Positions 1 through 64,000 of a stretch of DNA of 64,000 nucleotides are shown one piece after another. Within the stretch, counting starts at the first letter, position 1. Each line of letters opens with the position of its first letter. This DNA is from Pirellula sp. SH-Sr6A (lineage in GTDB: Bacteria; Planctomycetota; Planctomycetia; Pirellulales; Pirellulaceae), in the NCBI RefSeq assembly GCF_001610875.1, contig NZ_CP011272.1:2089988-2153987 (forward strand), read 5' to 3'. The translations under genes and the position numbers were made by a program. Under the pieces are notes generated by a model that was given only the letters and a program-made list of their open reading frames with translations, had not been told where the DNA came from and did no database searches.

Positions 1-109
1 AATGTTCAGTGTTCTCATTGCATGCCGGAAGTGTTTGACGCGCGTACGAATTACCCTCAGCGGTTCCGCCGCATACTCTTGTTCGCCGCTCAGGCTTCTC
101 AGCCGTCAT
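1..109 (-). CDS. Group II intron reverse transcriptase, N-terminal fragment at window edge
   Basis: The first 36 codons of a second, identical copy of the intron RT. It starts at 109, equivalent to 2049 in the complete copy, and continues beyond base 1. It is truncated only by the window edge as far as can be seen. Confidence 0.8.
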   Translation of the reverse strand, partial: MTAEKPERRTRVCGGTAEGNSYARQTLPACNENTEH

Positions 110-592
110 CTCTGCGTCTACCTCACATCACGAATACTTTGCACCAAACGGTTAAACTTGTTCGGCCCTTCGTCAGCTAAAGCCTCCGACTACTATGGCC
201 TCTGCTGACTTCTACGGTGACATCGTAACCTCTTGCGAGGCAACTAGCTTTGCAGCATCCCCGTAGATCTCTCAGGGTAAGACGCGTAACTTTCCTCTCG
301 TATATTCGCCGCATATACGCCGACTCGGTCCGAATGACATTGGGCTTTGAATCTTCGTGCCTTCTCGCCCACCGGGTCGTCGCCTCGTATACGGTTCGTG
401 TACCTCGAACCGAGAGTTTGCCTGCTGCTTCCTTCAGATTCAGAGTTGCCCCTGACACCCTTGCAGTCGACTAGGAGTTCCTGTCATCAAGGCCTCCATC
501 GGGACTTGCACCCGACAAGTTACTTCCTGGTTCACTTTCGCTTGCCAGTTGCGAGCGTCAGTCAATGACGCTCCGCGTCATGCCTGACGCAC
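1..592 (-). mobile_element. Second group II intron copy, cut by the window edge
   Basis: Bases 1-593 are identical by eye to 1941-2533 (offset 1940). They correspond to the 5' part of the same class C group II intron: GTGCG start at 592-588, the ribozyme domains I-IV region, and the first 36 codons of the reverse transcriptase. The rest lies left of the window. The 3' end of the complete copy (593) abuts the 5' end of this copy (592) with no base between them, so the two introns are exactly head to tail. Confidence 0.9.
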
Positions 593-2532
593 ATCGGGTA
601 GGAGGCGGGATTACTCCCGCCGTCCTCCCACACCACCGTACGTACGGTTCCGTATACGGCGGTTCAGGTCTAACGACGATTCAGCTCAGTGCCTTTCTGG
701 ACGAGGCTTATCAGCCCAAGTTGCGTGAGGTGGCGAGTAGGCAGGGCCTGATTCATGTGGCTAGCGCCAGCATTCCACCAGGGGCCATGACCATTGCCAG
801 CACAGACCCACGCTCGCACGCGGTCAATGCCAAGGCGAGTCAGTTCGCGGGCTCGTTTGGGCGGACGCTTCCATTGGCGCCAGTAGATGGCGCGTAACTT
901 CCTGCGTAACCAGCTATCAAGTTCCTCGAACGTTTTCTTCACTTCACTCTTCCGGTAGTACGACACCCAACCGATCAGGACCGGCTGCAACTGAGCAAGC
1001 ACCGTACGCACATTGCGACCTCGTGCCTTGCGGAGTTCCTCGCGTAGGCGACCCTTGAAGCGTTTGACCGATTCAGGAGACACCTTAAACTTCGGTTGGT
1101 GATGGTGCGTGAACGTATAGCCCAGGAACTTGCGGTTCCAGGGGCGGTCCACGGCACTCTTGGCTCGATTCACTGTCAGTCGCAGTTTCTCGCTCAGGAA
1201 GCGTTCGACACCATTAAGCACTCGCTCACCGGCGCGGTGACTGCGAACGTAAATGTTACAGTCATCAGCGTAGCGAACGAATTTGTGGCCTCGGCGTTCC
1301 AGCTCCTTGTCCAGCTCATCGAGCAGGACGTTGGACAGAAGCGGTGATAAGGGACCGCCTTGCGGCGTTCCCTCGCTGCGTGGACTCACGATGCCGCCTT
1401 CCATGATGCCAGCTTGCAGATACAAGCGGATCAGTTTCAGGATGCGTTTGTCTTGGATCTGACGTGCAAGGCGACTCATCAGGATGTCGTGATTGACGCG
1501 ATCGAAGAACTTTTCCAAGTCCATGTCGACAACCCAGCGATGCCCTGAAGCAATGTGTTCCTTGGCACGATCCAACGCCTGATGCGTACTCCGGCCTGGG
1601 CGAAACCCAAAGCTAGAATCCGAAAACATTGGATCGTAGAGCCTCGTGAGCACTTGCAGTAAAGCTTGCTGGATCAAGCGATCTAGCACTGTCGGTATGC
1701 CCAGCATGCGCATCCCTTTGCCACCGGGTTTAGGTATTTCTACCTTTCGCACAGGGCTCGGACGATACGTTCCGCTGAACAGTTCTTCCCGGTGGCGTTC
1801 CCAATGCTCTCGGCAGTAGCCTGGCAGTTCATCGACGGTCACCCCATCAACGCCTGCGGCTCCTTTATTACCGACAACACGGCTCAACGCCTGCAACATA
1901 TTGCTGCGGCTTAGCACCTCCTCCATCGTGACGGTGACTGAATGTTCAGTGTTCTCATTGCATGCCGGAAGTGTTTGACGCGCGTACGAATTACCCTCAG
2001 CGGTTCCGCCGCATACTCTTGTTCGCCGCTCAGGCTTCTCAGCCGTCATCTCTGCGTCTACCTCACATCACGAATACTTTGCACCAAACGGTTAAACTTG
2101 TTCGGCCCTTCGTCAGCTAAAGCCTCCGACTACTATGGCCTCTGCTGACTTCTACGGTGACATCGTAACCTCTTGCGAGGCAACTAGCTTTGCAGCATCC
2201 CCGTAGATCTCTCAGGGTAAGACGCGTAACTTTCCTCTCGTATATTCGCCGCATATACGCCGACTCGGTCCGAATGACATTGGGCTTTGAATCTTCGTGC
2301 CTTCTCGCCCACCGGGTCGTCGCCTCGTATACGGTTCGTGTACCTCGAACCGAGAGTTTGCCTGCTGCTTCCTTCAGATTCAGAGTTGCCCCTGACACCC
2401 TTGCAGTCGACTAGGAGTTCCTGTCATCAAGGCCTCCATCGGGACTTGCACCCGACAAGTTACTTCCTGGTTCACTTTCGCTTGCCAGTTGCGAGCGTCA
2501 GTCAATGACGCTCCGCGTCATGCCTGACGCAC
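593..2532 (-). mobile_element. Class C group II intron, complete copy
   Basis: A complete 1940-nt group II intron is read on the minus strand. Its 5' end is GTGCG at 2532-2528, the bacterial group II start consensus. The intron encodes a reverse transcriptase (670-2049) and ends with domains V and VI. Domain V lies at about 630-665, with a 9-bp lower stem and a two-base CG bulge. Domain VI lies at 593-630: its arms pair except for one bulged A at 599, the expected branch point 7 nt from the 3' end, and the intron ends in GAT at 595-593. The ORF has no endonuclease domain and the insertion lies just behind a terminator hairpin (2540-2561); both are hallmarks of class C introns. A second copy starts at the very next base (592). 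Confidence 0.93.
670..2049 (-). CDS. ltrA: Group II intron reverse transcriptase/maturase
   Basis: A 459-aa intron-encoded protein that helps its host intron splice and reverse-transcribes it during retrohoming. Visible RT blocks are SSFGFRPGRS (about residues 145-154), the VDMDLEKFFD block with a catalytic Asp (174-183), TPQGGPLSPLLSN (228-240) and the active-site YADD (260-263). A maturase/X domain with the WVSYYR signature follows, then a basic C-terminus. There is no HNH endonuclease domain, as in class C introns. The stop at 670 leaves 77 nt for domains V and VI. The start at 2049 is uncertain because the first 40 or so residues are poorly conserved in this family; an internal Met at residue 42 is possible. 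Confidence 0.92.
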   Translation of the reverse strand: MTAEKPERRTRVCGGTAEGNSYARQTLPACNENTEHSVTVTMEEVLSRSNMLQALSRVVGNKGAAGVDGVTVDELPGYCREHWERHREELFSGTYRPSPVRKVEIPKPGGKGMRMLGIPTVLDRLIQQALLQVLTRLYDPMFSDSSFGFRPGRSTHQALDRAKEHIASGHRWVVDMDLEKFFDRVNHDILMSRLARQIQDKRILKLIRLYLQAGIMEGGIVSPRSEGTPQGGPLSPLLSNVLLDELDKELERRGHKFVRYADDCNIYVRSHRAGERVLNGVERFLSEKLRLTVNRAKSAVDRPWNRKFLGYTFTHHHQPKFKVSPESVKRFKGRLREELRKARGRNVRTVLAQLQPVLIGWVSYYRKSEVKKTFEELDSWLRRKLRAIYWRQWKRPPKRARELTRLGIDRVRAWVCAGNGHGPWWNAGASHMNQALPTRHLTQLGLISLVQKGTELNRR

Positions 2533-2539
2533 ACGAAGA

Positions 2540-2561
2540 AAGCCTGGATTTCTCCAGGCTT
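2540..2561 (-). terminator. Rho-independent terminator used as intron target
   Basis: Perfect 8-bp stem AAGCCTGG/CCAGGCTT with a 6-nt loop, followed on the minus strand by TCTTCGT and then the intron start. It ends the 75-aa gene at 2618-2845. Class C group II introns characteristically insert a few bases after such hairpins; here the distance is 7 nt. Confidence 0.85.
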
Positions 2562-2617
2562 CTTGCAACTTTTCAGAGACTGAACGTCAGTTCACGGGCT
2601 CGAAAATCACTCAAACG

Positions 2618-2845
2618 CTACTCACGAGGACGAATTGCGCCGGTCAAGCCGCTGTAATCAACACGGTCATCCGAGTGCCATAGAGGCTGCCCGAGTTCGA
2701 CGCGACGACGGAGCACTTCGATTTTTTCTTGCGAGCCTGCAGGTGCATCGGTCGGCAAGAAATGATTGTCTACGATTGGATCGAAGTCTTCGTCATGACC
2801 GTACTTGAGAATTGCTTCAAAGACGTTCTTACACAAATTACTCAT
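2618..2845 (-). CDS. Conserved small hypothetical protein
   Basis: A 75-aa soluble protein with no signal peptide or membrane segment. It is acidic and Pro/Asp-rich in the middle, with a run of charged residues (GSQEKIEVLRRRVELG) followed by a compact C-terminal motif, HSDDRVDYSGL. It is followed by a clear terminator at 2540-2561, which supports it as a transcribed gene. The sequence looks like a small planctomycete-conserved family, but I cannot name a function. No partner gene is adjacent: a group II intron array lies downstream and about 600 bp of apparently empty DNA upstream. Confidence 0.7.
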   Translation of the reverse strand: MSNLCKNVFEAILKYGHDEDFDPIVDNHFLPTDAPAGSQEKIEVLRRRVELGQPLWHSDDRVDYSGLTGAIRPRE

Positions 2846-3445
2846 TAATTAATGGCCCTCCCAAAGTGTCCAAGGATAGCGAGCGATTGCCACATTCACT
2901 CGCACTCGTTCTCAGGGATAGAATGGACTCCCATTCCAAGAAACTTTTGCGGGTGGCATCAACACAACAAACCGCGTCTGGCGGCCACTACACCCGCAAA
3001 ATTTCTTCTTATTTTCTCCCAACGACCATCGATTATTGACATGAGGGGAACAAAGTCAAGAAAATTTTAACCTTCCCTTTGCGATATGCCCCTTGCCAAC
3101 ACGCAGCGTTTCGAGCAGGCAAGGTTTGCCGCCTAATGAGTTTGCTCTCTGCGAAACCATCCAGGCTAGTTGCGCCAACTCCCTAGCTCACTCTTGACTC
3201 CACTACTAGCCTTCAAAGGTATCTTGCGCCCCACAAATCCAGTTCTCCTCGATGCGGCCCCTCAGGGTCTCTCTTCCACAGACCTCTACTCTTTGTGGTT
3301 CGATGCTAGGCAAGTGCGACATTCCGCCCCTCAAAACTTTTTTTGACTTGCATGAAGTATGATGTGCTTCCGCGACGGTGCTGACCTGAAAAGCGGTCAT
3401 TGAAGAGCAGTCGTTGAAAAAAGGTGCTGTCCCAAGGTGAGAGAA
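2846..3445. other. Intergenic stretch without a supported gene
   Basis: About 600 bp between the divergently transcribed 75-aa gene and the HD-domain gene. Short open frames here lack ribosome binding sites and recognisable protein character. It presumably holds the promoters of both flanking genes; no convincing motif was identified. Confidence 0.5.
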
Positions 3446-4771
3446 ATGGAGTTCCCTGAGCTATCAAGCCGCTGCCCGTCGATCCGCATCAGCCCGGAGG
3501 TCGACGTACCCGTAACTCCCCGCGTGAAGCGACTGATCGATACGGCGGCGTTTCGCCGACTCTCCCGCGTTAGCCAACTGGGTCTGGTGTCGATTGTCTA
3601 CCCCGGAGCGACCCACACCCGGTTCGAGCACTCCTTGGGGGTGTACCGAAACGCCGTCCACTTCGTCCAGCATCTGCGATCCGATCCCGTTTTCCAACAA
3701 GTGATTGCCCCCAGGGATGCCGAGACATTCATCGTGGCCGCCCTCTTTCACGATTTGGGTCACTGGCCTTTCTGCCACGCGATTGAAGATCTCCAAATCC
3801 CCGGAATTCCTCATCACGAAAACATCGCCCTACCCCTTCTCTCCGAACCCCCCATGGCGGAGTTGCTGGAACAAGACTGGAACCTCACTCCGGTTGCCAT
3901 CGCCAAGCTCCTGTTCTTGGGTAACGAACACGATTCAAGCCAACCTGCAGAAACCATTCTTCGATCGTTGCTGAGCGGCCCTATCGACATCGACAAACTG
4001 GATTACTTGGAACGAGATTCCACGCATGCAGGCGTCCCCTACGGTCGAAACTTCGATCGCAACCGCTTGATCCGGGCCCTTTGCATCCATCCGGAAACTC
4101 TCAAACTGTCGATTGGTGACAAAGGGAAAACGGCTGCAGAAATGTTGGTCTTCGCTCGATACATCATGTTCAGCGAAGTCTATTGGCACCACGCTGTCCG
4201 CTCCGCGACCGCGATGCTCCAGCGCACTGTGTATGAACTTTTTCAGCATCAGCGGTGCGATGTGTCCGATGTCCTTCGCTGGGCTCACGCCACGGACCAT
4301 CAAGTCATCGAGGAATTGCTATCCCGATCTCGCGATGCCATCTGGGAATCCTGCGCGGCTGGCATCTTCGGCCCCATCCGCAATCTTTACAAACGGATCG
4401 CCCAATTCGACTTTCTGGATGAGCCTCTTCTCCATCGGAGCCTTTCGAGACGACCTTATGCGGAGATCACCTCCCTCTCGCGTCGATTGTCCCAGAGGTT
4501 CGCCAGCCTCCTACCGATCCCAGTATCGGAGGTCGATGTCCTAATCGACGCCCCGTCGCAAAAGCTAGATGTTCAGTTCCAGATGGAAGTTCGTTTACCC
4601 CACGGTGCCTATCGTCAGCTGGGGGACGTGTCCCCTATGGTGCAGGCACTTGCTACGAAGCAGTTTGATGACATCGTCAAACGTGTTCGCATCTTCGCGA
4701 ATCCAACAGTCGCTGGAGCAGTGCGTGAGTCGGGCCTGGACGTGCGCGAGCTCGTCGCCGACATTCTTTAA
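3446..4771 (+). CDS. HD superfamily phosphohydrolase (dGTPase-like, COG1078 type)
   Basis: A 441-aa cytosolic metal-dependent phosphohydrolase related to dGTP triphosphohydrolases. The N-terminal part has the family pattern FRRLSRVSQLGL...THTRFEHSLGV, where RFEHS supplies the first metal-binding His. Then come the HD pair FHDLGHWPF and HHE, and DIDKLDYLERDSTHAG as the last conserved block. These are the four H...HD...D positions of the HD fold. The substrate cannot be told from sequence; some relatives act on dNTPs and others on unknown nucleotides. I prefer ATG at 3446, preceded by AAGGTGAG, over the in-frame GTG at 3437. It stands alone: 460 bp separate it from the next gene. Confidence 0.85.
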   Translation: MEFPELSSRCPSIRISPEVDVPVTPRVKRLIDTAAFRRLSRVSQLGLVSIVYPGATHTRFEHSLGVYRNAVHFVQHLRSDPVFQQVIAPRDAETFIVAALFHDLGHWPFCHAIEDLQIPGIPHHENIALPLLSEPPMAELLEQDWNLTPVAIAKLLFLGNEHDSSQPAETILRSLLSGPIDIDKLDYLERDSTHAGVPYGRNFDRNRLIRALCIHPETLKLSIGDKGKTAAEMLVFARYIMFSEVYWHHAVRSATAMLQRTVYELFQHQRCDVSDVLRWAHATDHQVIEELLSRSRDAIWESCAAGIFGPIRNLYKRIAQFDFLDEPLLHRSLSRRPYAEITSLSRRLSQRFASLLPIPVSEVDVLIDAPSQKLDVQFQMEVRLPHGAYRQLGDVSPMVQALATKQFDDIVKRVRIFANPTVAGAVRESGLDVRELVADIL

Positions 4772-5232
4772 ATAGCGAAGTCGATTCTTCAAGGAATCTT
4801 CATTGAACACAACTTGCTGCTAGATTCCAAACTCTCCACCTTCCTCCAGGCAGCGTAATGGGATCAGCTTTCCCCTTCTGCGCATTGACGTTGACCGTCG
4901 ACTGCGAGCCGATGGACGTCGATCTCTTGCCCCATGTTAAGAGTCTGCGAAGTTCGATCCAAAGACTGCTTTAGCCGATTGAGCAGGGACGATTCTTCCG
5001 TACGATGTTGGAAGCACATGTGTTGAACAAGTCGATGCACTTAGTTTGCGAAGGTGGGACTCTTGATGGGTCCGTTGTCTCGCGATGAGTGCACGATATC
5101 CCCGGAATGCCGCAGGCCTCGGCTCTCCGGTTCCTTCCCTTTGGCTTCTGCTACCCATAGCGCGATCACCCCATTCGCGACACGTCGCAGTATCCAGATT
5201 CGTTTCTCTGTTCGTTTACTGGGAGTCTTACA
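4772..5232. other. Intergenic region upstream of DUF1559 gene
   Basis: About 460 bp with no protein-like frame and no hairpin that I can support. It should contain the promoter of the DUF1559 gene that starts at 5233. Confidence 0.4.
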
Positions 5233-6240
5233 TTGTCCATTTTGAAAACAAGCCGCCGGAAAGGCTTCACCCTCGTTGAACTACTGGTGGTCATTGCCAT
5301 CATCGGAATCCTCGTGGGCCTACTGCTGCCTGCCGTTCAAGCGGCGAGGGAAGCAGCCCGTCGTATGCAATGCTCCAATAACATCAAACAGATGGCATTG
5401 TCATTCCACAACTTCCAAGACTCAAAACGCTACCTACCGGGCGGGGCTCGGGATGGTAATGGCAAGTTTGGTGATGCTCTGAGTTCATGCTGCAATTCCC
5501 GCAGCTTCACTGGCTACAGCTGGCTCTACCACATCCTTCCTTACATCGAACAACAAAACCTGTACGACCTCGCCGCAAACAGCGATCCGACCACCGCTTC
5601 TGCAGACAATCCGGGCAACAATCTGGTTGCAGCTCGATTGCCTGCCACCTACGCCTGCCCGTCCCGTCGCTCCCCCACTCTTTACGGCGGATCCTATCGA
5701 TCCGACTACGCTGGAAATGCCGGGGAACGCAACCCAGCCATCGGTCTCCGCAGCGGAGCACCTAGCAATGGGAAACGAGGTGTTGTTCGGCAAATCGACT
5801 CCCAAGGTTGGAAATTGACTATCGAGCAAATCAAGGACGGATCCTCAAACACCTTGATGATCGGCGAAAAGGCATTGCACCCGACTGCTTACGGGAGCGA
5901 AGGGGGTGATAACGAACGATGGAGCAATCCGGGCTGGGACGAAGACATCGTTCGATACGGGGCGATCATCGTCCCTGCAGAGTCCAATTTGCAGGAAGGA
6001 TTGCCACCCATCGCGGATTCGCGCGCGCCGCGGCTCGACGGGTCTACTTGGATCGTAGCGCAAACCAAACATGGCAATCGATTCAATCAGTGGCATCCTT
6101 TCTTCGGATCGTCCCACACTTCGGGTATGAATGGTGGATTTGCAGATGGCTCGGTTCAATTCCTCTCCTTCTCCATCGACGCAGAGGTCTTCCGCCGATT
6201 GAGCTTGGTCGACGATGGGGAAACCGTCACCATCGAGTAG
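5233..6240 (+). CDS. DUF1559 protein with prepilin-type N-terminus
   Basis: A 335-aa protein of the planctomycete-expanded DUF1559 family. The N-terminus has the type IV prepilin cleavage/methylation signal: basic KTSRRKG, then FTLVELL and a hydrophobic helix, then the family hallmark [16 protein letters not shown]. Prepilin peptidase should cleave after the Gly and methylate the Phe. The C-terminus carries the H-x9-DG motif (SSHTSGMNGGFADGSV). The start is TTG at 5233, supported by GGGAG at 5221-5225. A 63-aa lipoprotein gene follows 127 bp downstream, an arrangement repeated at 17576-18887. The family is presumed to form surface or periplasmic pseudopilin-like structures, but its function is not established. 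Confidence 0.93.
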   Translation: MSILKTSRRKGFTLVELLVVIAIIGILVGLLLPAVQAAREAARRMQCSNNIKQMALSFHNFQDSKRYLPGGARDGNGKFGDALSSCCNSRSFTGYSWLYHILPYIEQQNLYDLAANSDPTTASADNPGNNLVAARLPATYACPSRRSPTLYGGSYRSDYAGNAGERNPAIGLRSGAPSNGKRGVVRQIDSQGWKLTIEQIKDGSSNTLMIGEKALHPTAYGSEGGDNERWSNPGWDEDIVRYGAIIVPAESNLQEGLPPIADSRAPRLDGSTWIVAQTKHGNRFNQWHPFFGSSHTSGMNGGFADGSVQFLSFSIDAEVFRRLSLVDDGETVTIE

Positions 6241-6367
6241 TCCACTGCCCTGCATGCACCAAGTCGATGGATTCGGGTTCATTACGTGCACCAACTCTAC
6301 AACGCACGGTCCGCGTGGTGAACCTTTTCGTCCCTTTCTCTTACCCATACCCAAGAATACGAAATTG

Positions 6368-6559
6368 ATGAAAACGCATACACTTACGCTTTGGATGGCT
6401 TCTCCCCTCCTAATCACCTTCGTCCTATCCACCGGCTGTGGATCTGGTTCCGATGCGAAGGCAGATATGACCGCGGAGATAGAATCCGAAATCAAAGCGC
6501 ACGATGCAGCGGTCGAAGAAGCGGAAAAGGCTCAGTCCGCACCGGCCAAAAAGAAATAG
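6368..6559 (+). CDS. Small lipoprotein paired with DUF1559 gene
   Basis: A 63-aa protein with a lipoprotein signal: basic start MKTHT, hydrophobic stretch, lipobox LSTGC. A short acidic, Glu/Ala-rich mature part with a Lys-rich end (APAKKK) follows. I chose ATG 6368 because it places the signal peptide correctly; an upstream in-frame start would add an implausible leader. The mature chain is only about 40 residues and probably helical. An analogous small exported protein follows the second DUF1559 gene at 18684. Function unknown; co-expression with the DUF1559 protein is inferred from position. Confidence 0.7.
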   Translation: MKTHTLTLWMASPLLITFVLSTGCGSGSDAKADMTAEIESEIKAHDAAVEEAEKAQSAPAKKK

Positions 6560-6600
6560 TCGGGCCCTTGGATTTCCCGAAAGGCACTGTATCGACCTCG

Positions 6601-8889
6601 CTACGGCAAATTCCAACGTTTCCGTAGCGACCACTGGGCGATCATCAGCAATCCGAACACCAAGCAAGCCGTCCAGGAATCGATCAAACCTTCACCCAGT
6701 TTGCGATTCTCCACGACCGTTTCTGTGGACTGTTTTCGTCTCGACTGCAACTGCGCCATTACGTCGGACATCTGATCAGGCGAGAGTAATTCACCTCCCG
6801 CGTCCGCGTTGAGCCTCGCCATTTGCTCCATCAATTGCCAATCAGGAATGGGCTGCAAGCTTTCCAACGACCGATCCACCACAATAAAAGGCAATCGGCT
6901 CTCCAATTCCTTCCCATTGAGTGCTATCGCTCTAGCACGCCACTCATACCGCCCCGGCTCTTTAGCGCCGGCAAAATTCGACCGTAAGGAACCTGTATCC
7001 CGTTTAATCAAAGGGGACTCTCCGAGATCGACAACACCGGATTCGGTCTCTTTCCACAGGTGCAATGCAATGTTCTGCGGCATCTCCAATTCCTGGCTTC
7101 CCGCAATCCAATCGATGATCAACTCGGAAGGTTGTGACAGAAAAAGCCTCCGCTGTGTCATGCGCATTTCCATTCCTTCATCCACCGCCTTCCGTCGCAT
7201 GCACCAATAGATCAACTTTCGCCAAAACGCCTTGTGTTCCGCCAGTTTTCCCTGCCGCGCCCAAACAAAGGTCGAATCAACGGCCAGCGAGAGCACTTTG
7301 CCATTGCCTGCCACACCGGCCACAATCAGGGGATCACCATTCTGACTCTCTGCTAGTAACACGGTCCCCGGGTTATTCTTGATGCCCGCCCATCGGTTTG
7401 CCCCTAGTAGAGGCTTTAGACTTTTCCAAGTCTCCTCATTGCGCTCGGGTGCATCGATTTGCAAAATTTCGGAACCGCCACGTGGAATCACTTTCACAGG
7501 GCCGTTGATTTGCTCTTGAAGTTGGATTCTGCCATCGATGGAATTCCTAGTCGCTCCGCCGATCTGGACGGGCAACACTTCGCGCAGCGCGGATTCCCCC
7601 CAACCGCCCGCCCCGTAGGTGTGGTACCCTCCGAGCGTGATCAAGCCGGCTCCATTGCGAACCATGTCGGCCAAACGAGAAGCTCCCTCCGCTTCGATCG
7701 CCCGATAGTCGACGTCTCCCAAAACGATGCAATCGAATACGTCGCCTGAAAGCTGCTCTCGCAAATTGACGGGCCACTTTTGAACAGGTGGCTTATTGAT
7801 TGGTAAAGAGAGGATATCGATATCAGGACTTTCACCCAGCGCACGCCGGATGAATTTCATCTCAAAGCGAGCTTCCCCCTCGATATACAGTACGCGAGCT
7901 CCTCCGGCGCGTACATTGAGATAGACAGTGGACTCGTTATTCTGCGCTACGATTTCCCGCTCGACCGGTATCGCTTCGACCACCATCTCGTATGCGCCAG
8001 GTTCCGGCGCGACGACTTGCAATTGAAATGGAATCGCTTCATCCGCTCGAACCGGTCGCACCTTGGTCCGAGCCAACTCTTGAGGTTCCGTACCCTCGCG
8101 GCGCATCAAGAGGCGAATCGTTACGTCTTGGTTGGCCACTCCACGACAACGAACGCTCCCCAGCACATTGACAGGGTTCTTCGTGAATACATCCAGCTGC
8201 TCAGGGACACCCTCCACACTTAAATCTCTGGAGTTCTCGCTATCGGCGCGGGGGCCGATCCCTACCACGTAGAGCGGTATATCTAGTTGCGACAATCGCC
8301 GAGCCATTTGAAGGGGATCTCCCCCTGCAGGACTTTGCGTTTGAGAACCATCACCAAACCAAATCACCGCGGACAAAGGAGAATCGAGCGATGCCCCCAT
8401 CAACTCACTCAAGGGGCCTGCGATGTCCGTGACCGATCCACTTGGTTCCGCCGGAAGCGACAACGCCGATTGTTCAATCCCTTTGGCTGTCGCCACTTGT
8501 CGCAACCTCTCGCTGTAAGCGAACGCAGCCCAACTGTTCTCTTTCCCAAGCTTCTCGCGATCTCCCCATATTTGATTCAACAATCCCGTCTGCTGCCCCC
8601 AACGCGATAGTTTCCCATCTCCGGAAGGCAATCCCATGCTTGCGGACTCGTCGAACAGAATTGCAACTGTACCCGGAGGACTGGATTGCTTCGTAAAAGT
8701 CACACCAGGACGCAATAGAAGCAACAGAAGCACCACACAAATCGACAAGCGAATCAACCACAAGGCTAACCACTGCCAGCGATTGACCTTTCCCGATTCC
8801 TGAACCAGGATCAACACCGCCAGCAATCCGAGCCCGATCAGGCCGATGATCCAGTATCCACCAAAGACAGGGTTCAACGACCAATCCAT
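6601..8889 (-). CDS. vWA / glutamine-amidotransferase-like membrane protein
   Basis: A 762-aa membrane-anchored protein. Two transmembrane helices near the N-terminus (about residues 10-30 and 40-62) are followed by a von Willebrand factor A-like domain starting ILFDESASMG, a DxSxS-type MIDAS motif. The central part contains a class I glutamine amidotransferase-like fold typical of planctomycete homologues (GAGLITLGGYHTYGAGGWG). A final transmembrane helix sits near residues 738-755. The start overlaps the stop of the upstream BatA-like gene by one base (TGATG), so the two are translationally coupled. Such proteins usually accompany a MoxR ATPase and a DUF58 protein; neither is in this window. 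Probably a cell-envelope assembly or chaperone role, by inference. Confidence 0.82.
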   Translation of the reverse strand: MDWSLNPVFGGYWIIGLIGLGLLAVLILVQESGKVNRWQWLALWLIRLSICVVLLLLLLRPGVTFTKQSSPPGTVAILFDESASMGLPSGDGKLSRWGQQTGLLNQIWGDREKLGKENSWAAFAYSERLRQVATAKGIEQSALSLPAEPSGSVTDIAGPLSELMGASLDSPLSAVIWFGDGSQTQSPAGGDPLQMARRLSQLDIPLYVVGIGPRADSENSRDLSVEGVPEQLDVFTKNPVNVLGSVRCRGVANQDVTIRLLMRREGTEPQELARTKVRPVRADEAIPFQLQVVAPEPGAYEMVVEAIPVEREIVAQNNESTVYLNVRAGGARVLYIEGEARFEMKFIRRALGESPDIDILSLPINKPPVQKWPVNLREQLSGDVFDCIVLGDVDYRAIEAEGASRLADMVRNGAGLITLGGYHTYGAGGWGESALREVLPVQIGGATRNSIDGRIQLQEQINGPVKVIPRGGSEILQIDAPERNEETWKSLKPLLGANRWAGIKNNPGTVLLAESQNGDPLIVAGVAGNGKVLSLAVDSTFVWARQGKLAEHKAFWRKLIYWCMRRKAVDEGMEMRMTQRRLFLSQPSELIIDWIAGSQELEMPQNIALHLWKETESGVVDLGESPLIKRDTGSLRSNFAGAKEPGRYEWRARAIALNGKELESRLPFIVVDRSLESLQPIPDWQLMEQMARLNADAGGELLSPDQMSDVMAQLQSRRKQSTETVVENRKLGEGLIDSWTACLVFGLLMIAQWSLRKRWNLP

Positions 8890-11399
8890 CAGGCCGCCTC
8901 CTTGGCCTTGGGAGATCGATCTCGCAGGGTGACTCCACCCATCTTGGAGGCCGCATAAAACCGACTAGCCATCGTTTGCTCCGCCATGAACAACATCACC
9001 AGCATGGCGAAGACAAAGGGGCTGAGTTCTCGTCCAAACCGCCCTTCACCGATCGACGATTCCAGCTCGCTCAATTCGCGAGCAAGACGATAATTCCCAG
9101 GCCCCATCGCGGTAGCGAGAACTTCATCCTTCACACGAGTCAATGAAACCTCCTCCGGCTTCACATTGATGCTAAACCCACGAATCACGGGGCCTTGAGG
9201 GCGCAAACCTTTCATCCTGTAGGTTCCTGGAAATCGAGTGTAGTTGCATACCAACGTCTCGTTGGAAGACTCCACACTGGATTGCTCGCCCGATGGATCG
9301 AAGAGCTGATACTTGAGGGGCATATTGTTCGTATTGTTATGCAACACAGCCGCTTGGTCGACAAAATAGTTCAGCTGCTGGTCGCTCCACGACGCCAAGT
9401 AACGTACGGCGCCGACAAACAACGCATAGCCTGGCCACTCCGCTCGCGTGGTTCGGAATAATTCACTCCACTCGGTGCCGGGTGCATGGGCAAAAGGCTC
9501 GGGGTAGGGAACGGCCCAAGTTACAATGCGGCCTTGCCCCCGCACTTCCTCGATCAATGCTGGCAATTCGCTTTGCGTGAATCGCATCAACGGATACGCG
9601 CTGGGACGCAATTCCTCTAAATCCCAATGACGAAATATGGGATACGCGGACCAAGGAATCTCTTCGACGGGTCGCTCAAAAATGGACCACATCGAATGAT
9701 TGAGGACCGACGGACTTAAAACAATCCCTCGATCGCTGCTATCGCGGCGTGTAATCCGCTTCACCACACCTGGCAACAACACGCGGATGGGTGAGTCCAT
9801 CCACTCCTCGGGGGTTGCGTGGGCCGAACCCATCACGATCATCAGGCCTCCCCCCTCTTCTACCCACCGCTGCAGCTTGTCACAAGTGTCCGCATCCACC
9901 CCGCTGGGATCGAACAGAACAATGTTGGAATAGTCCGACAACGGTGCAATCCCCAACTTCGCATACGTGTCGATCTTCGGTCCGTTGGATGACCTCGCTA
10001 CTCCGTCGTCCCGATCCCCGTCAGCCTGGTCCAATTGCTCGGCCGGCTCGATCGCCAACGCGATCAACTGAGCATCGCGCATATCCTGGGCCACTACGAG
10101 CGACTGTCCCTGCGGCTTCGCCTCCACACTTAGAAACGCTGTGTTATCAACCATCAGCGGATCGGGGCGCGAGAGTCGGATCTGCGCGTGATTGGTCCCC
10201 TCACTCAAGTCCTTCCATGTCAAGCGTGCTGAGAAGGCTCCTCCGTCGGGAATGTCGATGAGCTGGCGATCGATAGGAATCAACTCGGGCTGGACAACCG
10301 TATCGCCACGCACAACAAGGTTTCGTTCTACAGGCTCCGCGACCAACTCAACGGTCATTTGCTCGGCACCGCTTCCAGGCCTTCCTTCGACCTCGATGTT
10401 GATGGAAACCGAACCTCCTGGAACGGTTGACTGCTGATCAACCGAGACCTTCTTTAATCCCCAATTCTTCTTTTCTGTCTCCGGCACCGACACATCGATC
10501 AGCTGCACCAGAATCTTCCCCTCTTGTCCCTGACCTCCCACAGCAGACTCCTCAACGACGGTCTGTCCGGCGGGACTCCCCAATCGCGTTGCTATCCCAG
10601 AAGACTCGGCATCACGCCACGCGACGGTCGACATATCGGACAGCACGTAAATCTCTCTCCGTTCCAATTCCGATCGCTCCAGAGCATCGATCGAATTAGC
10701 AATACGCTGTGCCAGGGTAGCTCCCCGTCCTTCTACAACCGTCTTTTCGAGCTGCCTATTGGCGGAAGTGCGATCCGCCAGCAGTCGAACGGTGCTATCG
10801 GAATTCACGATCGCGATTTGACTCCCCACCGGCAATCGGTCCATAAGCCATCCGGCCATCTCCTTGGCCTCATCCATCCGCGTCTTATTCCGATACTGAT
10901 AGCCCATCGATGGAGATGTATCGAGGATGATGGCCGTCGCGATCGGTCCCGTCGAAACCGGCATCCATTGCTTGGCCCCCCCGAGCCCTGTTGCAACCCC
11001 CCATACCCCGGTAAATGCCCACAACAAAATCGCGATCAGAGCTGTGCCCAATCGCAGGCCACGACTCTTTCGATTCGCAACTGCCGTCGCTGCCACTCCT
11101 GTTGCAAGCAATGCAAAGAGCGCGAACATGCCGAGAAGCAAATAGTTTGCGAAATCCCCGCTCGGGACACGCGGTGAGGAGAGGGCAAGCGCCGCTAAGA
11201 CGAGTAGCAGAACACGCAAGGAAAGGAGCAACCAGCGTTTGATGCTCCAGCCCTTCTGAGCGGCAACCGCCGTCTGTCGAACAAATCGTATCGCCGGAAA
11301 GGTCATCGCTTTGGGCTGCTTCCGACCCAACATGTGAAGCGCTATCGGGACGACCGCGAGCAACGCTCCCGCCAATAGCGAAACATGAAGAAACGACAT
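8889..11399 (-). CDS. BatA-type vWA membrane protein
   Basis: An 836-aa protein. The N-terminal BatA domain has two membrane helices (FLHVSLLAGALLAVVPIALH and RWLLLSLRVLLLVLAALAL) with HMLGRKQPK between. Two further membrane helices follow (about residues 86-105 and 117-137), then a vWA domain with the MIDAS motif ILDTSPSMGYQYRN and a long beta-rich periplasmic region. A last helix lies near residues 793-810 (SPFVFAMLVMLFMAEQTM). It is the first gene of a two-gene operon with the vWA protein at 6601-8889, overlapping by one base. Relatives work with MoxR AAA ATPases in metal-dependent protein assembly; the exact role here is unknown. Confidence 0.85.
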   Translation of the reverse strand: MSFLHVSLLAGALLAVVPIALHMLGRKQPKAMTFPAIRFVRQTAVAAQKGWSIKRWLLLSLRVLLLVLAALALSSPRVPSGDFANYLLLGMFALFALLATGVAATAVANRKSRGLRLGTALIAILLWAFTGVWGVATGLGGAKQWMPVSTGPIATAIILDTSPSMGYQYRNKTRMDEAKEMAGWLMDRLPVGSQIAIVNSDSTVRLLADRTSANRQLEKTVVEGRGATLAQRIANSIDALERSELERREIYVLSDMSTVAWRDAESSGIATRLGSPAGQTVVEESAVGGQGQEGKILVQLIDVSVPETEKKNWGLKKVSVDQQSTVPGGSVSINIEVEGRPGSGAEQMTVELVAEPVERNLVVRGDTVVQPELIPIDRQLIDIPDGGAFSARLTWKDLSEGTNHAQIRLSRPDPLMVDNTAFLSVEAKPQGQSLVVAQDMRDAQLIALAIEPAEQLDQADGDRDDGVARSSNGPKIDTYAKLGIAPLSDYSNIVLFDPSGVDADTCDKLQRWVEEGGGLMIVMGSAHATPEEWMDSPIRVLLPGVVKRITRRDSSDRGIVLSPSVLNHSMWSIFERPVEEIPWSAYPIFRHWDLEELRPSAYPLMRFTQSELPALIEEVRGQGRIVTWAVPYPEPFAHAPGTEWSELFRTTRAEWPGYALFVGAVRYLASWSDQQLNYFVDQAAVLHNNTNNMPLKYQLFDPSGEQSSVESSNETLVCNYTRFPGTYRMKGLRPQGPVIRGFSINVKPEEVSLTRVKDEVLATAMGPGNYRLARELSELESSIGEGRFGRELSPFVFAMLVMLFMAEQTMASRFYAASKMGGVTLRDRSPKAKEAA

Positions 11400-11562
11400 C
11401 GACGATCCAATCCTTTAACCGCTTCCAATCGACACACAAATCAAGCGAGCTGGCTCTAACAGCATACCATAGCGGATGCCTTCCTCCGAACAGCCGCTGC
11501 GTTGACCCCTGAATAATCTGCGCATTCGATCGCCCCGGTAGGGAACACGCTCGTGGTTCGGA

Positions 11563-12879
11563 TTATTCAAGCGGGTGAACCACCAACCCCGAAACCAATT
11601 TGGGATAGAAGTAAGTGCTCTTGGCGGGCATGCGTTCTTCATTGAGCGAGATCGTTTGGATATCGTCGATCGTTGCAGGCATTACCAGTGCCGCGATCGG
11701 ATACTCCAACCCCTGCTCCAATCTTCCCTGCAATCCATCCATCACTTCTTTCACCGAATGAACATACGTTGGTGTCGGCATCTCTTTCAGTCCGAGCAAC
11801 TCTTCCAAGACCAAGCGATGCAACAAAGCCACACCGAGCGACTGCCAGTCCCGGGACTCTGCCCGAGAAATCTCCGCCATCCGATCGGCCGCCTCCTGCC
11901 TCGCCGAAATGCGAATCCATTGATCAGACGATTTGGAATACAAAGCCATGATCCACGGCTCGTCCAAGCGATCCAGTTCCGCCCAAACGGCCCCAGCGCT
12001 TTCGGGCCCCTCCGCCACCAATTCGCAATCGAAATACGGTACCAATCGGCTGCAAATTTCCTCGGTCGCCCAAGCGGGCACGCCGTGCAGCAATCGATGG
12101 GTTGGCAATACCACCAACCCCGGATCCTCCATACTCACCATCATCGTCAATACGAAGTGAGCCGGGTGCGAAGATGGGAGCGGTTCGGATTGCGACAACT
12201 CGTCTCGATAATTGCATGCGGTCTCATAGCGATGGTGACCATCGGCAATGAACATCTCTCGGTCCGCCATCAATGCAGAGACCTGCTGAATCGTCTGCAC
12301 ATCGGTGATGGGCCATAAACGATGGATGACTCCGAGATGGTCGGTCGCCACAAGCCCGTGTACCCCGGCGATCTTTTGCGCCAATATCTCTTGAATCTCA
12401 TTGTTTGGATCTGGGTACAACCCGAAGATTTGGGACAAGTTGGCATGGGTGGCTCGCATCAACTGGAGCCGATCTTCCTTTGCTTTGGAATGCGTCTGCT
12501 CGTGAGGGTAAACCTTTCCCTCCCCAAACCGTTCCAATCGCATCCTCGCCATAAATCCGCGCCGCGTATACGACTGTCCTGCAACCGTGAACTCCTGATG
12601 GTAGACATACAGCGCCGAATCGGGCTCTGCTTGAAGTACCCCTTCGGATCTCCAAGCCCGATAAATGCGGCCAGCCCGCTCGTACACTGCTTTATCGTTC
12701 TGATCGCTCGGCTCCCGACGATTCAACTCCAAGCGAATAAAGTTGTACGGGGACAGACGGTAAAGTCGGTCCTGCAGCTCCGCATCGACCACGTCATAGG
12801 GAGGCGCGATGCAATCGGACAGCGAGCCCACTCGAGCCAAATTGTATCGGAGTCCGCGGAAAGCCTGGATTTCTGGCAT
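11563..12879 (-). CDS. DUF1015 family protein (COG4198)
   Basis: A 438-aa cytosolic protein of the DUF1015 family. It starts with the typical MPEIQAFRGLRYN and the conserved CIAPPYDVVD block. HQEFTVAGQSYTRRGFMA, HEQTHSKAKEDRLQLMR and FIADGHHRYETA follow, the last with the family's HHRY signature, and it ends ...EERMPAKSTYFYPKLVSGLVVHPLE. I chose ATG 12879 rather than an in-frame start 57 bp upstream because family members begin at this Met. Homologues often lie near serine biosynthesis genes, but no reaction is firmly assigned. It is flanked by a vWA operon and a tRNA-Gln gene on the same strand. Confidence 0.88.
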   Translation of the reverse strand: MPEIQAFRGLRYNLARVGSLSDCIAPPYDVVDAELQDRLYRLSPYNFIRLELNRREPSDQNDKAVYERAGRIYRAWRSEGVLQAEPDSALYVYHQEFTVAGQSYTRRGFMARMRLERFGEGKVYPHEQTHSKAKEDRLQLMRATHANLSQIFGLYPDPNNEIQEILAQKIAGVHGLVATDHLGVIHRLWPITDVQTIQQVSALMADREMFIADGHHRYETACNYRDELSQSEPLPSSHPAHFVLTMMVSMEDPGLVVLPTHRLLHGVPAWATEEICSRLVPYFDCELVAEGPESAGAVWAELDRLDEPWIMALYSKSSDQWIRISARQEAADRMAEISRAESRDWQSLGVALLHRLVLEELLGLKEMPTPTYVHSVKEVMDGLQGRLEQGLEYPIAALVMPATIDDIQTISLNEERMPAKSTYFYPKLVSGLVVHPLE

Positions 12880-12950
12880 CGGTGGTGGGGGACAGGGTCG
12901 CGAAGAACCCGTTGGATCGCTGCAAACGATTACCAATCTGGGCAGAAAAA

Positions 12951-12972
12951 AAGCTCGGCATCAGCCGAGCTT
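12951..12972 (-). terminator. Terminator behind tRNA-Gln
   Basis: Perfect 8-bp stem AAGCTCGG/CCGAGCTT with a 6-nt loop. On the minus strand it is followed by an uninterrupted T run (12951-12944), directly downstream of the tRNA-Gln gene. Confidence 0.85.
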
Positions 12973-12982
12973 CCAAAGAAAA

Positions 12983-13054
12983 CTACCCCGCTAGGACTCG
13001 AACCTAGAATAAAGGAACCAAAATCCCTTGTGTTGCCAATTACACCACGGGGCA
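12983..13054 (-). tRNA. tRNA-Gln (anticodon TTG)
   Basis: A complete cloverleaf on the minus strand: acceptor TGCCCCG/CGGGGTA, D arm with AATTGG, anticodon stem AGGGA/TCCTT around loop TTTTGGT (anticodon TTG), and T arm CTAGG-TTCGAGT-CCTAG, with discriminator G. CCA is not encoded. A terminator follows at once. Confidence 0.95.
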
Positions 13055-13133
13055 ATCATGTCGGGTTTCCCCTCAACGATGGACGAAGTGTATACACTCC
13101 TGGTTCGGTTGACAACCTTACTTTTTTCAAGAT

Positions 13134-14999
13134 CTATTCGACTTTGGATGTGACGATCCGCAGCAGCTCTTTCTCACGCTTTTCCAGCAGTTTTGCTTGA
13201 TTGGGAAGCACCTTTCTGTGCAGCCATCCACCCGTAATCAGCAGCAAGACCGAAAGGAGAATCCCCACCGGCCAACCTCGCCACGCCGGAACCCATTCCC
13301 CCACGAGATACTGAACGCCGAGAGGAATCAGCGACACTCCGAGAATGATGGGAAGGATCATCGACAAAACGAGATTGAGTACCACCGCCCCAAAATCAAA
13401 ATGCTTGGGCTGGACACTCCCGCTCGCCATCGGAAAAGGAGTCAGAATCGCCATCCAATTCATGACTAACAGGTAGGGCGCGAGCATGGATAAGCTTATC
13501 AGCATCGTGTGGATCGCCATCCCCCATCCGACTTGATAGAGCACACAAAAAACGAGCGTGGAACCGAGGGACAAGGCCGCGACCAACGGTGCATACGCCA
13601 GGTTCCGCCCCATGAGAAGATTCCGTCTATCCATGGGCGACAACACAAAGGCTCGAAAACCGGCGCGGTCATACCCGAACATATTTCCGGAAACAGCGGA
13701 CGCGACCAACATGACAAAGGCTGAAAAACCACACAACACCAGCCCCTTCCAGTAGTCGTTCACTCCGCTCAGTCCTTTGCGGAACACCATTCCCAATATG
13801 GCTGGTGCCAGCAACGGTAGAAACAAATAAAGTTTGACCTCCGGCGCACGCCACATCGAGGTCCACGTCATCGTTGCAACAGCAGATACCTCCTCGGAGC
13901 TCCATGGTAGCCGTCGTTCGATCCAAGGAATGCGGCGTGCGACGGTTGTCCCCTCCCTCCCAACGTCCCTTGAACGAACGGTATCCCCGCCACGTCCGAT
14001 CCTCCTCCCCTGCTCCCATTCCCCTCGCCAATACTGAAGTGTTGAGCGATAGCTGGCACGCAACGCTAAACATCCCGCTGCTACCAACAAGAAAGAAGTG
14101 ACCAACGGCAGCCACCATCGATGGCCAGGTTCGGTCCAAGCCTGTACGGCTCCGGCCGGCCACAGAGGTGGAACAGTGTCGTTCGCAATCGTCATCGCGC
14201 GCTTCCACCGCATCAACGCCTCACGTCGACGCGTTTCCCGTTCCAGCCTCCGGGCCTCTCTCGCATCGGTGGGATTGGCCTCTTCGCTCTTTACCCCCTC
14301 GGCCGGCGCTTCATCCTTTTCCGTTGTTTTGGCCTCAACCCTCGCTCGATTGCGATCATCTAACCAATTCAAAACTTGAACCGGTATCTGAACCATCACG
14401 ATGATCACGATGGGTATCAATACCAATACGGTCTGTCGCTTACGCGGATTCGCCATCACGGCAGCCAACCAACCTTGCAACCAATAGGTCACGGCCGTCA
14501 TCGCAAAAAGGAAACAAGAGACCGGAATCAAAAACAAGATGCCGACCCATCCTAAAACAAAAACCGTCCCAAGGATGAATCCCAAATACCCACCCACGGT
14601 CATCAGGAAAACGGTCGAACCGAGGGAGCTCAAATAGTTCACGACAAAGGCTTGGGTGGGCGCAATGGGGAGGTGCAGGATTTTGTCAAAAGTGATCGGA
14701 TCACCTCGCTGCGCCTCATTGAGTACATGAATCGCCCATGCAACCATCGCAATCACTAGCAAACCATCCCAAATCAAATAGTGATTCTCCACCCCCACCA
14801 ATCGAGTAAGAAAAAAACCAGCGAGCAGACCTCCGATCCACACGGAAACAGTTGCAAAGGCAACGAAAACCATTCCCAGAACGCCCAAAGCTTGCGCGAG
14901 CTTCGAACTATGGGTCACTTGATTGAATCGAAGACGAAAGCGGAGCCATATGAACAAGAATGTCGGAGAAACAAACCGCTGCAGCCAATTCGGTATCAT
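13134..14999 (-). CDS. ABC exporter membrane subunit
   Basis: A 621-aa integral membrane protein with about a dozen hydrophobic segments. Several lie in the first 215 residues and the rest after residue 360. A charged Glu/Arg/Lys-rich cytoplasmic stretch separates the halves (KTTEKDEAPAEG...ARRLERETRRREALMRW, about residues 225-265). It resembles ABC-2 type exporter permeases of the Gram-positive and planctomycete large class. Its start overlaps the stop of the ATPase gene by four bases (ATGA), so both halves of one transporter are co-translated. The substrate is unknown. Confidence 0.75.
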   Translation of the reverse strand: MIPNWLQRFVSPTFLFIWLRFRLRFNQVTHSSKLAQALGVLGMVFVAFATVSVWIGGLLAGFFLTRLVGVENHYLIWDGLLVIAMVAWAIHVLNEAQRGDPITFDKILHLPIAPTQAFVVNYLSSLGSTVFLMTVGGYLGFILGTVFVLGWVGILFLIPVSCFLFAMTAVTYWLQGWLAAVMANPRKRQTVLVLIPIVIIVMVQIPVQVLNWLDDRNRARVEAKTTEKDEAPAEGVKSEEANPTDAREARRLERETRRREALMRWKRAMTIANDTVPPLWPAGAVQAWTEPGHRWWLPLVTSFLLVAAGCLALRASYRSTLQYWRGEWEQGRRIGRGGDTVRSRDVGREGTTVARRIPWIERRLPWSSEEVSAVATMTWTSMWRAPEVKLYLFLPLLAPAILGMVFRKGLSGVNDYWKGLVLCGFSAFVMLVASAVSGNMFGYDRAGFRAFVLSPMDRRNLLMGRNLAYAPLVAALSLGSTLVFCVLYQVGWGMAIHTMLISLSMLAPYLLVMNWMAILTPFPMASGSVQPKHFDFGAVVLNLVLSMILPIILGVSLIPLGVQYLVGEWVPAWRGWPVGILLSVLLLITGGWLHRKVLPNQAKLLEKREKELLRIVTSKVE

Positions 15000-15781
15000 G
15001 ACTCAAGCCACTCCAAACGCCCGCTGTTTTGCTGCGCGCCCGCCATCGAAAGAAATTTTTCTTCCAACGTACCGCTGGCGAGAATCTCACCCATCGAAGA
15101 CTGATGGACCAACTCCCCTTCCGTTATGATCCCAACATGCGTGCACAGCTTCTGGACAATTTCCAAAACGTGGGACGTGATAAAGACGGTGCAGCCTCGC
15201 GCTACGAACTGCGAAAGCAATTCTCGGATGGTCACCGAAGCGACCGCATCAACCCCTTCGAACGGCTCGTCTAAGAATAGAAGCTGGGGTTTGGGCAGAA
15301 GCGCTGCAGCCAGCGAAAGTTTCTTACGCATGCCATGGGAATATTCCATGGCCAATTTCTTTTTCTCATTCTGCAAGGAGAGCAGCTCCAGAAGCTCGTC
15401 GCTCCGCTGGCGAATCGTCGGGATATCCAATCGATGCACGCGCCCAATAAACATCAAATACTCGTGAGCCGTGAGATTATCAAAAAAGGCCAGATTCTCC
15501 GGGATTACTCCCATGAATCGCTTGGCTTCGAGGCTCTCCCTGGAATCGAGCATATCGTACCCCAGAACACGAACCGTTCCCGAACTGGGTGCCAACAGTC
15601 CCGTGAGCATCTTGATCGTCGTCGACTTCCCTGCTCCGTTGTGACCTAGAAAGCCGTACAACGTTCCACGATCGACCTGAAGATGTACCCGGTTAACGGC
15701 CGTCTTGTCCCCAAAGTGACGAGTCAAGTCGTGCGTTTCGATTGCGAACGGACCGGAATGGGTTGATTCGTTGTTTTCCAT
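14996..15781 (-). CDS. ABC transporter ATP-binding protein
   Basis: A 261-aa ATPase of the DrrA/CcmA-like exporter class. It has Walker A GHNGAGKST, Q-loop region PENLAF, signature YSHGMRKKLSLAAALL (a variant of LSGG with SHGM), Walker B LLFLDEPFEGVD and switch His in FITSH. The conserved ABC start (IETHDLTRHFG) begins 13 residues after Met 15781; an in-frame ATG at 15835 would add 18 residues without family support. It forms an operon with the permease downstream (4-base overlap) and is divergent from the PQQ-propeller gene at 15991. Confidence 0.9.
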   Translation of the reverse strand: MENNESTHSGPFAIETHDLTRHFGDKTAVNRVHLQVDRGTLYGFLGHNGAGKSTTIKMLTGLLAPSSGTVRVLGYDMLDSRESLEAKRFMGVIPENLAFFDNLTAHEYLMFIGRVHRLDIPTIRQRSDELLELLSLQNEKKKLAMEYSHGMRKKLSLAAALLPKPQLLFLDEPFEGVDAVASVTIRELLSQFVARGCTVFITSHVLEIVQKLCTHVGIITEGELVHQSSMGEILASGTLEEKFLSMAGAQQNSGRLEWLES

Positions 15782-15990
15782 GGCGACTATTCGTGTCTCT
15801 TGTTGATTCCTTGCCAAACCGATACGACCATCCATGAAATCGGAGGTGACTCGATGGCATTGTATCGGGCAGGGTGCATGCTCGACATGTCGTGATGCTG
15901 TTTCGACAGAGCAGATTGTCGGCTAAAATCTGCGAAATGGACGCACACGTCTGTCCTCCCCCCTCTCTCCCCTCCAACAACGAGATCACC

Positions 15991-17223
15991 ATGCCGATTC
16001 GATTTGCCGCCACACTCCTCGCACTCTCATGCTCGACCTTTGCCGCCGCCCAAACGCCTTGGCCGAATTGGCGAGGTCCCTCCGGCAATGGAGTTGCTTC
16101 CGCGGGCGAGTATCCCGTGGCTTGGGACGATTCGAAGCACATCGCGTGGAAGTTGGATCTGCCCGGTCGGGGCGCCTCCACCCCGATCTTGATCGATGAC
16201 CAACTGGTTTTCACCCTCGGGGTCGAAGATCAAAATACCGTCTGGTCTGTGGGGCTAGATGGAAAACAAAAATGGTCGCGAACGCTCGGGAAAACCAAAG
16301 CAGGAAAGCATGCCAAGGCGAGCGGCGCGAACTCGTCGGTGGTGACGGACGGAAACTTGATGCTCGCCTACTTCAAAAGCGGGGACGCAGGGTGCTTCGA
16401 CAAATCCGGGAAACTCCTGTGGTCTCTGAACATTCAAGAAAAGTACGGCGAAGATACCTTGTGGTGGGACCTCGGCTCTTCTCCGATCGTGACCGACAAC
16501 GCCTTCCTCATCACCATCATGCATTCTGGCCCGAGTTACCTGATCGCACTGGACAAGAAAACCGGAGCGGAGCTATGGAAAGCGGACCGCTGGCTCAACG
16601 TCAATCAAGAAGCCAACCAGTCCTACACCACTCCGACCGTGGCAGGTAACCAGATTCTGACCCTCGGGGCCGACCATATCACTTCCCACCGCGTCTCGGA
16701 CGGAAAGCTGCTTTGGAAGCTGGGCGGTTTCAATCCTAAGAACGATGGCTACTTTCGAAGCATTGCTTCCCCAGTCGTCGCGGGCGATTTGGTGATCTGC
16801 CCGTATGCACGCGGCAATACCCTTACCGCCGTGAAGTTGGATGAATCAATTACGGACAAGGATCGGATTGCATGGTCCCGCGATCTAGGGAGCGATGTGC
16901 CGACGCCAGCTTATCGCGATGGCAAACTCTATCTTCTGGGAGACAAAGGGCTGGTAACTTGCATCGCCGCCGAGTCCGGAAAGACGCTCTGGGACGAACA
17001 ATTGCCTAAGAGCAACAAAGCCTTCAGCTCCTCCCCTGTGCTGGCTGGTGACCGACTTTATTGCTTGCGAGAAGATGCAACATGCTTCGTTCTATCGATC
17101 GCAAATGACAAGCCGGAATTGGTAAGCCAAAACAAACTCGATGGCCAAGCCGTCGCGACTCCCGTCTTTGCCAACAACCGAATCTATCTCCGCACAGCGG
17201 AAGCTCTTTACTGCATCGAATAG
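15991..17223 (+). CDS. PQQ-like beta-propeller exported protein
   Basis: A 410-aa periplasmic protein. A signal peptide (MPIRFAATLLALSCSTFAAAQ) is followed by the typical planctomycete opening WPNWRGPSGNGVA. Blades of a PQQ/BamB-type beta-propeller recur as GxxLW or GxELW motifs (GKLLWSLN, GAELWKAD, GKLLWKLGG, GKTLWDEQ). BamB and quinoprotein dehydrogenases share this fold; no quinone-binding or dehydrogenase motif is evident, so an enzymatic role is not claimed. ATG 15991 is chosen because it gives a proper signal peptide; the frame is open 117 bp further upstream. Confidence 0.85.
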   Translation: MPIRFAATLLALSCSTFAAAQTPWPNWRGPSGNGVASAGEYPVAWDDSKHIAWKLDLPGRGASTPILIDDQLVFTLGVEDQNTVWSVGLDGKQKWSRTLGKTKAGKHAKASGANSSVVTDGNLMLAYFKSGDAGCFDKSGKLLWSLNIQEKYGEDTLWWDLGSSPIVTDNAFLITIMHSGPSYLIALDKKTGAELWKADRWLNVNQEANQSYTTPTVAGNQILTLGADHITSHRVSDGKLLWKLGGFNPKNDGYFRSIASPVVAGDLVICPYARGNTLTAVKLDESITDKDRIAWSRDLGSDVPTPAYRDGKLYLLGDKGLVTCIAAESGKTLWDEQLPKSNKAFSSSPVLAGDRLYCLREDATCFVLSIANDKPELVSQNKLDGQAVATPVFANNRIYLRTAEALYCIE

Positions 17224-17575
17224 ACGGGCACTTCTAAAAACACAGGGCACTTCTAAAAACACAGGGCAGTGCTATTTGGGGCAGTGCGCGACACGCCCCT
17301 GCGAAAGTCGGAACTCGCATGTTCATGAGCCCGCTCAACGCGGCAGTTGTTGAGCCTGGGAGGTAGAGCGGTGACCTACGTTCGCTTCACCATCTCTTCA
17401 CAGCCTGCTCATCGTTTGATAACACCACACCCCCGCATATTTAGTTCTGAAGTCGAAGCCATGAAGACTTAGTAAAGAGCGCTTCGTATCTCTGGCGGTT
17501 TCACCATTCAACTCTATAAACCGTCGCATCGTTCTAGTTGATTGTTTTTGATCCTTGTTTGGAGAACATCTCACT
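17224..17575. other. Intergenic region with 19-nt tandem duplication
   Basis: About 350 bp. It begins with two perfect copies of GGGCACTTCTAAAAACACA (17226-17244 and 17245-17263) three bases after the preceding stop codon. The rest shows no gene; the ribosome binding site GGAGAA of the next gene is at 17561-17566. Confidence 0.6.
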
Positions 17576-18664
17576 ATGACAATGCGACTCGGTCTTGGTG
17601 CGCGCAGATTTAAGAAAGCAACGCGCGGCTTCACACTCGTCGAATTGTTGGTCGTTATCGCCATCATCGGCATCTTGGTCGGACTGCTACTGCCGGCCGT
17701 TCAAGCGGCGCGCGAAGCGGCTCGACGCATGCAATGCAGCAACAACCTCAAGCAAATCGGCTTGGCGTTCATGAATCACGAATCGGCTACCAAATCGATA
17801 CCCAACGGTGGCTATGACGGAGACCCAAAAGTTCCCGGTATGGTTTACAACGAAGCGGTCGGTTCGTACGAAACGACGACCTGCTGTCGAGCAGCACACC
17901 CCAACGGTTGGAATCATTTCTTCAAGATTCTCCCCTATATGGAGCAGAATAACGTATACGCTCTCGCTCGCTTCGACATCAATCCAGTCGATGGTTGGCC
18001 TCGCTCCTCCTCCAATGCCAATATTGACGGAGAAGACGACGTCGCTCGCGCGATCATTCCAAGTTTCTATTGCCCATCGCGGCGCGGCCCTACGGTTTAC
18101 GGCTCGAACTTTTCACGCAACGACTACGCCGGTTCCGCAGGTTTCAATCAAGGGGAAGTTCACGAGGGACTCGGAGACATTCCCGCTGCCCCGCTCGGTC
18201 TTAGCCCACGGCGCAACGAGCGAACGCCGGAAAACTTTGGTAATACCGGTGGCCGCAAAGGTTACATCACTTGGGGGGCACAAGGAGCCAAACGACGCCT
18301 CGGCGATGTGATCGATGGTACCTCCAACAGCATTATGGTATCCGAGAAGGCCCTGCCTATCGGTCGGCATGGTGCGGACGGTGGCGACAATGAACGTTGG
18401 CAAAATAGCGGCTGGGATGAAGACAACATCCGTTACCACTTCCCACCCCTCGCCGACAACGACAAACGAAATCTCCCTTTCCAAAACATGACCAACAATT
18501 CGGGAACGGTTTGGCGTCGTTACTTCGGTTCCGCTCACCCGGGTGGTCTCAATGCTGTCTACGGTGATGGGTCGGTACGATTCTCCCCCTTCTCCGTCGA
18601 CGCTGTTGTCTGGATGCATCTGAACGTGATTGACGACGGCCAAGTCATCAGCAACCTGGAATAG
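17576..18664 (+). CDS. DUF1559 protein with prepilin-type N-terminus
   Basis: A 362-aa second DUF1559 protein. The basic N-terminus RRFKKATRG leads into [20 protein letters not shown], then [16 protein letters not shown]. The C-terminal H-x9-DG motif is [17 protein letters not shown] chose ATG 17576 (GGAGAA nine bases upstream) over ATG 17555. It shares the same architecture and conserved blocks ([27 protein letters not shown]) with the protein at 5233-6240. As there, a small exported protein gene follows, here after 19 bp, arguing for a functional pair. Confidence 0.93.
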
Positions 18665-18683
18665 TCGCAAAGAGGGAAATGCC

Positions 18684-18887
18684 ATGCAGTACAGATTCTT
18701 TTGGGCGATCGTATTCTCGATCGCCGTCGTAGGGCAATTCGGTTGCGGTGGACCAGGCGACACCGTCATTAATACCCAGCAAATGACCCCTGAAGAAATT
18801 CAAAAGATGGTCGCCGACGACCAAGCTGTCGAGGACGAAGAAAGCAAAGGAGCGATGGCAAAACAACGCTCCAAGAAAACAAAATAA
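18684..18887 (+). CDS. Small exported lipoprotein-like protein paired with DUF1559
   Basis: A 67-aa protein. A hydrophobic N-terminus ends in GQFGC, an imperfect lipobox, followed by the motif TQQMTPEEIQKMVADD and a Lys-rich tail. AGAGGGAA upstream fits a ribosome binding site. It lies 19 bp behind the DUF1559 gene and ahead of a strong terminator at 18904-18944, so DUF1559 plus this gene form a complete two-gene transcript. Function unknown. Confidence 0.75.
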   Translation: MQYRFFWAIVFSIAVVGQFGCGGPGDTVINTQQMTPEEIQKMVADDQAVEDEESKGAMAKQRSKKTK

Positions 18888-18903
18888 TCCTCTGTTTCCA
18901 ATC

Positions 18904-18944
18904 AACATCCTTTCGGACTTCGGTGCGAAGGGATGTTTTTCTAT
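18904..18944 (+). terminator. Rho-independent terminator
   Basis: A 12-bp stem (AACATCCTTTCG paired with CGAAGGGATGTT, one G-T pair) with a loop of about 10 nt and a following TTTTTCT run. It ends the DUF1559/lipoprotein transcript. Confidence 0.9.
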
Positions 18945-18970
18945 TTCTAAAGCCATCCAACGGTTTTCCA

Positions 18971-19621
18971 ATGAACTTTTATCGACTTCGATCTCACCTG
19001 CTCCTTTCCTCTGTCATGATGGCACTGGGCTGCGCCCCATCCAATGACGGGAAGCAAGCATTGGAATCCACAGTGCCCGCGTCGGCACCCATCCAAACGT
19101 CCGGACCCAAGACGCGGAGCGTCGACAACCCCGATTACCTCAATTGGGCTAAATTCCCAGTCGGCACCCGCGTAGTTCGCAAGAACAGCATCGTAAACGA
19201 CCAAGGAACCGTGACGGTCACGACGACGCTAAGGCTTTCCGAAATTGACAAGTCGATGGCAAAAGTGGAAAGCCAAATCACGGTTGAACGCCCCTCGGAC
19301 TTGACCGTGAATCCACCCCAAATACTCGAGTACCTCGCCAAGCAGTCCGTTTTGGAATCGACAACAGACGAACAAGTCGTTGCACCTTTACGCGAAGCAA
19401 AATTGCTTCGAGATGAAAACGTCGTTGTCTTGGGCAAAGACGTCGCCGTCCAAGTCTATACATGGAAAACGGCGCTCGAGTCCGGTCCCGCCGATGTCTT
19501 AGGTTGGTACAGCGACGAGATCCCTGGCCGTCAAGTAATGCAAGAAATTGACTTCGGCAAGGCCGGGAAAGGAACCGAAGAAATTATCTTGTTAGAAACA
19601 CCGGCCGAGCCTAAACCTTGA
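18971..19621 (+). CDS. Hypothetical lipoprotein
   Basis: A 216-aa protein with a lipoprotein signal (MNFYRLRSHLLLSSVMMALGC; lipobox MALGC). The mature part begins with a short low-complexity linker. It then looks like a beta-rich domain: VGTRVVRKNSIVNDQGTVTVTTTLRLSEID, then strands ending EEIILLETPAEPKP. The ATG at 18971 is selected from the signal peptide. It is separated from the preceding gene by a terminator, so it probably has its own promoter. It resembles other planctomycete hypothetical lipoproteins; no function is recognisable. Confidence 0.7.
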   Translation: MNFYRLRSHLLLSSVMMALGCAPSNDGKQALESTVPASAPIQTSGPKTRSVDNPDYLNWAKFPVGTRVVRKNSIVNDQGTVTVTTTLRLSEIDKSMAKVESQITVERPSDLTVNPPQILEYLAKQSVLESTTDEQVVAPLREAKLLRDENVVVLGKDVAVQVYTWKTALESGPADVLGWYSDEIPGRQVMQEIDFGKAGKGTEEIILLETPAEPKP

Positions 19622-19664
19622 CCGAGCAATGTTTCCACAGGACTTGCCCGATCGCGCAGCGAAC

Positions 19665-22004
19665 TTACTTTTTGCGCCGTCCCTTCTTTTTGGCATAGGG
19701 ATCGCCTCGGAATCGCCGTTCAAGGTCTCGATTGGAACGGGAACCTTCCTCTCGGCGTTTTCCTTTGTAAGGCGAAACTTCGCTGTGGTGGGTGACCTTC
19801 TCTAGCTTGAAATGAAGTTGGCGGCGCACCATGTCGATTTTGTCGATACGCACGATCAGTTCATCACCGAGCCGATAGCGGTTCCCGCTCCGGAAACCTT
19901 CGAGCGTGTGGGTTTCGCGATCGAAATGATAGCGATCCGCTGGCAAATCGCTCACTGCGACCAGCCCATCGATCGGGACTTCAATCGCCCGTACGGTCAA
20001 ACCGTTGGATTTCACGCCAGCTACCACTCCACTCATCAGTTCTCCCTGCTTCTTCGACAAGAAGTGGAGCAACTTCACGCGGATCAACTCCCGTTCAGCA
20101 GACTCCGCATTCTGTTCCATCGCGCTGCAATGCTCCCCTAGACGCTCCAGCACATCTTCATTCTCTTTCGCCGGTTCGCCATCGATCAGTTTCTGAACAA
20201 TGCGATGCACTACCAAGTCAGGGTAGCGTCGAATAGGGCTCGTGAAGTGGCAGTAGTGGGTCATGTCCAACGCGTAATGTCGTTCGAAAGCCGATTGATA
20301 AATCGCTTTGGACATGCTTTTCAAAATGGCATAGTTCACCGCGTACTCGGTCGTCTTTCCTTTGACGGCTTGAACAACCCGTTGGATTTCGAAACGGTTC
20401 TCCATGTTTTCTGCGGGAATTCCAAGGGCACGGACGAATTGATTGAGTTGCCGAAGCTTCAATCGGTTCGGTGGAGCGTGGGCTCTTCGCAAAAACGGAA
20501 GCTCGAGGGAGTCGAGCCACGAAGCGACCGCTTGGTTTGCCGCCAGCATGAACTCCTCAATGACTTGATGGCTCTCGGTGTGGTGGACCAGATGTGCACC
20601 TTTCACTTTCCCGAGTTTGTCCAAGTCGATTTTGACCTCTGGGAGAGTCAGTTCGAGCGAGCCCTTTTCGTTGCGCAGACGTCGCAGGAGCATTGCCAAG
20701 CTGTGCATATCGCCGACCAGTTGAAAAATCTCCGGCTTGAGTTTCTCTCGCCAGGATTCCGGTTCCGCCAGATACTGGTCGATTTGTTCGTAGTTGAATC
20801 GGTGTTGATTTCGAATAACGCTATTGAAGACCTTGGCGTGCAGCAGAGTCCCTTCTGGCGTGTATTCCATGAAGACGGTCTTGGCCAAACGATTGCGATC
20901 AGGCTGGAGGGACGCCAAATGATTGCTGATGGTTTCTGGGATCATCGGAATGACGCGATCGGGCAGATAGACGCTGGTCGCCCGACGTTGCGCTTCGACA
21001 TCCAGCGGACTACCCGCTGGCACGAAATACGACACATCGGCAATGTGGACTTGGAGTTCCCAGTTGCCTTTTTCGTTTTTCGCAAGCGAGATTGCATCGT
21101 CGAAGTCCCTCGCGTCGATGGGATCGATCGTGAGGGTCGGAATCTGGGTCAGATCGGTTCTGCCCTCAGGGATCTCGTTTTCGTTGAATCGATCGGCCTG
21201 TTCTCGCGCGACGTCGATGGCTTCGGGCGGGAACTCTTCGATCAAGCCGAATTGGTGCATAACCGCTTGGGTATCGACCGCTGGATTGCGGTTGCTCCCC
21301 AAAACACGCAGGATGACTGCTTCCCCAGGTTGAAAGAGATCGGGAAACTGAACCAGTTCGACAATGATTTTATCGTCATTGTTGACGGGCAACCCGCGAA
21401 TGTCACCGATATGGACGGCGTGAGAAAGGTTGGCTCCGTCGAGCCAAACCATCGCTTGCCCATCGACCATTTGAAAAGTCCCAGCGAATTCACGTTTCGC
21501 ACGCGAGACGATTTCCAAAACCTTTCCTTCGGTCCGTTCCACCCCTTGGAGAGTGACCTGAATGCGAACCGTATCTCCCTCCATGGCACCTTTGGTATAC
21601 CGTGGGGGGATGAAAACCTCATCGGTCAGCGACTGACCGGCGACGCGTGGGAGTTTCACAAACCCGTAGAGCTGCTTGGGGGCAGCCCGGTAGATTCCAA
21701 CCGGCTCGCTGCGACCATCCTCTTTGCTATGTTTGCGACGCCTGGGGCTGATCGATTCCGCCAATGCAATTTCGGTCTCGACATCCGGGGTGGGAGCGGA
21801 ACGGTTGGCAGGGCGGAGGACCAAGTGGTTGGCGCCAAAAAGAATGCGACCTTCCCTCACAAGCTTTTTGATCGCTCGCCGCAAATCGCGGTACGACTCT
21901 TCAGGAAGCTTTAGCTTCTTATGAATCGCTTTGGGTTTAGAGGGCCGGTATTCTTCAGAAAATACATACTGAAGGACTTGTTGTGCAATCGATTCTGAAT
22001 TCAT
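19665..22004 (-). CDS. rnr: Ribonuclease R
   Basis: A 779-aa 3'-5' exoribonuclease that degrades structured RNA. Domain order: N-terminal winged-helix-like region (SIAQQVLQYVFSEEYRPSKP...AIKKLVREGRI), cold-shock domains (GFVKLPR...EVFIPPRYTKGAMEGDTVRI), and the RNB catalytic domain with acidic cluster IDPIDARDFDDAISL and later HYCHFTSPIRRYPDLVVHR. A C-terminal S1 domain (GVVAGVKSNGLTVRAIEVPIDGLV) and a basic tail (AKKKGRRKK) follow. I chose ATG 22004; the frame stays open 150 bp further, but that part is Pro/Cys-rich and unlike the family. It is divergent from the radical SAM fusion gene, 88 bp away. Confidence 0.93.
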   Translation of the reverse strand: MNSESIAQQVLQYVFSEEYRPSKPKAIHKKLKLPEESYRDLRRAIKKLVREGRILFGANHLVLRPANRSAPTPDVETEIALAESISPRRRKHSKEDGRSEPVGIYRAAPKQLYGFVKLPRVAGQSLTDEVFIPPRYTKGAMEGDTVRIQVTLQGVERTEGKVLEIVSRAKREFAGTFQMVDGQAMVWLDGANLSHAVHIGDIRGLPVNNDDKIIVELVQFPDLFQPGEAVILRVLGSNRNPAVDTQAVMHQFGLIEEFPPEAIDVAREQADRFNENEIPEGRTDLTQIPTLTIDPIDARDFDDAISLAKNEKGNWELQVHIADVSYFVPAGSPLDVEAQRRATSVYLPDRVIPMIPETISNHLASLQPDRNRLAKTVFMEYTPEGTLLHAKVFNSVIRNQHRFNYEQIDQYLAEPESWREKLKPEIFQLVGDMHSLAMLLRRLRNEKGSLELTLPEVKIDLDKLGKVKGAHLVHHTESHQVIEEFMLAANQAVASWLDSLELPFLRRAHAPPNRLKLRQLNQFVRALGIPAENMENRFEIQRVVQAVKGKTTEYAVNYAILKSMSKAIYQSAFERHYALDMTHYCHFTSPIRRYPDLVVHRIVQKLIDGEPAKENEDVLERLGEHCSAMEQNAESAERELIRVKLLHFLSKKQGELMSGVVAGVKSNGLTVRAIEVPIDGLVAVSDLPADRYHFDRETHTLEGFRSGNRYRLGDELIVRIDKIDMVRRQLHFKLEKVTHHSEVSPYKGKRREEGSRSNRDLERRFRGDPYAKKKGRRKK

Positions 22005-22092
22005 CACCCTAGAATAACCCGGAGGGTTGGAATCATCCAGGATCCAAGTGCATCCAAAGGGCACAAGATCGCATGGAAAGGGAGGATCGGCC

Positions 22093-25000
22093 ATGAAAAT
22101 TGGAAAGTGGTGGCACTCGGTCGAGGGGACACTTGAGAAACGGGATGAACGCATCGAGTGCGATTTGTGCCCTAGAAAATGCCGGATGAAGGAGGGTGAC
22201 CGGGGCTTCTGTTTTGTCCGAAAGATTCAAAATGGAAAAATGGTGCTGGACACATATGGCAAAAGCACCGGTTTCTGCATCGATCCCATCGAAAAAAAAC
22301 CTCTTCACCATTTCTATCCCGGCACCAGCGTCCTTTCATTCGGTACAGCCGGTTGCAATCTTGGCTGCCAATTCTGCCAGAACTGGGATATTTCGAAATC
22401 GCGTGAGGTTGCCAAACTCAGCTCGTTTGCTGCTCCGGAAACGATTGCGAAGGCGGCGCGGGAACTGGGATGCCGCAGTGTTGCCTTCACCTACAACGAC
22501 CCCGTCATCTGGGCGGAGTATGCAATCGACACCGCCATCGCCTGCCATGATCTGGGGATCCAGACCGTAGCGGTCACAGCCGGATATATCCAACCGGAAG
22601 CGAGGGTGGAGTTCTTTCAACACATCGATGCTGCGAATGTCGACCTCAAGGCCTTCACGGAAGAGTTCTACCAGCGAATTACCTATTCGCATTTGGCACC
22701 AGTGCTGGATACTTTGCGTTATGTGAAGCGAGAGACGAATGTATGGCTTGAGATCACGAATTTGATCATCCCCGATTCCAATGATTCCGCGGATGAACTC
22801 AAGCGACTATGCGAATTCGTTGCGGAGGAGCTTGGAACCGACACTCCGATTCACTTCTCCGCGTTCCATCCAGACTTTCGCATGCAGGACAAACCGAATA
22901 CTCCCGTCGAGTCTCTCATCCTAGCTCATGAAATTGCGAAGCAGGCAGGTTTGCGTTATCCGTATATTGGCAACGTGCATGACGCATCTCGGGGCTCAAC
23001 CTACTGCTACCAATGCCAGCACTGTTTAATCGAACGCGACTGGTATGAGCTTCGGGCCTATCTCCTCATCGCGGACCGTTGCTCCCATTGCGGCGCGCAG
23101 CAGTCTGGTCGGTTCGACGCAAAACCGGGCACATGGGGACGTAAACGGCAACCGGTAAACCTAAATTCTTTCCGCCCCACCAACATCCAACCCGCAATCC
23201 ATCAGCTATCTTTGCCGGTCGGCGAAGAACTGTCTCAGCCCTCGTTACAACCGTCTCCATCGCCAATCTCCTCGCAATCCCACTCTTCGGAGGATCCCGT
23301 GTCGATTTCAGAACCCGTTAAGCTCCCCATGCTTCAACTTGATGAACTAACCGATGCACAGAAGCAGCAGATCCACCGAGCGAGTCAACTGGCGATCATT
23401 GCAGCGACCATCGGCCGCCCCCTTTCATCGGATTGGACTCAACTGCTGGGCGATCTCGCCGGGAAGTATGTTTTTGGTCTCTTCACCACTCTAACTCGAG
23501 CCAAGCAGCTTCGCGGATGCTGCGGGTTTTTAGGTCGCCCCACACCGCTCGCGGAGGCCATCCTTCAATCCGCGGCCCGCACGGCGAAGGATGATGTTCG
23601 CATGGTCGCCATATCCCCTGCCGAAGTCCGATACTTGGAACTCGACGTTTCCCTCCTGGGTACACCGGTTGTCTTGAACATGCCTCCTACCGAGCGGGCC
23701 AACGGGGTGCAGATCGGCAAGCATGGGTTGCGTATCACACGTGGCAATCAAGCCGGGCTGCTGCTCCCTAGCGTGGCTACCGACCACGATTGGGATGCAA
23801 AAGACTTTTTGAGAGCAGTCTGTCGCAAGGCTGGATTACCGGAAGCATCGTGGCAAGATGCTACAGCGACCGTCGAGATTTTCGATGGCGCCGTGATTTC
23901 CGGAGCCATCGAGCTTGAATCGATTCCCTCCGACATGCCGGTGGTGCTTCCACCCGGCACCATTCAAAAACTACAAAAGCTCAGGCAGGTTGCGACGAAC
24001 AATCTCATCGCGCTCACACAGGGTGGCACTCCGAGCTATGTCGCGCTCGACGCCATGGACGGCAATGTCAATGGAATGGTGCTCACGCTTCGAAACGCTG
24101 AGACCAGCCAGCCGCTCGCCAACTGGATTCATACTTCCCTCCGGCCCGGATTTCCCCTGCAAAACACGCTGCTCGAACTTTGTAAGAATGCGGCCGACAC
24201 CCTTTTGAGGACGCGTTTTGAAAAGAATTTAAACATCGAATTGGAAATCACTGTTCTCTACGATCCGATCCACCACGGAATCATTCAATCGGACGACTGG
24301 GAAGGAGACGGGCTCCGTGAAACTTTCGCTCAATGCGATCTCGAAGGGGTGAAAGCGGACAATCGCGCGATCGTTTCGCTCCTTGGTGATCGGTGCTCGG
24401 TCGTATTCGACGCCGCCAAATCGGTGCATCAACTTGTTCAAGAAGCCGCATTACCCCTGCGTTCTCGCAAGAACCCTATCGCCATCTTTTCCATGCAATG
24501 CATGTCTACCACCAGTTCACTGATGGCCAGCAATGCACCGATCGCGGTCGATAGGAGGGAGAATCGCCAGGCCGCCGTCGCCGGCACGTTTTATCCAGCG
24601 ACTCGATCGGAGCGCATGTCATTGATCGATCGATTTCGTTCGAATCCAACTGCCACCCCGAGGCGGTTGCTGGGATTGATGACACCCCATGCCGGCTTTC
24701 CATTTAGCGGCGCGGTCGCGACCAAGGTATGGGAGCAAGCCGAATTGCCGGAAACGCTGTTGATGATTGGGCCGAAGCATACTCCGCACGGTTCGGACTG
24801 GGCGGTCAGCCCGGCCCCTTCCTGGGAACTCCCCGACGGCGACGCGTGGATGGCCAATTTGGATCTGGCATCGGCCATTGTGGAAGGTGTCGAAGGGATG
24901 CAGTTCGATTTGACTGCCCACTTAGCCGAACATGGAATTGAGGTGCAACTTCCTGTTTTGGAAGCATTGATCGGAAACTCGCTTCGCCCGCGCATTACCG

Positions 25001-25386
25001 CGGCGGTTGTTCGCGGAGCTAGCTGGGACGAGATCCGTACCCTCAGCCAGCAGTTGGCTGCCGTTCTGCGCAAGCTGCCCGAGCTACCCCTCTTGGTTAT
25101 CTCGAGCGACATGAATCATTATCAGCCCGACCCAGAAACCCGCCGGCGTGATGAACTGGCATTGAAGGCCATGGAGTCCTGCGATCCCTACCACTTGCTG
25201 GAAACCTGCCGCGCGCACCACATCAGCATGTGCGGAGTTGTCCCGACGGCGATCATCATGCAAACGTTGCACGAACTGGGAAAATCGTTTGCGATCGAGC
25301 GAATTGCCTATGAAACCAGCGCGGACCGAGGAAGCGATCCCGGCAGGGTCGTCGGCTATGCTGGCGTTTGCTTCACTGAAAAATAG
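22093..25386 (+). CDS. AmmeMemoRadiSam triple fusion: radical SAM - AMMECR1 - Memo
   Basis: A 1097-aa single chain carrying all three parts of the AmmeMemoRadiSam set. Residues 1 to about 370 are a radical SAM enzyme with CNLGCQFC (Cys 88, 92, 95), an N-terminal Cys cluster (23, 26, 30, 40) and a C-terminal CYQCQHC...CSHC cluster. About 415-620 is AMMECR1 (LRGCCGFLGRPTPLAEAI). About 820-1097 is a Memo-like domain (AAVAGTFYPA...LLGLMTPHAGFPFSG...HGIEVQLPVL...SSDMNHY...CGVVPTAI). About 625-815 is a region I cannot assign. ATG 22093 has GGAGG 7 bp upstream. The three families are known to co-occur as separate genes; their reaction is not established. Confidence 0.92.
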   Translation: MKIGKWWHSVEGTLEKRDERIECDLCPRKCRMKEGDRGFCFVRKIQNGKMVLDTYGKSTGFCIDPIEKKPLHHFYPGTSVLSFGTAGCNLGCQFCQNWDISKSREVAKLSSFAAPETIAKAARELGCRSVAFTYNDPVIWAEYAIDTAIACHDLGIQTVAVTAGYIQPEARVEFFQHIDAANVDLKAFTEEFYQRITYSHLAPVLDTLRYVKRETNVWLEITNLIIPDSNDSADELKRLCEFVAEELGTDTPIHFSAFHPDFRMQDKPNTPVESLILAHEIAKQAGLRYPYIGNVHDASRGSTYCYQCQHCLIERDWYELRAYLLIADRCSHCGAQQSGRFDAKPGTWGRKRQPVNLNSFRPTNIQPAIHQLSLPVGEELSQPSLQPSPSPISSQSHSSEDPVSISEPVKLPMLQLDELTDAQKQQIHRASQLAIIAATIGRPLSSDWTQLLGDLAGKYVFGLFTTLTRAKQLRGCCGFLGRPTPLAEAILQSAARTAKDDVRMVAISPAEVRYLELDVSLLGTPVVLNMPPTERANGVQIGKHGLRITRGNQAGLLLPSVATDHDWDAKDFLRAVCRKAGLPEASWQDATATVEIFDGAVISGAIELESIPSDMPVVLPPGTIQKLQKLRQVATNNLIALTQGGTPSYVALDAMDGNVNGMVLTLRNAETSQPLANWIHTSLRPGFPLQNTLLELCKNAADTLLRTRFEKNLNIELEITVLYDPIHHGIIQSDDWEGDGLRETFAQCDLEGVKADNRAIVSLLGDRCSVVFDAAKSVHQLVQEAALPLRSRKNPIAIFSMQCMSTTSSLMASNAPIAVDRRENRQAAVAGTFYPATRSERMSLIDRFRSNPTATPRRLLGLMTPHAGFPFSGAVATKVWEQAELPETLLMIGPKHTPHGSDWAVSPAPSWELPDGDAWMANLDLASAIVEGVEGMQFDLTAHLAEHGIEVQLPVLEALIGNSLRPRITAAVVRGASWDEIRTLSQQLAAVLRKLPELPLLVISSDMNHYQPDPETRRRDELALKAMESCDPYHLLETCRAHHISMCGVVPTAIIMQTLHELGKSFAIERIAYETSADRGSDPGRVVGYAGVCFTEK

Positions 25387-25627
25387 ATACGCCGGGAAAT
25401 AGAAATAGATACGTCGAGCAGTCGAAACAAACCGAGCGAGAACCTGATCACGGGTCCCTGCGTTCCTTTCTAAGTCCTGGAGCGAGTCGACGGCGCTCGT
25501 GATGGACCAGCTATCGAGGGTTTGGCGCGGCGTTTGCAATTCGTGGGGACTGTCGGTTTTCCGACTGCCATAAGGGGGTTCCGGATGGCACCTCCGATTC
25601 GCTCGTTGTACTCGCTCGAGGTTTGTT

Positions 25628-28255
25628 ATGTCGTTTCGAATGGATAAGTTGACGATCAAAGCCCAGGAAGCGATCGTGGAATCGCAGTCCAAGGCATCGG
25701 AGATGGGGAACCCCGAACTCGATCCCTTGCATTTGCTTCACGCGCTACTCCAAGACCGCGAGGGGGTTGTTGTCCCGCTTCTCAAAAAAATCGGCGCCTC
25801 GATCGAGAAGATTCAATCGGTGACCGATAGCGAAATGAAAAGGCTTCCCCGCAGCTCCGGCGGCAGGCAGCCCGGCGTCGGCCCAGCCCTTCAAAAAGTC
25901 TTCGAAGCGTCTGCCTCTGCAGCGACCGCGATGAAGGACGAGTTTGTCAGCACCGAACACTTGCTCCTCGCACTTTGCCGCTCCAACAACAAAGCGACCG
26001 AAGTCCTGAAGCTGCTAGGAATCGATGAAAACGATATTCTGGGCGCTTTGCAGTCGGTGCGTGGGAGCGCGCGGGTAACCGACCAGACCCCCGAAGGAAA
26101 GTTTCAGGCATTGGAGAAGTACGGTATCGATTTGGTCGATCTCGCTACGAAAAACAAACTGGATCCGGTCATCGGACGGGATGCCGAGATTCGGCGCGTC
26201 ATCCAAGTTCTTTCGCGACGCACAAAGAACAATCCCGTCTTGATCGGCGAGCCCGGAGTGGGCAAAACCGCCATTGCCGAGGGGTTGGCGCAGCGCATCG
26301 TAGCGGGCGATGTGCCACAAAGTCTCAAAAACCGACGTGTCATCGCGCTCGATATGGGCGCGCTGATCGCAGGTACCAAATTCCGAGGGGAGTTTGAGGA
26401 ACGACTGAAGGCAGTCCTGCGCGAGGTAAAAGATTCCAGCGGCGACATTATTCTCTTCATCGATGAACTCCACACCGTGATCGGCGCGGGAGCGGCCGAG
26501 GGATCGAGTGACGCGGCGAATCTTCTCAAACCCGAGTTGGCACGCGGACAGCTTCGTTGCGTCGGAGCCACCACGCTCGATGAGTATCGCAAACACATTG
26601 AAAAGGATGCTGCACTCGAGCGTCGGTTCCAACCCGTTTACGTCGGGGAGCCTTCGGTCGAAGACACCATTACGATCCTTCGCGGATTGAAGCCTCGGTA
26701 CGAAGCCCACCACGGCATCAAGATTCGGGATGCAGCGTTGGTCGAAGCTGCTAAGCTTTCACACCGATACATTTCCGATCGATTCCTTCCGGACAAAGCC
26801 ATCGACCTCGTCGACGAAGCCTCCGCGCGCATCGCCATGGAGCGAGATAGCGTGCCCGCTGAGATCGACTCGTTGCAACGCCGATTGCGGCAGCTCGAGA
26901 TCGCCCAACGGCAACTTCATGATGAATCCGACGAAAGCACGGAGGAATCGCTGTCGGATATCGAAGAAGAAATCGCGCGCGTGCAGAAGGAGCTTGCAGG
27001 GCTTCGTGAAAAATGGGAAGCGGAAAAGCTTGGTCTGTCAGGCGTGGGATCGATTCGCAAATCACTTGAACAAGTGGAGGCGGAATTCCGTCAACTCGAA
27101 TCGAAGGTTAAAGAAAAGCAATCGGTTGGACTTTCCGTGGAGGAAGCCGAATACCAGCGGCTCTACGAGTTGGATCAAAAACGTCGCAAGCTGACCGATG
27201 AGCTTCAGCGAGAAGAAAGCGTGGCCCATCCTCCTGCCGGGACCGACGAGCGCAAACTCCTTCGCACCGAGGTTACCCCCGACGAAATCGCAGCCGTCGT
27301 CAGCTCTTGGACTGGAATTCCTGTCACTCGCATGATGGAGACGGAAAGGGCCAAACTGTTGGTGATGGAAGAGCGATTACACCAACGCGTCGTAGGACAA
27401 GCCAAAGCGGTCGAAGCCGTGAGCAATGCGGTGCGCCGAAGCCGGAGTGGATTGCAAGATCCAAATCGCCCCATCGGTTCCTTCCTTTTCCTCGGCCCTA
27501 CAGGGGTTGGCAAAACCGAACTCTGCAAGGCCTTAGCGGAGGTGATGTTCGACGACGAAGCCGCCATGGTACGTATCGACATGAGCGAATTCATGGAAAA
27601 GCACACAGTCAGCCGATTGGTCGGAGCGCCTCCGGGATATGTTGGCTACGAAGAGGGAGGACAACTCACCGAAGCGGTTCGTCGACGTCCGTATAGCGTC
27701 GTCCTGCTCGACGAAATCGAGAAGGCACACAACGATGTCTTCAACATCCTCCTGCAGGTTCTCGATGATGGACGTCTCACCGACGGACAAAACCGGATGG
27801 TCGACTTCACCAACACCGTGATCGTGATGACGAGCAATATCGGAAGTCAAATGATTCAACGTGTTGCGGAAGAAGGGGGCTCGGAAGAAGAAATGCACCA
27901 AGCGGTCCAAGACTCGCTCAAGGCAAGATTCCTGCCAGAATTTCTAAACCGAATCGACGAGACGATTATCTTCGAACCACTGAAGAGAGATCAGATTCGT
28001 CGCATCGTGGGGCTGCAAATCAAACGACTGGAAAAACAGCTTGCGGAAAAGCACATCACGCTTTCCATCACGGAGCGTGCCTTGGACGCGATCGCAGAGG
28101 AGGGCTACGATCCGATTTATGGGGCGAGACCTTTGAAGCGAGTCATCCAACGCCGACTGCAAAACAAGATCGCCAGTGCGTTGTTGACGCGGGAGCCCGA
28201 TGACACCAACCCGATCGCTATCGATTTCAAAGAAGGCGAATTCATGTTCGCTTGA
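25628..28255 (+). CDS. clpB: ATP-dependent chaperone ClpB
   Basis: An 875-aa disaggregase. It has an N-terminal Clp domain ([15 protein letters not shown]...STEHLLLAL) and a first AAA+ module with Walker A GEPGVGKT, Walker [13 protein letters not shown] and Arg finger region [11 protein letters not shown] long coiled-coil middle domain follows (about 415-530, Glu/Lys/Arg-rich). The second AAA+ module has GPTGVGKTE, the conserved [34 protein letters not shown] and sensor region TSNIGS. Length matches the family. It works with DnaK in protein disaggregation. The upstream 240 bp hold no CIRCE-like inverted repeat that I could identify, so heat-shock control is not shown by sequence. Confidence 0.96.
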
Positions 28256-28260
28256 CGGCG

Positions 28261-28317
28261 TCGGAGTATTTACCCTGCATCGGGGTATTCGCCCGGAGTC
28301 GGAGCGTTCGCCCAGTG
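28261..28317. repeat. Three imperfect 19-nt tandem repeats behind clpB
   Basis: Three adjacent 19-nt units starting TCGG(A/G)G (28261-28279, 28280-28298, 28299-28317). They share the pattern TCGGRGYRTTYRCCC and begin five bases after the clpB stop. Confidence 0.7.
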
Positions 28318-28462
28318 AAAGAGGCGGGGTTCCCCAGTGCCGCGCAGTCCTCAGGGCCTGCGCGGTGCAGATGCTTCACCGCGACTGCCTTCGATTCGGC
28401 TTGCAGGAACGGGGAAACCCGTTAAGTTCGCATGGCCCCGGCGAGGTTCGTTTTTAACAGCG

Positions 28463-28486
28463 AAGTTCCCGGGTGCCCGGGAACTT
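28463..28486. terminator. Strong GC-rich hairpin, possible terminator
   Basis: Inverted repeat AAGTTCCCGGG/CCCGGGAACTT with only two bases between the arms (realistically a 9-bp stem with a hexaloop). It lies between clpB and the ABC-F gene. The following bases are not T-rich, so termination is plausible but not certain. Confidence 0.5.
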
Positions 28487-28529
28487 TCCAAACAGAACAG
28501 TCACTTGCATATTCGCCGAATCGAGATTT

Positions 28530-30353
28530 ATGCCACAGATTACACTGCACCAACTGAGCATGAGCTATCGTGGCCCTCAACTCCTTTCGGAAGTCGGTTG
28601 CCGAATTGAAGAGGGGGAAAAAATTGGGCTCCTCGGTAGGAACGGAGCAGGAAAGTCGACCCTCCTGAAGCTGCTTGCTGGACAAGAACGACCGGAGTCG
28701 GGATCCATCGAATTCGCCCCCGGAACGCGCGTCGCCGTTCTCCCGCAGGATGTTCCAGAGGGGATTCGCGGCACGGTCGAGGAAGTGGTGTCGCGAGGGT
28801 TACCCGAGGAGTTTCAGCTCGACGAGAACCATTGGAAACGGGATCAATATCTTTCGAACACCCTCCAGCAACTCGAACTAGCGCCCCACCTCGACTTTAA
28901 CTCCCTGTCCACGGGTCTGAAACGTCGCACCCTGCTGGGGCAGTCCATCGTGAGCCGACCGCATGTCCTCCTCCTGGACGAGCCGACCAACCATTTAGAC
29001 ATCGACGCCATTCGATGGCTGGAAGGTTTCCTCGCATCCCTCGAGTCCACCCTCCTCTTTGTCACGCACGATCGCGCGTTTCTGACGCGACTGGCAACGC
29101 GAATTCTGGAAATCGATCGGGGCAAGCTATTCGATTGGTCCTGCGACTACGAGACATTCCTAAAGCGCAAAGAGCAAGCATTGTTGGCAGAAGAAAAGCA
29201 GCAAGCGTTGTTTGATAAGAAGCTGGCAGAAGAAGAAGTCTGGATTCGCACAGGTATCAAAGCGAGAAGAACCCGCAACGAGGGACGCGTTCGAAGATTG
29301 GAACAGATGCGCGTCACGCGACTACAACGTCCCAAGTCGGTTGGAAGCGTTAGGATGCAGTTTGAAACCGGCGAACGGAGCGGTAATCTGGTGTGCCAGA
29401 TTGAACAAGCCTCATTTGGATATGGTGACAAGCAAATCGTTGCACCTTTTGACTTGACCATCATGCGAGGGGACAAAGTTGGAATCTTAGGTCGCAATGG
29501 CGTTGGCAAATCGACCTTGCTCAAAGGAATCTTGGGGAAACTGCCACCGCGAACGGGGACGGTCCGTCTCGGCACAAAACTCGACATCGCTTACTTCGAT
29601 CAAACCCGCGATGTGCTCGATTTGAACAAGACCGCGGTCGAGAACGTTGGCGAAGGAAAAACGACGATTCAAGTTGGAGGAAAATCGAAACACATCATCG
29701 GATACCTGCAAGACTTTCTCTTCACACCGGAACAAGCGCGTTCACCGATCCGCTATTTCTCTGGAGGACAGCGAAATCGACTGATGCTGGCGAAACTATT
29801 GGCTCAGCCCGCCAACATGCTCATCATGGACGAACCCACCAACGACTTAGACTCAGAGACATTGGAACTGCTGGAAGAACGCCTCGTCGAGTACGACGGG
29901 ACGTTGATCGTGGTGAGCCACGATCGCGCTTTTCTCAACAACTGCGTTACGAGTCTCTTGGTGTTCGAGGACGGGGCGATCAAAGAATACGTCGGAGGAT
30001 ACGATGACTGGTTGAGGCAAAAGAAAGCGGAACTCACCGGCAGCAACGGTGTGAAGAATACGGCTCGCGGCGCTGCGTCCACACTCCCCAAAAGTGAACC
30101 ATCAACGACTTCCATCAAGACCCAGGTTGAAAAGAAGCTTTCGTTCAAGGAAAAGCAAGAACTAGATACGTTGCCAAAAAAAATCGAACAGCTTGAATCG
30201 GAGCAAATAGCGATTCACGACCAGATGGCATCACCCAATTATTTCAAGCAACCCGCTTCGATCTTGGCTGCCGATCAAACTCGATTAGAGAAAATTGGGC
30301 GCGATCTAGCCAAGGCGTATCAGCGATGGGAGTCGCTTTCAGAAAGGGCGTAG
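28530..30353 (+). CDS. uup: ABC-F ATPase, Uup type
   Basis: A 607-aa cytosolic protein with two ABC domains and no membrane segment. Walker A motifs are GLLGRNGAGKST and GILGRNGVGKST; signatures are SLSTGLKRR (first site degenerate) and YFSGGQRNR; Walker B motifs are LLLDEPTNHLD and LIMDEPTNDLD. The charged ABC-F linker between the domains is rich in Glu, Lys and Arg. A C-terminal coiled-coil extension (about 550-607, FKEKQELDTLPKKIEQLESEQ) is the mark of Uup. ATG 28530 is the family start. The next gene begins one base after its stop, so it is the first of a two-gene operon. ABC-F proteins act on the ribosome; Uup is linked to translation and to stability of repeated DNA. Confidence 0.93.
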   Translation: MPQITLHQLSMSYRGPQLLSEVGCRIEEGEKIGLLGRNGAGKSTLLKLLAGQERPESGSIEFAPGTRVAVLPQDVPEGIRGTVEEVVSRGLPEEFQLDENHWKRDQYLSNTLQQLELAPHLDFNSLSTGLKRRTLLGQSIVSRPHVLLLDEPTNHLDIDAIRWLEGFLASLESTLLFVTHDRAFLTRLATRILEIDRGKLFDWSCDYETFLKRKEQALLAEEKQQALFDKKLAEEEVWIRTGIKARRTRNEGRVRRLEQMRVTRLQRPKSVGSVRMQFETGERSGNLVCQIEQASFGYGDKQIVAPFDLTIMRGDKVGILGRNGVGKSTLLKGILGKLPPRTGTVRLGTKLDIAYFDQTRDVLDLNKTAVENVGEGKTTIQVGGKSKHIIGYLQDFLFTPEQARSPIRYFSGGQRNRLMLAKLLAQPANMLIMDEPTNDLDSETLELLEERLVEYDGTLIVVSHDRAFLNNCVTSLLVFEDGAIKEYVGGYDDWLRQKKAELTGSNGVKNTARGAASTLPKSEPSTTSIKTQVEKKLSFKEKQELDTLPKKIEQLESEQIAIHDQMASPNYFKQPASILAADQTRLEKIGRDLAKAYQRWESLSERA

Positions 30354-30354
30354 C

Positions 30355-31350
30355 ATGCGATGGGCATTTTTGGGAGTCGGTCGAGTTACACCCCGAATGG
30401 TCGAGGCGGTTCGCTTGGCCGGACATTCTATAACCGCAGCGGCAGCTCGCGATCCGGTAGCATTACAAAAGTGGTGCGAGACCCATCAAGTCGCCAAGTC
30501 CACGCACGACTTCCATAGCTTGTGCGACGCAGACGATATCGACGTTATCTACGTCGCACTACCTCCCCACCTCCACACCGAGCTTGCCATTAGGGCATTG
30601 AAATCGGGTAAGCGAGTCCTTTGTGAGAAACCTCTCACCGCCCATCTAGAGGATTCTCGCCGACTGCATGCAGTTGTCTCCCAATATCCAGATCGGTTTT
30701 GCCACGCATCTGCCTTTCCATTCCACCCGCGTAGCCGAGCGATGCGTGACTTGATCGCCGGTGGAGCAATTGGGGAAGTGACGCGTGCTACCTTCTCGTG
30801 CAGCTTCTCCCATGTACTTCAACGGGGACGTGACTACCGAACCGACCCCAGCGCGGGCGGCGGATGCTTGCTCGACCTGGGTTGGTACTGCGCACTAGCG
30901 ACGCAATGGTTTACGGGTGAGAGGCCCTCCCGCATTCAGGCGATGGGAAGACGTCATGCCGACCATGGCATATGGCTTAGCGCACAGGCGATTGTGGAAC
31001 TCCAAAGCGGCGCATTTGCCCATTGGGACTGCGGTTTTGATGCACCGGGACGGAAATGGATGGAGATTGCGGGAACCAAGGGCTCTGTGATCTGCGATGA
31101 TTTCCTAAGACCCTGGGATGCTTCGAAACCTCGCTTCTGGGTGCATGGCTCCGATGGAAAGGCCCGAAGCGAAATGGTCGGCGAAAATGTGAACCAGGAG
31201 GCGCGGATGATCGAATCGCTGTGGGAATCGAACCATCATGCGATCGATCTAAATCAACTCACCGAATTTGGTTTTCAAGCTCAAGAAACCCTCGCCGCTT
31301 GGGAGTATCAGTTGATCGAAACGAGCATCCATCCATCTTCACCGCAGTGA
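30355..31350 (+). CDS. Gfo/Idh/MocA family oxidoreductase
   Basis: A 331-aa probable NAD(P)-dependent sugar or polyol dehydrogenase. The N-terminal Rossmann fold starts FLGVGRVTPRMVEAVRLAGH. The family signature CEKPLTAH (Glu-Lys-Pro) lies near residue 90, and the C-terminal domain contains GGGCLLDLGWYC, matching the usual GGGxLxDxGxH substrate-site block but with Trp-Tyr where His is common. It begins one base after the Uup stop and is surely co-transcribed. Its substrate cannot be predicted. Confidence 0.88.
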   Translation: MRWAFLGVGRVTPRMVEAVRLAGHSITAAAARDPVALQKWCETHQVAKSTHDFHSLCDADDIDVIYVALPPHLHTELAIRALKSGKRVLCEKPLTAHLEDSRRLHAVVSQYPDRFCHASAFPFHPRSRAMRDLIAGGAIGEVTRATFSCSFSHVLQRGRDYRTDPSAGGGCLLDLGWYCALATQWFTGERPSRIQAMGRRHADHGIWLSAQAIVELQSGAFAHWDCGFDAPGRKWMEIAGTKGSVICDDFLRPWDASKPRFWVHGSDGKARSEMVGENVNQEARMIESLWESNHHAIDLNQLTEFGFQAQETLAAWEYQLIETSIHPSSPQ

Positions 31351-31566
31351 GTCATCGAATGAGGCCAGCATCGATAGGCTGCGGGGTTGTCGCGACGAAT
31401 CGCTTTCGTGGATGAGTTAAGACAATTCGAGCTTCAACGACTGAAATTGCCGGCCCCTTTGAGTTCGGCCCAGTCACGATTCCGGATATGGGCCTTTTCA
31501 ATCGTCAACGATCCCAAACCGGATCGTCGACTCGATACTCAGCTCGTGCAAGGCGGCACCTGGGGT

Positions 31567-32376
31567 CTATTCCGACTTGCTTCGCCCGCGTCGAACGCGT
31601 CGAACGATCCCGATTCCTATCCCCGCTATCCCCAGCAATGCGACAGAGTTGGGCTCAGGAACAGCCGTGATTCGCAAGTCGTCTATAGCAAACGTATGTC
31701 GGCTATCGTTATTCCCGATCCCACCCGACGCTTGCGCAACAACTTGCACCCAAAGCCCCCCCGAATCCCCGGGTGTGTAAACGCTGATAGTAAAACTTCG
31801 ATCGATCGCTCCCACAACATCTTGGCTAAAAGTTCCCACTGACGTGAAAGAGGTTGGTGTGGCACCTGCCCCCCACCGAACCTCCCAGCTGTTTGGGAGC
31901 GTCAGATTGTGATCGTGGAGTAGTTGCGAACTAAACGTAAAGTCGAGGGAGGAGGTGTTGACGTCGATGACTCAAAAGGTAAACGCTGCCCCGGGATCCA
32001 GACCAAGACTGCTTTGACTCGAAACATCCCCTTTCAGATGCACTCCCAATGCTCGATCGCTCCAATTTTGCTGAACTCCCGATGAAGGATTGTTCGCGTC
32101 CACGAAAGGAAGAGAATCGATTGCGGCATAGTTATGAAATCCGGAATTGTTCGAATCCCATGGCTTCGGATTGATCCCATCGGTATTAAACGCGGCCGAA
32201 CTATCCGTACCTAAAAAGGAACTCGTCGCGCCGACTCGAACGCTCACCCCGTCGGGCAATATCGTTCCAATGCCGTCAAAGTTTTGCGTATACGTCCCGC
32301 TTGATAGCGAAATGTCTGCCTTGGCAGGAAGCGCCCAAGCCAACGCGAGAAAAAGACTAAATGATATAATTCTCAT
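31567..32376 (-). pseudogene. PEP-CTERM protein gene with one in-frame stop
   Basis: Read on the minus strand, one frame runs from a signal peptide (MRIISFSLFLALAWALPAKA, starting at 32376) through a domain beginning SGTYTQNFDGIG to a C-terminal PEP-CTERM sorting motif (VPEPNSVALLGIAG, then a hydrophobic helix and RRVRRGR). It is interrupted by a single TGA at 31972-31974. Both halves stay in the same frame and make sense together (FTF stop VIDVNTSSLDFTF), so the gene was a 269-residue exported protein before a nonsense change. A sequencing error or recoding cannot be excluded; there is no sign of selenocysteine context. Confidence 0.8.
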
Positions 32377-32913
32377 GATGTTTGTCCTTGTCTGTTTCTA
32401 TCGTACGTTGGATGCCGCACAGACCACTTACTCGCCATGCGAGCCGACCGATCCAATCGCTACGATCAGAGACTGTTAATGCTCGAATATGAATATGCAA
32501 GGAAAAATCGTCAACGGTTTGTCCCGACGCACAGTCCGCGACTTGCATACTCCCAAAGCGTGCCAACATGCCCCACTCGTGACACTTCCGGGTACATAAG
32601 GAGCGTTACTCGCAGGCCTAGCCATCCCAATTCCCTTTGCCACCACGCTTAGTCTGTCGGAAGCAGCGCATCGAACGCTCGAAACGCAGCTCCACGTGGC
32701 TATTTATGGCACAAACACTCCTCCAAGTGGATCAAAGTCCCCACCGCAAAACGCTTTCGCATTCTCCGCAGAATTTAACAAAAATCCGAAAAATCATCTC
32801 TGGAGCCAACGAGCTTTCTAGTCATCAAAATCCTAGTGCCGTTGTCGGCGATAGACTTTCATAACTCATGGATCAACTTTTGGGGAGCACTCCACAGCGT
32901 CTTGAGAAAGCAG
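32377..32913. other. Intergenic region without a gene
   Basis: About 540 bp upstream of the PEP-CTERM gene with only short frames lacking protein character. It is AT-richer than the neighbourhood in its middle. No motif could be supported. Confidence 0.4.
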
Positions 32914-33005
32914 GAACACTAATCGCCACTCATTCGCACTAATCAAGAACCGCGACCATCTTGCTGCTATTCCTTATTAGTGGTGATGAGTGAAGATTAG
33001 TGTTC
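32914..33005. repeat. Long imperfect inverted repeat at gene end
   Basis: Arms of about 33 nt (32914-32946 and 32973-33005) are reverse complements at roughly 80% of positions. They are built from variants of CACTAATC and CACTCAT, with a 26-nt centre. The repeat covers the last codons of the 228-aa ORF, and could fold as a large hairpin in either transcript. Confidence 0.75.
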
Positions 33006-33625
33006 TGTTCCCATGCAATCCTAGGAGTTGCCGTCTGTTCTGGATCCAACTCGTTCAGCGTCGAGAATAACAGCTTGCGGGATCCGAAGCGATCCGACCA
33101 TTGGCGGTTGATGTTGGCATAGTAGTTCTTGAGTGCGGGGCTCGTCCAAGTCTCTTTGTCGAAGTGCTTGCCTGGAATTTCGTACTCCTCCTGAACCTTG
33201 ACCAGATCGGGCTCACCGCGCTCATCGATCCATCCGTACTCCCGTGAGATCTGCTCCCGAGGGGCATTCTCGCTATCGACCAAGTGTTCCACTGGCTTGG
33301 GCAATGACAGGTTCACTGGCATGAATGCCGCTTCGACTCGCTCCCACGCTTTCCACATCGCGACGCTTCCGCGAGGGCAGTCTGCATGCACCGCTGCAGC
33401 ACGCATCCAACGAGCGAACTTCAAAGCGAAGTCGTCGAGGGCCATCACAACTCGTTTGGCTTTGTCTTCGACTTCCCGTCCGTCGTCAGCCGATGCGTCA
33501 ATCAATCGCTGCCACTCAAGGCGGAGAGTCCTTTGAGATAGATCTTGGCTTTGGATACGTCGAGGGTACTCCAGGGGATCCACGGTAACTGAGTGAGTCA
33601 GTGGGTCTATCCTGGGAATCCACAC
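32939..33625 (-). CDS. Hypothetical protein, C-terminus replaced by repeat
   Basis: A 228-aa soluble, charged protein with a GTG start at 33625. The body (RTLRLEWQRLIDASADDG...FARWMRAAAVHADC...WKAWERVEAAFMPVNLSLPKPVEHL) is helical and protein-like. The last residues (NTNLHSSPLIRNSS) are encoded by the inverted repeat at 32914-33005, which suggests the original end was lost. No signal peptide, no catalytic motif known to me. Could be a conserved planctomycete family of unknown function. Confidence 0.55.
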   Translation of the reverse strand: MWIPRIDPLTHSVTVDPLEYPRRIQSQDLSQRTLRLEWQRLIDASADDGREVEDKAKRVVMALDDFALKFARWMRAAAVHADCPRGSVAMWKAWERVEAAFMPVNLSLPKPVEHLVDSENAPREQISREYGWIDERGEPDLVKVQEEYEIPGKHFDKETWTSPALKNYYANINRQWSDRFGSRKLLFSTLNELDPEQTATPRIAWEQNTNLHSSPLIRNSSKMVAVLD

Positions 33626-33845
33626 TTATTGGTCAATAACAAGGTTTGAACCTCGTGGACTCCAGTCAACGGGAGTGACTTTTCAGACCGCCAGAAGGAT
33701 CAATACACTGTTCGATGACTGGAGACACGCAGCGCATCTTAAGACCTGCGAAAGTGCTTCGCATACAAGCCGCATACGGACGCGCACATATGGTGCTGAA
33801 AGGAGGGTGCCCAACAATGGGCATCCTTGCCCGATTCTGGCATTA

Positions 33846-34256
33846 TCATTTGAATCGTCCGGTGGAGTCAATAGATCGAAACCCCGATTCTGATGTCCGA
33901 TTTCCAGCATACGGCCCTAAAACTTCTGTTCTGCCAATCGCGACAAGCTTCCCATCCCTAGCCGAGAAGACGGCCGCAACCTTTGGACGAACCCAGTAAT
34001 ATGGATGCTCACAAAAATCGTCATGTCGTCGAATCTCCTCTGCGCGCTCAAGGAACTCGGATTGCGTTTCATGCTCTCCTTTAACCGCAACTGCGAATGC
34101 AAAACTCGCCTCCTTCGCCCCCCATTTGATTAGCTTGGCTTTTACGTCATCAACGAGGTCACCCACTTCAATTACTCCAACTTTGTTTTGGACTTTCGCC
34201 GAATAAGAGCACCCAACAATGACCAGCAACAGAATCATTTGAGCAAAACGTGACAT
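33846..34256 (-). CDS. Small hypothetical lipoprotein
   Basis: A 136-aa protein. It begins MSRFAQMILLLVIVGC, a short lipoprotein signal with Cys at the end, and the mature part contains VGVIEVGDLVDDVKAKLIKWG...ASFAFAV and HPYYWVRPKVAAVF. ATG 34256 is preferred; a TTG two codons earlier is possible. It lies in a zone of small, orphan minus-strand genes. Function unknown. Confidence 0.55.
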   Translation of the reverse strand: MSRFAQMILLLVIVGCSYSAKVQNKVGVIEVGDLVDDVKAKLIKWGAKEASFAFAVAVKGEHETQSEFLERAEEIRRHDDFCEHPYYWVRPKVAAVFSARDGKLVAIGRTEVLGPYAGNRTSESGFRSIDSTGRFK

Positions 34257-34316
34257 CTGCAACTCATTGCCAGAGCGCCAGGGATGATCGAGGGCGAGTC
34301 ATTGACTTAACGCAAG

Positions 34317-34811
34317 TCAAAAACGGTCGATCGAGCCCGTCGCGTCCATCCCATTGTTCTGTGATCTTTGAGAATTGTAGCGGATCGCAGCGAGCAGTTG
34401 ATCTTCGGACACGAGGTCTTTTAGCACGATTGGGTCGCTAGGGAAATCTGGATTGTAGTTTAGGAAGGCGGGGATAGTAATCAGCCCGTTATCCTTTGCC
34501 AATTGCACTGCTGCAGGATCAAGATTGGTCATGTCAGCGCGAAGGGTTTGCAATCCGCTGTACCGAATTGTATCTATCGCTGTAGCGCTTTTGATCGCTG
34601 TTCGTTCATGAATCATCCCGTTTATGGCCCAATTCGCGGATAGGGAAATCAATACGGATTGCTTCTTGTCAAACGCCTCTTGCAGTGACGTAGATGTGTA
34701 TGCATTCCAAACCAGAGGCTGTCGCGGTATCAGCCGGATAGAGATTGCGACGGCAACTGCAATGACAGCCATGCAAATGAGAAGCGTGCGAGTGCGAAAC
34801 TGGGCCCTCAC
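34317..34811 (-). CDS. Membrane-anchored thioredoxin-like protein lacking CxxC
   Basis: A 164-aa protein. The N-terminus FRTRTLLICMAVIAVAVAISI is a signal anchor of the 'RTLL' type common in planctomycetes. The rest resembles the C-terminal thioredoxin domain of DsbD: KQSVLISLSANWAINGMIHE aligns with the active-site strand and helix, then RADMTNLDPAAVQLAKDNGLITIPAFLNY carries the cis-Pro position (TIP). The two redox cysteines are replaced (NWAINGM), so no disulfide chemistry is expected. The start is GTG 34811. It overlaps nothing certain. The family call is inferred from pattern only. Confidence 0.55.
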   Translation of the reverse strand: MRAQFRTRTLLICMAVIAVAVAISIRLIPRQPLVWNAYTSTSLQEAFDKKQSVLISLSANWAINGMIHERTAIKSATAIDTIRYSGLQTLRADMTNLDPAAVQLAKDNGLITIPAFLNYNPDFPSDPIVLKDLVSEDQLLAAIRYNSQRSQNNGMDATGSIDRF

Positions 34812-34838
34812 GATCGTGTTTCATTCATCGGACGATAC

Positions 34839-34996
34839 CTAAATCTGAGATTCGTGCTCGTGCTCAGCGCAGCGGTGCTCGTTATCGTAATCGATCTCGG
34901 CATCATACGTTGCGCCGCCTCGAATGACCGAGCAACGTAATCGATCGAAAGACGATAAACGTCGAGTCGCTCGTGGTCAAAAGATTGCGCAGTCAT
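34839..34996 (-). pseudogene. Four-helix-bundle (23S rRNA IVP type) protein remnant
   Basis: Starts MTAQSFDHERLDVYRLSIDY, the characteristic N-terminus of the four-helix-bundle family found in 23S rRNA intervening sequences and, expanded, in planctomycete chromosomes. After about 28 codons the frame breaks and a different frame gives an acidic/His tail (IDYDNEHRCAEHEHES) ending at 34839. The middle of the protein, some 70-80 residues in normal members, is missing, so this is an internal-deletion remnant. The tail-coding DNA recurs inverted at 35008-35053. Confidence 0.6.
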
Positions 34997-35053
34997 CACG
35001 CTGGTTCCGATTACGATTACGAGCACCGTCGCTACGCGACTGAGCACGAGCAC
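34854..35053. repeat. Inverted repeat flanking the four-helix remnant
   Basis: Bases 34854-34893 on the plus strand closely match the minus strand of 35008-35053. Both contain GTGCTCGTGCTCAG near the start and TATCGTAATCG or TAATCGTAATCG at the end. The arms enclose the remnant gene. Confidence 0.7.
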
Positions 35054-35104
35054 CACAGCCAGAACGACGACGGTAACGGGGTCGCCGCCGAATAAATGAT
35101 GATT

Positions 35105-35485
35105 TCAAAACTCGCGCTGCCGGCGGCTCCCGTTCACCGCTTGGTTCGCCGAATTACCTGCTGAGTCTGACAGTATGTAGATTTGGTCAAGCTTCGCTCG
35201 ATCGTCCGGACGGCCAAGCACCTCCACCCAAAGGATTTGCCGTTTGGAGTAATGCACACACATCACGCCTTTTGCAGGCGCGATCACGCGTTTGCATGCC
35301 GGCCAAGCGGGAGCGGATGACTTAGGCACGGCGTAGAACGTTACGCAACCTGGTTCATCGCATAGGCATCGCTCAACGATCTCTACAGAATGAACCGTTT
35401 CCGCAAGATGCTTGTATCCCTCGGCGGCTAGTCCCTGCGCAAGTTCTTCTGCAAATTCCGGTAATGCGTCGGCGAGCTTCATCAT
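35105..35485 (-). CDS. Hypothetical protein
   Basis: A 126-aa cytosolic-looking protein (MMKLADALPEFAEELAQGLAAEG...). It has three cysteines in ERCLCDEPGC, which could bind a metal, then FYAVPKSSAPAWP and VEVLGRPDDRAKLDQIYILSDS. The second Met (35482) may be the true start. No family recognised. The C-terminal 15 residues are of low complexity and may be encoded by flanking repeat DNA. Confidence 0.5.
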   Translation of the reverse strand: MMKLADALPEFAEELAQGLAAEGYKHLAETVHSVEIVERCLCDEPGCVTFYAVPKSSAPAWPACKRVIAPAKGVMCVHYSKRQILWVEVLGRPDDRAKLDQIYILSDSAGNSANQAVNGSRRQREF

Positions 35486-35510
35486 CTTACTGTCAGCGAA
35501 CCAATAATTC

Positions 35511-35528
35511 TCCGGCGCATGCGCCGGA
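35511..35528. repeat. Perfect 18-bp palindrome
   Basis: TCCGGCGCATGCGCCGGA, perfectly self-complementary, 26 bp upstream of the 126-aa gene. It could be a protein-binding site or a cruciform-forming repeat. Confidence 0.7.
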
Positions 35529-35549
35529 AAACAAGACCTCTATTGTAGC

Positions 35550-35590
35550 CAATTCGCCTAACAGAATGGGCTTTGAAACCCATTGAATTG
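35550..35590. repeat. Interrupted hairpin
   Basis: Outer arms CAATTC/GAATTG and inner arms AATGGG/CCCATT form a nested hairpin with a one-sided internal loop containing GCCTAAC. Seen directly; meaning unknown. Confidence 0.5.
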
Positions 35591-35894
35591 TACCTCACCG
35601 TCCAAAGTGTGAAGTTGCTCAATGCCAGGGAATATTCCCTTAATGCGACCGATGGTTAGTCGCAGGCAACCCTTATGGGTTTAGGGACGTTGCCGCGGCT
35701 CGCCGTACGTCGTGTGGTGTAATGCAACGAAGGTCCTGGGATTACCGAACAGCATCCCGAAAAACCCGGCGATGAGCCGTCAATCCATGCCTTGTCGTAG
35801 TGCAACTCGATTCTAATCGTCAATCCAAAGTTCGATTCGCTATTATTCATGGACTTCGTCGACGACGAACGGATTCAAAGCATGGGGTACCTGA

Positions 35895-36200
35895 GATCGA
35901 ACCTTGTCAGTCGTCTTCCACATCGCGCGCGCTGGGTAGCCTCGGATGCGACAGGAGGTTTGGAACTTCATCCCTGAACGACATGTTGAGTGTCCGCAAG
36001 TCCTTCCGGCAATGCTCAACGATGTTTTCGCCGATGCCTGGCTTTCTTCGCACTGCCGATTCGGTGGTGCCTGCGAGTGATCGCACGCTGACGAATCCGA
36101 GGTTGTAAAGTAGATCCGCGTATCGGACATCCAATCCTTGATAGGAGTGGTGACCTGGCGCGTTGCTCCAGTCTTCGATGTTTATGGCTGTCTGCCGACA
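35895..36200 (-). pseudogene. Possible helix-hairpin-helix gene fragment
   Basis: A minus-strand frame open from an upstream stop near 36210 encodes a segment that looks protein-like: DWSNAPGHHSYQGLDVRYAD, then LGFVSVRSLAGTT and KPGIGENIVEH, resembling a helix-hairpin-helix DNA-binding motif (the GIGE turn). There is no good start codon or ribosome binding site, so it is best read as a fragment. Confidence 0.3.
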
Positions 36201-36209
36201 GAGAAGCTA

Positions 36210-36953
36210 CGTTCTGCTTGCCGAAAGCATTGAAGCTTGTAGCCGGTGTTTGAGCACAAGCGACATCACCGGTCTATCGCAATGGGATTTCGCATCCTGG
36301 CAAGGAGGCCAGCTGCTCCCTGAATCGCTTTCATCCCACCCGGGATACGTGACTTCTTTTGTAACCAACCCGGGGTGGCGCTAGCTTACCCCGGGCCAAT
36401 AGCTGAAGTCCTTTCAGGACATCCCCGAGCCAGAAAGTCGTTTCCCACCTTGCCTTCCAAGGTAAGACACTCGACGACATGGTCTTTGGGACCGGAGCGA
36501 ATGTTCCGGTCGAACTCAACGAGAATCGAGCAACAGCAAGAGCTGCGAGGTTGACGCACCATCGCGCTCTATCGTGTGATCGATGCAAGGCGAGGGCCAG
36601 AGAAACATCGCATGTCGCGATCCAAAACAACACGAGCTAAGCCTTATGCACATGTGTCTTGTACCAAGAAACGAGGATCACCAATCGAGCGACAAGCTCG
36701 TTGGATACCTGACAGACCGTGGCGAGCTAGAAAATCGAGGTAAAACCAACTCACAAAACGATACAAACGCCCCAACAGATCGCCCGTTTACAACGAAGTG
36801 AGTCCAAGAACTTCGAATGCGTGAGCTGGGCGTCAGAGAAACTCTCGCCGCACCATCAGCTCGAATAATAGCGCCGAGTTCTCGAACACATTTTTACAAA
36901 ATGTCTTGCAGCGCCGAAGGGCTTTTCCCAGGGATTGCGTCAGCAGCCAAAGC
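36210..36953. other. Region without supported genes, left flank of AbiE locus
   Basis: About 740 bp. Short frames on both strands lack coding character. It contains the inverted repeat GAAGTCCT/AGGAC around 36405-36422 and probably old repeat DNA. Confidence 0.4.
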
Positions 36954-36990
36954 TTGACTTGTTAAGAAAAACATGGTAGTTTTTTCTTAA
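36954..36990 (+). promoter_or_regulatory. abiE promoter with overlapping palindromic operator
   Basis: TTGACT (36954-36959), a 17-bp spacer, then TAGTTT (36977-36982) fits a sigma-70 promoter. A perfect 10-bp inverted repeat TTAAGAAAAA/TTTTTCTTAA (36962-36971 and 36981-36990, 9-bp centre) covers the spacer and -10 element and ends at the base before the ATG. AbiEi antitoxins are known to repress their own promoters through inverted repeats, so this is the likely operator. The predicted start of transcription is at or next to the start codon, implying a leaderless mRNA. Confidence 0.7.
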
Positions 36991-37617
36991 ATGGAGAGCC
37001 AGAAAAGAAAGCCACAAGCCGTTGAAAGAGCGATACTTGCGTCCATTCGTGGCCGTGGGAGAGGGTGCGTCTTCGTTCCAGCCGATTTCCTGGGGCTGGG
37101 AAGCCGCGAATCCATTGACGTGGCCCTTCACAAGCTCACCCGTGAAGGCACGATCAGGCGGCTCGCCCGTGGGGTTTATGATTACCCCATCGCGCATCCG
37201 GTTCTCGGCAAGCTGATGCCGGAGGCAGAGACCATTGCTAAGGCTCTTGCCGGACGCGATCAGATCAAGCTTCAGCCTGCGGGAGCCTACGCCGCAAACG
37301 CTCTTGGCCTATCCGAACAGGTGCCCGCAAAAACGGTCTTCCTGACTGATGGCCCAAGCCGAACCGTTAAGATCGGCCCGATGACCATTCAGCTTCGGCA
37401 GACCACCGCGAAGAACATGGCTACCGCAGGCCGATTGAGTGGCCTTTTGATCCAAGCTTTTCGAGAGCTTGGAAAGGAGCACATCACCCCTGAGCGTATT
37501 GCTCATCTGAAAAACAAATTGCCGCTTGATAAACGTCGGCAGATCACCAAGGACATCAAGCTTGCACCAGCCTGGATGCGCCAGCTATTCCTTGAGATAG
37601 CTGAGGAGCCATCATGA
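36991..37617 (+). CDS. abiEi: Type IV antitoxin AbiEi (DUF6088 family)
   Basis: A 208-aa DNA-binding antitoxin. The N-terminal winged-helix region (AVERAILASIRGRGRGCVFVPADF...REGTIRRLARGVYDYP) should bind the operator. The C-terminal domain (ETIAKALAGRDQIKLQPAGAYAANALGLSEQVP...LRQTTAKNMATAGRLSG) is characteristic of the DUF6088/AbiEi family. Its stop overlaps the AbiEii start by four bases (ATGA), as is usual for this pair. In known systems the antitoxin represses transcription and counteracts the toxin without forming a stable complex. No Shine-Dalgarno sequence is seen before the ATG, consistent with a leaderless message. Confidence 0.9.
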   Translation: MESQKRKPQAVERAILASIRGRGRGCVFVPADFLGLGSRESIDVALHKLTREGTIRRLARGVYDYPIAHPVLGKLMPEAETIAKALAGRDQIKLQPAGAYAANALGLSEQVPAKTVFLTDGPSRTVKIGPMTIQLRQTTAKNMATAGRLSGLLIQAFRELGKEHITPERIAHLKNKLPLDKRRQITKDIKLAPAWMRQLFLEIAEEPS

Positions 37618-38621
37618 ATCTGAAGTTCCTCCAACTGCCCGAAAGTGAACGAAAGCTCTACATCGACCAAGCGGCGATCCAGCGTAACGTTTCTCCCATC
37701 GTGTTCGAGAAGGATTTTTGGGTGTGCTGGCTTCTCGGAATACTTTTCCGTTCTGAGTTTGCAGACCACATTGTCTTCAAGGGAGGAACCTCGCTTTCCA
37801 AGGTCTTTGGCGTGACAGCGAGGTTCTCCGAAGACATCGACCTATCCCTATCACCCCAGTTCCTGAAACTGGAACAAGCGGGCACCAGCCGCAATCAAGC
37901 CAATAAATGGATGGCAAAGGCCGAACAAGCTTGCGGCCAAGCCGTAGCGCAGCAGATCATGCCCGCATTGGAGCTACATATCCTTTCCGTTTTGGGAAAG
38001 CGGGAAACCAACTGGTTCGAGTACCTGACCGATCCATTAACTCATTCGCCTGTGTTGTTGTTCCATTACCCTTCGACCCAGCCCGCTGGATTCGAGTATC
38101 TGAAACGCTCGGTTAAGCTGGAGTTCGGATCGCTTACGGATCAGCAGCCCACAGGCAGGCACGCAGTACAACCTTGGATAGTTGAAGCATTGCCAAAAGC
38201 CTTTGACGACTGGGCCTGTGAAGTCACCGCTCTCGAACTGGAACGTACCTTCTGGGAAAAAGCGACCATTCTGCATACCGAATATCACCGCCCCGCCGAG
38301 AAACCCACGCCAGACCGGTTCTCGCGGCATTACGCCGATACCGCTGCACTTGCAGGGCACTCTATCGCCTCTCAAGCCATTGCCCACGATGATCTGAGAG
38401 AGCGGGTCGTATCCTGGAAAAGCCAATTCTTTGGTAGTGGTTGGGCTTCTTACGACACCGCCAAGCCGGGAAGATTCAAACTCGTGCCGCCTGAAGCACG
38501 CATTCCCCACCTGAGGCGCGACTATCAGAACATGCGTGACATGTATCTTGGGGAACCTGCGAGTTTCGACGAGATCATCACCACACTGGCCGCACTGGAA
38601 CAACGGATCAATTCCAAGTAG
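37614..38621 (+). CDS. abiEii: AbiEii nucleotidyltransferase toxin
   Basis: A 335-aa toxin of the type IV AbiE system. Nucleotidyltransferase motifs are visible: FKGGTSLSKVFG (the GG-T/S motif) and, 20 residues later, FSEDIDLSLS carrying the metal-binding D-x-D. The conserved C-terminal part includes ERTFWEKATILHTEYHRP and RFSRHYADTAAL, both typical of the AbiEii family. Known members transfer nucleotides to a target and cause reversible growth arrest, including upon phage infection. The gene looks intact, in the same operon as abiEi. The pair is flanked by non-coding DNA on both sides, suggesting horizontal acquisition. Confidence 0.92.
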   Translation: MNLKFLQLPESERKLYIDQAAIQRNVSPIVFEKDFWVCWLLGILFRSEFADHIVFKGGTSLSKVFGVTARFSEDIDLSLSPQFLKLEQAGTSRNQANKWMAKAEQACGQAVAQQIMPALELHILSVLGKRETNWFEYLTDPLTHSPVLLFHYPSTQPAGFEYLKRSVKLEFGSLTDQQPTGRHAVQPWIVEALPKAFDDWACEVTALELERTFWEKATILHTEYHRPAEKPTPDRFSRHYADTAALAGHSIASQAIAHDDLRERVVSWKSQFFGSGWASYDTAKPGRFKLVPPEARIPHLRRDYQNMRDMYLGEPASFDEIITTLAALEQRINSK

Positions 38622-39153
38622 TTCCCATCTAACGTTTCTTCCTATACCGATCTGGGCACCTCGTCATCCAAGCGACCGAGTGCTTCCGGGCTCCGCTTCG
38701 CTGCGGTCCTAGCGGACAGCTAAGGCTCCCTCTCGCCCTCTTGTGCGCAAGACACCACAGGGGAGCATCCCCCGGTGTGTCAAGGATCGAGCCGTGCGAC
38801 CTACGCGGCTTCCTCCCCAATCTTCGGCGCTCGTTCCTCGCTTGTGCAGACCGGGTGCCCCTCCGCTTCAGTCGTCCTTGACGCCCCTCCCCCCTTTCCT
38901 TTTGGGCTTCGCCCCCATTCCGCCGGAAAACGCGAGCGTGTTTCGCGTAAGGGGGCATTTCAAAAACTCAGAAAGGGAACCGATTCATGGCCACCACTAT
39001 CGACACCAACAAGCAATCGAATCTCTAACTTTAACTTCTCCACGATTCGCCTCCGCCTCAATCTAAGACAACATCCAGGTCTCCAGATATGCACTTCTCA
39101 CTGCAACGACCGCATCACTGCGGTCGCGCTAAGAATGAAGCCATGCTTCCGGA
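38622..39153. other. Right flank of AbiE locus, with an orphan gene start
   Basis: About 530 bp without a full gene; GC-rich in its first half. At 38987-39028 a 13-codon ORF (MATTIDTNKQSNL) follows a good ribosome binding site (GAAAGGGA). It looks like the beginning of a longer gene that was cut off, marking a possible junction of an acquired segment. Longer frames in this region are Arg-rich and not protein-like. Confidence 0.45.
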
Positions 39154-39678
39154 CTAGTGGGCGTGGTCATGACCTTCAAGATCGTGGTGGATCTCACCTC
39201 GGTAGGACTTGCCATCAATCAGGATGTTGAGTTTTGCCGCAGCATGTCCATGCTCCAATTCCTCCACCAGCTTCGCATCCTGAAGAGTAAATCGCGACGA
39301 CTTTCCTGCCGGATCGTTCGCATCGGGAGCCGCAGGCAACTTGAACTGCGCGGGTTTGCCGTTGTGAACAAGATTGATCGTGACCTCAGTCGCCTCGACC
39401 GGATTGGCTTTCGCAGCAGAACTATCAAGCATATAGATCGTCACTGACTGTTCATCATGCACTAGTTCCGCATGGTACTTTTCGTTGCCTAGTTCAATCA
39501 GAGTTCCGTGATGAGGACCTTCAGAAGCGTGAGCATGCGAATCGTATGAATCAACCGTGGCGGGCGGAGCGGAGTCCATGACGACGGTTGATTCTGAGCT
39601 GCTCGATTGTGACGAATCCTGGCTGCAGCCGGCTGCGAGAAGAACCAGAACGACCGTACTGAATGAAAGATACTTCAT
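39154..39678 (-). CDS. His-rich lipoprotein of metal efflux cluster
   Basis: A 174-aa lipoprotein: signal MKYLSFSTVVLVLLAAGC, then a Ser-rich linker (SQSSSSEST) and His-rich stretch SHAHASEGPHHGTLIELGNEKYHAELV. A beta-rich domain (VTIYMLDSSAAKANPVEATEV, GKPAQFKLPA) follows, and a His-rich C-terminus ending GHDHAH. It is the last gene of the minus-strand efflux cluster. The His clusters suggest periplasmic metal binding, perhaps delivering ions to the pump; the exact role is inferred. Confidence 0.75.
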   Translation of the reverse strand: MKYLSFSTVVLVLLAAGCSQDSSQSSSSESTVVMDSAPPATVDSYDSHAHASEGPHHGTLIELGNEKYHAELVHDEQSVTIYMLDSSAAKANPVEATEVTINLVHNGKPAQFKLPAAPDANDPAGKSSRFTLQDAKLVEELEHGHAAAKLNILIDGKSYRGEIHHDLEGHDHAH

Positions 39679-39731
39679 AGTTGCATTTCCCCTTATTTTT
39701 GTTGTTTAAATGCGATTCTAGACAATCTTGA

Positions 39732-40382
39732 TTAGTGCTTGTGGGCAGCAACTTCGAAGCCGCTTTGTTTGAGCCACGCAATAAGTTGCTCTGCCGCAGC
39801 GTGATCGGCAACGTGAACATCACGCCACACCGGGCTTCGGTACCGAATGTCGCTATGGTTGCCATGACTATCTGAGACAACCTCAACGCCTAAGCTGGCA
39901 AGCGTGTCGACAAACTTCTTCTCTTGCTGGCTGCCGTTTCCGTGAATCGACTTCCACTTGACCAAACGAAACTCCACAGATTCGGGGCCTTTGCTGTAAA
40001 CCGCATCGACATGGCCGTGCGAGATATCAAAGCCGCTTCCCTTGAGCCATCCCAGCCATTGCTCCGCCAAAGCATGAGTCTTGACTTCCATCGACTTCCA
40101 ATTGAGGCATCGATAGGACAGATCGATATGACCTGCATGCTTCCCTTGTTTGGTTTCACATCCTAACTTTTTCACCATATCCAAATGCTGCTGCGCTTTG
40201 GTGGCATCTTCAAAGTGCATGGTCTTCCACTCAGGAAGGCAGAATGCCAGTGTCTCACCATCATGAGAATGATCGCCGTGATCATGCCCTGCATGTGCAT
40301 CGACTTGCTGTGCCATTAACGGTACCGAGACTAGGCAACCAAAGCTCAAAACGATGGCTCCGCATACCAAAATCTGTTTCAT
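39732..40382 (-). CDS. Exported His-rich protein with four internal repeats
   Basis: A 216-aa periplasmic protein with an N-terminal signal (MKQILVCGAIVLSFGCLVSVPLMA). A His cluster (DAHAGHDHGDHSHDG) is followed by four related repeats of about 40-45 residues. Each opens with a W-K/R motif (LPEWKTMHF, LNWKSMEV, VKWKSIHG, PVWRDVHV), continues with a helix ending LK-x-x-GF or similar, then His/Asp-rich GHIDLSY, GHVDAVY, NHSDIRY. The repeat probably forms a small metal-binding alpha/beta unit. ATG 40382 is preferred over a Met three codons earlier. It lies directly behind the RND pump gene. No named family is known to me. Confidence 0.75.
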   Translation of the reverse strand: MKQILVCGAIVLSFGCLVSVPLMAQQVDAHAGHDHGDHSHDGETLAFCLPEWKTMHFEDATKAQQHLDMVKKLGCETKQGKHAGHIDLSYRCLNWKSMEVKTHALAEQWLGWLKGSGFDISHGHVDAVYSKGPESVEFRLVKWKSIHGNGSQQEKKFVDTLASLGVEVVSDSHGNHSDIRYRSPVWRDVHVADHAAAEQLIAWLKQSGFEVAAHKH

Positions 40383-40454
40383 TTCAAACACTCCATTTAG
40401 GGAACAGGGGATATTGCAAAGCCCGAACTTCAGGATTCGCCGGGAATGGAAAAG

Positions 40455-43400
40455 CTAAGCTACTCTCGCAACGACTTCATCGTTGAGTTCAATCTGCGTA
40501 TGAGCGGCTTTCACAGCGCGTTCGGCTGATCGAATTCCCAACAGCCAGAACAACGCAGGGTGGACAAAGAAATCAAGCATCGTGGAGCTCACGACGCCGC
40601 CAAGAATCACGGTAGCCACGGGATAGAGGATCTCCTTCCCGGGTTCACCAGCAGCAAGCACGAGCGGAATCAGCGCGATGCCAGCCGTCAGCGCGGTCAT
40701 GAGCACCGGAGCCATTCGTTCCAAACCCGCTCGCACAATCATCTCCTTGGTAAAACTCTCGCCTTCGAATTCGACCAGGTGGATGTAGTGCTGCAGCAGT
40801 AGCACGCCGTTGCGCGAAGCGATTCCAGCCAGGGATATGAAACCGACCATCGACGCGATCGTCACGGTCTGACCGGTTAGCACTAACGCGGCCACCGAGC
40901 CGATGAACGCCATCGGTAACGCTGCCATCACCTGTAACGCGAGGTTCACGGTGCGGAACAGCGTGTAGAGAACTAAGAACACACCGACCAGCGATACCGC
41001 GAACAAAATACCGATCACGCGACTGGCGGACTGTTGGCTTTGAAACTGACCTTCATAGGTTGGGTAGTACCCAGCAGGCAGCGTCGCAATGACCGGTGCG
41101 ATGATCTTCCTGATATCTTGGACAACGTCGACTACACCGCGGTCGGCAACATTGCATTGAATGACCACGCGTCTACGAACGTTCTCTCGGTTGACCGTGT
41201 TCGGACCGCCTGACTCATAGATACGAGCTACGTTACCCAACGGCACGGTACCGCCTTCCGGCAACTGTATCGGCAATCGTCGCAAAGCATTGATGTCCTC
41301 GCGATAGTTCTCTTGCATTCGAACAGTGAGATCAAAGGTCCGCATGCCATCGAGAACTTCCGAGGCGATCTTGCCATTCATCGCCGTTTGCACAAACTGA
41401 TTGACATCGTTGACTTGCAGCCCTAGTTGCTTGAGCTGGGCGCGGTCCATTTCGATACGCAACTGAGGGATGATGACTTGAGGTTCAATCATCAAGTCGG
41501 TCACACCCGGCACCAATGCCATCTCCGCTTTGATCTGCTCAGCTTTTTGCCTCAACAAATCGAGATCGTCACCATAAATTTTCACACCCACCTGCGCCTT
41601 GACTCCAGACAGCATGTGCGAAATCAAGTGTGCGATCGGCTGCTCGGTAGCAGTAACAATTCCGGGGATTTGGTCCATCGAACTACGGATGCTCTGAAGT
41701 TGCTGTTCACGAGAGCGCGCTGAGTGCGGATCGAGTTCGATCAAGTATTCGCTCATGTTGACCCCTTCCGCATGCTCGTCCAGTTCCGCACGACCGGTGC
41801 GCCGTACAAATCGCTGAACGTCGGGAATCCCCATCAAAGCAGACTCTACGGTGCGATTTATTCCGTTCGAAGCAGCCAGCGAAGTGCCGGGAGGCAAGAC
41901 AACGTTTAACTGCACGGTGCCTTCGTTGAACGGCGGGAGAAAGTCTCGTTCCAGCCTCGACAGAAAAAGTCCGGCTAAAACAACCAAGGCCACTGTGAGA
42001 CTCAAGTTGAACCACGGGAAAGCTAGACTGAAGCGGATGACTCGCTCACCAATCCACTTCACGCCGCGCAATACAAAACCGTCGTGCTCGTGTCCTTTGG
42101 ATTGCATACTGCCCAGCAACCAATAGGAGAGAACGGGAGTGACGGTCAGCGACACTAGTAACGATGCTAGAATCGAAACGATGTAGGCGACGCCGAGTGG
42201 TGTGAAGAGCTTGCCTTCCATGCCACCGAGCGCAAACAGCGGCAAGAAGACCAAGATCACGATCATCGTACTGAAGACAATCGAACGCCGAACCTCCGAA
42301 CTGGCTCGATAGACCACTAACAACGGATGCAGTGGATTCGCTGCGACCCGATTCTCTTTCAATCGTCGAAAGATGTTTTCGACATCTACGATGGCATCGT
42401 CGACCAGTTCACCCATTGCGACGGCAATACCTCCGAGAGTCATCGTGTTGATGGAGAGCCCGAACACGGCAAAGATCAACGCGGTCATCACCAATGACAG
42501 AGGGATCGCCGTCAGCGTGATGAAAGTGGTGCGGACATTCATCAAGAAGAGGAATAGCACAATGACTACGAGAATCACGCCGTCTCGCAGAGCTTCTTCG
42601 ACATTCTTGATGGCTCGATCGATGAATGCTTTCTGCGAGTAGGTTGGTTCAATTCTCACGCCCTGTGAAAGCGATGGCTTGAGTTCCTCCAAAGCAGCAA
42701 TGATGTTGTCTGTGACTGCGCGTGTATCAGCACCTGGTTGTTTATTGACCGTGAGGACAACGGCTGGACCGCCGGAGAACTGAGATACATTATCACTTTT
42801 CCGTACAAAGGCAGAACTGTCCCCGCGTTTGACCTGCGCTCCTTCGTGAATCTCGGCCACCTGGGAAAGCAGGACCGGGCTTCCATCCCGAATCGTGATA
42901 GGGATCTCTTGGAGGTCAGTAACCGTTTGGATGCGACCCAAACTTCGTACCAAGAATTCACTTGGGCCTTGTTGGTCAAGATAACCTCCGGTCCCGTTCT
43001 CATTGCTCTTGCTGACGGCCGCTTCGACTTCCTCAAGCGTCACGCCGTAGCGAGTCATCGCATCGGGGTTAACGCGCACTTGAAACTGTTTCCGTTCGCC
43101 ACCCATCGTGAAGACCTGCGAGACACCGGGGATCGTGAGCAATCGCTGACGAACGATCCAGTCTGCTTCCGTTCGCAATTCCATCGGCGAAACGTCGGGA
43201 TTGTCGGTCCACATCCCTAACATCAAGATCTGTCCCATGATCGACGAGATCGGGGCGAGTTGAGGCTGTATGCCAGCGGGCAGACGATCTTGTACTAACT
43301 GCATTCGTTCAGCGACGATCTGGCGGTCGGTATAGACATCGGTGCCGTAGGCGAACTCGACGTAAATGACCGAGATACCAACGCCAGATGAGCTTCTCAC

Positions 43401-43643
43401 GGCTTCGACACCGTTGGCACCATTGATCGTGGTCTCGATCGGAAAGGTAATCAACGTTTCGACTTCTTCGGGCGCCATACCGGGTGCTTCGGTCATGATC
43501 ACGACTCGAGGTCGATTCAAGTCTGGGAAAACATCGATGGGCATTTGCAGAATCTGCCAAGTGCCAATCCCAACTAGCCCAAGAGCGACAGCGACAATGA
43601 GCAAGCGCTGATGGAGCGCGAATTTGATTAATGCGTTCAACAT
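40455..43643 (-). CDS. Heavy-metal RND efflux pump (CusA/CzcA family)
   Basis: A 1062-aa inner membrane proton-driven pump of the HME-RND family. The N-terminal helix (LIKFALHQRLLIVAVALGLVGIG) is followed by the periplasmic start (PIDVFPDLNRPRV). The helix 4 region MTLGGIAVAMGELVDDAIVDVENIFRRL carries the proton-relay acids, and a second periplasmic domain and helical bundle ends GVVSSTMLDFFVHPALFWLLG. ATG 43643 is the family start and lies 16 bp behind the adaptor gene. Which metal it exports (Cu/Ag or Zn/Co/Cd) cannot be decided by eye. The matching outer membrane gene upstream is broken. Confidence 0.92.
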   Translation of the reverse strand: MLNALIKFALHQRLLIVAVALGLVGIGTWQILQMPIDVFPDLNRPRVVIMTEAPGMAPEEVETLITFPIETTINGANGVEAVRSSSGVGISVIYVEFAYGTDVYTDRQIVAERMQLVQDRLPAGIQPQLAPISSIMGQILMLGMWTDNPDVSPMELRTEADWIVRQRLLTIPGVSQVFTMGGERKQFQVRVNPDAMTRYGVTLEEVEAAVSKSNENGTGGYLDQQGPSEFLVRSLGRIQTVTDLQEIPITIRDGSPVLLSQVAEIHEGAQVKRGDSSAFVRKSDNVSQFSGGPAVVLTVNKQPGADTRAVTDNIIAALEELKPSLSQGVRIEPTYSQKAFIDRAIKNVEEALRDGVILVVIVLFLFLMNVRTTFITLTAIPLSLVMTALIFAVFGLSINTMTLGGIAVAMGELVDDAIVDVENIFRRLKENRVAANPLHPLLVVYRASSEVRRSIVFSTMIVILVFLPLFALGGMEGKLFTPLGVAYIVSILASLLVSLTVTPVLSYWLLGSMQSKGHEHDGFVLRGVKWIGERVIRFSLAFPWFNLSLTVALVVLAGLFLSRLERDFLPPFNEGTVQLNVVLPPGTSLAASNGINRTVESALMGIPDVQRFVRRTGRAELDEHAEGVNMSEYLIELDPHSARSREQQLQSIRSSMDQIPGIVTATEQPIAHLISHMLSGVKAQVGVKIYGDDLDLLRQKAEQIKAEMALVPGVTDLMIEPQVIIPQLRIEMDRAQLKQLGLQVNDVNQFVQTAMNGKIASEVLDGMRTFDLTVRMQENYREDINALRRLPIQLPEGGTVPLGNVARIYESGGPNTVNRENVRRRVVIQCNVADRGVVDVVQDIRKIIAPVIATLPAGYYPTYEGQFQSQQSASRVIGILFAVSLVGVFLVLYTLFRTVNLALQVMAALPMAFIGSVAALVLTGQTVTIASMVGFISLAGIASRNGVLLLQHYIHLVEFEGESFTKEMIVRAGLERMAPVLMTALTAGIALIPLVLAAGEPGKEILYPVATVILGGVVSSTMLDFFVHPALFWLLGIRSAERAVKAAHTQIELNDEVVARVA

Positions 43644-43659
43644 TGGTAGCGCTCCGTGC

Positions 43660-45177
43660 TTAGTGATTGTGCCCTGCGTGCGGGTCAGCACCCGCACCCG
43701 ACTTGTTCTTGATGGCCATCTGCATTTGGTGAGCGGATCGCAAGGCAATCACATCACCAGGATAGATTGCGCCATCGTTTTCAATCACGACGTAACGCTG
43801 ATCTCGATATTTCACATGCACAGCCACGCGATCGAAGTGATCGCCGTTCTGCTGGAACACAAACCAATCGGCCCCATCTTTCACCGCGGCATCAACGGGT
43901 AGCACAATCTGTTGCTCCCAAGCCTCCACCGGGACTCGCACTTCTAGTCGCTGACCGACGCGATATTTCCAGGTGACGAATCGCTGGCCATCTGGTGTCT
44001 TCTGATCGCGTAACTTTGTGTTTGGAAGATTGACGAAGAACGAAAGCGTTCGGGACTGCGGATCAACCGCACTTGCAACAAATGCCAGTGACAATTCCCT
44101 AATGGTTTCCTGGCCAGCCACACCGGGAATGATGGCTTCGATAGGCCAACCTTTGGCTGCAACTTCTGCGATGGCTGGAGCGTCTTGCTCGAATGCCTTG
44201 CCTTCGATGTACAGCGTAGAGTAGTCGGAAAGTGCGCACAGCATCTCGCCGGCTTGGACACCTTGCCCTTTTGATGCAGTGAGTCGCTCCACGATCAATG
44301 GTACGTGTTCCGTAACAACTGCTGGTTGATCAGTCTGTTGGAAGGACGCCGACATAAATCGACGATTGCTCAGTCTCAGATTGTTCTCTTCATGCGCGTG
44401 GTTGTCGATTTCCGGAGCAACGATAGAAAGATCCCTCAGGAGCCGTTTCTCGTGCACAATGGTGTCGATCTGCTCGTCGGTTAGTCCATGTAATTTAAGT
44501 GCTGCTCGCTGTGCACCGATGGAGCTTTGTAGTTTTTGGAGTGCGTACTGCCGTTCTAACAGCATCTTGCTGGCCACCGCTCCGGATCGCGTAACCTCCT
44601 CAAGGCGAGCAATCTCACGCTCTTCAACAGCCACATCAGACAAGTTCTTCATCAATTGAGTTTGGGTGTCTACAAGATCCTCATACGTCAACCGGACTTC
44701 AAAGAGCTTGTCACCTGGAACGACGGCTTCACCGCTGACGGCATGAACATGCTGGACGATGCCAATCATTGGAGATGAAACATGGATGTCGGTTCGGCCA
44801 GGCTTGGCGACTACAATCGCTGGAATCGTGACTGTACGGTAGAAGTTGGAGAGCGCGATAGGACGCAGGTATTCTGCAGTCAGGCCAAGATTCTTGAGAG
44901 ACTGAGGTGTCAGCTCGAGCGATGAGCTTTCGGAATGCGCTGCATGGTCATGCCCATCGCTTTCATGTGCGTGGTCATGTTCGTCTTCACCATGTGCGTC
45001 GACTCCGTGGGCCTCACGTGTCGATTCCTTGCGCGCAGCAACCGTCGCATCGATCCAGCCATTTAGGGCCGGCCACCATTTTGGATGAGTGAAGACCGCG
45101 ATAGCTAGTAGAAGCAATCCCAAGATCCATCTTGTCCATGGATCACAAACGATCGCTTGGATTGAAAGCTTTTTCAT
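43660..45177 (-). CDS. Efflux RND periplasmic adaptor (CusB/CzcB family)
   Basis: A 505-aa membrane-fusion protein linking the RND pump to an outer membrane channel. One membrane anchor near residues 15-30 (WILGLLLLAIAVF) is followed by a His/Asp-rich segment (DAHGEDEHDHAHESDGHDH) that probably binds metal. The lipoyl/barrel-sandwich halves (DIHVSSPMIGIVQHVHAVSGEAVVPG and RLTASKGQGVQAGEMLCALSDYS) flank a helical hairpin, and a beta-barrel and membrane-proximal domain follow. The C-terminus ends GADPHAGHNH, a second His cluster. ATG 45177 fits the signal anchor. Co-transcribed with the pump. Confidence 0.9.
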   Translation of the reverse strand: MKKLSIQAIVCDPWTRWILGLLLLAIAVFTHPKWWPALNGWIDATVAARKESTREAHGVDAHGEDEHDHAHESDGHDHAAHSESSSLELTPQSLKNLGLTAEYLRPIALSNFYRTVTIPAIVVAKPGRTDIHVSSPMIGIVQHVHAVSGEAVVPGDKLFEVRLTYEDLVDTQTQLMKNLSDVAVEEREIARLEEVTRSGAVASKMLLERQYALQKLQSSIGAQRAALKLHGLTDEQIDTIVHEKRLLRDLSIVAPEIDNHAHEENNLRLSNRRFMSASFQQTDQPAVVTEHVPLIVERLTASKGQGVQAGEMLCALSDYSTLYIEGKAFEQDAPAIAEVAAKGWPIEAIIPGVAGQETIRELSLAFVASAVDPQSRTLSFFVNLPNTKLRDQKTPDGQRFVTWKYRVGQRLEVRVPVEAWEQQIVLPVDAAVKDGADWFVFQQNGDHFDRVAVHVKYRDQRYVVIENDGAIYPGDVIALRSAHQMQMAIKNKSGAGADPHAGHNH

Positions 45178-45426
45178 AGGTAACTCAACATTTAAAAACT
45201 GGTGCATCGGTCAATGTGCGCAGCTACTCATGCGATCTCGTTAAAACAAGATGTGCGCTGCGGTCGACGTTATGAGGAAGCGGGCGTTGAAGGCAGAAGT
45301 GAAGCCAGAGGTGAAGCCAGTGACTCTGACTCAGGTGCATTCGTAGCGTAGCGACTCAAAACGTTATTTAGGACATAAGAGGCGTCCATCAAGCACTCAA
45401 AGAATGCTAGATGCGCAGGTGTCCAA

Positions 45427-45936
45427 TCAGATAATCCAGACCTGGAGAAGAGCACGAATACGCGGCGAGCTCGGCGGACCATCCAGTTGCTCAACAACGA
45501 AGTCCGTACGACGAGACGCTAAATGCCAAAAGTCGACAGATTCATCGATCCATATTGCATCGGCCGCAAACTGAAGATCTGACAGAGTGGTCGGACTACC
45601 AACCACTCCAAAGACACATGTCGCGTCGTCACAGTGCCTGGAATGATCGTGACTACCGAATGGACATGGAACGCAGCTTGCCGCAGAGCTGAATACGGAC
45701 TCACTTGCTTGATTGTCGTGTGACTCATCCTCTTCATGCCCATGCGAATCACACTGGTGATCGTGATGATCGCACGCATGATCATTCAAAACTGCGACTT
45801 GTTCTCGCATACAACTGCCATGTGACAAGCAGCAACCCAGCACCGCATGAGCGGTGAAGGCGATGAGCGTCAGCAGTCGTATGGCCAAAAACATGCAGGT
45901 CCAGCTTTTCCTGAGTAAGCTCGAGGGTTTGATCAT
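45427..45936 (-). CDS. Cys/His-rich exported protein of metal cluster
   Basis: A 169-aa protein with an N-terminal hydrophobic segment (FLAIRLLTLIAFTAHAVLGCC). A strongly His/Cys-rich region follows (CDHHDHQCDSHGHEEDESHD, later CVPCPFGSHDHSRHCDDATC) and the end is PSSPRIRALLQVW. The density of His, Cys and Asp argues for periplasmic metal binding. It lies between the broken outer membrane gene and the adaptor gene on the same strand. Start at Met 45936 chosen for the signal sequence. Confidence 0.7.
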   Translation of the reverse strand: MIKPSSLLRKSWTCMFLAIRLLTLIAFTAHAVLGCCLSHGSCMREQVAVLNDHACDHHDHQCDSHGHEEDESHDNQASESVFSSAASCVPCPFGSHDHSRHCDDATCVFGVVGSPTTLSDLQFAADAIWIDESVDFWHLASRRTDFVVEQLDGPPSSPRIRALLQVWII

Positions 45937-46015
45937 TTGTAAGTCCCTGCATTCTACGGAAATCATCGACTGGCAACCAGTTCAGTCTTTTTAGTCGCGA
46001 GAATATCAGCCTGGC

Positions 46016-47110
46016 TTATTCTTGACCCAGCGTTAATCCTCGAAGTGAATCGTCACCACTGTTGTGGATGACAGCGTTCAGGGCTCCGGTTAGCAGATAC
46101 CCGTCAATTTGGGCTTGCGCGGTAGCCAACTGCGCTTTGGCAGCGATGTATACAAGGTTGGTGTCGAAGTAGGTCCGACGTGTAACGAGAAGCTGGATGA
46201 AGTCTTGTTCACCCGCTCGGTAAGCGGCTTCGGCCAAATCCAGTGTCTGCTGAGCGGCTGGTAGCAGCTCATTTAGGTACATATTGACTGCCTCTGCAGC
46301 GCGAGAGTACTCGCCCCAGGCCACTGCAAGTCGAGCACGAACGGCGTTGTCAATTCGCTGAGCCTCTTGCAATGCTCGACAGTAATCCGCCTTAGCGGCC
46401 GCGATGTTCGCCTGGTTCTTATTGAAGACAGGAATCGGCGCGCCGACCTGGATGTTCATCATGCCCGAGGTAGTGCCATTGTCGACGCCAGCTCCGAATT
46501 GAACTCCCAAGTTGGGGATGGGCAGGGACTCTTGTCGGCGAACGGCAGCGCTCGCTTGACGGATGCGTGCTTGAGCGGAGGCGTATTCAGGACTAGTGGC
46601 CACCAGTCCATCTTCGATCAATTTCCAGTCCTGTGTTGTAGGGGTCTCAGGCAACTCACCAGCAACGCTTTGTATTTGCATATTGGGCACGCCCGAGAGA
46701 GCCACGATCTCACGAAGTCGCGCGGATAAAGAAGCAGTAAGTTGACGTCGATCGAGCTCCAATTGTTTAAACTGAACTCGTGTTTGTAAAAGGTCGATCT
46801 TTGCCCTTCGCCAGCCTTCATTCGTTTCTCAGCCGCATCGACACCCTGCTTTAGTAGTCCAGAGAACAGATCGATCGCTCCAATCTGGTTTTGAATCCGA
46901 ACGCTATCGTACTAGGCCGTCTTGATATCGGTGGCAACGCGAAGCTTCTGTGCTTCGAGCTCCTGCAACTGAGCTCGTACTGCTTCATTTAAAACAGCGC
47001 GGTTCAGTTCGAGCTTATTAGCCGTGATGATCTGCTGCTGGACGAACAGTAGATTTTGATCCGTACCTGCAGCAGCACTATCGACCTGTAAGGTTGCTTG
47101 CCTGGCTTGT
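46016..47110 (-). pseudogene. Outer membrane efflux channel (TolC/CusC type), disrupted
   Basis: The C-terminal 248 codons (46016-46762) form a clean TolC-like half: VGAPIPVFNKNQANIAAAKADY, EYSRAAEAVNMYLNELLPAAQQTLDLAEAAYRAG. Upstream coding continues, but a frameshift near 46800 separates AEKRMKAGEG from AKIDLLQTRVQFKQLE, and a TAG at about 46912 interrupts TDIKTA-stop-YDSV. The N-terminal part is missing, replaced by sequence next to an IS66 remnant. The gene cannot make a full channel, so the metal pump would need another outer membrane partner. Confidence 0.85.
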
Positions 47111-47169
47111 CGTGATCTTGGTATCTGGCGCAGGCATCTTCGCTGGACTCAACATGATGTAGGGCGCAG

Positions 47170-47714
47170 TTGCTGGACGAGTGTGCGAGATTGCAACGCT
47201 CCAAACGATCAGCTACCGACTGCGTTCCAAAAAATAACTATCGATAAAAGACAGCCTTGCGCGACGCTCGTTCGGCACGGTTGTTCGTTGGTTCAAGCCC
47301 TTGATTGCTGATGAACAGTCATAACCGGTTTCGGTGCACGTACAGGGACCTTCGAATCGATCATCGCTTGGATATCGCGAATCAAGTGAGCCAATCGGGG
47401 ACCAACGCACGCTGGTGGCTAGGGTGCCCCTTTCGTCCACCACGACTTTTACCACTCTTGGGTTTATTCTTAACGGCTTTAGCGTGGGGATGCACGCAGC
47501 TTGGCGGTATTGAGAAATTCTGAGGGGTCAGTCTCTTGATTTGAGATTCGAGATCCGAGATTTTCGCATTTAAATCAACGATCTGCGATTGCAGGATGTT
47601 GATCTGGAACTGAAGGCCAGCAATCAACGCATTCACAAGAGCCCGAACCGCCGGAGTCATCTCGGCGTCGAATTCAGCAGGGACCAGCTGATGGGAGGAT
47701 GTTGGTGTAGACAC
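47170..47714 (-). mobile_element. IS66-family remnant
   Basis: The N-terminal part of an IS66 TnpC transposase is read at 47714-47382 (coiled-coil region LQFQINILQSQIVDLNAKIS, then KSGKSRGGRKGHPSH). Its C-terminal signature LEPTNNRAERASRKAVFYR, a stop, then LFFGTQS is read at about 47300-47180. The central catalytic part, several hundred residues in normal members, is gone, and the C-terminal piece has a stop codon. The element is dead. It borders the truncated outer membrane efflux gene and may have caused that truncation. Confidence 0.8.
47382..47714 (-). pseudogene. IS66 transposase N-terminal fragment
   Basis: A 110-codon open frame with the IS66 TnpC N-terminal coiled coil and zinc-finger-proximal Lys/Gly-rich segment, ending early in PDWLT. 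Full-length proteins have about 500 residues, so this is a fragment. Confidence 0.75.
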
Positions 47715-47954
47715 GATAACCTATGTCGTGTCCCAATTGCCGCTTTCGTGTCTAGAACAGTTTTTCCATTTTGTTGGCGCGACCCGTGAACGGTAACCGA
47801 TGAGACAAAGGAGTATGCTTCCTAGGCGACTGCCGCTCCCATCACTTCCATCAACCGAGATCTTTATGGTTCGATGGCGTTACCAACCGCTTTTACAATC
47901 CATCGCCCTCGAGAAGCTCGCGTGGCCGGTCGTCTTCACGAATTGCTTGCGAAT

Positions 47955-48602
47955 CTATTCGCGTTCGCGTTCACGGTATTCGGATAACCCATCGCAAAGT
48001 TCATCACGTGTATTGAAAGTTCGCGGCGCCTTCTGATTTGGAACCGAAACCTGGCGGACATGGTTCTCGAAATAGGAGATCCAGGCGAAGACGGATTGTT
48101 TGGCCACCACGGCTGGTTCCCTCAGAAAGGGTGAGGATCGAATGTCATACAAACCGGGAAAGGGTTGAAACGATGGTGCACTCGGTCCTAAAGGGTCCAC
48201 GGGCGTCTTTAGCAATACAGCCAACGAGTCGAGCATCATTGCATCGGGAATCTCAAGAGCCAACTCGTTCCAAACTGACTCCCACTGGATCAAGTCGCAA
48301 GTGAGAATCCAACACTTGGTATGCTCGTTAGATTTGCAGTGTTCGAGGGCGGCTACGATTCCCGCCAACGGGCCTTCGTACCCATCCCAATCAGCGAGCA
48401 TCCCTGCGAGTGGTAGTGAATCGTTTGCACAAAAGAGATCGCTGAAGTCCTCGCGGCGTTTGGATACAACCCACGGAGCCAATCCACTTTGACGAAGCTG
48501 CGAGCAAAGTCGGACTAAGCAAGCTGTTCCATCTATCTCGACGCGCGCTTTGCACTGCCCGAACCGTGTGCTATTTCCACCGGCCAAGATATAGGCGTTC
48601 AC
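47955..48602 (-). CDS. mobA: Molybdenum cofactor guanylyltransferase MobA
   Basis: A 215-aa nucleotidyltransferase that attaches GMP to molybdopterin. The N-terminal signature AYILAGGNSTRFGQCKA is the GTP-binding LAGGxSxRxGxxK motif, and PLAGIVAALEHC and the metal-site ILTCDLIQWE follow. The last residues (SEYRERERE) are low complexity. Its ATG overlaps the stop of the DciA-like gene by four bases, so the two are translationally coupled. No other molybdenum genes are in the window. Confidence 0.87.
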   Translation of the reverse strand: MNAYILAGGNSTRFGQCKARVEIDGTACLVRLCSQLRQSGLAPWVVSKRREDFSDLFCANDSLPLAGMLADWDGYEGPLAGIVAALEHCKSNEHTKCWILTCDLIQWESVWNELALEIPDAMMLDSLAVLLKTPVDPLGPSAPSFQPFPGLYDIRSSPFLREPAVVAKQSVFAWISYFENHVRQVSVPNQKAPRTFNTRDELCDGLSEYRERERE

Positions 48603-48952
48603 GAACCGAATCGCTGCAGATGGATTTTCAAGCTTTGAATTTTCATCTCAGGAAGCGCTGCCTGGATGGAAGCAAGCGCTTTCGATTTCAGATACTCCAA
48701 TTCCGATCGCACGATCTCGTTGGCGGCATAAATCTGGAGTGCCCCGCGTTTTACTTGCCCCACCTTGGACTGCCCACTCAGACTTTGTCCGACAGCATCC
48801 TGCCAGGCCTGCACAAGCGACTCCCTGGACTGTTCATTCGCGTAGCCCTTCTCGAGGAACAATCGATCGAGAACGCGAGAGACCGTTTTCGCTTGGTAAC
48901 GACTCGGAGCTGCTTTGGGAATTTGGCTAAGGTAAATCTCTTCTTCGTTCAC
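48599..48952 (-). CDS. DUF721/DciA-like protein
   Basis: A 117-aa protein of the DUF721 family, which includes DciA, the ancestral loader of the replicative helicase. It shows the conserved pattern VSRVLDRLFLEKGYANEQ, AWQDAVG and VKRGALQIYAANEIVRSELEYLKSKAL. Three bases behind the vWA gene's stop-start region and overlapping mobA by four bases. Helicase loading is established for some DciA proteins only; here it is inferred from family. Confidence 0.8.
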   Translation of the reverse strand: MNEEEIYLSQIPKAAPSRYQAKTVSRVLDRLFLEKGYANEQSRESLVQAWQDAVGQSLSGQSKVGQVKRGALQIYAANEIVRSELEYLKSKALASIQAALPEMKIQSLKIHLQRFGS

Positions 48953-48955
48953 GGC

Positions 48956-50671
48956 TTATAGGATCTCCCGTTTTCGGTCTACGTAATCCCACAGAACAAA
49001 ACGATCCAAATCGTTACCGGCCGTGAAGAAGACGCGTCCTTTGGTTTGTTCGGCAAGGCGGTGCGCAAAACGAATATCTTCCTCCGATTGCGACCAACTC
49101 GGCACGAGAAAGATGTTGATGGTTATACCATCTTTCTGACAAAGCATCGCTTCTCGCATGGTTTCCTGCTCGGTTCGCGGGTCGGGCGGATAGAGGAGAT
49201 AGAGCATTTCTCCTTCAAAGTGGGCAGTCGGCAATCCATCGGTGATGAGAATGATCTGTTTATTGGGTGTATCCGTATTGATCAAGTTCTGTCTGGCGAG
49301 CCGAATCGCATGTTGGATGTTTGTGAAGTGAGGCGGGATGTCCATCTCGCTCACCTTCGGATCGCTCATATCCGCTTTGAGCCGAACGACTGGGTGATGG
49401 ATCGTGACAGGCTTTGGTAGCAGATCGATGACTTCACCGGGGCGAGTCAGTTTGGCAAACGAGTACATTTCTACAAATCGCAAAAAGTCACCGGGGTATT
49501 CACGCGTGATCAACCCCTGGAGAGCGAGCGCCATCCGCTTGACGTTCATATATTGGCCGTCGTATCGCATCGAGCCACTCATGTCCATGACTACCACGGT
49601 AGCGCAGCGCGGAGTGTTCTTGGTACGATAGACCTCTAAATCTTCGGAACGCAATCGAAGCGGCTTTTCATTCGGACGTTTTAAGAGAGCATTGACGATG
49701 GATTGCGTCGCGTCCAAGTTACTGACCGAGTCACCAAACTCATACGTTTTCGTGGAAGGCAATTCGACGCTTCCATCCCCGACGATGCGGCCGTCGTGAC
49801 GCCCCGATCTACCAGCCTCCATGTGCGAAAAAATCCGCTGCAGGAGTCGGGACTGAAAGGCTTTGTATGCCTTAGGGGTCAATTGGTAGTAGCCCTGCTC
49901 ATCCCGTTCGAGCCCTTGGCGTTCGGCAGCTTCCTTAACCAGATTGCTGATTTGTTCTCGCAGTTCTTGAAGGTCATTCAAGTTTCCTTCGGGGATGAAC
50001 TCGGAAAGTGCCTCCATGTCGATGAGACCGATTTGCGCCGTCTTCGCGGCCTCCTCTAACTGTCTCAGCAATTCGTCGATCTGCTCCAATATCTTTTTCA
50101 GCTCGAGCGCTTCAGGGACATCGACCCGCTCTCGTCCGGTGAACTCGTATTTGTCCAACAGTTCCTCGATGCCACCCAAATCCACGAGCGATTCCATCGT
50201 GTGCAGGACAGCGGTCGCGAAATCCGGAGAATCGCGATCTGTTCGGTACCACAACTGCTCGAGCAAGTAAATCTGCTTGGACTGGACCGCTTTGTGGAAT
50301 TCATTCTTCCATTTCCCCGGTGGGTTCGCTCGCTTCGATGCTTTTTCGAAACGCTGCAATGCTTTCTTGTCCAATCCTTCGGTGGAGTAGGTCTCGAGGA
50401 TTTTTCGTTTCCGCTCTTCGAGCATTTGTCGGAGCATGTCGATACTCGGTCCCAGCCCCGCAATCTGGCTTGGATCGATCCGCACTGCTCGGGCCAACTC
50501 TTCCTCGGTGAGCTCGCGAAACCGACCGTAGGCCATGGCGTGCTCGAACGCCCCGCTCACAAGATCGGGAGGCTCCTGAGTCGGGCTTGGAAACTCGGTC
50601 GGATTGAATTTTTGGTAAACATGGACAATTCCGCCGATGGCTTCCGGTTTCTTAGGTTGCATCGATTTCAA
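48956..50671 (-). CDS. vWA domain protein (COG4867 type)
   Basis: A 571-aa soluble protein. A helical, charged N-terminal two-thirds contains a coiled-coil-like stretch around 195-260. A C-terminal von Willebrand factor A domain begins VVVMDMSGSMRYDGQYM (MIDAS D-M-S-G-S) and includes ITDGLPTAHF and GITINIFLVPSW. Relatives are usually encoded beside a MoxR/Mg-chelatase-like AAA+ ATPase, with which they form a chelatase or chaperone complex; none is seen here. Start at 50671 or the Met at 50662. First of a run of minus-strand genes with dciA and mobA. Confidence 0.82.
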   Translation of the reverse strand: MKSMQPKKPEAIGGIVHVYQKFNPTEFPSPTQEPPDLVSGAFEHAMAYGRFRELTEEELARAVRIDPSQIAGLGPSIDMLRQMLEERKRKILETYSTEGLDKKALQRFEKASKRANPPGKWKNEFHKAVQSKQIYLLEQLWYRTDRDSPDFATAVLHTMESLVDLGGIEELLDKYEFTGRERVDVPEALELKKILEQIDELLRQLEEAAKTAQIGLIDMEALSEFIPEGNLNDLQELREQISNLVKEAAERQGLERDEQGYYQLTPKAYKAFQSRLLQRIFSHMEAGRSGRHDGRIVGDGSVELPSTKTYEFGDSVSNLDATQSIVNALLKRPNEKPLRLRSEDLEVYRTKNTPRCATVVVMDMSGSMRYDGQYMNVKRMALALQGLITREYPGDFLRFVEMYSFAKLTRPGEVIDLLPKPVTIHHPVVRLKADMSDPKVSEMDIPPHFTNIQHAIRLARQNLINTDTPNKQIILITDGLPTAHFEGEMLYLLYPPDPRTEQETMREAMLCQKDGITINIFLVPSWSQSEEDIRFAHRLAEQTKGRVFFTAGNDLDRFVLWDYVDRKREIL

Positions 50672-50717
50672 GCAACAATGTGCCTTGCTCCTAGACGTTC
50701 GAGTTCAGACCAACGCA

Positions 50718-51623
50718 TTATAGGAGCGAGGGTAGGTCGAAACAGTCTTGGAATACTGCACGGAGGCTGGGAACGCTGATGGAATTGCCAAGCAAGTGCC
50801 AGAGTTTCCGGGGTCTCAATTCCGGGGGAAGCCGAAAAGAGTCTTCGAATCCCAAGAGACGAGCCACCTCACGCGGGGTGAATCGTCGCAATCCATGCTC
50901 GGTTCGAATATACGATCCCGACTTGATGATCGAACGACCGTACGCCGCCGTGAAACAAGCTGCGACAGCATCGATGTCCGCAGGATCCACTTTGTCGATA
51001 GCCCTCTCGTACTGCCGGGCCATCTGATTGGCGATCCAAAGACCGGGCTCGCTCAGCGCGGTGGGACCGACGGGCTCTTCCAAATAGTCCGACAGCTTGC
51101 GTTTGACCACATCGCGGGAACGCCGACAAATACGTTCTCGATGCGACAAGCTGGCAATCGCATAGAAACGTGGACGAAGATTGGGCCACCCCAGCTCCGA
51201 CGGACAGAAATGAGTCCAATCGATGAGGTAACCGGCTTTGGTCCATCTGCGACGCAACAAATCAAATGCGTCGGAAGACTCGAACCCAACCACATTTTCA
51301 ATGCACACCAGCGGTGGTGTCAATTCGCATACAACGTCGATCAATCGTTTCAATGCGGCGCACCGAGGGTCCGACAAACCGCCAAGGTTCCCTCGTCGCG
51401 TAAAGGGTGTGCAGGGGGGGCTCATCCACCAGCAATCAGCTCCCTGTGCAGCAAACCAATCGGTCTCGAGGGATGCAATCTCCGCAATGCAGTAGGGATG
51501 TGCATAGTTGGATCGATACACGCAAGCGGCATGAACGTCGATATCGACGGCGTTCACGATTTGTAGGTGGGGAAACGAAGCAGCAAAACCGCCGATTCCC
51601 GCGAACAACTCCAAACACTTCAT
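50718..51623 (-). CDS. Dnmt2-type cytosine-C5 methyltransferase (probable tRNA C38 enzyme)
   Basis: A 301-aa protein with all key C5-methyltransferase motifs: SAM-binding LELFAGIGG (5-12), catalytic MSPPCTPFTRRGN (Cys 71), IENVVGFE (motif VI, ENV 109-111), NLRPRFY (motif VIII) and LLGNSISVP (motif X). The motif IV neighbourhood and the block ACFTAAYGRSIIKSGSYI (CFT 223-225) match the Dnmt2/TRDMT1 signature rather than restriction-type methylases, and RFTPREVARLLGF follows as in Dnmt2. Family members methylate C38 of tRNA-Asp or, in Geobacter, tRNA-Glu. There is no restriction endonuclease nearby. It stands alone between a vWA and a PilZ-like gene. Confidence 0.88.
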   Translation of the reverse strand: MKCLELFAGIGGFAASFPHLQIVNAVDIDVHAACVYRSNYAHPYCIAEIASLETDWFAAQGADCWWMSPPCTPFTRRGNLGGLSDPRCAALKRLIDVVCELTPPLVCIENVVGFESSDAFDLLRRRWTKAGYLIDWTHFCPSELGWPNLRPRFYAIASLSHRERICRRSRDVVKRKLSDYLEEPVGPTALSEPGLWIANQMARQYERAIDKVDPADIDAVAACFTAAYGRSIIKSGSYIRTEHGLRRFTPREVARLLGFEDSFRLPPELRPRKLWHLLGNSISVPSLRAVFQDCFDLPSLL

Positions 51624-51659
51624 GTTGGGTTTTTACCAGAATCTTCCATCTACCTACAC

Positions 51660-52076
51660 CTAGGTAGTTCGAGGATAGTATTCCACAGTCTTCACACCGG
51701 TTTCAAAACAATTCTGCCCGAGAAACTTGCATCGAGCAACGCGAACGACGGCTGTTGCAATCGGCAACGAGATCTTGAGCTTTTGATCAGGATAATATTG
51801 GCAACCATTGAGAAAGGACATCCCAGACCGAGAAACATCCTTGACCAAGCTTCGCAGTGTCGGCTGCCAGATCGCTAACACCTGAGGTGTATCAAGGCAC
51901 TCGACGATACTGAGACCGCTGCAACGAAATCGAGGCGCTACGCGAGGTGCACCTTCCCAACGCGGCAACTCCCCCCGAGATTCCAAATCCGGAAGCAGGT
52001 GATCGGGTACGGCGAAGAGCTGGGGATGCTGATCTAATAGTTCCTCGAAGGTCGGTTCAATAGCCGTTCTAAGCAT
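51660..52076 (-). CDS. PilZ-like domain protein
   Basis: A 138-aa protein. The C-terminal half (SLVKDVSRSGMSFLNGCQYYPDQKLKI, VVRVARCKFLGQNCFETGVKTVEYY) has the D-x-S-x-x-G and hydrophobic strand pattern of PilZ domains; the N-terminal RxxxR motif is not clear (RVAPRFRCSG is a candidate). Its start lies inside the upstream HD-GYP gene (43-bp overlap). PilZ domains bind cyclic di-GMP, which fits a partner that may hydrolyse it. Confidence 0.55.
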   Translation of the reverse strand: MLRTAIEPTFEELLDQHPQLFAVPDHLLPDLESRGELPRWEGAPRVAPRFRCSGLSIVECLDTPQVLAIWQPTLRSLVKDVSRSGMSFLNGCQYYPDQKLKISLPIATAVVRVARCKFLGQNCFETGVKTVEYYPRTT

Positions 52077-53020
52077 GACACCAACTCCTTATCCCAAAGT
52101 GTTCCACTTTCCGACGATAATTGCTTCCACGCAGCGATCCTCGAAAGGCCAGGCCTTCCCTTCCGATCGCAAAGCAGCCCATCCCAACGGTTTGCTAATG
52201 CACATACCTTCGATGTCAACGGGATATCAGGTCCTTCCAATCCGACCGGGAATCCCATGCCATTGACATACTCGTGGTGCTGATAGCATGCGAGTAGCGG
52301 GGTGCGTGTAATCGATGGGATTTTCGATAGGAAAACAAATCCGGCGGTGCAATGTGCTAACTGCTCCTGACGCGAGTCGACGACCATGTAACCATCGGGT
52401 ACCTCGATCTGATCCGCATAATCAGGATCAAGTTGCAGTTTGCCTGTATCGTGCAAAAAGCCAGAGGTCAAACATTCGCGCTGATCCAGCGTCGAGAGTC
52501 CCATTTCCTTGGCGATCAAGTACGCATAGACGCCCGCGTTGAATGCGTGGGTAGCAAACCCACCATCCTTTCGGAAGGTGGAGACGATTTCTTTCCCGAG
52601 CCGCTCCATCCCGTTGCTTTTTTCGAAGAATTGATGGGTAGCGTCGTACGCGCATTGAACCCACTTCGACAAACTGCACGTACCCAGTCCATCTAGCAAC
52701 TGAAATCGAATCGATTCAAACAGCAACGTGAATCGCAGGAGAGGTGGTACGGCCGATGGCTGTTCGGACGACTCAAGACTCTCCGATAGATACCTACGAT
52801 ATTGGCTCTGGTTTCGATTTTCGATGTAACACTTCTGGCCGCTTCCTCTTGCGATCTGATCAAAACTGGATCGCGTTACTTGCTCTCGAGAGTCGATGCA
52901 TTTGATGGCCGTCATGGCTTGTTCGTCCCAAACCAATACATCAACGCCAACAATGCGGTCAGGCAAAAGTGTCCAAGGATGAATAGGTAAAAGATCAGGC
53001 AGCATAACGAGTGTCCTCAA
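52034..53020 (-). CDS. HD-GYP domain protein
   Basis: A 328-aa protein. A poorly conserved N-terminal third is followed by an HD-GYP domain: HAFNAGVYAYLIAKEMGL, the HD pair in FLHDTGKLQLDPDY, HCTAGFVFL, then CYQHHEYVNGMGFPVGLEG, which corresponds to the HHE-x-x-NG-x-G-Y/F-P block (GYP replaced by GFP), and ANRWDGLLCDR. HD-GYP proteins hydrolyse cyclic di-GMP. The overlap with the PilZ-like gene suggests the two are expressed as a unit. Activity with the variant GFP is not certain. Confidence 0.8.
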   Translation of the reverse strand: MRTLVMLPDLLPIHPWTLLPDRIVGVDVLVWDEQAMTAIKCIDSREQVTRSSFDQIARGSGQKCYIENRNQSQYRRYLSESLESSEQPSAVPPLLRFTLLFESIRFQLLDGLGTCSLSKWVQCAYDATHQFFEKSNGMERLGKEIVSTFRKDGGFATHAFNAGVYAYLIAKEMGLSTLDQRECLTSGFLHDTGKLQLDPDYADQIEVPDGYMVVDSRQEQLAHCTAGFVFLSKIPSITRTPLLACYQHHEYVNGMGFPVGLEGPDIPLTSKVCALANRWDGLLCDRKGRPGLSRIAAWKQLSSESGTLWDKELVSCLERLLNRPSRNY

Positions 53021-53134
53021 AAAATTCCGCTCCAGACTCTAAGACGCAGAACAGGACGTACTCAGTCGATCACTCGATTTTCGCTCAATTTATTCTCGAA
53101 CAAATCGGCAGGCTTCTCCCAACCCGTTCCATCG

Positions 53135-54487
53135 TTACGATCGGAGAGCGATTAGGTATCCCAGAATCGCACCTACGACCAAAGTCGGAGGAATGATGAC
53201 CGCCGCGGTCAATGCGATGGCGATCCCCGGACTGCTGACGAACCGATTTGTTGCTCTCGATTCCTCCACTCCTTGATCCAATCCAGGAGGGGATCCGGTC
53301 ACGCGACGCGATCCCGATTGCGACAACCCCGAATCTTGGGACGGAAGTGAATGGTCTTTGGAGGCCTCTTTCTCTTCGGCTCCCATCGAAGGCAAATCGT
53401 CAGCAGGGGGTGGAGGTGCAGCCCAAGGACTTCGCACGAGGGCAGGATAGGAAACAAATCCGGACTCTTGATTGGCCCAAGGTTCCAAACGTGTCGCAAC
53501 TTCGGCGCACGTTTGTGTTCGCTTCGATACGTCCTTCTCCATCATCTCCGCGATGATGTCGACGAACTCGTCCTGGAGCCAAGCCGAGAAACGACGGGGA
53601 TGCATGGGTGTTTCCTCCAAGTGCCGTCGCATCTTGGTCGCCGTGTCACCTCCGGGGAACGGAACCTTCCCGCAAACGGCATAGTAGAGCGTACACCCCA
53701 GTGAATAGACGTCGCTCGCAGGCCCGACATCCAACGGAGTACGGATTTGCTCAGGGGACAAGTAGTCGGCGGTTCCGACGATCTTTCCGGCACGGGGATC
53801 ATCGACAAGATTTGCAGTAAAACTCGCCAGCCCCACATCGGACACCTTAGCAGCCCCCTCCGGAGTCACCAGGATATTGCCGGGTTTCACATCCCGATGC
53901 ACCATCCCTTTTTGGTGGGCATAGTCCAACCCGAGCGCAGCCTGCATGATTATCTTCGCCGCGCGCGCTTGACTCAATGGTCCCTGCGTCTTTACCAAAC
54001 GTCTTAAATCCATCCCTGGAACATATTCGGTCACCAGGTAATGAATGCGCCCATCCTGACCTGCATCATACGCTCGGACGAGATACTCGCAGTCGAGTTT
54101 GGCCTGGAGTCGAATCTCGCGAATGAATCCTTCCCGGGCCTCTTCGGTCGCCTTCTGCAGCGGCAGGACTTTGACGGCACACACTCGTCCCATGACCTGA
54201 TGCACGCCTTTGAACACGTGCCCCATGCCGCCTTGTCCGATCGAGTCGGTGATGATGTAGGGGCCAAGATTCAGTTTGTGACGCCCCTCGAGCAACTGCG
54301 CCGCTTGATATTCCGTAATGGCGCCTTGTTCGACCAATATCTCTTTAAGGAGAAGATCCTCTTGGTCCTGGGAGCAAGCCATCCCGCCGGTAACGATGCG
54401 ATGACGGAGCAATCGAAGGCAGTAATCCCATTGGGACGGAGAAACGACTCCGCTCGCTATCACCGCTTGCCGAAACCGACTCTCCAT
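53135..54487 (-). CDS. Membrane-anchored Ser/Thr protein kinase
   Basis: A 450-aa Hanks-type kinase. An N-terminal segment of about 70 residues (IASGVVSPSQWDYCLRLLRH, YQAAQLLEG) precedes the kinase domain: GQGGMGHVFKG (P loop), VCAVKVLP (Lys), HRDVKPGNI (catalytic loop), GTADYLSPEQI (activation segment). The metal-binding DFG is DVG here (KVSDVGLASF), a change that still keeps the Asp. A Pro/Ser-rich linker leads to one C-terminal transmembrane helix (GIAIALTAAVIIPPTLVVGAI), which anchors the enzyme. This N-terminal extension is common in planctomycete kinases. Confidence 0.92.
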   Translation of the reverse strand: MESRFRQAVIASGVVSPSQWDYCLRLLRHRIVTGGMACSQDQEDLLLKEILVEQGAITEYQAAQLLEGRHKLNLGPYIITDSIGQGGMGHVFKGVHQVMGRVCAVKVLPLQKATEEAREGFIREIRLQAKLDCEYLVRAYDAGQDGRIHYLVTEYVPGMDLRRLVKTQGPLSQARAAKIIMQAALGLDYAHQKGMVHRDVKPGNILVTPEGAAKVSDVGLASFTANLVDDPRAGKIVGTADYLSPEQIRTPLDVGPASDVYSLGCTLYYAVCGKVPFPGGDTATKMRRHLEETPMHPRRFSAWLQDEFVDIIAEMMEKDVSKRTQTCAEVATRLEPWANQESGFVSYPALVRSPWAAPPPPADDLPSMGAEEKEASKDHSLPSQDSGLSQSGSRRVTGSPPGLDQGVEESRATNRFVSSPGIAIALTAAVIIPPTLVVGAILGYLIALRS

Positions 54488-54508
54488 GATTCATCGATTC
54501 CGATATCT

Positions 54509-55156
54509 CTAGAGCTTGGTCTGCCGCCCGATACACTCGAACAGAAACTCGATCACTTCCATGTGCCGCACCGCCGATGGGAGATCCTTCCCCCAAGTGT
54601 AAAGCCCGTGCTGTCGGATCAAATACCCCCAGCAAGGTCTTTGAGGGTTAGCATCGAGGTACGCCTCGACCTCTTTCTTTAACGCGGGAATGTCTTGAGT
54701 GTTGTCGAAGATCGGTATCCAGACAGCGGTCTCGTGCGTGGTAATCCCCTCTAGCCCTTTCAACATCTCGAAGCCTTCGATTCGGATTCCGCCGAGCGAG
54801 GCGTAATGCTGAGACAGAATGGTCGACCAAACCGAATGGGTGTGAAGAACCGCACCCGCGCCGCATCGCTCGACCGCCAGACAATGCAAAAGCGTCTCCG
54901 CGCTGCTCTTCGGCTGATTCGGCGCTATTGGATTGCCTTCAATATCGACCAACACAAAATCGTTCGGCCCCAAGTGCCCTTTGTCTTTGCCGCTCGCCGT
55001 CAAAAGCAACTGCAAGGGTTCGCGATTTACCAACACGCTGTAATTGCTTGATGTGCCCAGCGACCATCCGCGTGTCCAAAATTGACTCCCCGCGCGACAC
55101 AACCCCTCAATAGGAGCCGAATAAGGTGCTAACAGATCGCTGATGACACTATCCAT
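54509..55156 (-). CDS. mtnB: Methylthioribulose-1-phosphate dehydratase
   Basis: A 215-aa class II aldolase-fold enzyme of the methionine salvage pathway. The Zn-binding and active-site blocks are visible: GTSSNYSVLV near residue 35, LLTASGKDKGHL, AVLHTHSVWSTILS (HTH metal ligands), EMLKGLEGITTHE and LIRQHGLYTWG (third His). Length and motifs fit MtnB better than L-fuculose aldolase. ATG 55156 is preferred; 57 bp upstream is also open. No other mtn genes lie in the window. It sits directly behind the intron-containing tRNA gene. Confidence 0.85.
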   Translation of the reverse strand: MDSVISDLLAPYSAPIEGLCRAGSQFWTRGWSLGTSSNYSVLVNREPLQLLLTASGKDKGHLGPNDFVLVDIEGNPIAPNQPKSSAETLLHCLAVERCGAGAVLHTHSVWSTILSQHYASLGGIRIEGFEMLKGLEGITTHETAVWIPIFDNTQDIPALKKEVEAYLDANPQRPCWGYLIRQHGLYTWGKDLPSAVRHMEVIEFLFECIGRQTKL

Positions 55157-55238
55157 GGGGGCTTCTCGAACGAAGGCTCCGCGACTGGCCGAAGTACGAA
55201 GAAACTTGGACAAGACGAAGCGAAGAAAGAAATGCGAA

Positions 55239-55741
55239 TAGGACCGGCAGGATTCGAACCTGCAACCAAGGGATTATGCGTACCGACTACGACTTTCGCC
55301 GCCCCTTTCGGGTTTGTGGTCTGGACCATCCCTTCATTTCGCCGGCCTTTGACCCCCGAGCCATGGGCATTTTGCCATGTACCACGTGCCGCCGCCGAAA
55401 TGTCTGCCGTCTGGCCTCTACACCTTTCAGGCTGTCCTTTGCTACCGAACATCCCGCAGACGAATCCTATCTGACGCGAGCTGTTCACATTGGCGAAGTC
55501 ACAACGCTGACTTGGCTCGGGATTAGCATTTGCATCGATTCTCGCGGTGCAAGAAAGCCTTCCCCGAATTTGACAGATTCTACCCAGGTAGCTTCACGCT
55601 AACTGGGCAACCCACTGAACATCGCCATCGCCGCTCTCAAGTCCATCGCATTGTCCGGACGGTGCCGGGCATGGACGTCTCAAGAGCAACCTTAGGCTCC
55701 GTTCCTTAAGTCCCCTGCTCTAACCATTGAGCTACGGTCCC
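55239..55741 (-). tRNA. tRNA-Ile (CAU) interrupted by a group I intron
   Basis: Exon 1 (55741-55709, 33 nt) gives the 5' acceptor GGGACCG, the D arm and the 5' anticodon stem GGGGA plus CT. Exon 2 (55278-55239, 40 nt) gives CATAA, stem TCCCT, variable loop TGGTT, T arm GCAGG-TTCGAAT-CCTGC and acceptor CGGTCCT with discriminator A. Joined, the loop is CTCATAA with anticodon CAU, and the whole closely resembles minor tRNA-Ile(CAU) of bacteria, whose C34 is modified to lysidine. An elongator tRNA-Met is the alternative. The intron follows U33. CCA is not encoded. Confidence 0.9.
55279..55708 (-). ncRNA. Group I intron in tRNA-Ile(CAU)
   Basis: A 430-nt self-splicing-type intron. P1 can be drawn: exon GACU plus intron UAAGG pair with CCUAAGGUU, giving the required U-G wobble exactly at the 5' splice site (U33), and the intron ends in G (55279). 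The conserved core resembles the Azoarcus tRNA-Ile intron: GTCAAATTCGGGGAAGGC (P3-P4 strand, 55574-55557), GTGTAGAGGCCAGACGGCA (P7 and J8/7, about 55423-55405) and GGATGGTCCAGACC (about 55334-55321). It contains no homing endonuclease gene. It most likely belongs to subgroup IC3. Confidence 0.93.
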
Positions 55742-55749
55742 GTGAATAG

Positions 55750-55822
<73 letters not shown>

Positions 55823-55879
55823 ATCGATCTATCGGCTTTTGCCGCGTTCCGAGAAGGTTATAACGCACTCCGGGGATTG

Positions 55880-56623
55880 TCAAGCCAGCCCGACACTTCG
55901 GAGCAAGTCCGATGTTCCAAGCGGTCGGACGGAAGTGAATACTTCGCCGGCTTTCACTCCGATCGCCGTCCCCGCTGCAATGGCGATCCCTCGAACACTC
56001 TCGAGCACATGCGACTTGTGCTCCGGAAACTGCGAAGGATAGCATCGAATGCTTTCCATCTTCTTCTCCAGTGTCCGGGAGATGTCCATCACGATCTCGT
56101 TGGGATATCCCGGCACAGGCGCTCGGTCGAACTCCAAGCGAAAATACAACTGCTTGTCGATCGCGTGAATGGGCAATCCATCGAAATGCTCATCCCATTT
56201 ACTGAGCCTCGCAAAAAAGATGGCGGCGTCGGTGATCAACATGGCTTGATAATGATCCGGCGAGGCCAAGGGTGTCTTGTTTCCAAACCCCACCACCAAC
56301 CTCGGACGATATCGCCGAAATTCCTTGGCCAAGAGAACTCGCTCTTCAAACCCGTCGAACAACCGTCGGTTCGGCAGGGGTAGCACTTTCCGCAACGCTA
56401 CTCCCAACACATCGCCAGCAGCCTTCGCTTCGGCTAAACGAGAATCGGGCCCCGGACTGTTCGGGGTAGGTTCGCCATCGGTCAGGTCGATCATTCCGAC
56501 GCGATAGCCCAACTCGCCCAACGCGGCGATCGTACCCCCGCACGCGATCTCCAAGTCATCGGGATGAGCCCCGACGAACATCACATCGACTTGGTCCGTT
56601 CGCTCGATGAGCGTATGGATCAT
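55880..56623 (-). CDS. PIG-L/BshB-type N-acetyl-glucosaminyl deacetylase
   Basis: A 247-aa zinc-dependent deacetylase. The HPDD metal motif is in [22 protein letters not shown], followed by [10 protein letters not shown] and a later SPDHYQAM carrying the third ligand. This matches the LmbE/PIG-L family; BshB1 of bacillithiol synthesis is the closest named type by pattern (the position of TDGE and the size), but other substrates are possible. Its start overlaps the stop of the dihydrolipoyl dehydrogenase gene by four bases, so they are co-translated, although a metabolic link is not obvious. Confidence 0.85.
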
Positions 56624-58053
56624 GATCCGGAATGCTTCTTCGGTTTGTAAATCTCTGTCGCCGTTCCGAAGTGAACCTCGCCAGCATTCATCAACGTTTC
56701 GCTGAGCGTCGGGTGGGGGTGAATCGACTCGGTCAAATCTCTCACTTCGCAGCCCATTTCAATCGCCAGAACCGCCTCAGAAATCAATTCGCCTGCCCCG
56801 GGCCCAACAATTCCGCAACCCAAAACGCGATGGGTCTCGGGATCGATCAACCATTTGGTAAAGCCCTCAGTCCGCCCCAATGCCTGCGCGCGACCGCTCG
56901 CCGCCCAAGGATACACCTCGATGTCGACCTTGCGATTTTCCTTTTTCGCTTGATCATCCGTTAGCCCCGCCCAAGCGATCTCGGGATCGGTGAAGACAAC
57001 GGCAGGAATCGCTGCTTTATCAAAGTAAGCCGGCCGACCGAGAATGACCTCGATCGCCACCTTCGCTTCATGACTCGCCTTGTGGGCCAACATGGGATCG
57101 CCAGCCACATCCCCGATCGCAAAAAGGTGCGGATCCTCGGTGCGCTGCTGATTATCGCAAACGACAAACCCTCGCTGATTCACCTTCGCAAGCGTGTTCT
57201 CCAAACCGAGACCTTGAGTGACAGGGCGGCGCCCGACACTCACGAGCACGCGGTCGAATCGTTCGTGCCCAAACTTCCCGGGCCCTTCAAACGCGACTTC
57301 GATCTGATTGTCGACTTCGGCGATCGAGCCGACTTTCGTGTTGAGATAAATACGGTTGTCGAGAATCTTCTTCAACCGGTTGTGGAGAGGCTTGACCAAG
57401 TCCCGGTCTGCACCGGGCAGCAATCCTTCGGTCATTTCGACCACCGAGACCTCGGACCCGAGGGACGCATAAACCGTCCCCATCTCAAGCCCGATGTAAC
57501 CGCCCCCAATCACCAACAGCTTCTTGGGGATATCTTGCAACGCCAATGCCCCGGTCGAGTCCATCACTCGCGATGAACCGATCTGAAACGATGGCGGCAT
57601 TGCGGGTACGCTACCTGTCGCAATAACGCAGTAATCAAACGTCAGCTTGCCACCCTCGGGAATGGAAGGGTCATCACCCTCCAACACGAGGGTCGTCGAG
57701 TTCTCAAACCTGCCTCGCGCACGGACGATCTTGACGTTTCGCCGCTTCGCCAGTTGCCCTAATCCGCCGCTGAGCGTTTCGATCACCTTTTCTTTGCGTG
57801 CGCGAACCTTGTCGACGTCGATGGCAGGGGTGTTGAAGGACACACCCCACTCTTCCGTCAGCTCATGCGTTTCACTAATGACCTTTGCGACGTGCAGCAA
57901 TGCCTTCGACGGGATGCATCCGCGGAGCAAGCAGGTACCACCGAGGCGGGACTCCGCCTCGACAAGCACCACTTCCAGCCCCTCGTCGGCTGCCAGAAAC
58001 GCAGCCGCATACCCACCAGGTCCACCACCCAAAACTACAACAGGTGCGTGCAT
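56620..58053 (-). CDS. lpdA: Dihydrolipoyl dehydrogenase
   Basis: A 477-aa FAD-dependent E3 component of 2-oxoacid dehydrogenase complexes. It has the FAD motif [13 protein letters not shown] at the N-terminus, redox disulfide [16 protein letters not shown] motif [14 protein letters not shown], the FAD-binding ATG block (CVIATGSVP) and catalytic C-terminal HPHPTLSE (His-Glu pair). ATG 58053 fits the family start. No E1 or E2 genes are adjacent. The stop overlaps the start of the deacetylase gene. Confidence 0.94.
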
Positions 58054-58109
58054 GCGCAACGGCCCCAAAGGTCAGAGGAAACAACCATCCCAGTCGGCAC
58101 GACGACCGA

Positions 58110-58721
58110 CTATCGGGACAAGAATTCGACCACGATGTTGGCGTTCACTGGCAACGAAATATCGCTCGGTCCAGGTTGTCCCAACATCGTAGCTCGCAAT
58201 CCTTCGCTATCGAGCGAAACCCAATCCAACGGCGTCGGAGAGTTGTTGGCGATAATGCCACGGTACAAATTCCGAACCGCTTCGTTGCTTCGGACTTCAA
58301 TCACGTCCCCCGGTCGGAGCATGTACGAAGGACTCGATACCTTCACGCCGTTGACCTTGAAGTGACCGTGCACGATTCCTTGACGAGCCTGTGGACGGGT
58401 CTTGGCAAACCCGACGCGACGCACGACGTTATCCAATCGTCGCTCGCACATCAGCAAGAGCGTTTCCCCGGTGTTCCCCTTCTTGCGAACGGCATCGGCG
58501 AAGTAACGGCGCAACTGTCGCTCACCCAGTCCGTAGTAATACTTGATCTTTTGCTTTTCCGACAAAGCGGTGCCGTAGTTGCTCGTGCGGCGGCTTCGGG
58601 GGTGCATCCCTGGTGGTTGCTCGCTTCGCTTTCCGTAAGCTCGTACTGCGCCAGCGCTTTCATAAAGCTGTGCACCGAAGCGTCGGTTGATGCGGGCCTT
58701 GGGCCCTGTGTATCGTGCCAT
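58110..58721 (-). CDS. rpsD: 30S ribosomal protein S4
   Basis: A 203-aa primary 16S rRNA-binding protein. It starts MARYTGPKARINRRFG, contains EKQKIKYYYGLGERQLRRYF and the S4 RNA-binding domain (MCERRLDNVVRRVGFAKTRPQARQGIVHGHFKVNG, then PSYMLRPGDVIEVR). ATG 58721 is the normal start. It is encoded outside the main ribosomal operons here. Confidence 0.97.
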   Translation of the reverse strand: MARYTGPKARINRRFGAQLYESAGAVRAYGKRSEQPPGMHPRSRRTSNYGTALSEKQKIKYYYGLGERQLRRYFADAVRKKGNTGETLLLMCERRLDNVVRRVGFAKTRPQARQGIVHGHFKVNGVKVSSPSYMLRPGDVIEVRSNEAVRNLYRGIIANNSPTPLDWVSLDSEGLRATMLGQPGPSDISLPVNANIVVEFLSR

Positions 58722-58891
58722 ATGTCTCAGTCTCCTGCTGCGAACTCGAAGGTTCGAAGCGACCAATGGGTAACGGTCGGTCGAGTCCAATTCGTCCAGC
58801 CTGAGAAAACCGCATTCCGATCTGGAACGCAGCCTTGTGACTCAAGCTATTAAGAAAACGAAATGGCCACCGGGAACTCCGGCGGCCGTCA

Positions 58892-59884
58892 ATGCTCGCT
58901 ACATCGCGGGCCCTGGCTCAACCTAATCTCGTGAATATTGCGGAAAAGTATGTTAAATTGCCCCCCCTTCGACAACCCCAAAACCCTGTGAAACCAAAGG
59001 GATCGCGGATCTTGCACCCCACTCAATCGGATTGCCAGTCTCTCCCCCACCCGGACTTGAACGACGCTCTCCAGGAGATTCGTGCTACCGTTGGGGACTT
59101 CTCACCATTCGCCTGCCTTATTCTAGGGAGCGGAATGGGGGCACTCGCGAACGAAATCCAGTCGTCGAAGGTTGTCCCTTATCGGGAAATCCCTGGTTTT
59201 CCTTTATCGCATGTCGCAGGCCACGCGGGAAAATGTGTTTTCGGCTACTTAGGTGGTGTCTCTGTCTTTGCCTTGGCAGGACGCGCTCACCTTTACGAAG
59301 GCTGGGAGCCGCAACACTCCTGCTTCCCCCTCCGCTGCGCTGCCGCAATGGGAGCGACCAGTCTCATCGTTTCCAATGCGTCGGGCGGGATTCATCCCCG
59401 TTTTCGAAGTGGCCAAGTGGTCGCGATCGATGACCACATCGACTGGATGCAGCGATCCCCATTCTGCTCCCGCCACCACCGAGAGACGACGCGTCCCCTC
59501 GGATTGCACGACCGTCACGACGCGTTGTACGACGCACGCTGGCTAGATCTCGCCACCCAGGAAGCCCTCCAATTGGGATTCAGCCTGCACCGCGGAACCT
59601 ACCTCGCAACCCTCGGCCCGACCTACGAAACGCGAGCTGAATATCGCATGTTCCAAAAATGGGGGGCGGACATGGTCGGGATGAGTACCGTCCCTGAAAT
59701 TGTTTTGGCCAAGCATCTCCAAATGCGCTCGCTCGCGTTCTCGATCGTCACCAATGTGGCCAAACCGGACTCGCCCACCAAAACCGATCACGCCGAAGTC
59801 TTGGATTGGTCGCAGCAAGCCCAACAACAACTGGTTCCGCTTATCGAGAAACTCCTACCCCGCATGCAGCAATCCCCGCTCTAA
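58892..59884 (+). CDS. Purine nucleoside phosphorylase
   Basis: An enzyme that cleaves purine nucleosides with phosphate. Trimeric PNP motifs: LILGSGMGALAN (phosphate site), HVAGHAGKCVFG, LAGRAHLYEG, SNASGGIHP and LGPTYETRAEYRMFQKWGADMVGMSTVPEI (purine site with Glu and the MSTxPE motif). From ATG 58892 the protein would be 330 aa, about 50 longer than usual. A GTG at 58989 would give 297 aa and is a plausible true start. Divergent from rpsD. Confidence 0.9.
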   Translation: MLATSRALAQPNLVNIAEKYVKLPPLRQPQNPVKPKGSRILHPTQSDCQSLPHPDLNDALQEIRATVGDFSPFACLILGSGMGALANEIQSSKVVPYREIPGFPLSHVAGHAGKCVFGYLGGVSVFALAGRAHLYEGWEPQHSCFPLRCAAAMGATSLIVSNASGGIHPRFRSGQVVAIDDHIDWMQRSPFCSRHHRETTRPLGLHDRHDALYDARWLDLATQEALQLGFSLHRGTYLATLGPTYETRAEYRMFQKWGADMVGMSTVPEIVLAKHLQMRSLAFSIVTNVAKPDSPTKTDHAEVLDWSQQAQQQLVPLIEKLLPRMQQSPL

Positions 59885-59966
59885 ACGTATCGCGCTACCG
59901 CGAGATGCACTCGCTGAACCTGCGTCAACAAACAATTGACCGGAACCAAACGCTTCACCGAACTTT

Positions 59967-60713
59967 TTACCAATACCTCTCCAATACGTAATGCCCGGGA
60001 GCCGCTGATTTGTGCTTGCGCATCCCGCGATCTTTCAACAGCGTCTCCATATCGTCGAGCATTTGAGGGTTCCCGCAGAGCATCACTACTCCGTCTCCCT
60101 CGACCAGCCTCGCCCCCGCTTGCTCCTCGAGCACTCCGCTTTCGATGGTGTGCGTGATGCGACCGTGCAAACAGCCTTCGCGTTGTTGTCGGGAAAGAAT
60201 AGGCAAAAACTGGAACCGTTCTCCATGCATAGCGTGGTAGGCAGCAAGCTCGTCCAGATAGGCAAGATCCGTTTCGAGCCTCACCCCATGCACCAATACC
60301 ACTCTTGCATACCGCGTCCAAATAGTCGCATCGCGCAGCATAGCAATATAAGGAGCCAATCCAGTTCCCGTCGCGACCAGCCACAAACAAGGAGCATCCG
60401 GAACATGCGACAACGTAAAACTTCCTGTCGCTTTCACCGAAACGTCGATGGCGTCCCCTTCGGAAAGATTCCACAGTTTCGGCGTTAACTCTCCCTCGTC
60501 GACGCGAACGATAAAAAAATCCAAACTCTCTCCGTGCGGCGAAGCTACGGAGTAAGGTCGATGCAAATGCTTATCCGGCAGCGGAAGACCCACTTGCAAA
60601 AACTGACCGGGCTCAAATGGCGCAACTCCGGGGCAACTAATGGTTAAGGTAAAGAGCCCTTCCGACCAAATATGTTTTCGTTCCACCCTCCCAGTAATCC
60701 ATTGCAATGCCAT
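59967..60713 (-). CDS. fpr: Ferredoxin/flavodoxin-NADP+ reductase
   Basis: A 248-aa FAD enzyme of the bacterial Fpr type. FAD motif RPYSVASPHGE, followed by GELTPKLWNLSEGD; NADP motif LVATGTGLAPYIAML; C-terminal GVVMLCGNPQMLDDMETLLKDRG and end HYVLERYW (aromatic C-terminus stacking on FAD). ATG 60713 is the family start; 21 further codons are open upstream. It transfers electrons between NADPH and ferredoxin or flavodoxin. Confidence 0.92.
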   Translation of the reverse strand: MALQWITGRVERKHIWSEGLFTLTISCPGVAPFEPGQFLQVGLPLPDKHLHRPYSVASPHGESLDFFIVRVDEGELTPKLWNLSEGDAIDVSVKATGSFTLSHVPDAPCLWLVATGTGLAPYIAMLRDATIWTRYARVVLVHGVRLETDLAYLDELAAYHAMHGERFQFLPILSRQQREGCLHGRITHTIESGVLEEQAGARLVEGDGVVMLCGNPQMLDDMETLLKDRGMRKHKSAAPGHYVLERYW

Positions 60714-60952
60714 AACTTTGTCCTGAGTCCCAAGGTTTCCAGCCGACACCCAACACTGAGCATGAACCGCCATCAATCTTCCCCAACGACGCCCGCTATG
60801 GTAGCGAAATCACCCCAACTCCGAACGGTTCGTGTCCGATTGTTGTTGGAAATTGCCGGTTTTCTGGGATAGAATGAGAGGGTTCGCGGATCCTTCTCCA
60901 CTTACCCGCCACTCCCCACCCACGAAGACTTCCTCCCTCCCTTTCGGCTTCT

Positions 60953-63547
60953 ATGTTTCAACGAGCAACCTCTTCGATGCGGCCCACCTTGTACCGGTCG
61001 ACTTTGTTTTGTTTGCTCGTTGGGTTCGGGCTAACTTCTTTCGACACCGTCGTCGCCTTCGAACCCCCACTTTCTAATCGTGCTATTGATTTCAATCGGG
61101 ATATTCGTCCTATCCTCTCGGAGAATTGCTTTTACTGTCACGGTCAAGACGGTAATAAACGGGAAGGTGGCGTTCGACTCGACCACCGGGACGAAGCAAT
61201 ATCCTCAGGTGCGATCCTCCCTGATAATCCATCGCAAAGCGGGTTGCTGCAGAGAATCCATTCCGACGATCCCGATTTGCTCATGCCCCCTGCGACATCG
61301 AACCGCCGTCTTTCCAGCGAACAAAAAGAAAAGCTCCGAGCGTGGATTGATCAGGGTGCTCCCTATTCCGACCATTGGGCGTTTTCCAAACCAACACGAC
61401 CGACCGAACCGTCCGTGCACCACTCGAACTGGCCCAAAAATGCCATCGATACTTTCTTATTGCACCGCATGGAAAAGGAAGGGCTTGCCCCCTCCCCTGA
61501 GGCAGACCGCGCGACTCTAATCAAGCGCCTTTACGCCGACTTGATCGGGCTTCCTCCCACCCCCGAGGAGGTGCGATCCTTTGCTGCCAATGATGATCCG
61601 ATGGCCTACGAAAAACTGGCCGATCGGCTCATGCAAAGCGAGCATTATGGCGAACGAATGTCTCTCCCTTGGCTCGACGCCTCGCGCTACGCTGACAGCA
61701 ATGGATTTCAGCAAGATGGGGACACGTGGCAGTGGATGTGGCGAGATTGGGTTGTTTCCACACTCAATCAAAACCTCCCATTCGATCAATTCGCAACTTG
61801 GCAGCTCGCGGGCGATCTGCTCCCCAACGCGACTCTCGAACAAAAAATTGCAAGCGGATTTAACAGAAACCATCTCCTCAATGGTGAGGGGGGAGCCATC
61901 GCGGAAGAGCAACGCTTCGTCATTCTCTTTGATCGCATGGACACGACCTCGACCGTCTTTCTCGGTCTCACCATGGCTTGCGCTCAGTGTCACGATCACA
62001 AGTACGATCCAATCACGCAAAAAGACTATTACCGTTTGATGGATGCGTTCAATCGAGTCCCCGAAACCGGCACTCCGCAATTTTTCTCCAAGCGGATACG
62101 AGTCGGCCGCCCGTTTATCGAAGTTCCAAACGAAGAGGTCACCGCGCATCTGGCAACCGTCGACGCTCAACTTGCCGAACTGGATCAGAAATTGCGTCCG
62201 CTCCTCGATGCAGCCTTCCAAGGTTGGAAGACCGGCATATTGACCGATCAGCGCCCAACCGAGTCCAAGGGACTGCCAGAATCGGTCTTGAAACTGCTTG
62301 CAAAGGAAGCAAACCAGCGATCGGACGACGAGAAAAAGAACCTCGACACCGAGTTCCGCAAACACTTCGACGCGAAAGTCAAAGACTCGTTAGCCGACAA
62401 ACTACCATGGCTCTCGGATGCCAACAGGCTTCGCAAAGAACGATCCGATTACGTCGCCGATCAAATGCCTCGCCCCATGGTCATGAGCGATGACCAACCT
62501 CGCGACACGCATGTCCTGCTCCGAGGCGAGTATCTCAAGCCTGATGAAAAGGTAACGTTCAACACTCCGGCCTTTCTACCTCCATTACCAGAAGATGCAC
62601 CTAAGAATCGACTGGGATTTGCTCGCTGGCTGTTTAGCGAAAAACAACCGTTGACTGCCCGCGTGCAGGTCAATCGAATGTGGCAGCATTTCTTTGGGGT
62701 CGGATTGGTCAAGACGTCGGAAGACTTTGGTGTGCAAAGCGAGTACCCGCTCCATCTCGATCTGCTGGACTGGCTCGCAGTCGAGTTTCGTGAAAGTGGC
62801 TGGGACATGAAGCGACTGAATCGATTGATTGTCACGAGTGCCGCCTATCGTCAATCAAGCCGATTCTCGCCCGTCTTGTTGAGTTACGATCCTGAGAATC
62901 GATTTTATGCGAGAGCGAATCGGTTCCGAATGCCCTCCATGATCCTTCGCGATTGGGCCTTGGCCTCCAGCGGGTTGCTGGATCGCAAGATCGGTGGACG
63001 TCCTGTTTACCCCTACCAACCGGATGGAATTTGGGAGTCGCTCGCGATTACCAAAGAACGGGACTTCACCTACCCCATCTCGAGCGGGTCCGAGTTGGTT
63101 CGTCGCAGTCTCTACACATTCTGGCGGCGTACGGTGGGGCCTGCCAACATGTTCGATGCCTCCAATCGCCAAACATGCAAAGTGCGAGTTGCGACGACGA
63201 GCACGCCACTCCACGCGCTCACCACTCTCAACGATCCAACTTGGGTAGAAGCCTCGCGTGCGCTCGCTACTTGGTGCATGCATCAATCTTCCGATCGATC
63301 CTCGCGGTTGCGTTCTGCATTTGAAAGGATCCTTTGTCGCGAACCTTCGGACAATGAGCTCGCGAGACTCGAGAAGGCGCTCACCAAACAAGAGTCCTTC
63401 TTTGCGACTTCGGACGCGGACGCGAAGTCTTTCCTCGGCGTAGGGGCATACCCCGCCGATGAAAAACTCGACTCGCAAGCCTTGGCCTCCTTGTCCGTCG
63501 TCTGCCTAGCCTTGTTCAATCTCGATGAAGCGTTGACGAGAGAATAA
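60953..63547 (+). CDS. Planctomycete cytochrome (PSD1) with DUF1549 and DUF1553
   Basis: An 864-aa exported protein. The signal peptide ([22 protein letters not shown]) is followed by a cytochrome c-like domain with one heme motif (CFYCHG), then DUF1549 ([14 protein letters not shown]...[21 protein letters not shown], with a second-heme-like [12 protein letters not shown] block) and DUF1553 in the C-terminal third ([26 protein letters not shown]). These PSD1-type proteins occur almost always with a DUF1501 gene, which here starts two bases after the stop. The pair is widespread in Planctomycetes and its function is not proven. Confidence 0.92.
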
Positions 63548-63549
63548 CC

Positions 63550-64000
63550 ATGAACCCATACGGTCTTCCCATCGACCCATCTCTCGTCGCGGAGAACATC
63601 GCTCGAGTAACGCGCCGGCAATTGTTCGGACGCAGTGCCTGCGGTGTTGGAGCCGCGGCATTGGCGAGCCTGTTCGAGTCACAGGCCCAAGCGGACGATC
63701 GAGCGACTGCGACGGGGAACGGAAACAAGAACGAGAATCGCGGGCTTCCCGATCTGCCTCACTTTCCCGCGAAGGCTAAACGTGTCGTCGTCCTATGGCA
63801 GGGAGGTGGCTCGTCGCACGTGGATTTGTTCGACGACAAGCCGGTCATGCACGAAATGGCGATGAAGGAAATTCCGGATAGCATTCGAGGGACGACGCGG
63901 CTTTCGACTATGACCAGCGGTAACGGAAAGTGGCCGTGCGTCCCCGCCATCAAACCTTTCCAGTCTTACGGTCAATCGGGAATGCGATTGAGTTCGATGC
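63550..64000 (+). CDS. DUF1501 protein, cut by window edge
   Basis: At least 150 residues are visible. The Tat-type leader TRRQLFGRSACGVGAAALASL contains the twin arginine, and the mature domain starts PAKAKRVVVLWQGGGSSHVDLFDDKP, the DUF1501 signature resembling alkaline-phosphatase-fold enzymes (sulfatase superfamily). It starts two bases behind the DUF1549/1553 gene and continues past base 64000. Confidence 0.92.
   Translation, partial: MNPYGLPIDPSLVAENIARVTRRQLFGRSACGVGAAALASLFESQAQADDRATATGNGNKNENRGLPDLPHFPAKAKRVVVLWQGGGSSHVDLFDDKPVMHEMAMKEIPDSIRGTTRLSTMTSGNGKWPCVPAIKPFQSYGQSGMRLSSM

What the first reader, a model, noticed from the sequence alone, without database searches (positions are those of the whole stretch)
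50718..51623. Bacterial Dnmt2 homologue
The CFT motif and the motif IV and VIII neighbourhoods place this protein with Dnmt2/TRDMT1, a mostly eukaryotic tRNA methyltransferase with few bacterial members. There is no restriction gene nearby. It could methylate C38 in tRNA-Asp or tRNA-Glu and may relate to queuosine or translation fidelity.
Basis: partly seen in the sequence, partly recalled or inferred. Interest (0 to 1): 0.65.

Follow-up and report, generated by a model that had tools for sequence, protein, structure and literature searches.

The report
Bacterial Dnmt2-type tRNA cytosine methylase
This bacterium of the Pirellula group carries a genuine relative of Dnmt2, the enzyme that puts a methyl mark on a transfer RNA in animals and fungi, but its usual target (the aspartate tRNA) has lost the base to be marked here, so the glutamate tRNA is the likely target.

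Summary
The ORF at 50718-51623 (- strand, 301 aa) is real and is a Dnmt2-family C5-cytosine methyltransferase. Human DNMT2 is its best solved relative (E 6e-32; HhaI 3e-11). It has the CFT motif, found in 0 of 22 ordinary C5 DNA methylases of related bacteria. In a tree, 46 bacterial homologues and 4 eukaryotic Dnmt2s form one clade (100/99) apart from 17 DNA methylases. Its AlphaFold model (pLDDT 94) matches Dnmt2 structures first. It is the only PF00145 gene in the 6.53 Mb genome, and no restriction gene is near.

The substrate guess needs correcting. tRNA-Asp(GUC) has A38, here and throughout the genus, so it cannot be the C38 target. The only chromosomal tRNA with C36-A37-C38 is tRNA-Glu(UUC). 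Best reading: an m5C38 methylase of tRNA-Glu, like the Geobacter enzyme. The queuosine link has no support, because Asp lacks C38 and Glu carries no Q.

The family is broader in bacteria than a 2011 survey stated (Geobacter only), spanning several phyla. It is patchy, though: about half of Pirellula-genus genomes but 4 of 195 Planctomycetota. New member of a known kind; activity untested.

The parts
50718..51623 (-). Dnmt2-family C5-cytosine methyltransferase gene, 301 aa
51411..51422 (-). motif IV SPPC (residues 68-71), catalytic cysteine C71
   Evidence: invariant in 40 bacterial homologues; aligned with human DNMT2 SPPC
51291..51299 (-). motif VI ENV (residues 109-111)
   Evidence: invariant in 40 homologues
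51168..51176 (-). motif VIII RxR (residues 150-152, R-P-R)
   Evidence: R150 and R152 invariant
50949..50957 (-). Dnmt2-type CFT motif (residues 223-225)
   Evidence: present here; CF[TAG] in 75 of 80 homologues and in 0 of 22 Pirellulales C5 DNA methylases
48956..50671 (-). VWA-domain gene 46 bp downstream on the same strand; probably an incidental neighbour
   Evidence: PF13519; present in 25 of 27 genus genomes, adjoins dnmt2 in three

Best explanation
[quoted passage not shown] Shown: family membership, intact catalytic motifs, no restriction partner, and C38 present in tRNA-Glu but absent in tRNA-Asp. Inferred: catalytic activity, tRNA rather than DNA as substrate, and tRNA-Glu as the actual target. 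The physiological effect (stability, charging or decoding of Glu codons) is not known.
For: Best PDB relatives are Dnmt2s. Clade with eukaryotic Dnmt2 at 100/99, DNA methylases outside. CF motif specific to the clade. Model matches Dnmt2 structures in its first nine PDB hits. Only PF00145 gene of the genome. The only chromosomal tRNA with C36-A37-C38 is tRNA-Glu(UUC), and tRNA-Asp is A38. The Geobacter homologue is listed in a review as the exception to tRNA-Asp methylation, with reference to its tRNA-Glu specificity (PMC5372726).
Against: No activity data. tRNA-Glu has the same C38 in genus members that lack the gene, so there is no covariation. The gene is patchy and evolves fast, so it is dispensable.
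Confidence: 0.68

Rival explanations
1. A Dnmt2 with another tRNA target: C38 of tRNA-His (loop TTGTGGC), or the C38-bearing tRNA-Val and tRNA-Leu of the genome's tRNA array.
For: These tRNAs have C38. tRNA-His also has G34, a queuosine site, and tgt is present. From general knowledge, some eukaryotic Dnmt2s also act on tRNA-Val.
Against: tRNA-His has G36-G37 before C38, unlike the C-A-C context of the known targets. The array tRNAs score low and may be poorly expressed; array conservation in other Dnmt2 genomes was not tested.
Confidence: 0.13
2. An orphan DNA cytosine methylase (or remnant of a restriction-modification system) that merely resembles Dnmt2.
For: Pfam, PADLOC and PHROG profiles are DNA methylase profiles. 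The gene changes place within the genus, as mobile methylases do.
Against: Falls outside DNA methylases in the tree, has the CF motif that they lack, matches Dnmt2 structures better than HhaI, and no nuclease was found nearby in the window.
Confidence: 0.12
3. A decaying gene without activity.
For: Present in about half of the genus and in 4 of 195 Planctomycetota; less conserved than its neighbour (60% against 80% identity to G022).
Against: All catalytic motifs intact; full-length model of high confidence; dN/dS about 0.11 between two close relatives.
Confidence: 0.06

Closest known systems
GsDnmt2 of Geobacter sulfurreducens (tRNA-Glu m5C38 methyltransferase; Shanmugam 2014, known here only through the review PMC5372726)
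   Same: Same bacterial Dnmt2 clade: Geobacteraceae loci L135 and L168 are in the tree. tRNA-Glu with C38 is a candidate target in both.
   Different: In the two Geobacteraceae genomes read, tRNA-Asp has C38 too; here it is A38. The window protein is closer to other Pirellula rows. The G. sulfurreducens protein itself was not in the tree.
Human DNMT2/TRDMT1 (PDB 1g55, 9hgm)
   Same: Motifs I, IV, VI, VIII and CFT, fold, no N-terminal domain
   Different: 32% identity in the alignment; bacterial host; its classic target tRNA-Asp C38 is absent here
M.HhaI-type and other C5 DNA methylases
   Same: PF00145 fold and chemistry
   Different: Separate clade; no CF motif; no nuclease partner here

Membership tests
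Dnmt2/TRDMT1 family | C5-methylase fold with motifs I, IV (PPC), VI (ENV), VIII (RxR) | tested here: met
Dnmt2/TRDMT1 family | CFT motif in the target-recognition region | tested here: met
   CFT at residues 223-225; 0 of 22 DNA methylases have CF[TAG]xxY
Dnmt2/TRDMT1 family | Groups with eukaryotic Dnmt2 to the exclusion of DNA methylases | tested here: met
   clade support 100/99
Dnmt2/TRDMT1 family | Single catalytic domain without added regulatory domain | tested here: met
   301 aa, PF00145 over residues 1-294
Dnmt2/TRDMT1 family | Classic substrate tRNA-Asp with C38 | tested here: not met
   tRNA-Asp loop CTGTCGA, A38, here and in all 28 genus tRNA-Asp genes read. This is a property of the host tRNA, not of the protein; it excludes that substrate, not membership
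Dnmt2/TRDMT1 family | Alternative known substrate tRNA-Glu with C38 | tested here: met
   tRNA-Glu(UUC) loop CTTTCAC
Dnmt2/TRDMT1 family | m5C38 methylation activity on tRNA | not testable with these tools
   needs tRNA bisulfite sequencing or an enzyme assay
Type II restriction-modification C5 methylase | Cognate restriction endonuclease nearby | tested here: not met
   no nuclease among ten proteins of the region; neighbours in relatives inspected by ORF only
Type II restriction-modification C5 methylase | Nests among DNA methylases in phylogeny | tested here: not met
Queuosine-coupled Dnmt2 (S. pombe type) | Target tRNA-Asp carries both a Q34 site and C38 | tested here: not met
   tgt present, but tRNA-Asp is A38; only tRNA-His combines G34 and C38 on the chromosome

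The most novel reading that the evidence does not exclude
Bacterial Dnmt2 is a broad, old family whose substrate follows whichever of tRNA-Asp or tRNA-Glu has kept C38. In Pirellula and its relatives Asp is A38, so Glu(UUC) must serve. In Acidobacteriota, many Myxococcota bins and Phycisphaera Glu(UUC) is A38 or U38, so Asp or Glu(CUC) must serve. The enzyme would thus swap targets by lineage.
Probability: 0.35. Interest if true: 0.6.

Novelty: new member of a known kind. Interest (0 to 1): 0.42.

Why it matters
A 2011 survey knew bacterial Dnmt2 only from Geobacter and suggested transfer from eukaryotes (PMC3227630). A bacterial family in several phyla, placed as sister to the four eukaryotic Dnmt2s (94/66, not firm), makes a bacterial origin of Dnmt2 worth testing. 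An organism in which the classic target has lost C38 is a natural test of Dnmt2 specificity, and offers possible tRNA-Glu methylation uncoupled from queuosine.

Tried and rejected
The single-sequence scan of genome contigs found nothing; the alignment scan did. Viral contigs gave only three distant hits, two of which fall outside the Dnmt2 clade in the tree (the third has the same coordinates and identity as the second). A functional link to the VWA neighbour was rejected: that gene is in 25 of 27 genus genomes and dnmt2 adjoins it in three. Coevolution of C38 with gene presence in the genus showed no signal, since the tRNAs are the same with and without the gene. Literature: the only held paper with both Dnmt2 and Planctomycetes is an incidental hit on RNase P. 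The Geobacter original paper is not held, so its tRNA-Glu result is taken from a review's citation.

Full report
Observation. The ORF 50718-51623 on the minus strand (301 aa, ATG) is present as described. Pfam gives PF00145 over residues 1-294 at 3e-31. NCBI's dcm model stays below its cut-off (97.4 against 100.65 bits). In the PDB the best sequence relatives are human DNMT2 (6e-32), then insect, S. pombe and Entamoeba Dnmt2; HhaI follows at 3e-11 in its commonest sequence.

Family. An alignment with human DNMT2 shows SPPCTPFTRRG for SPPCQPFTRIG, ENVVGFE for ENVKGFE, PNLRPRFYAIA for PNSRLRYFLIA and CFTAAYG for CFTKGYG. In 40 bacterial homologues C71, E109-N110-V111, R150 and R152 are invariant; C223 and F224 are nearly so, while the third position of CFT varies (CFT 58, CFA 11, CFG 6 and none 5 of 80). 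None of 22 C5 DNA methylases from the same order has the motif. The motif was not used in the pattern that fetched the homologues, so this is an independent check.

Tree. With IQ-TREE (69 rows, 304 columns), 46 bacterial homologues including the window protein and 4 eukaryotic Dnmt2s form one clade at 100/99 with a stem of 1.68 changes per column. 17 DNA methylases (16 from Pirellulales plus HhaI) and two viral methylases lie outside. The bacterial rows are sister to the eukaryotic ones at 94/66, which is not firm. The window protein pairs with another Pirellula row (100/96). The AlphaFold model (pLDDT 94.3) matches Dnmt2 structures in its first nine PDB hits (best 1.6e-26), with HhaI next at 1.7e-20.

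Distribution. A scan of 84,980 species genomes returned 157 related loci. The best 80 carry titles from Planctomycetota, Acidobacteriota, Desulfuromonadales and Syntrophales (Thermodesulfobacteriota), Myxococcota, Campylobacterota (including the isolate Sulfurospirillum arcachonense DSM 9755), Riflebacteria, Melainabacteria and Actinomycetota. Most are metagenome bins, so single taxon names can be wrong (two titled Klebsiella pneumoniae very probably are). A 2011 study found bacterial Dnmt2 only in Geobacter and suggested transfer from eukaryotes (PMC3227630). Yet the gene is patchy: a clear homologue is present in 13 of 26 other genomes of the genus and in 4 of 195 Planctomycetota at E 1e-45.

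Surroundings. Neighbours are VWA, DciA and MobA-like proteins downstream, and a protein without Pfam match, an HD-domain protein, a kinase and a class II aldolase-like protein upstream. None is a nuclease. The gene is the only PF00145 gene in the 6.53 Mb genome. In G022 and G024 it also adjoins the VWA gene. In another group of the genus it lies between genes that by their ORF starts look like a glucosidase and a sulfatase (named by eye, not tested), and it lies elsewhere in G021 and G011. The VWA gene occurs in 25 of 27 genus genomes regardless, so the pairing is probably incidental. dN/dS between G022 and G024 is about 0.11; dS to the window gene is saturated.

Substrate. ARAGORN on the genome's Rfam tRNA hits gives tRNA-Asp(GUC) with loop CTGTCGA, that is A38, and the single chromosomal tRNA-Glu(UUC) with CTTTCAC, that is C38. 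No other tRNA outside the array has C36-A37-C38; tRNA-His (TTGTGGC) has C38 in another context, and one tRNA-Thr-like gene (GTTGTAC) has C38 on a poor stem. In the genus all 28 tRNA-Asp genes read were A38 and all 24 tRNA-Glu genes read were C38, with or without dnmt2. This excludes tRNA-Asp C38 and leaves tRNA-Glu as the best target.

Other lineages. In Dnmt2-bearing genomes outside the genus, Pirellulaceae and related Planctomycetota repeat the pattern Asp A38 and Glu C38. Acidobacteriota and a Phycisphaera bin have Asp C38 with Glu(UUC) A38 where read. Myxococcota bins have Asp C38 with Glu(UUC) U38 or C38. Thermodesulfobacteriota have C38 in both. No genome in which both tRNAs were read lacked C38 in both. 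This fits a target that follows C38, but there was no matched set without the gene outside the genus, and C38 may be common in bacteria anyway. It is a lead, not a proof.

Verdict. A genuine Dnmt2, and a new member of a known kind.

Noticed in passing
outside the window: genome G000 contig 1, 6053989-6058767 (locus L058): An array of about 37 tRNA genes in about 5 kb, many with low Rfam scores and unlike the chromosomal copies; its tRNA-Glu copies have A38.
   Followed up: partly
L029:2748-2826 (+) and L070:449-527 (-), outside the window: Two near-identical 79-nt tRNA-like genes with ambiguous anticodons (ARAGORN reads four-base anticodons).
   Followed up: no
window 53135-54487 (-): Serine/threonine protein kinase that matches the PADLOC PD-T4-6 models strongly (5e-73), perhaps only because those models are kinase domains; not tested as a defence gene.
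   Followed up: no
genus genomes G000-G026: dnmt2 sits in at least three different chromosomal places within one genus and is absent from half of the genomes, while the VWA gene beside it here is nearly universal.
   Followed up: partly
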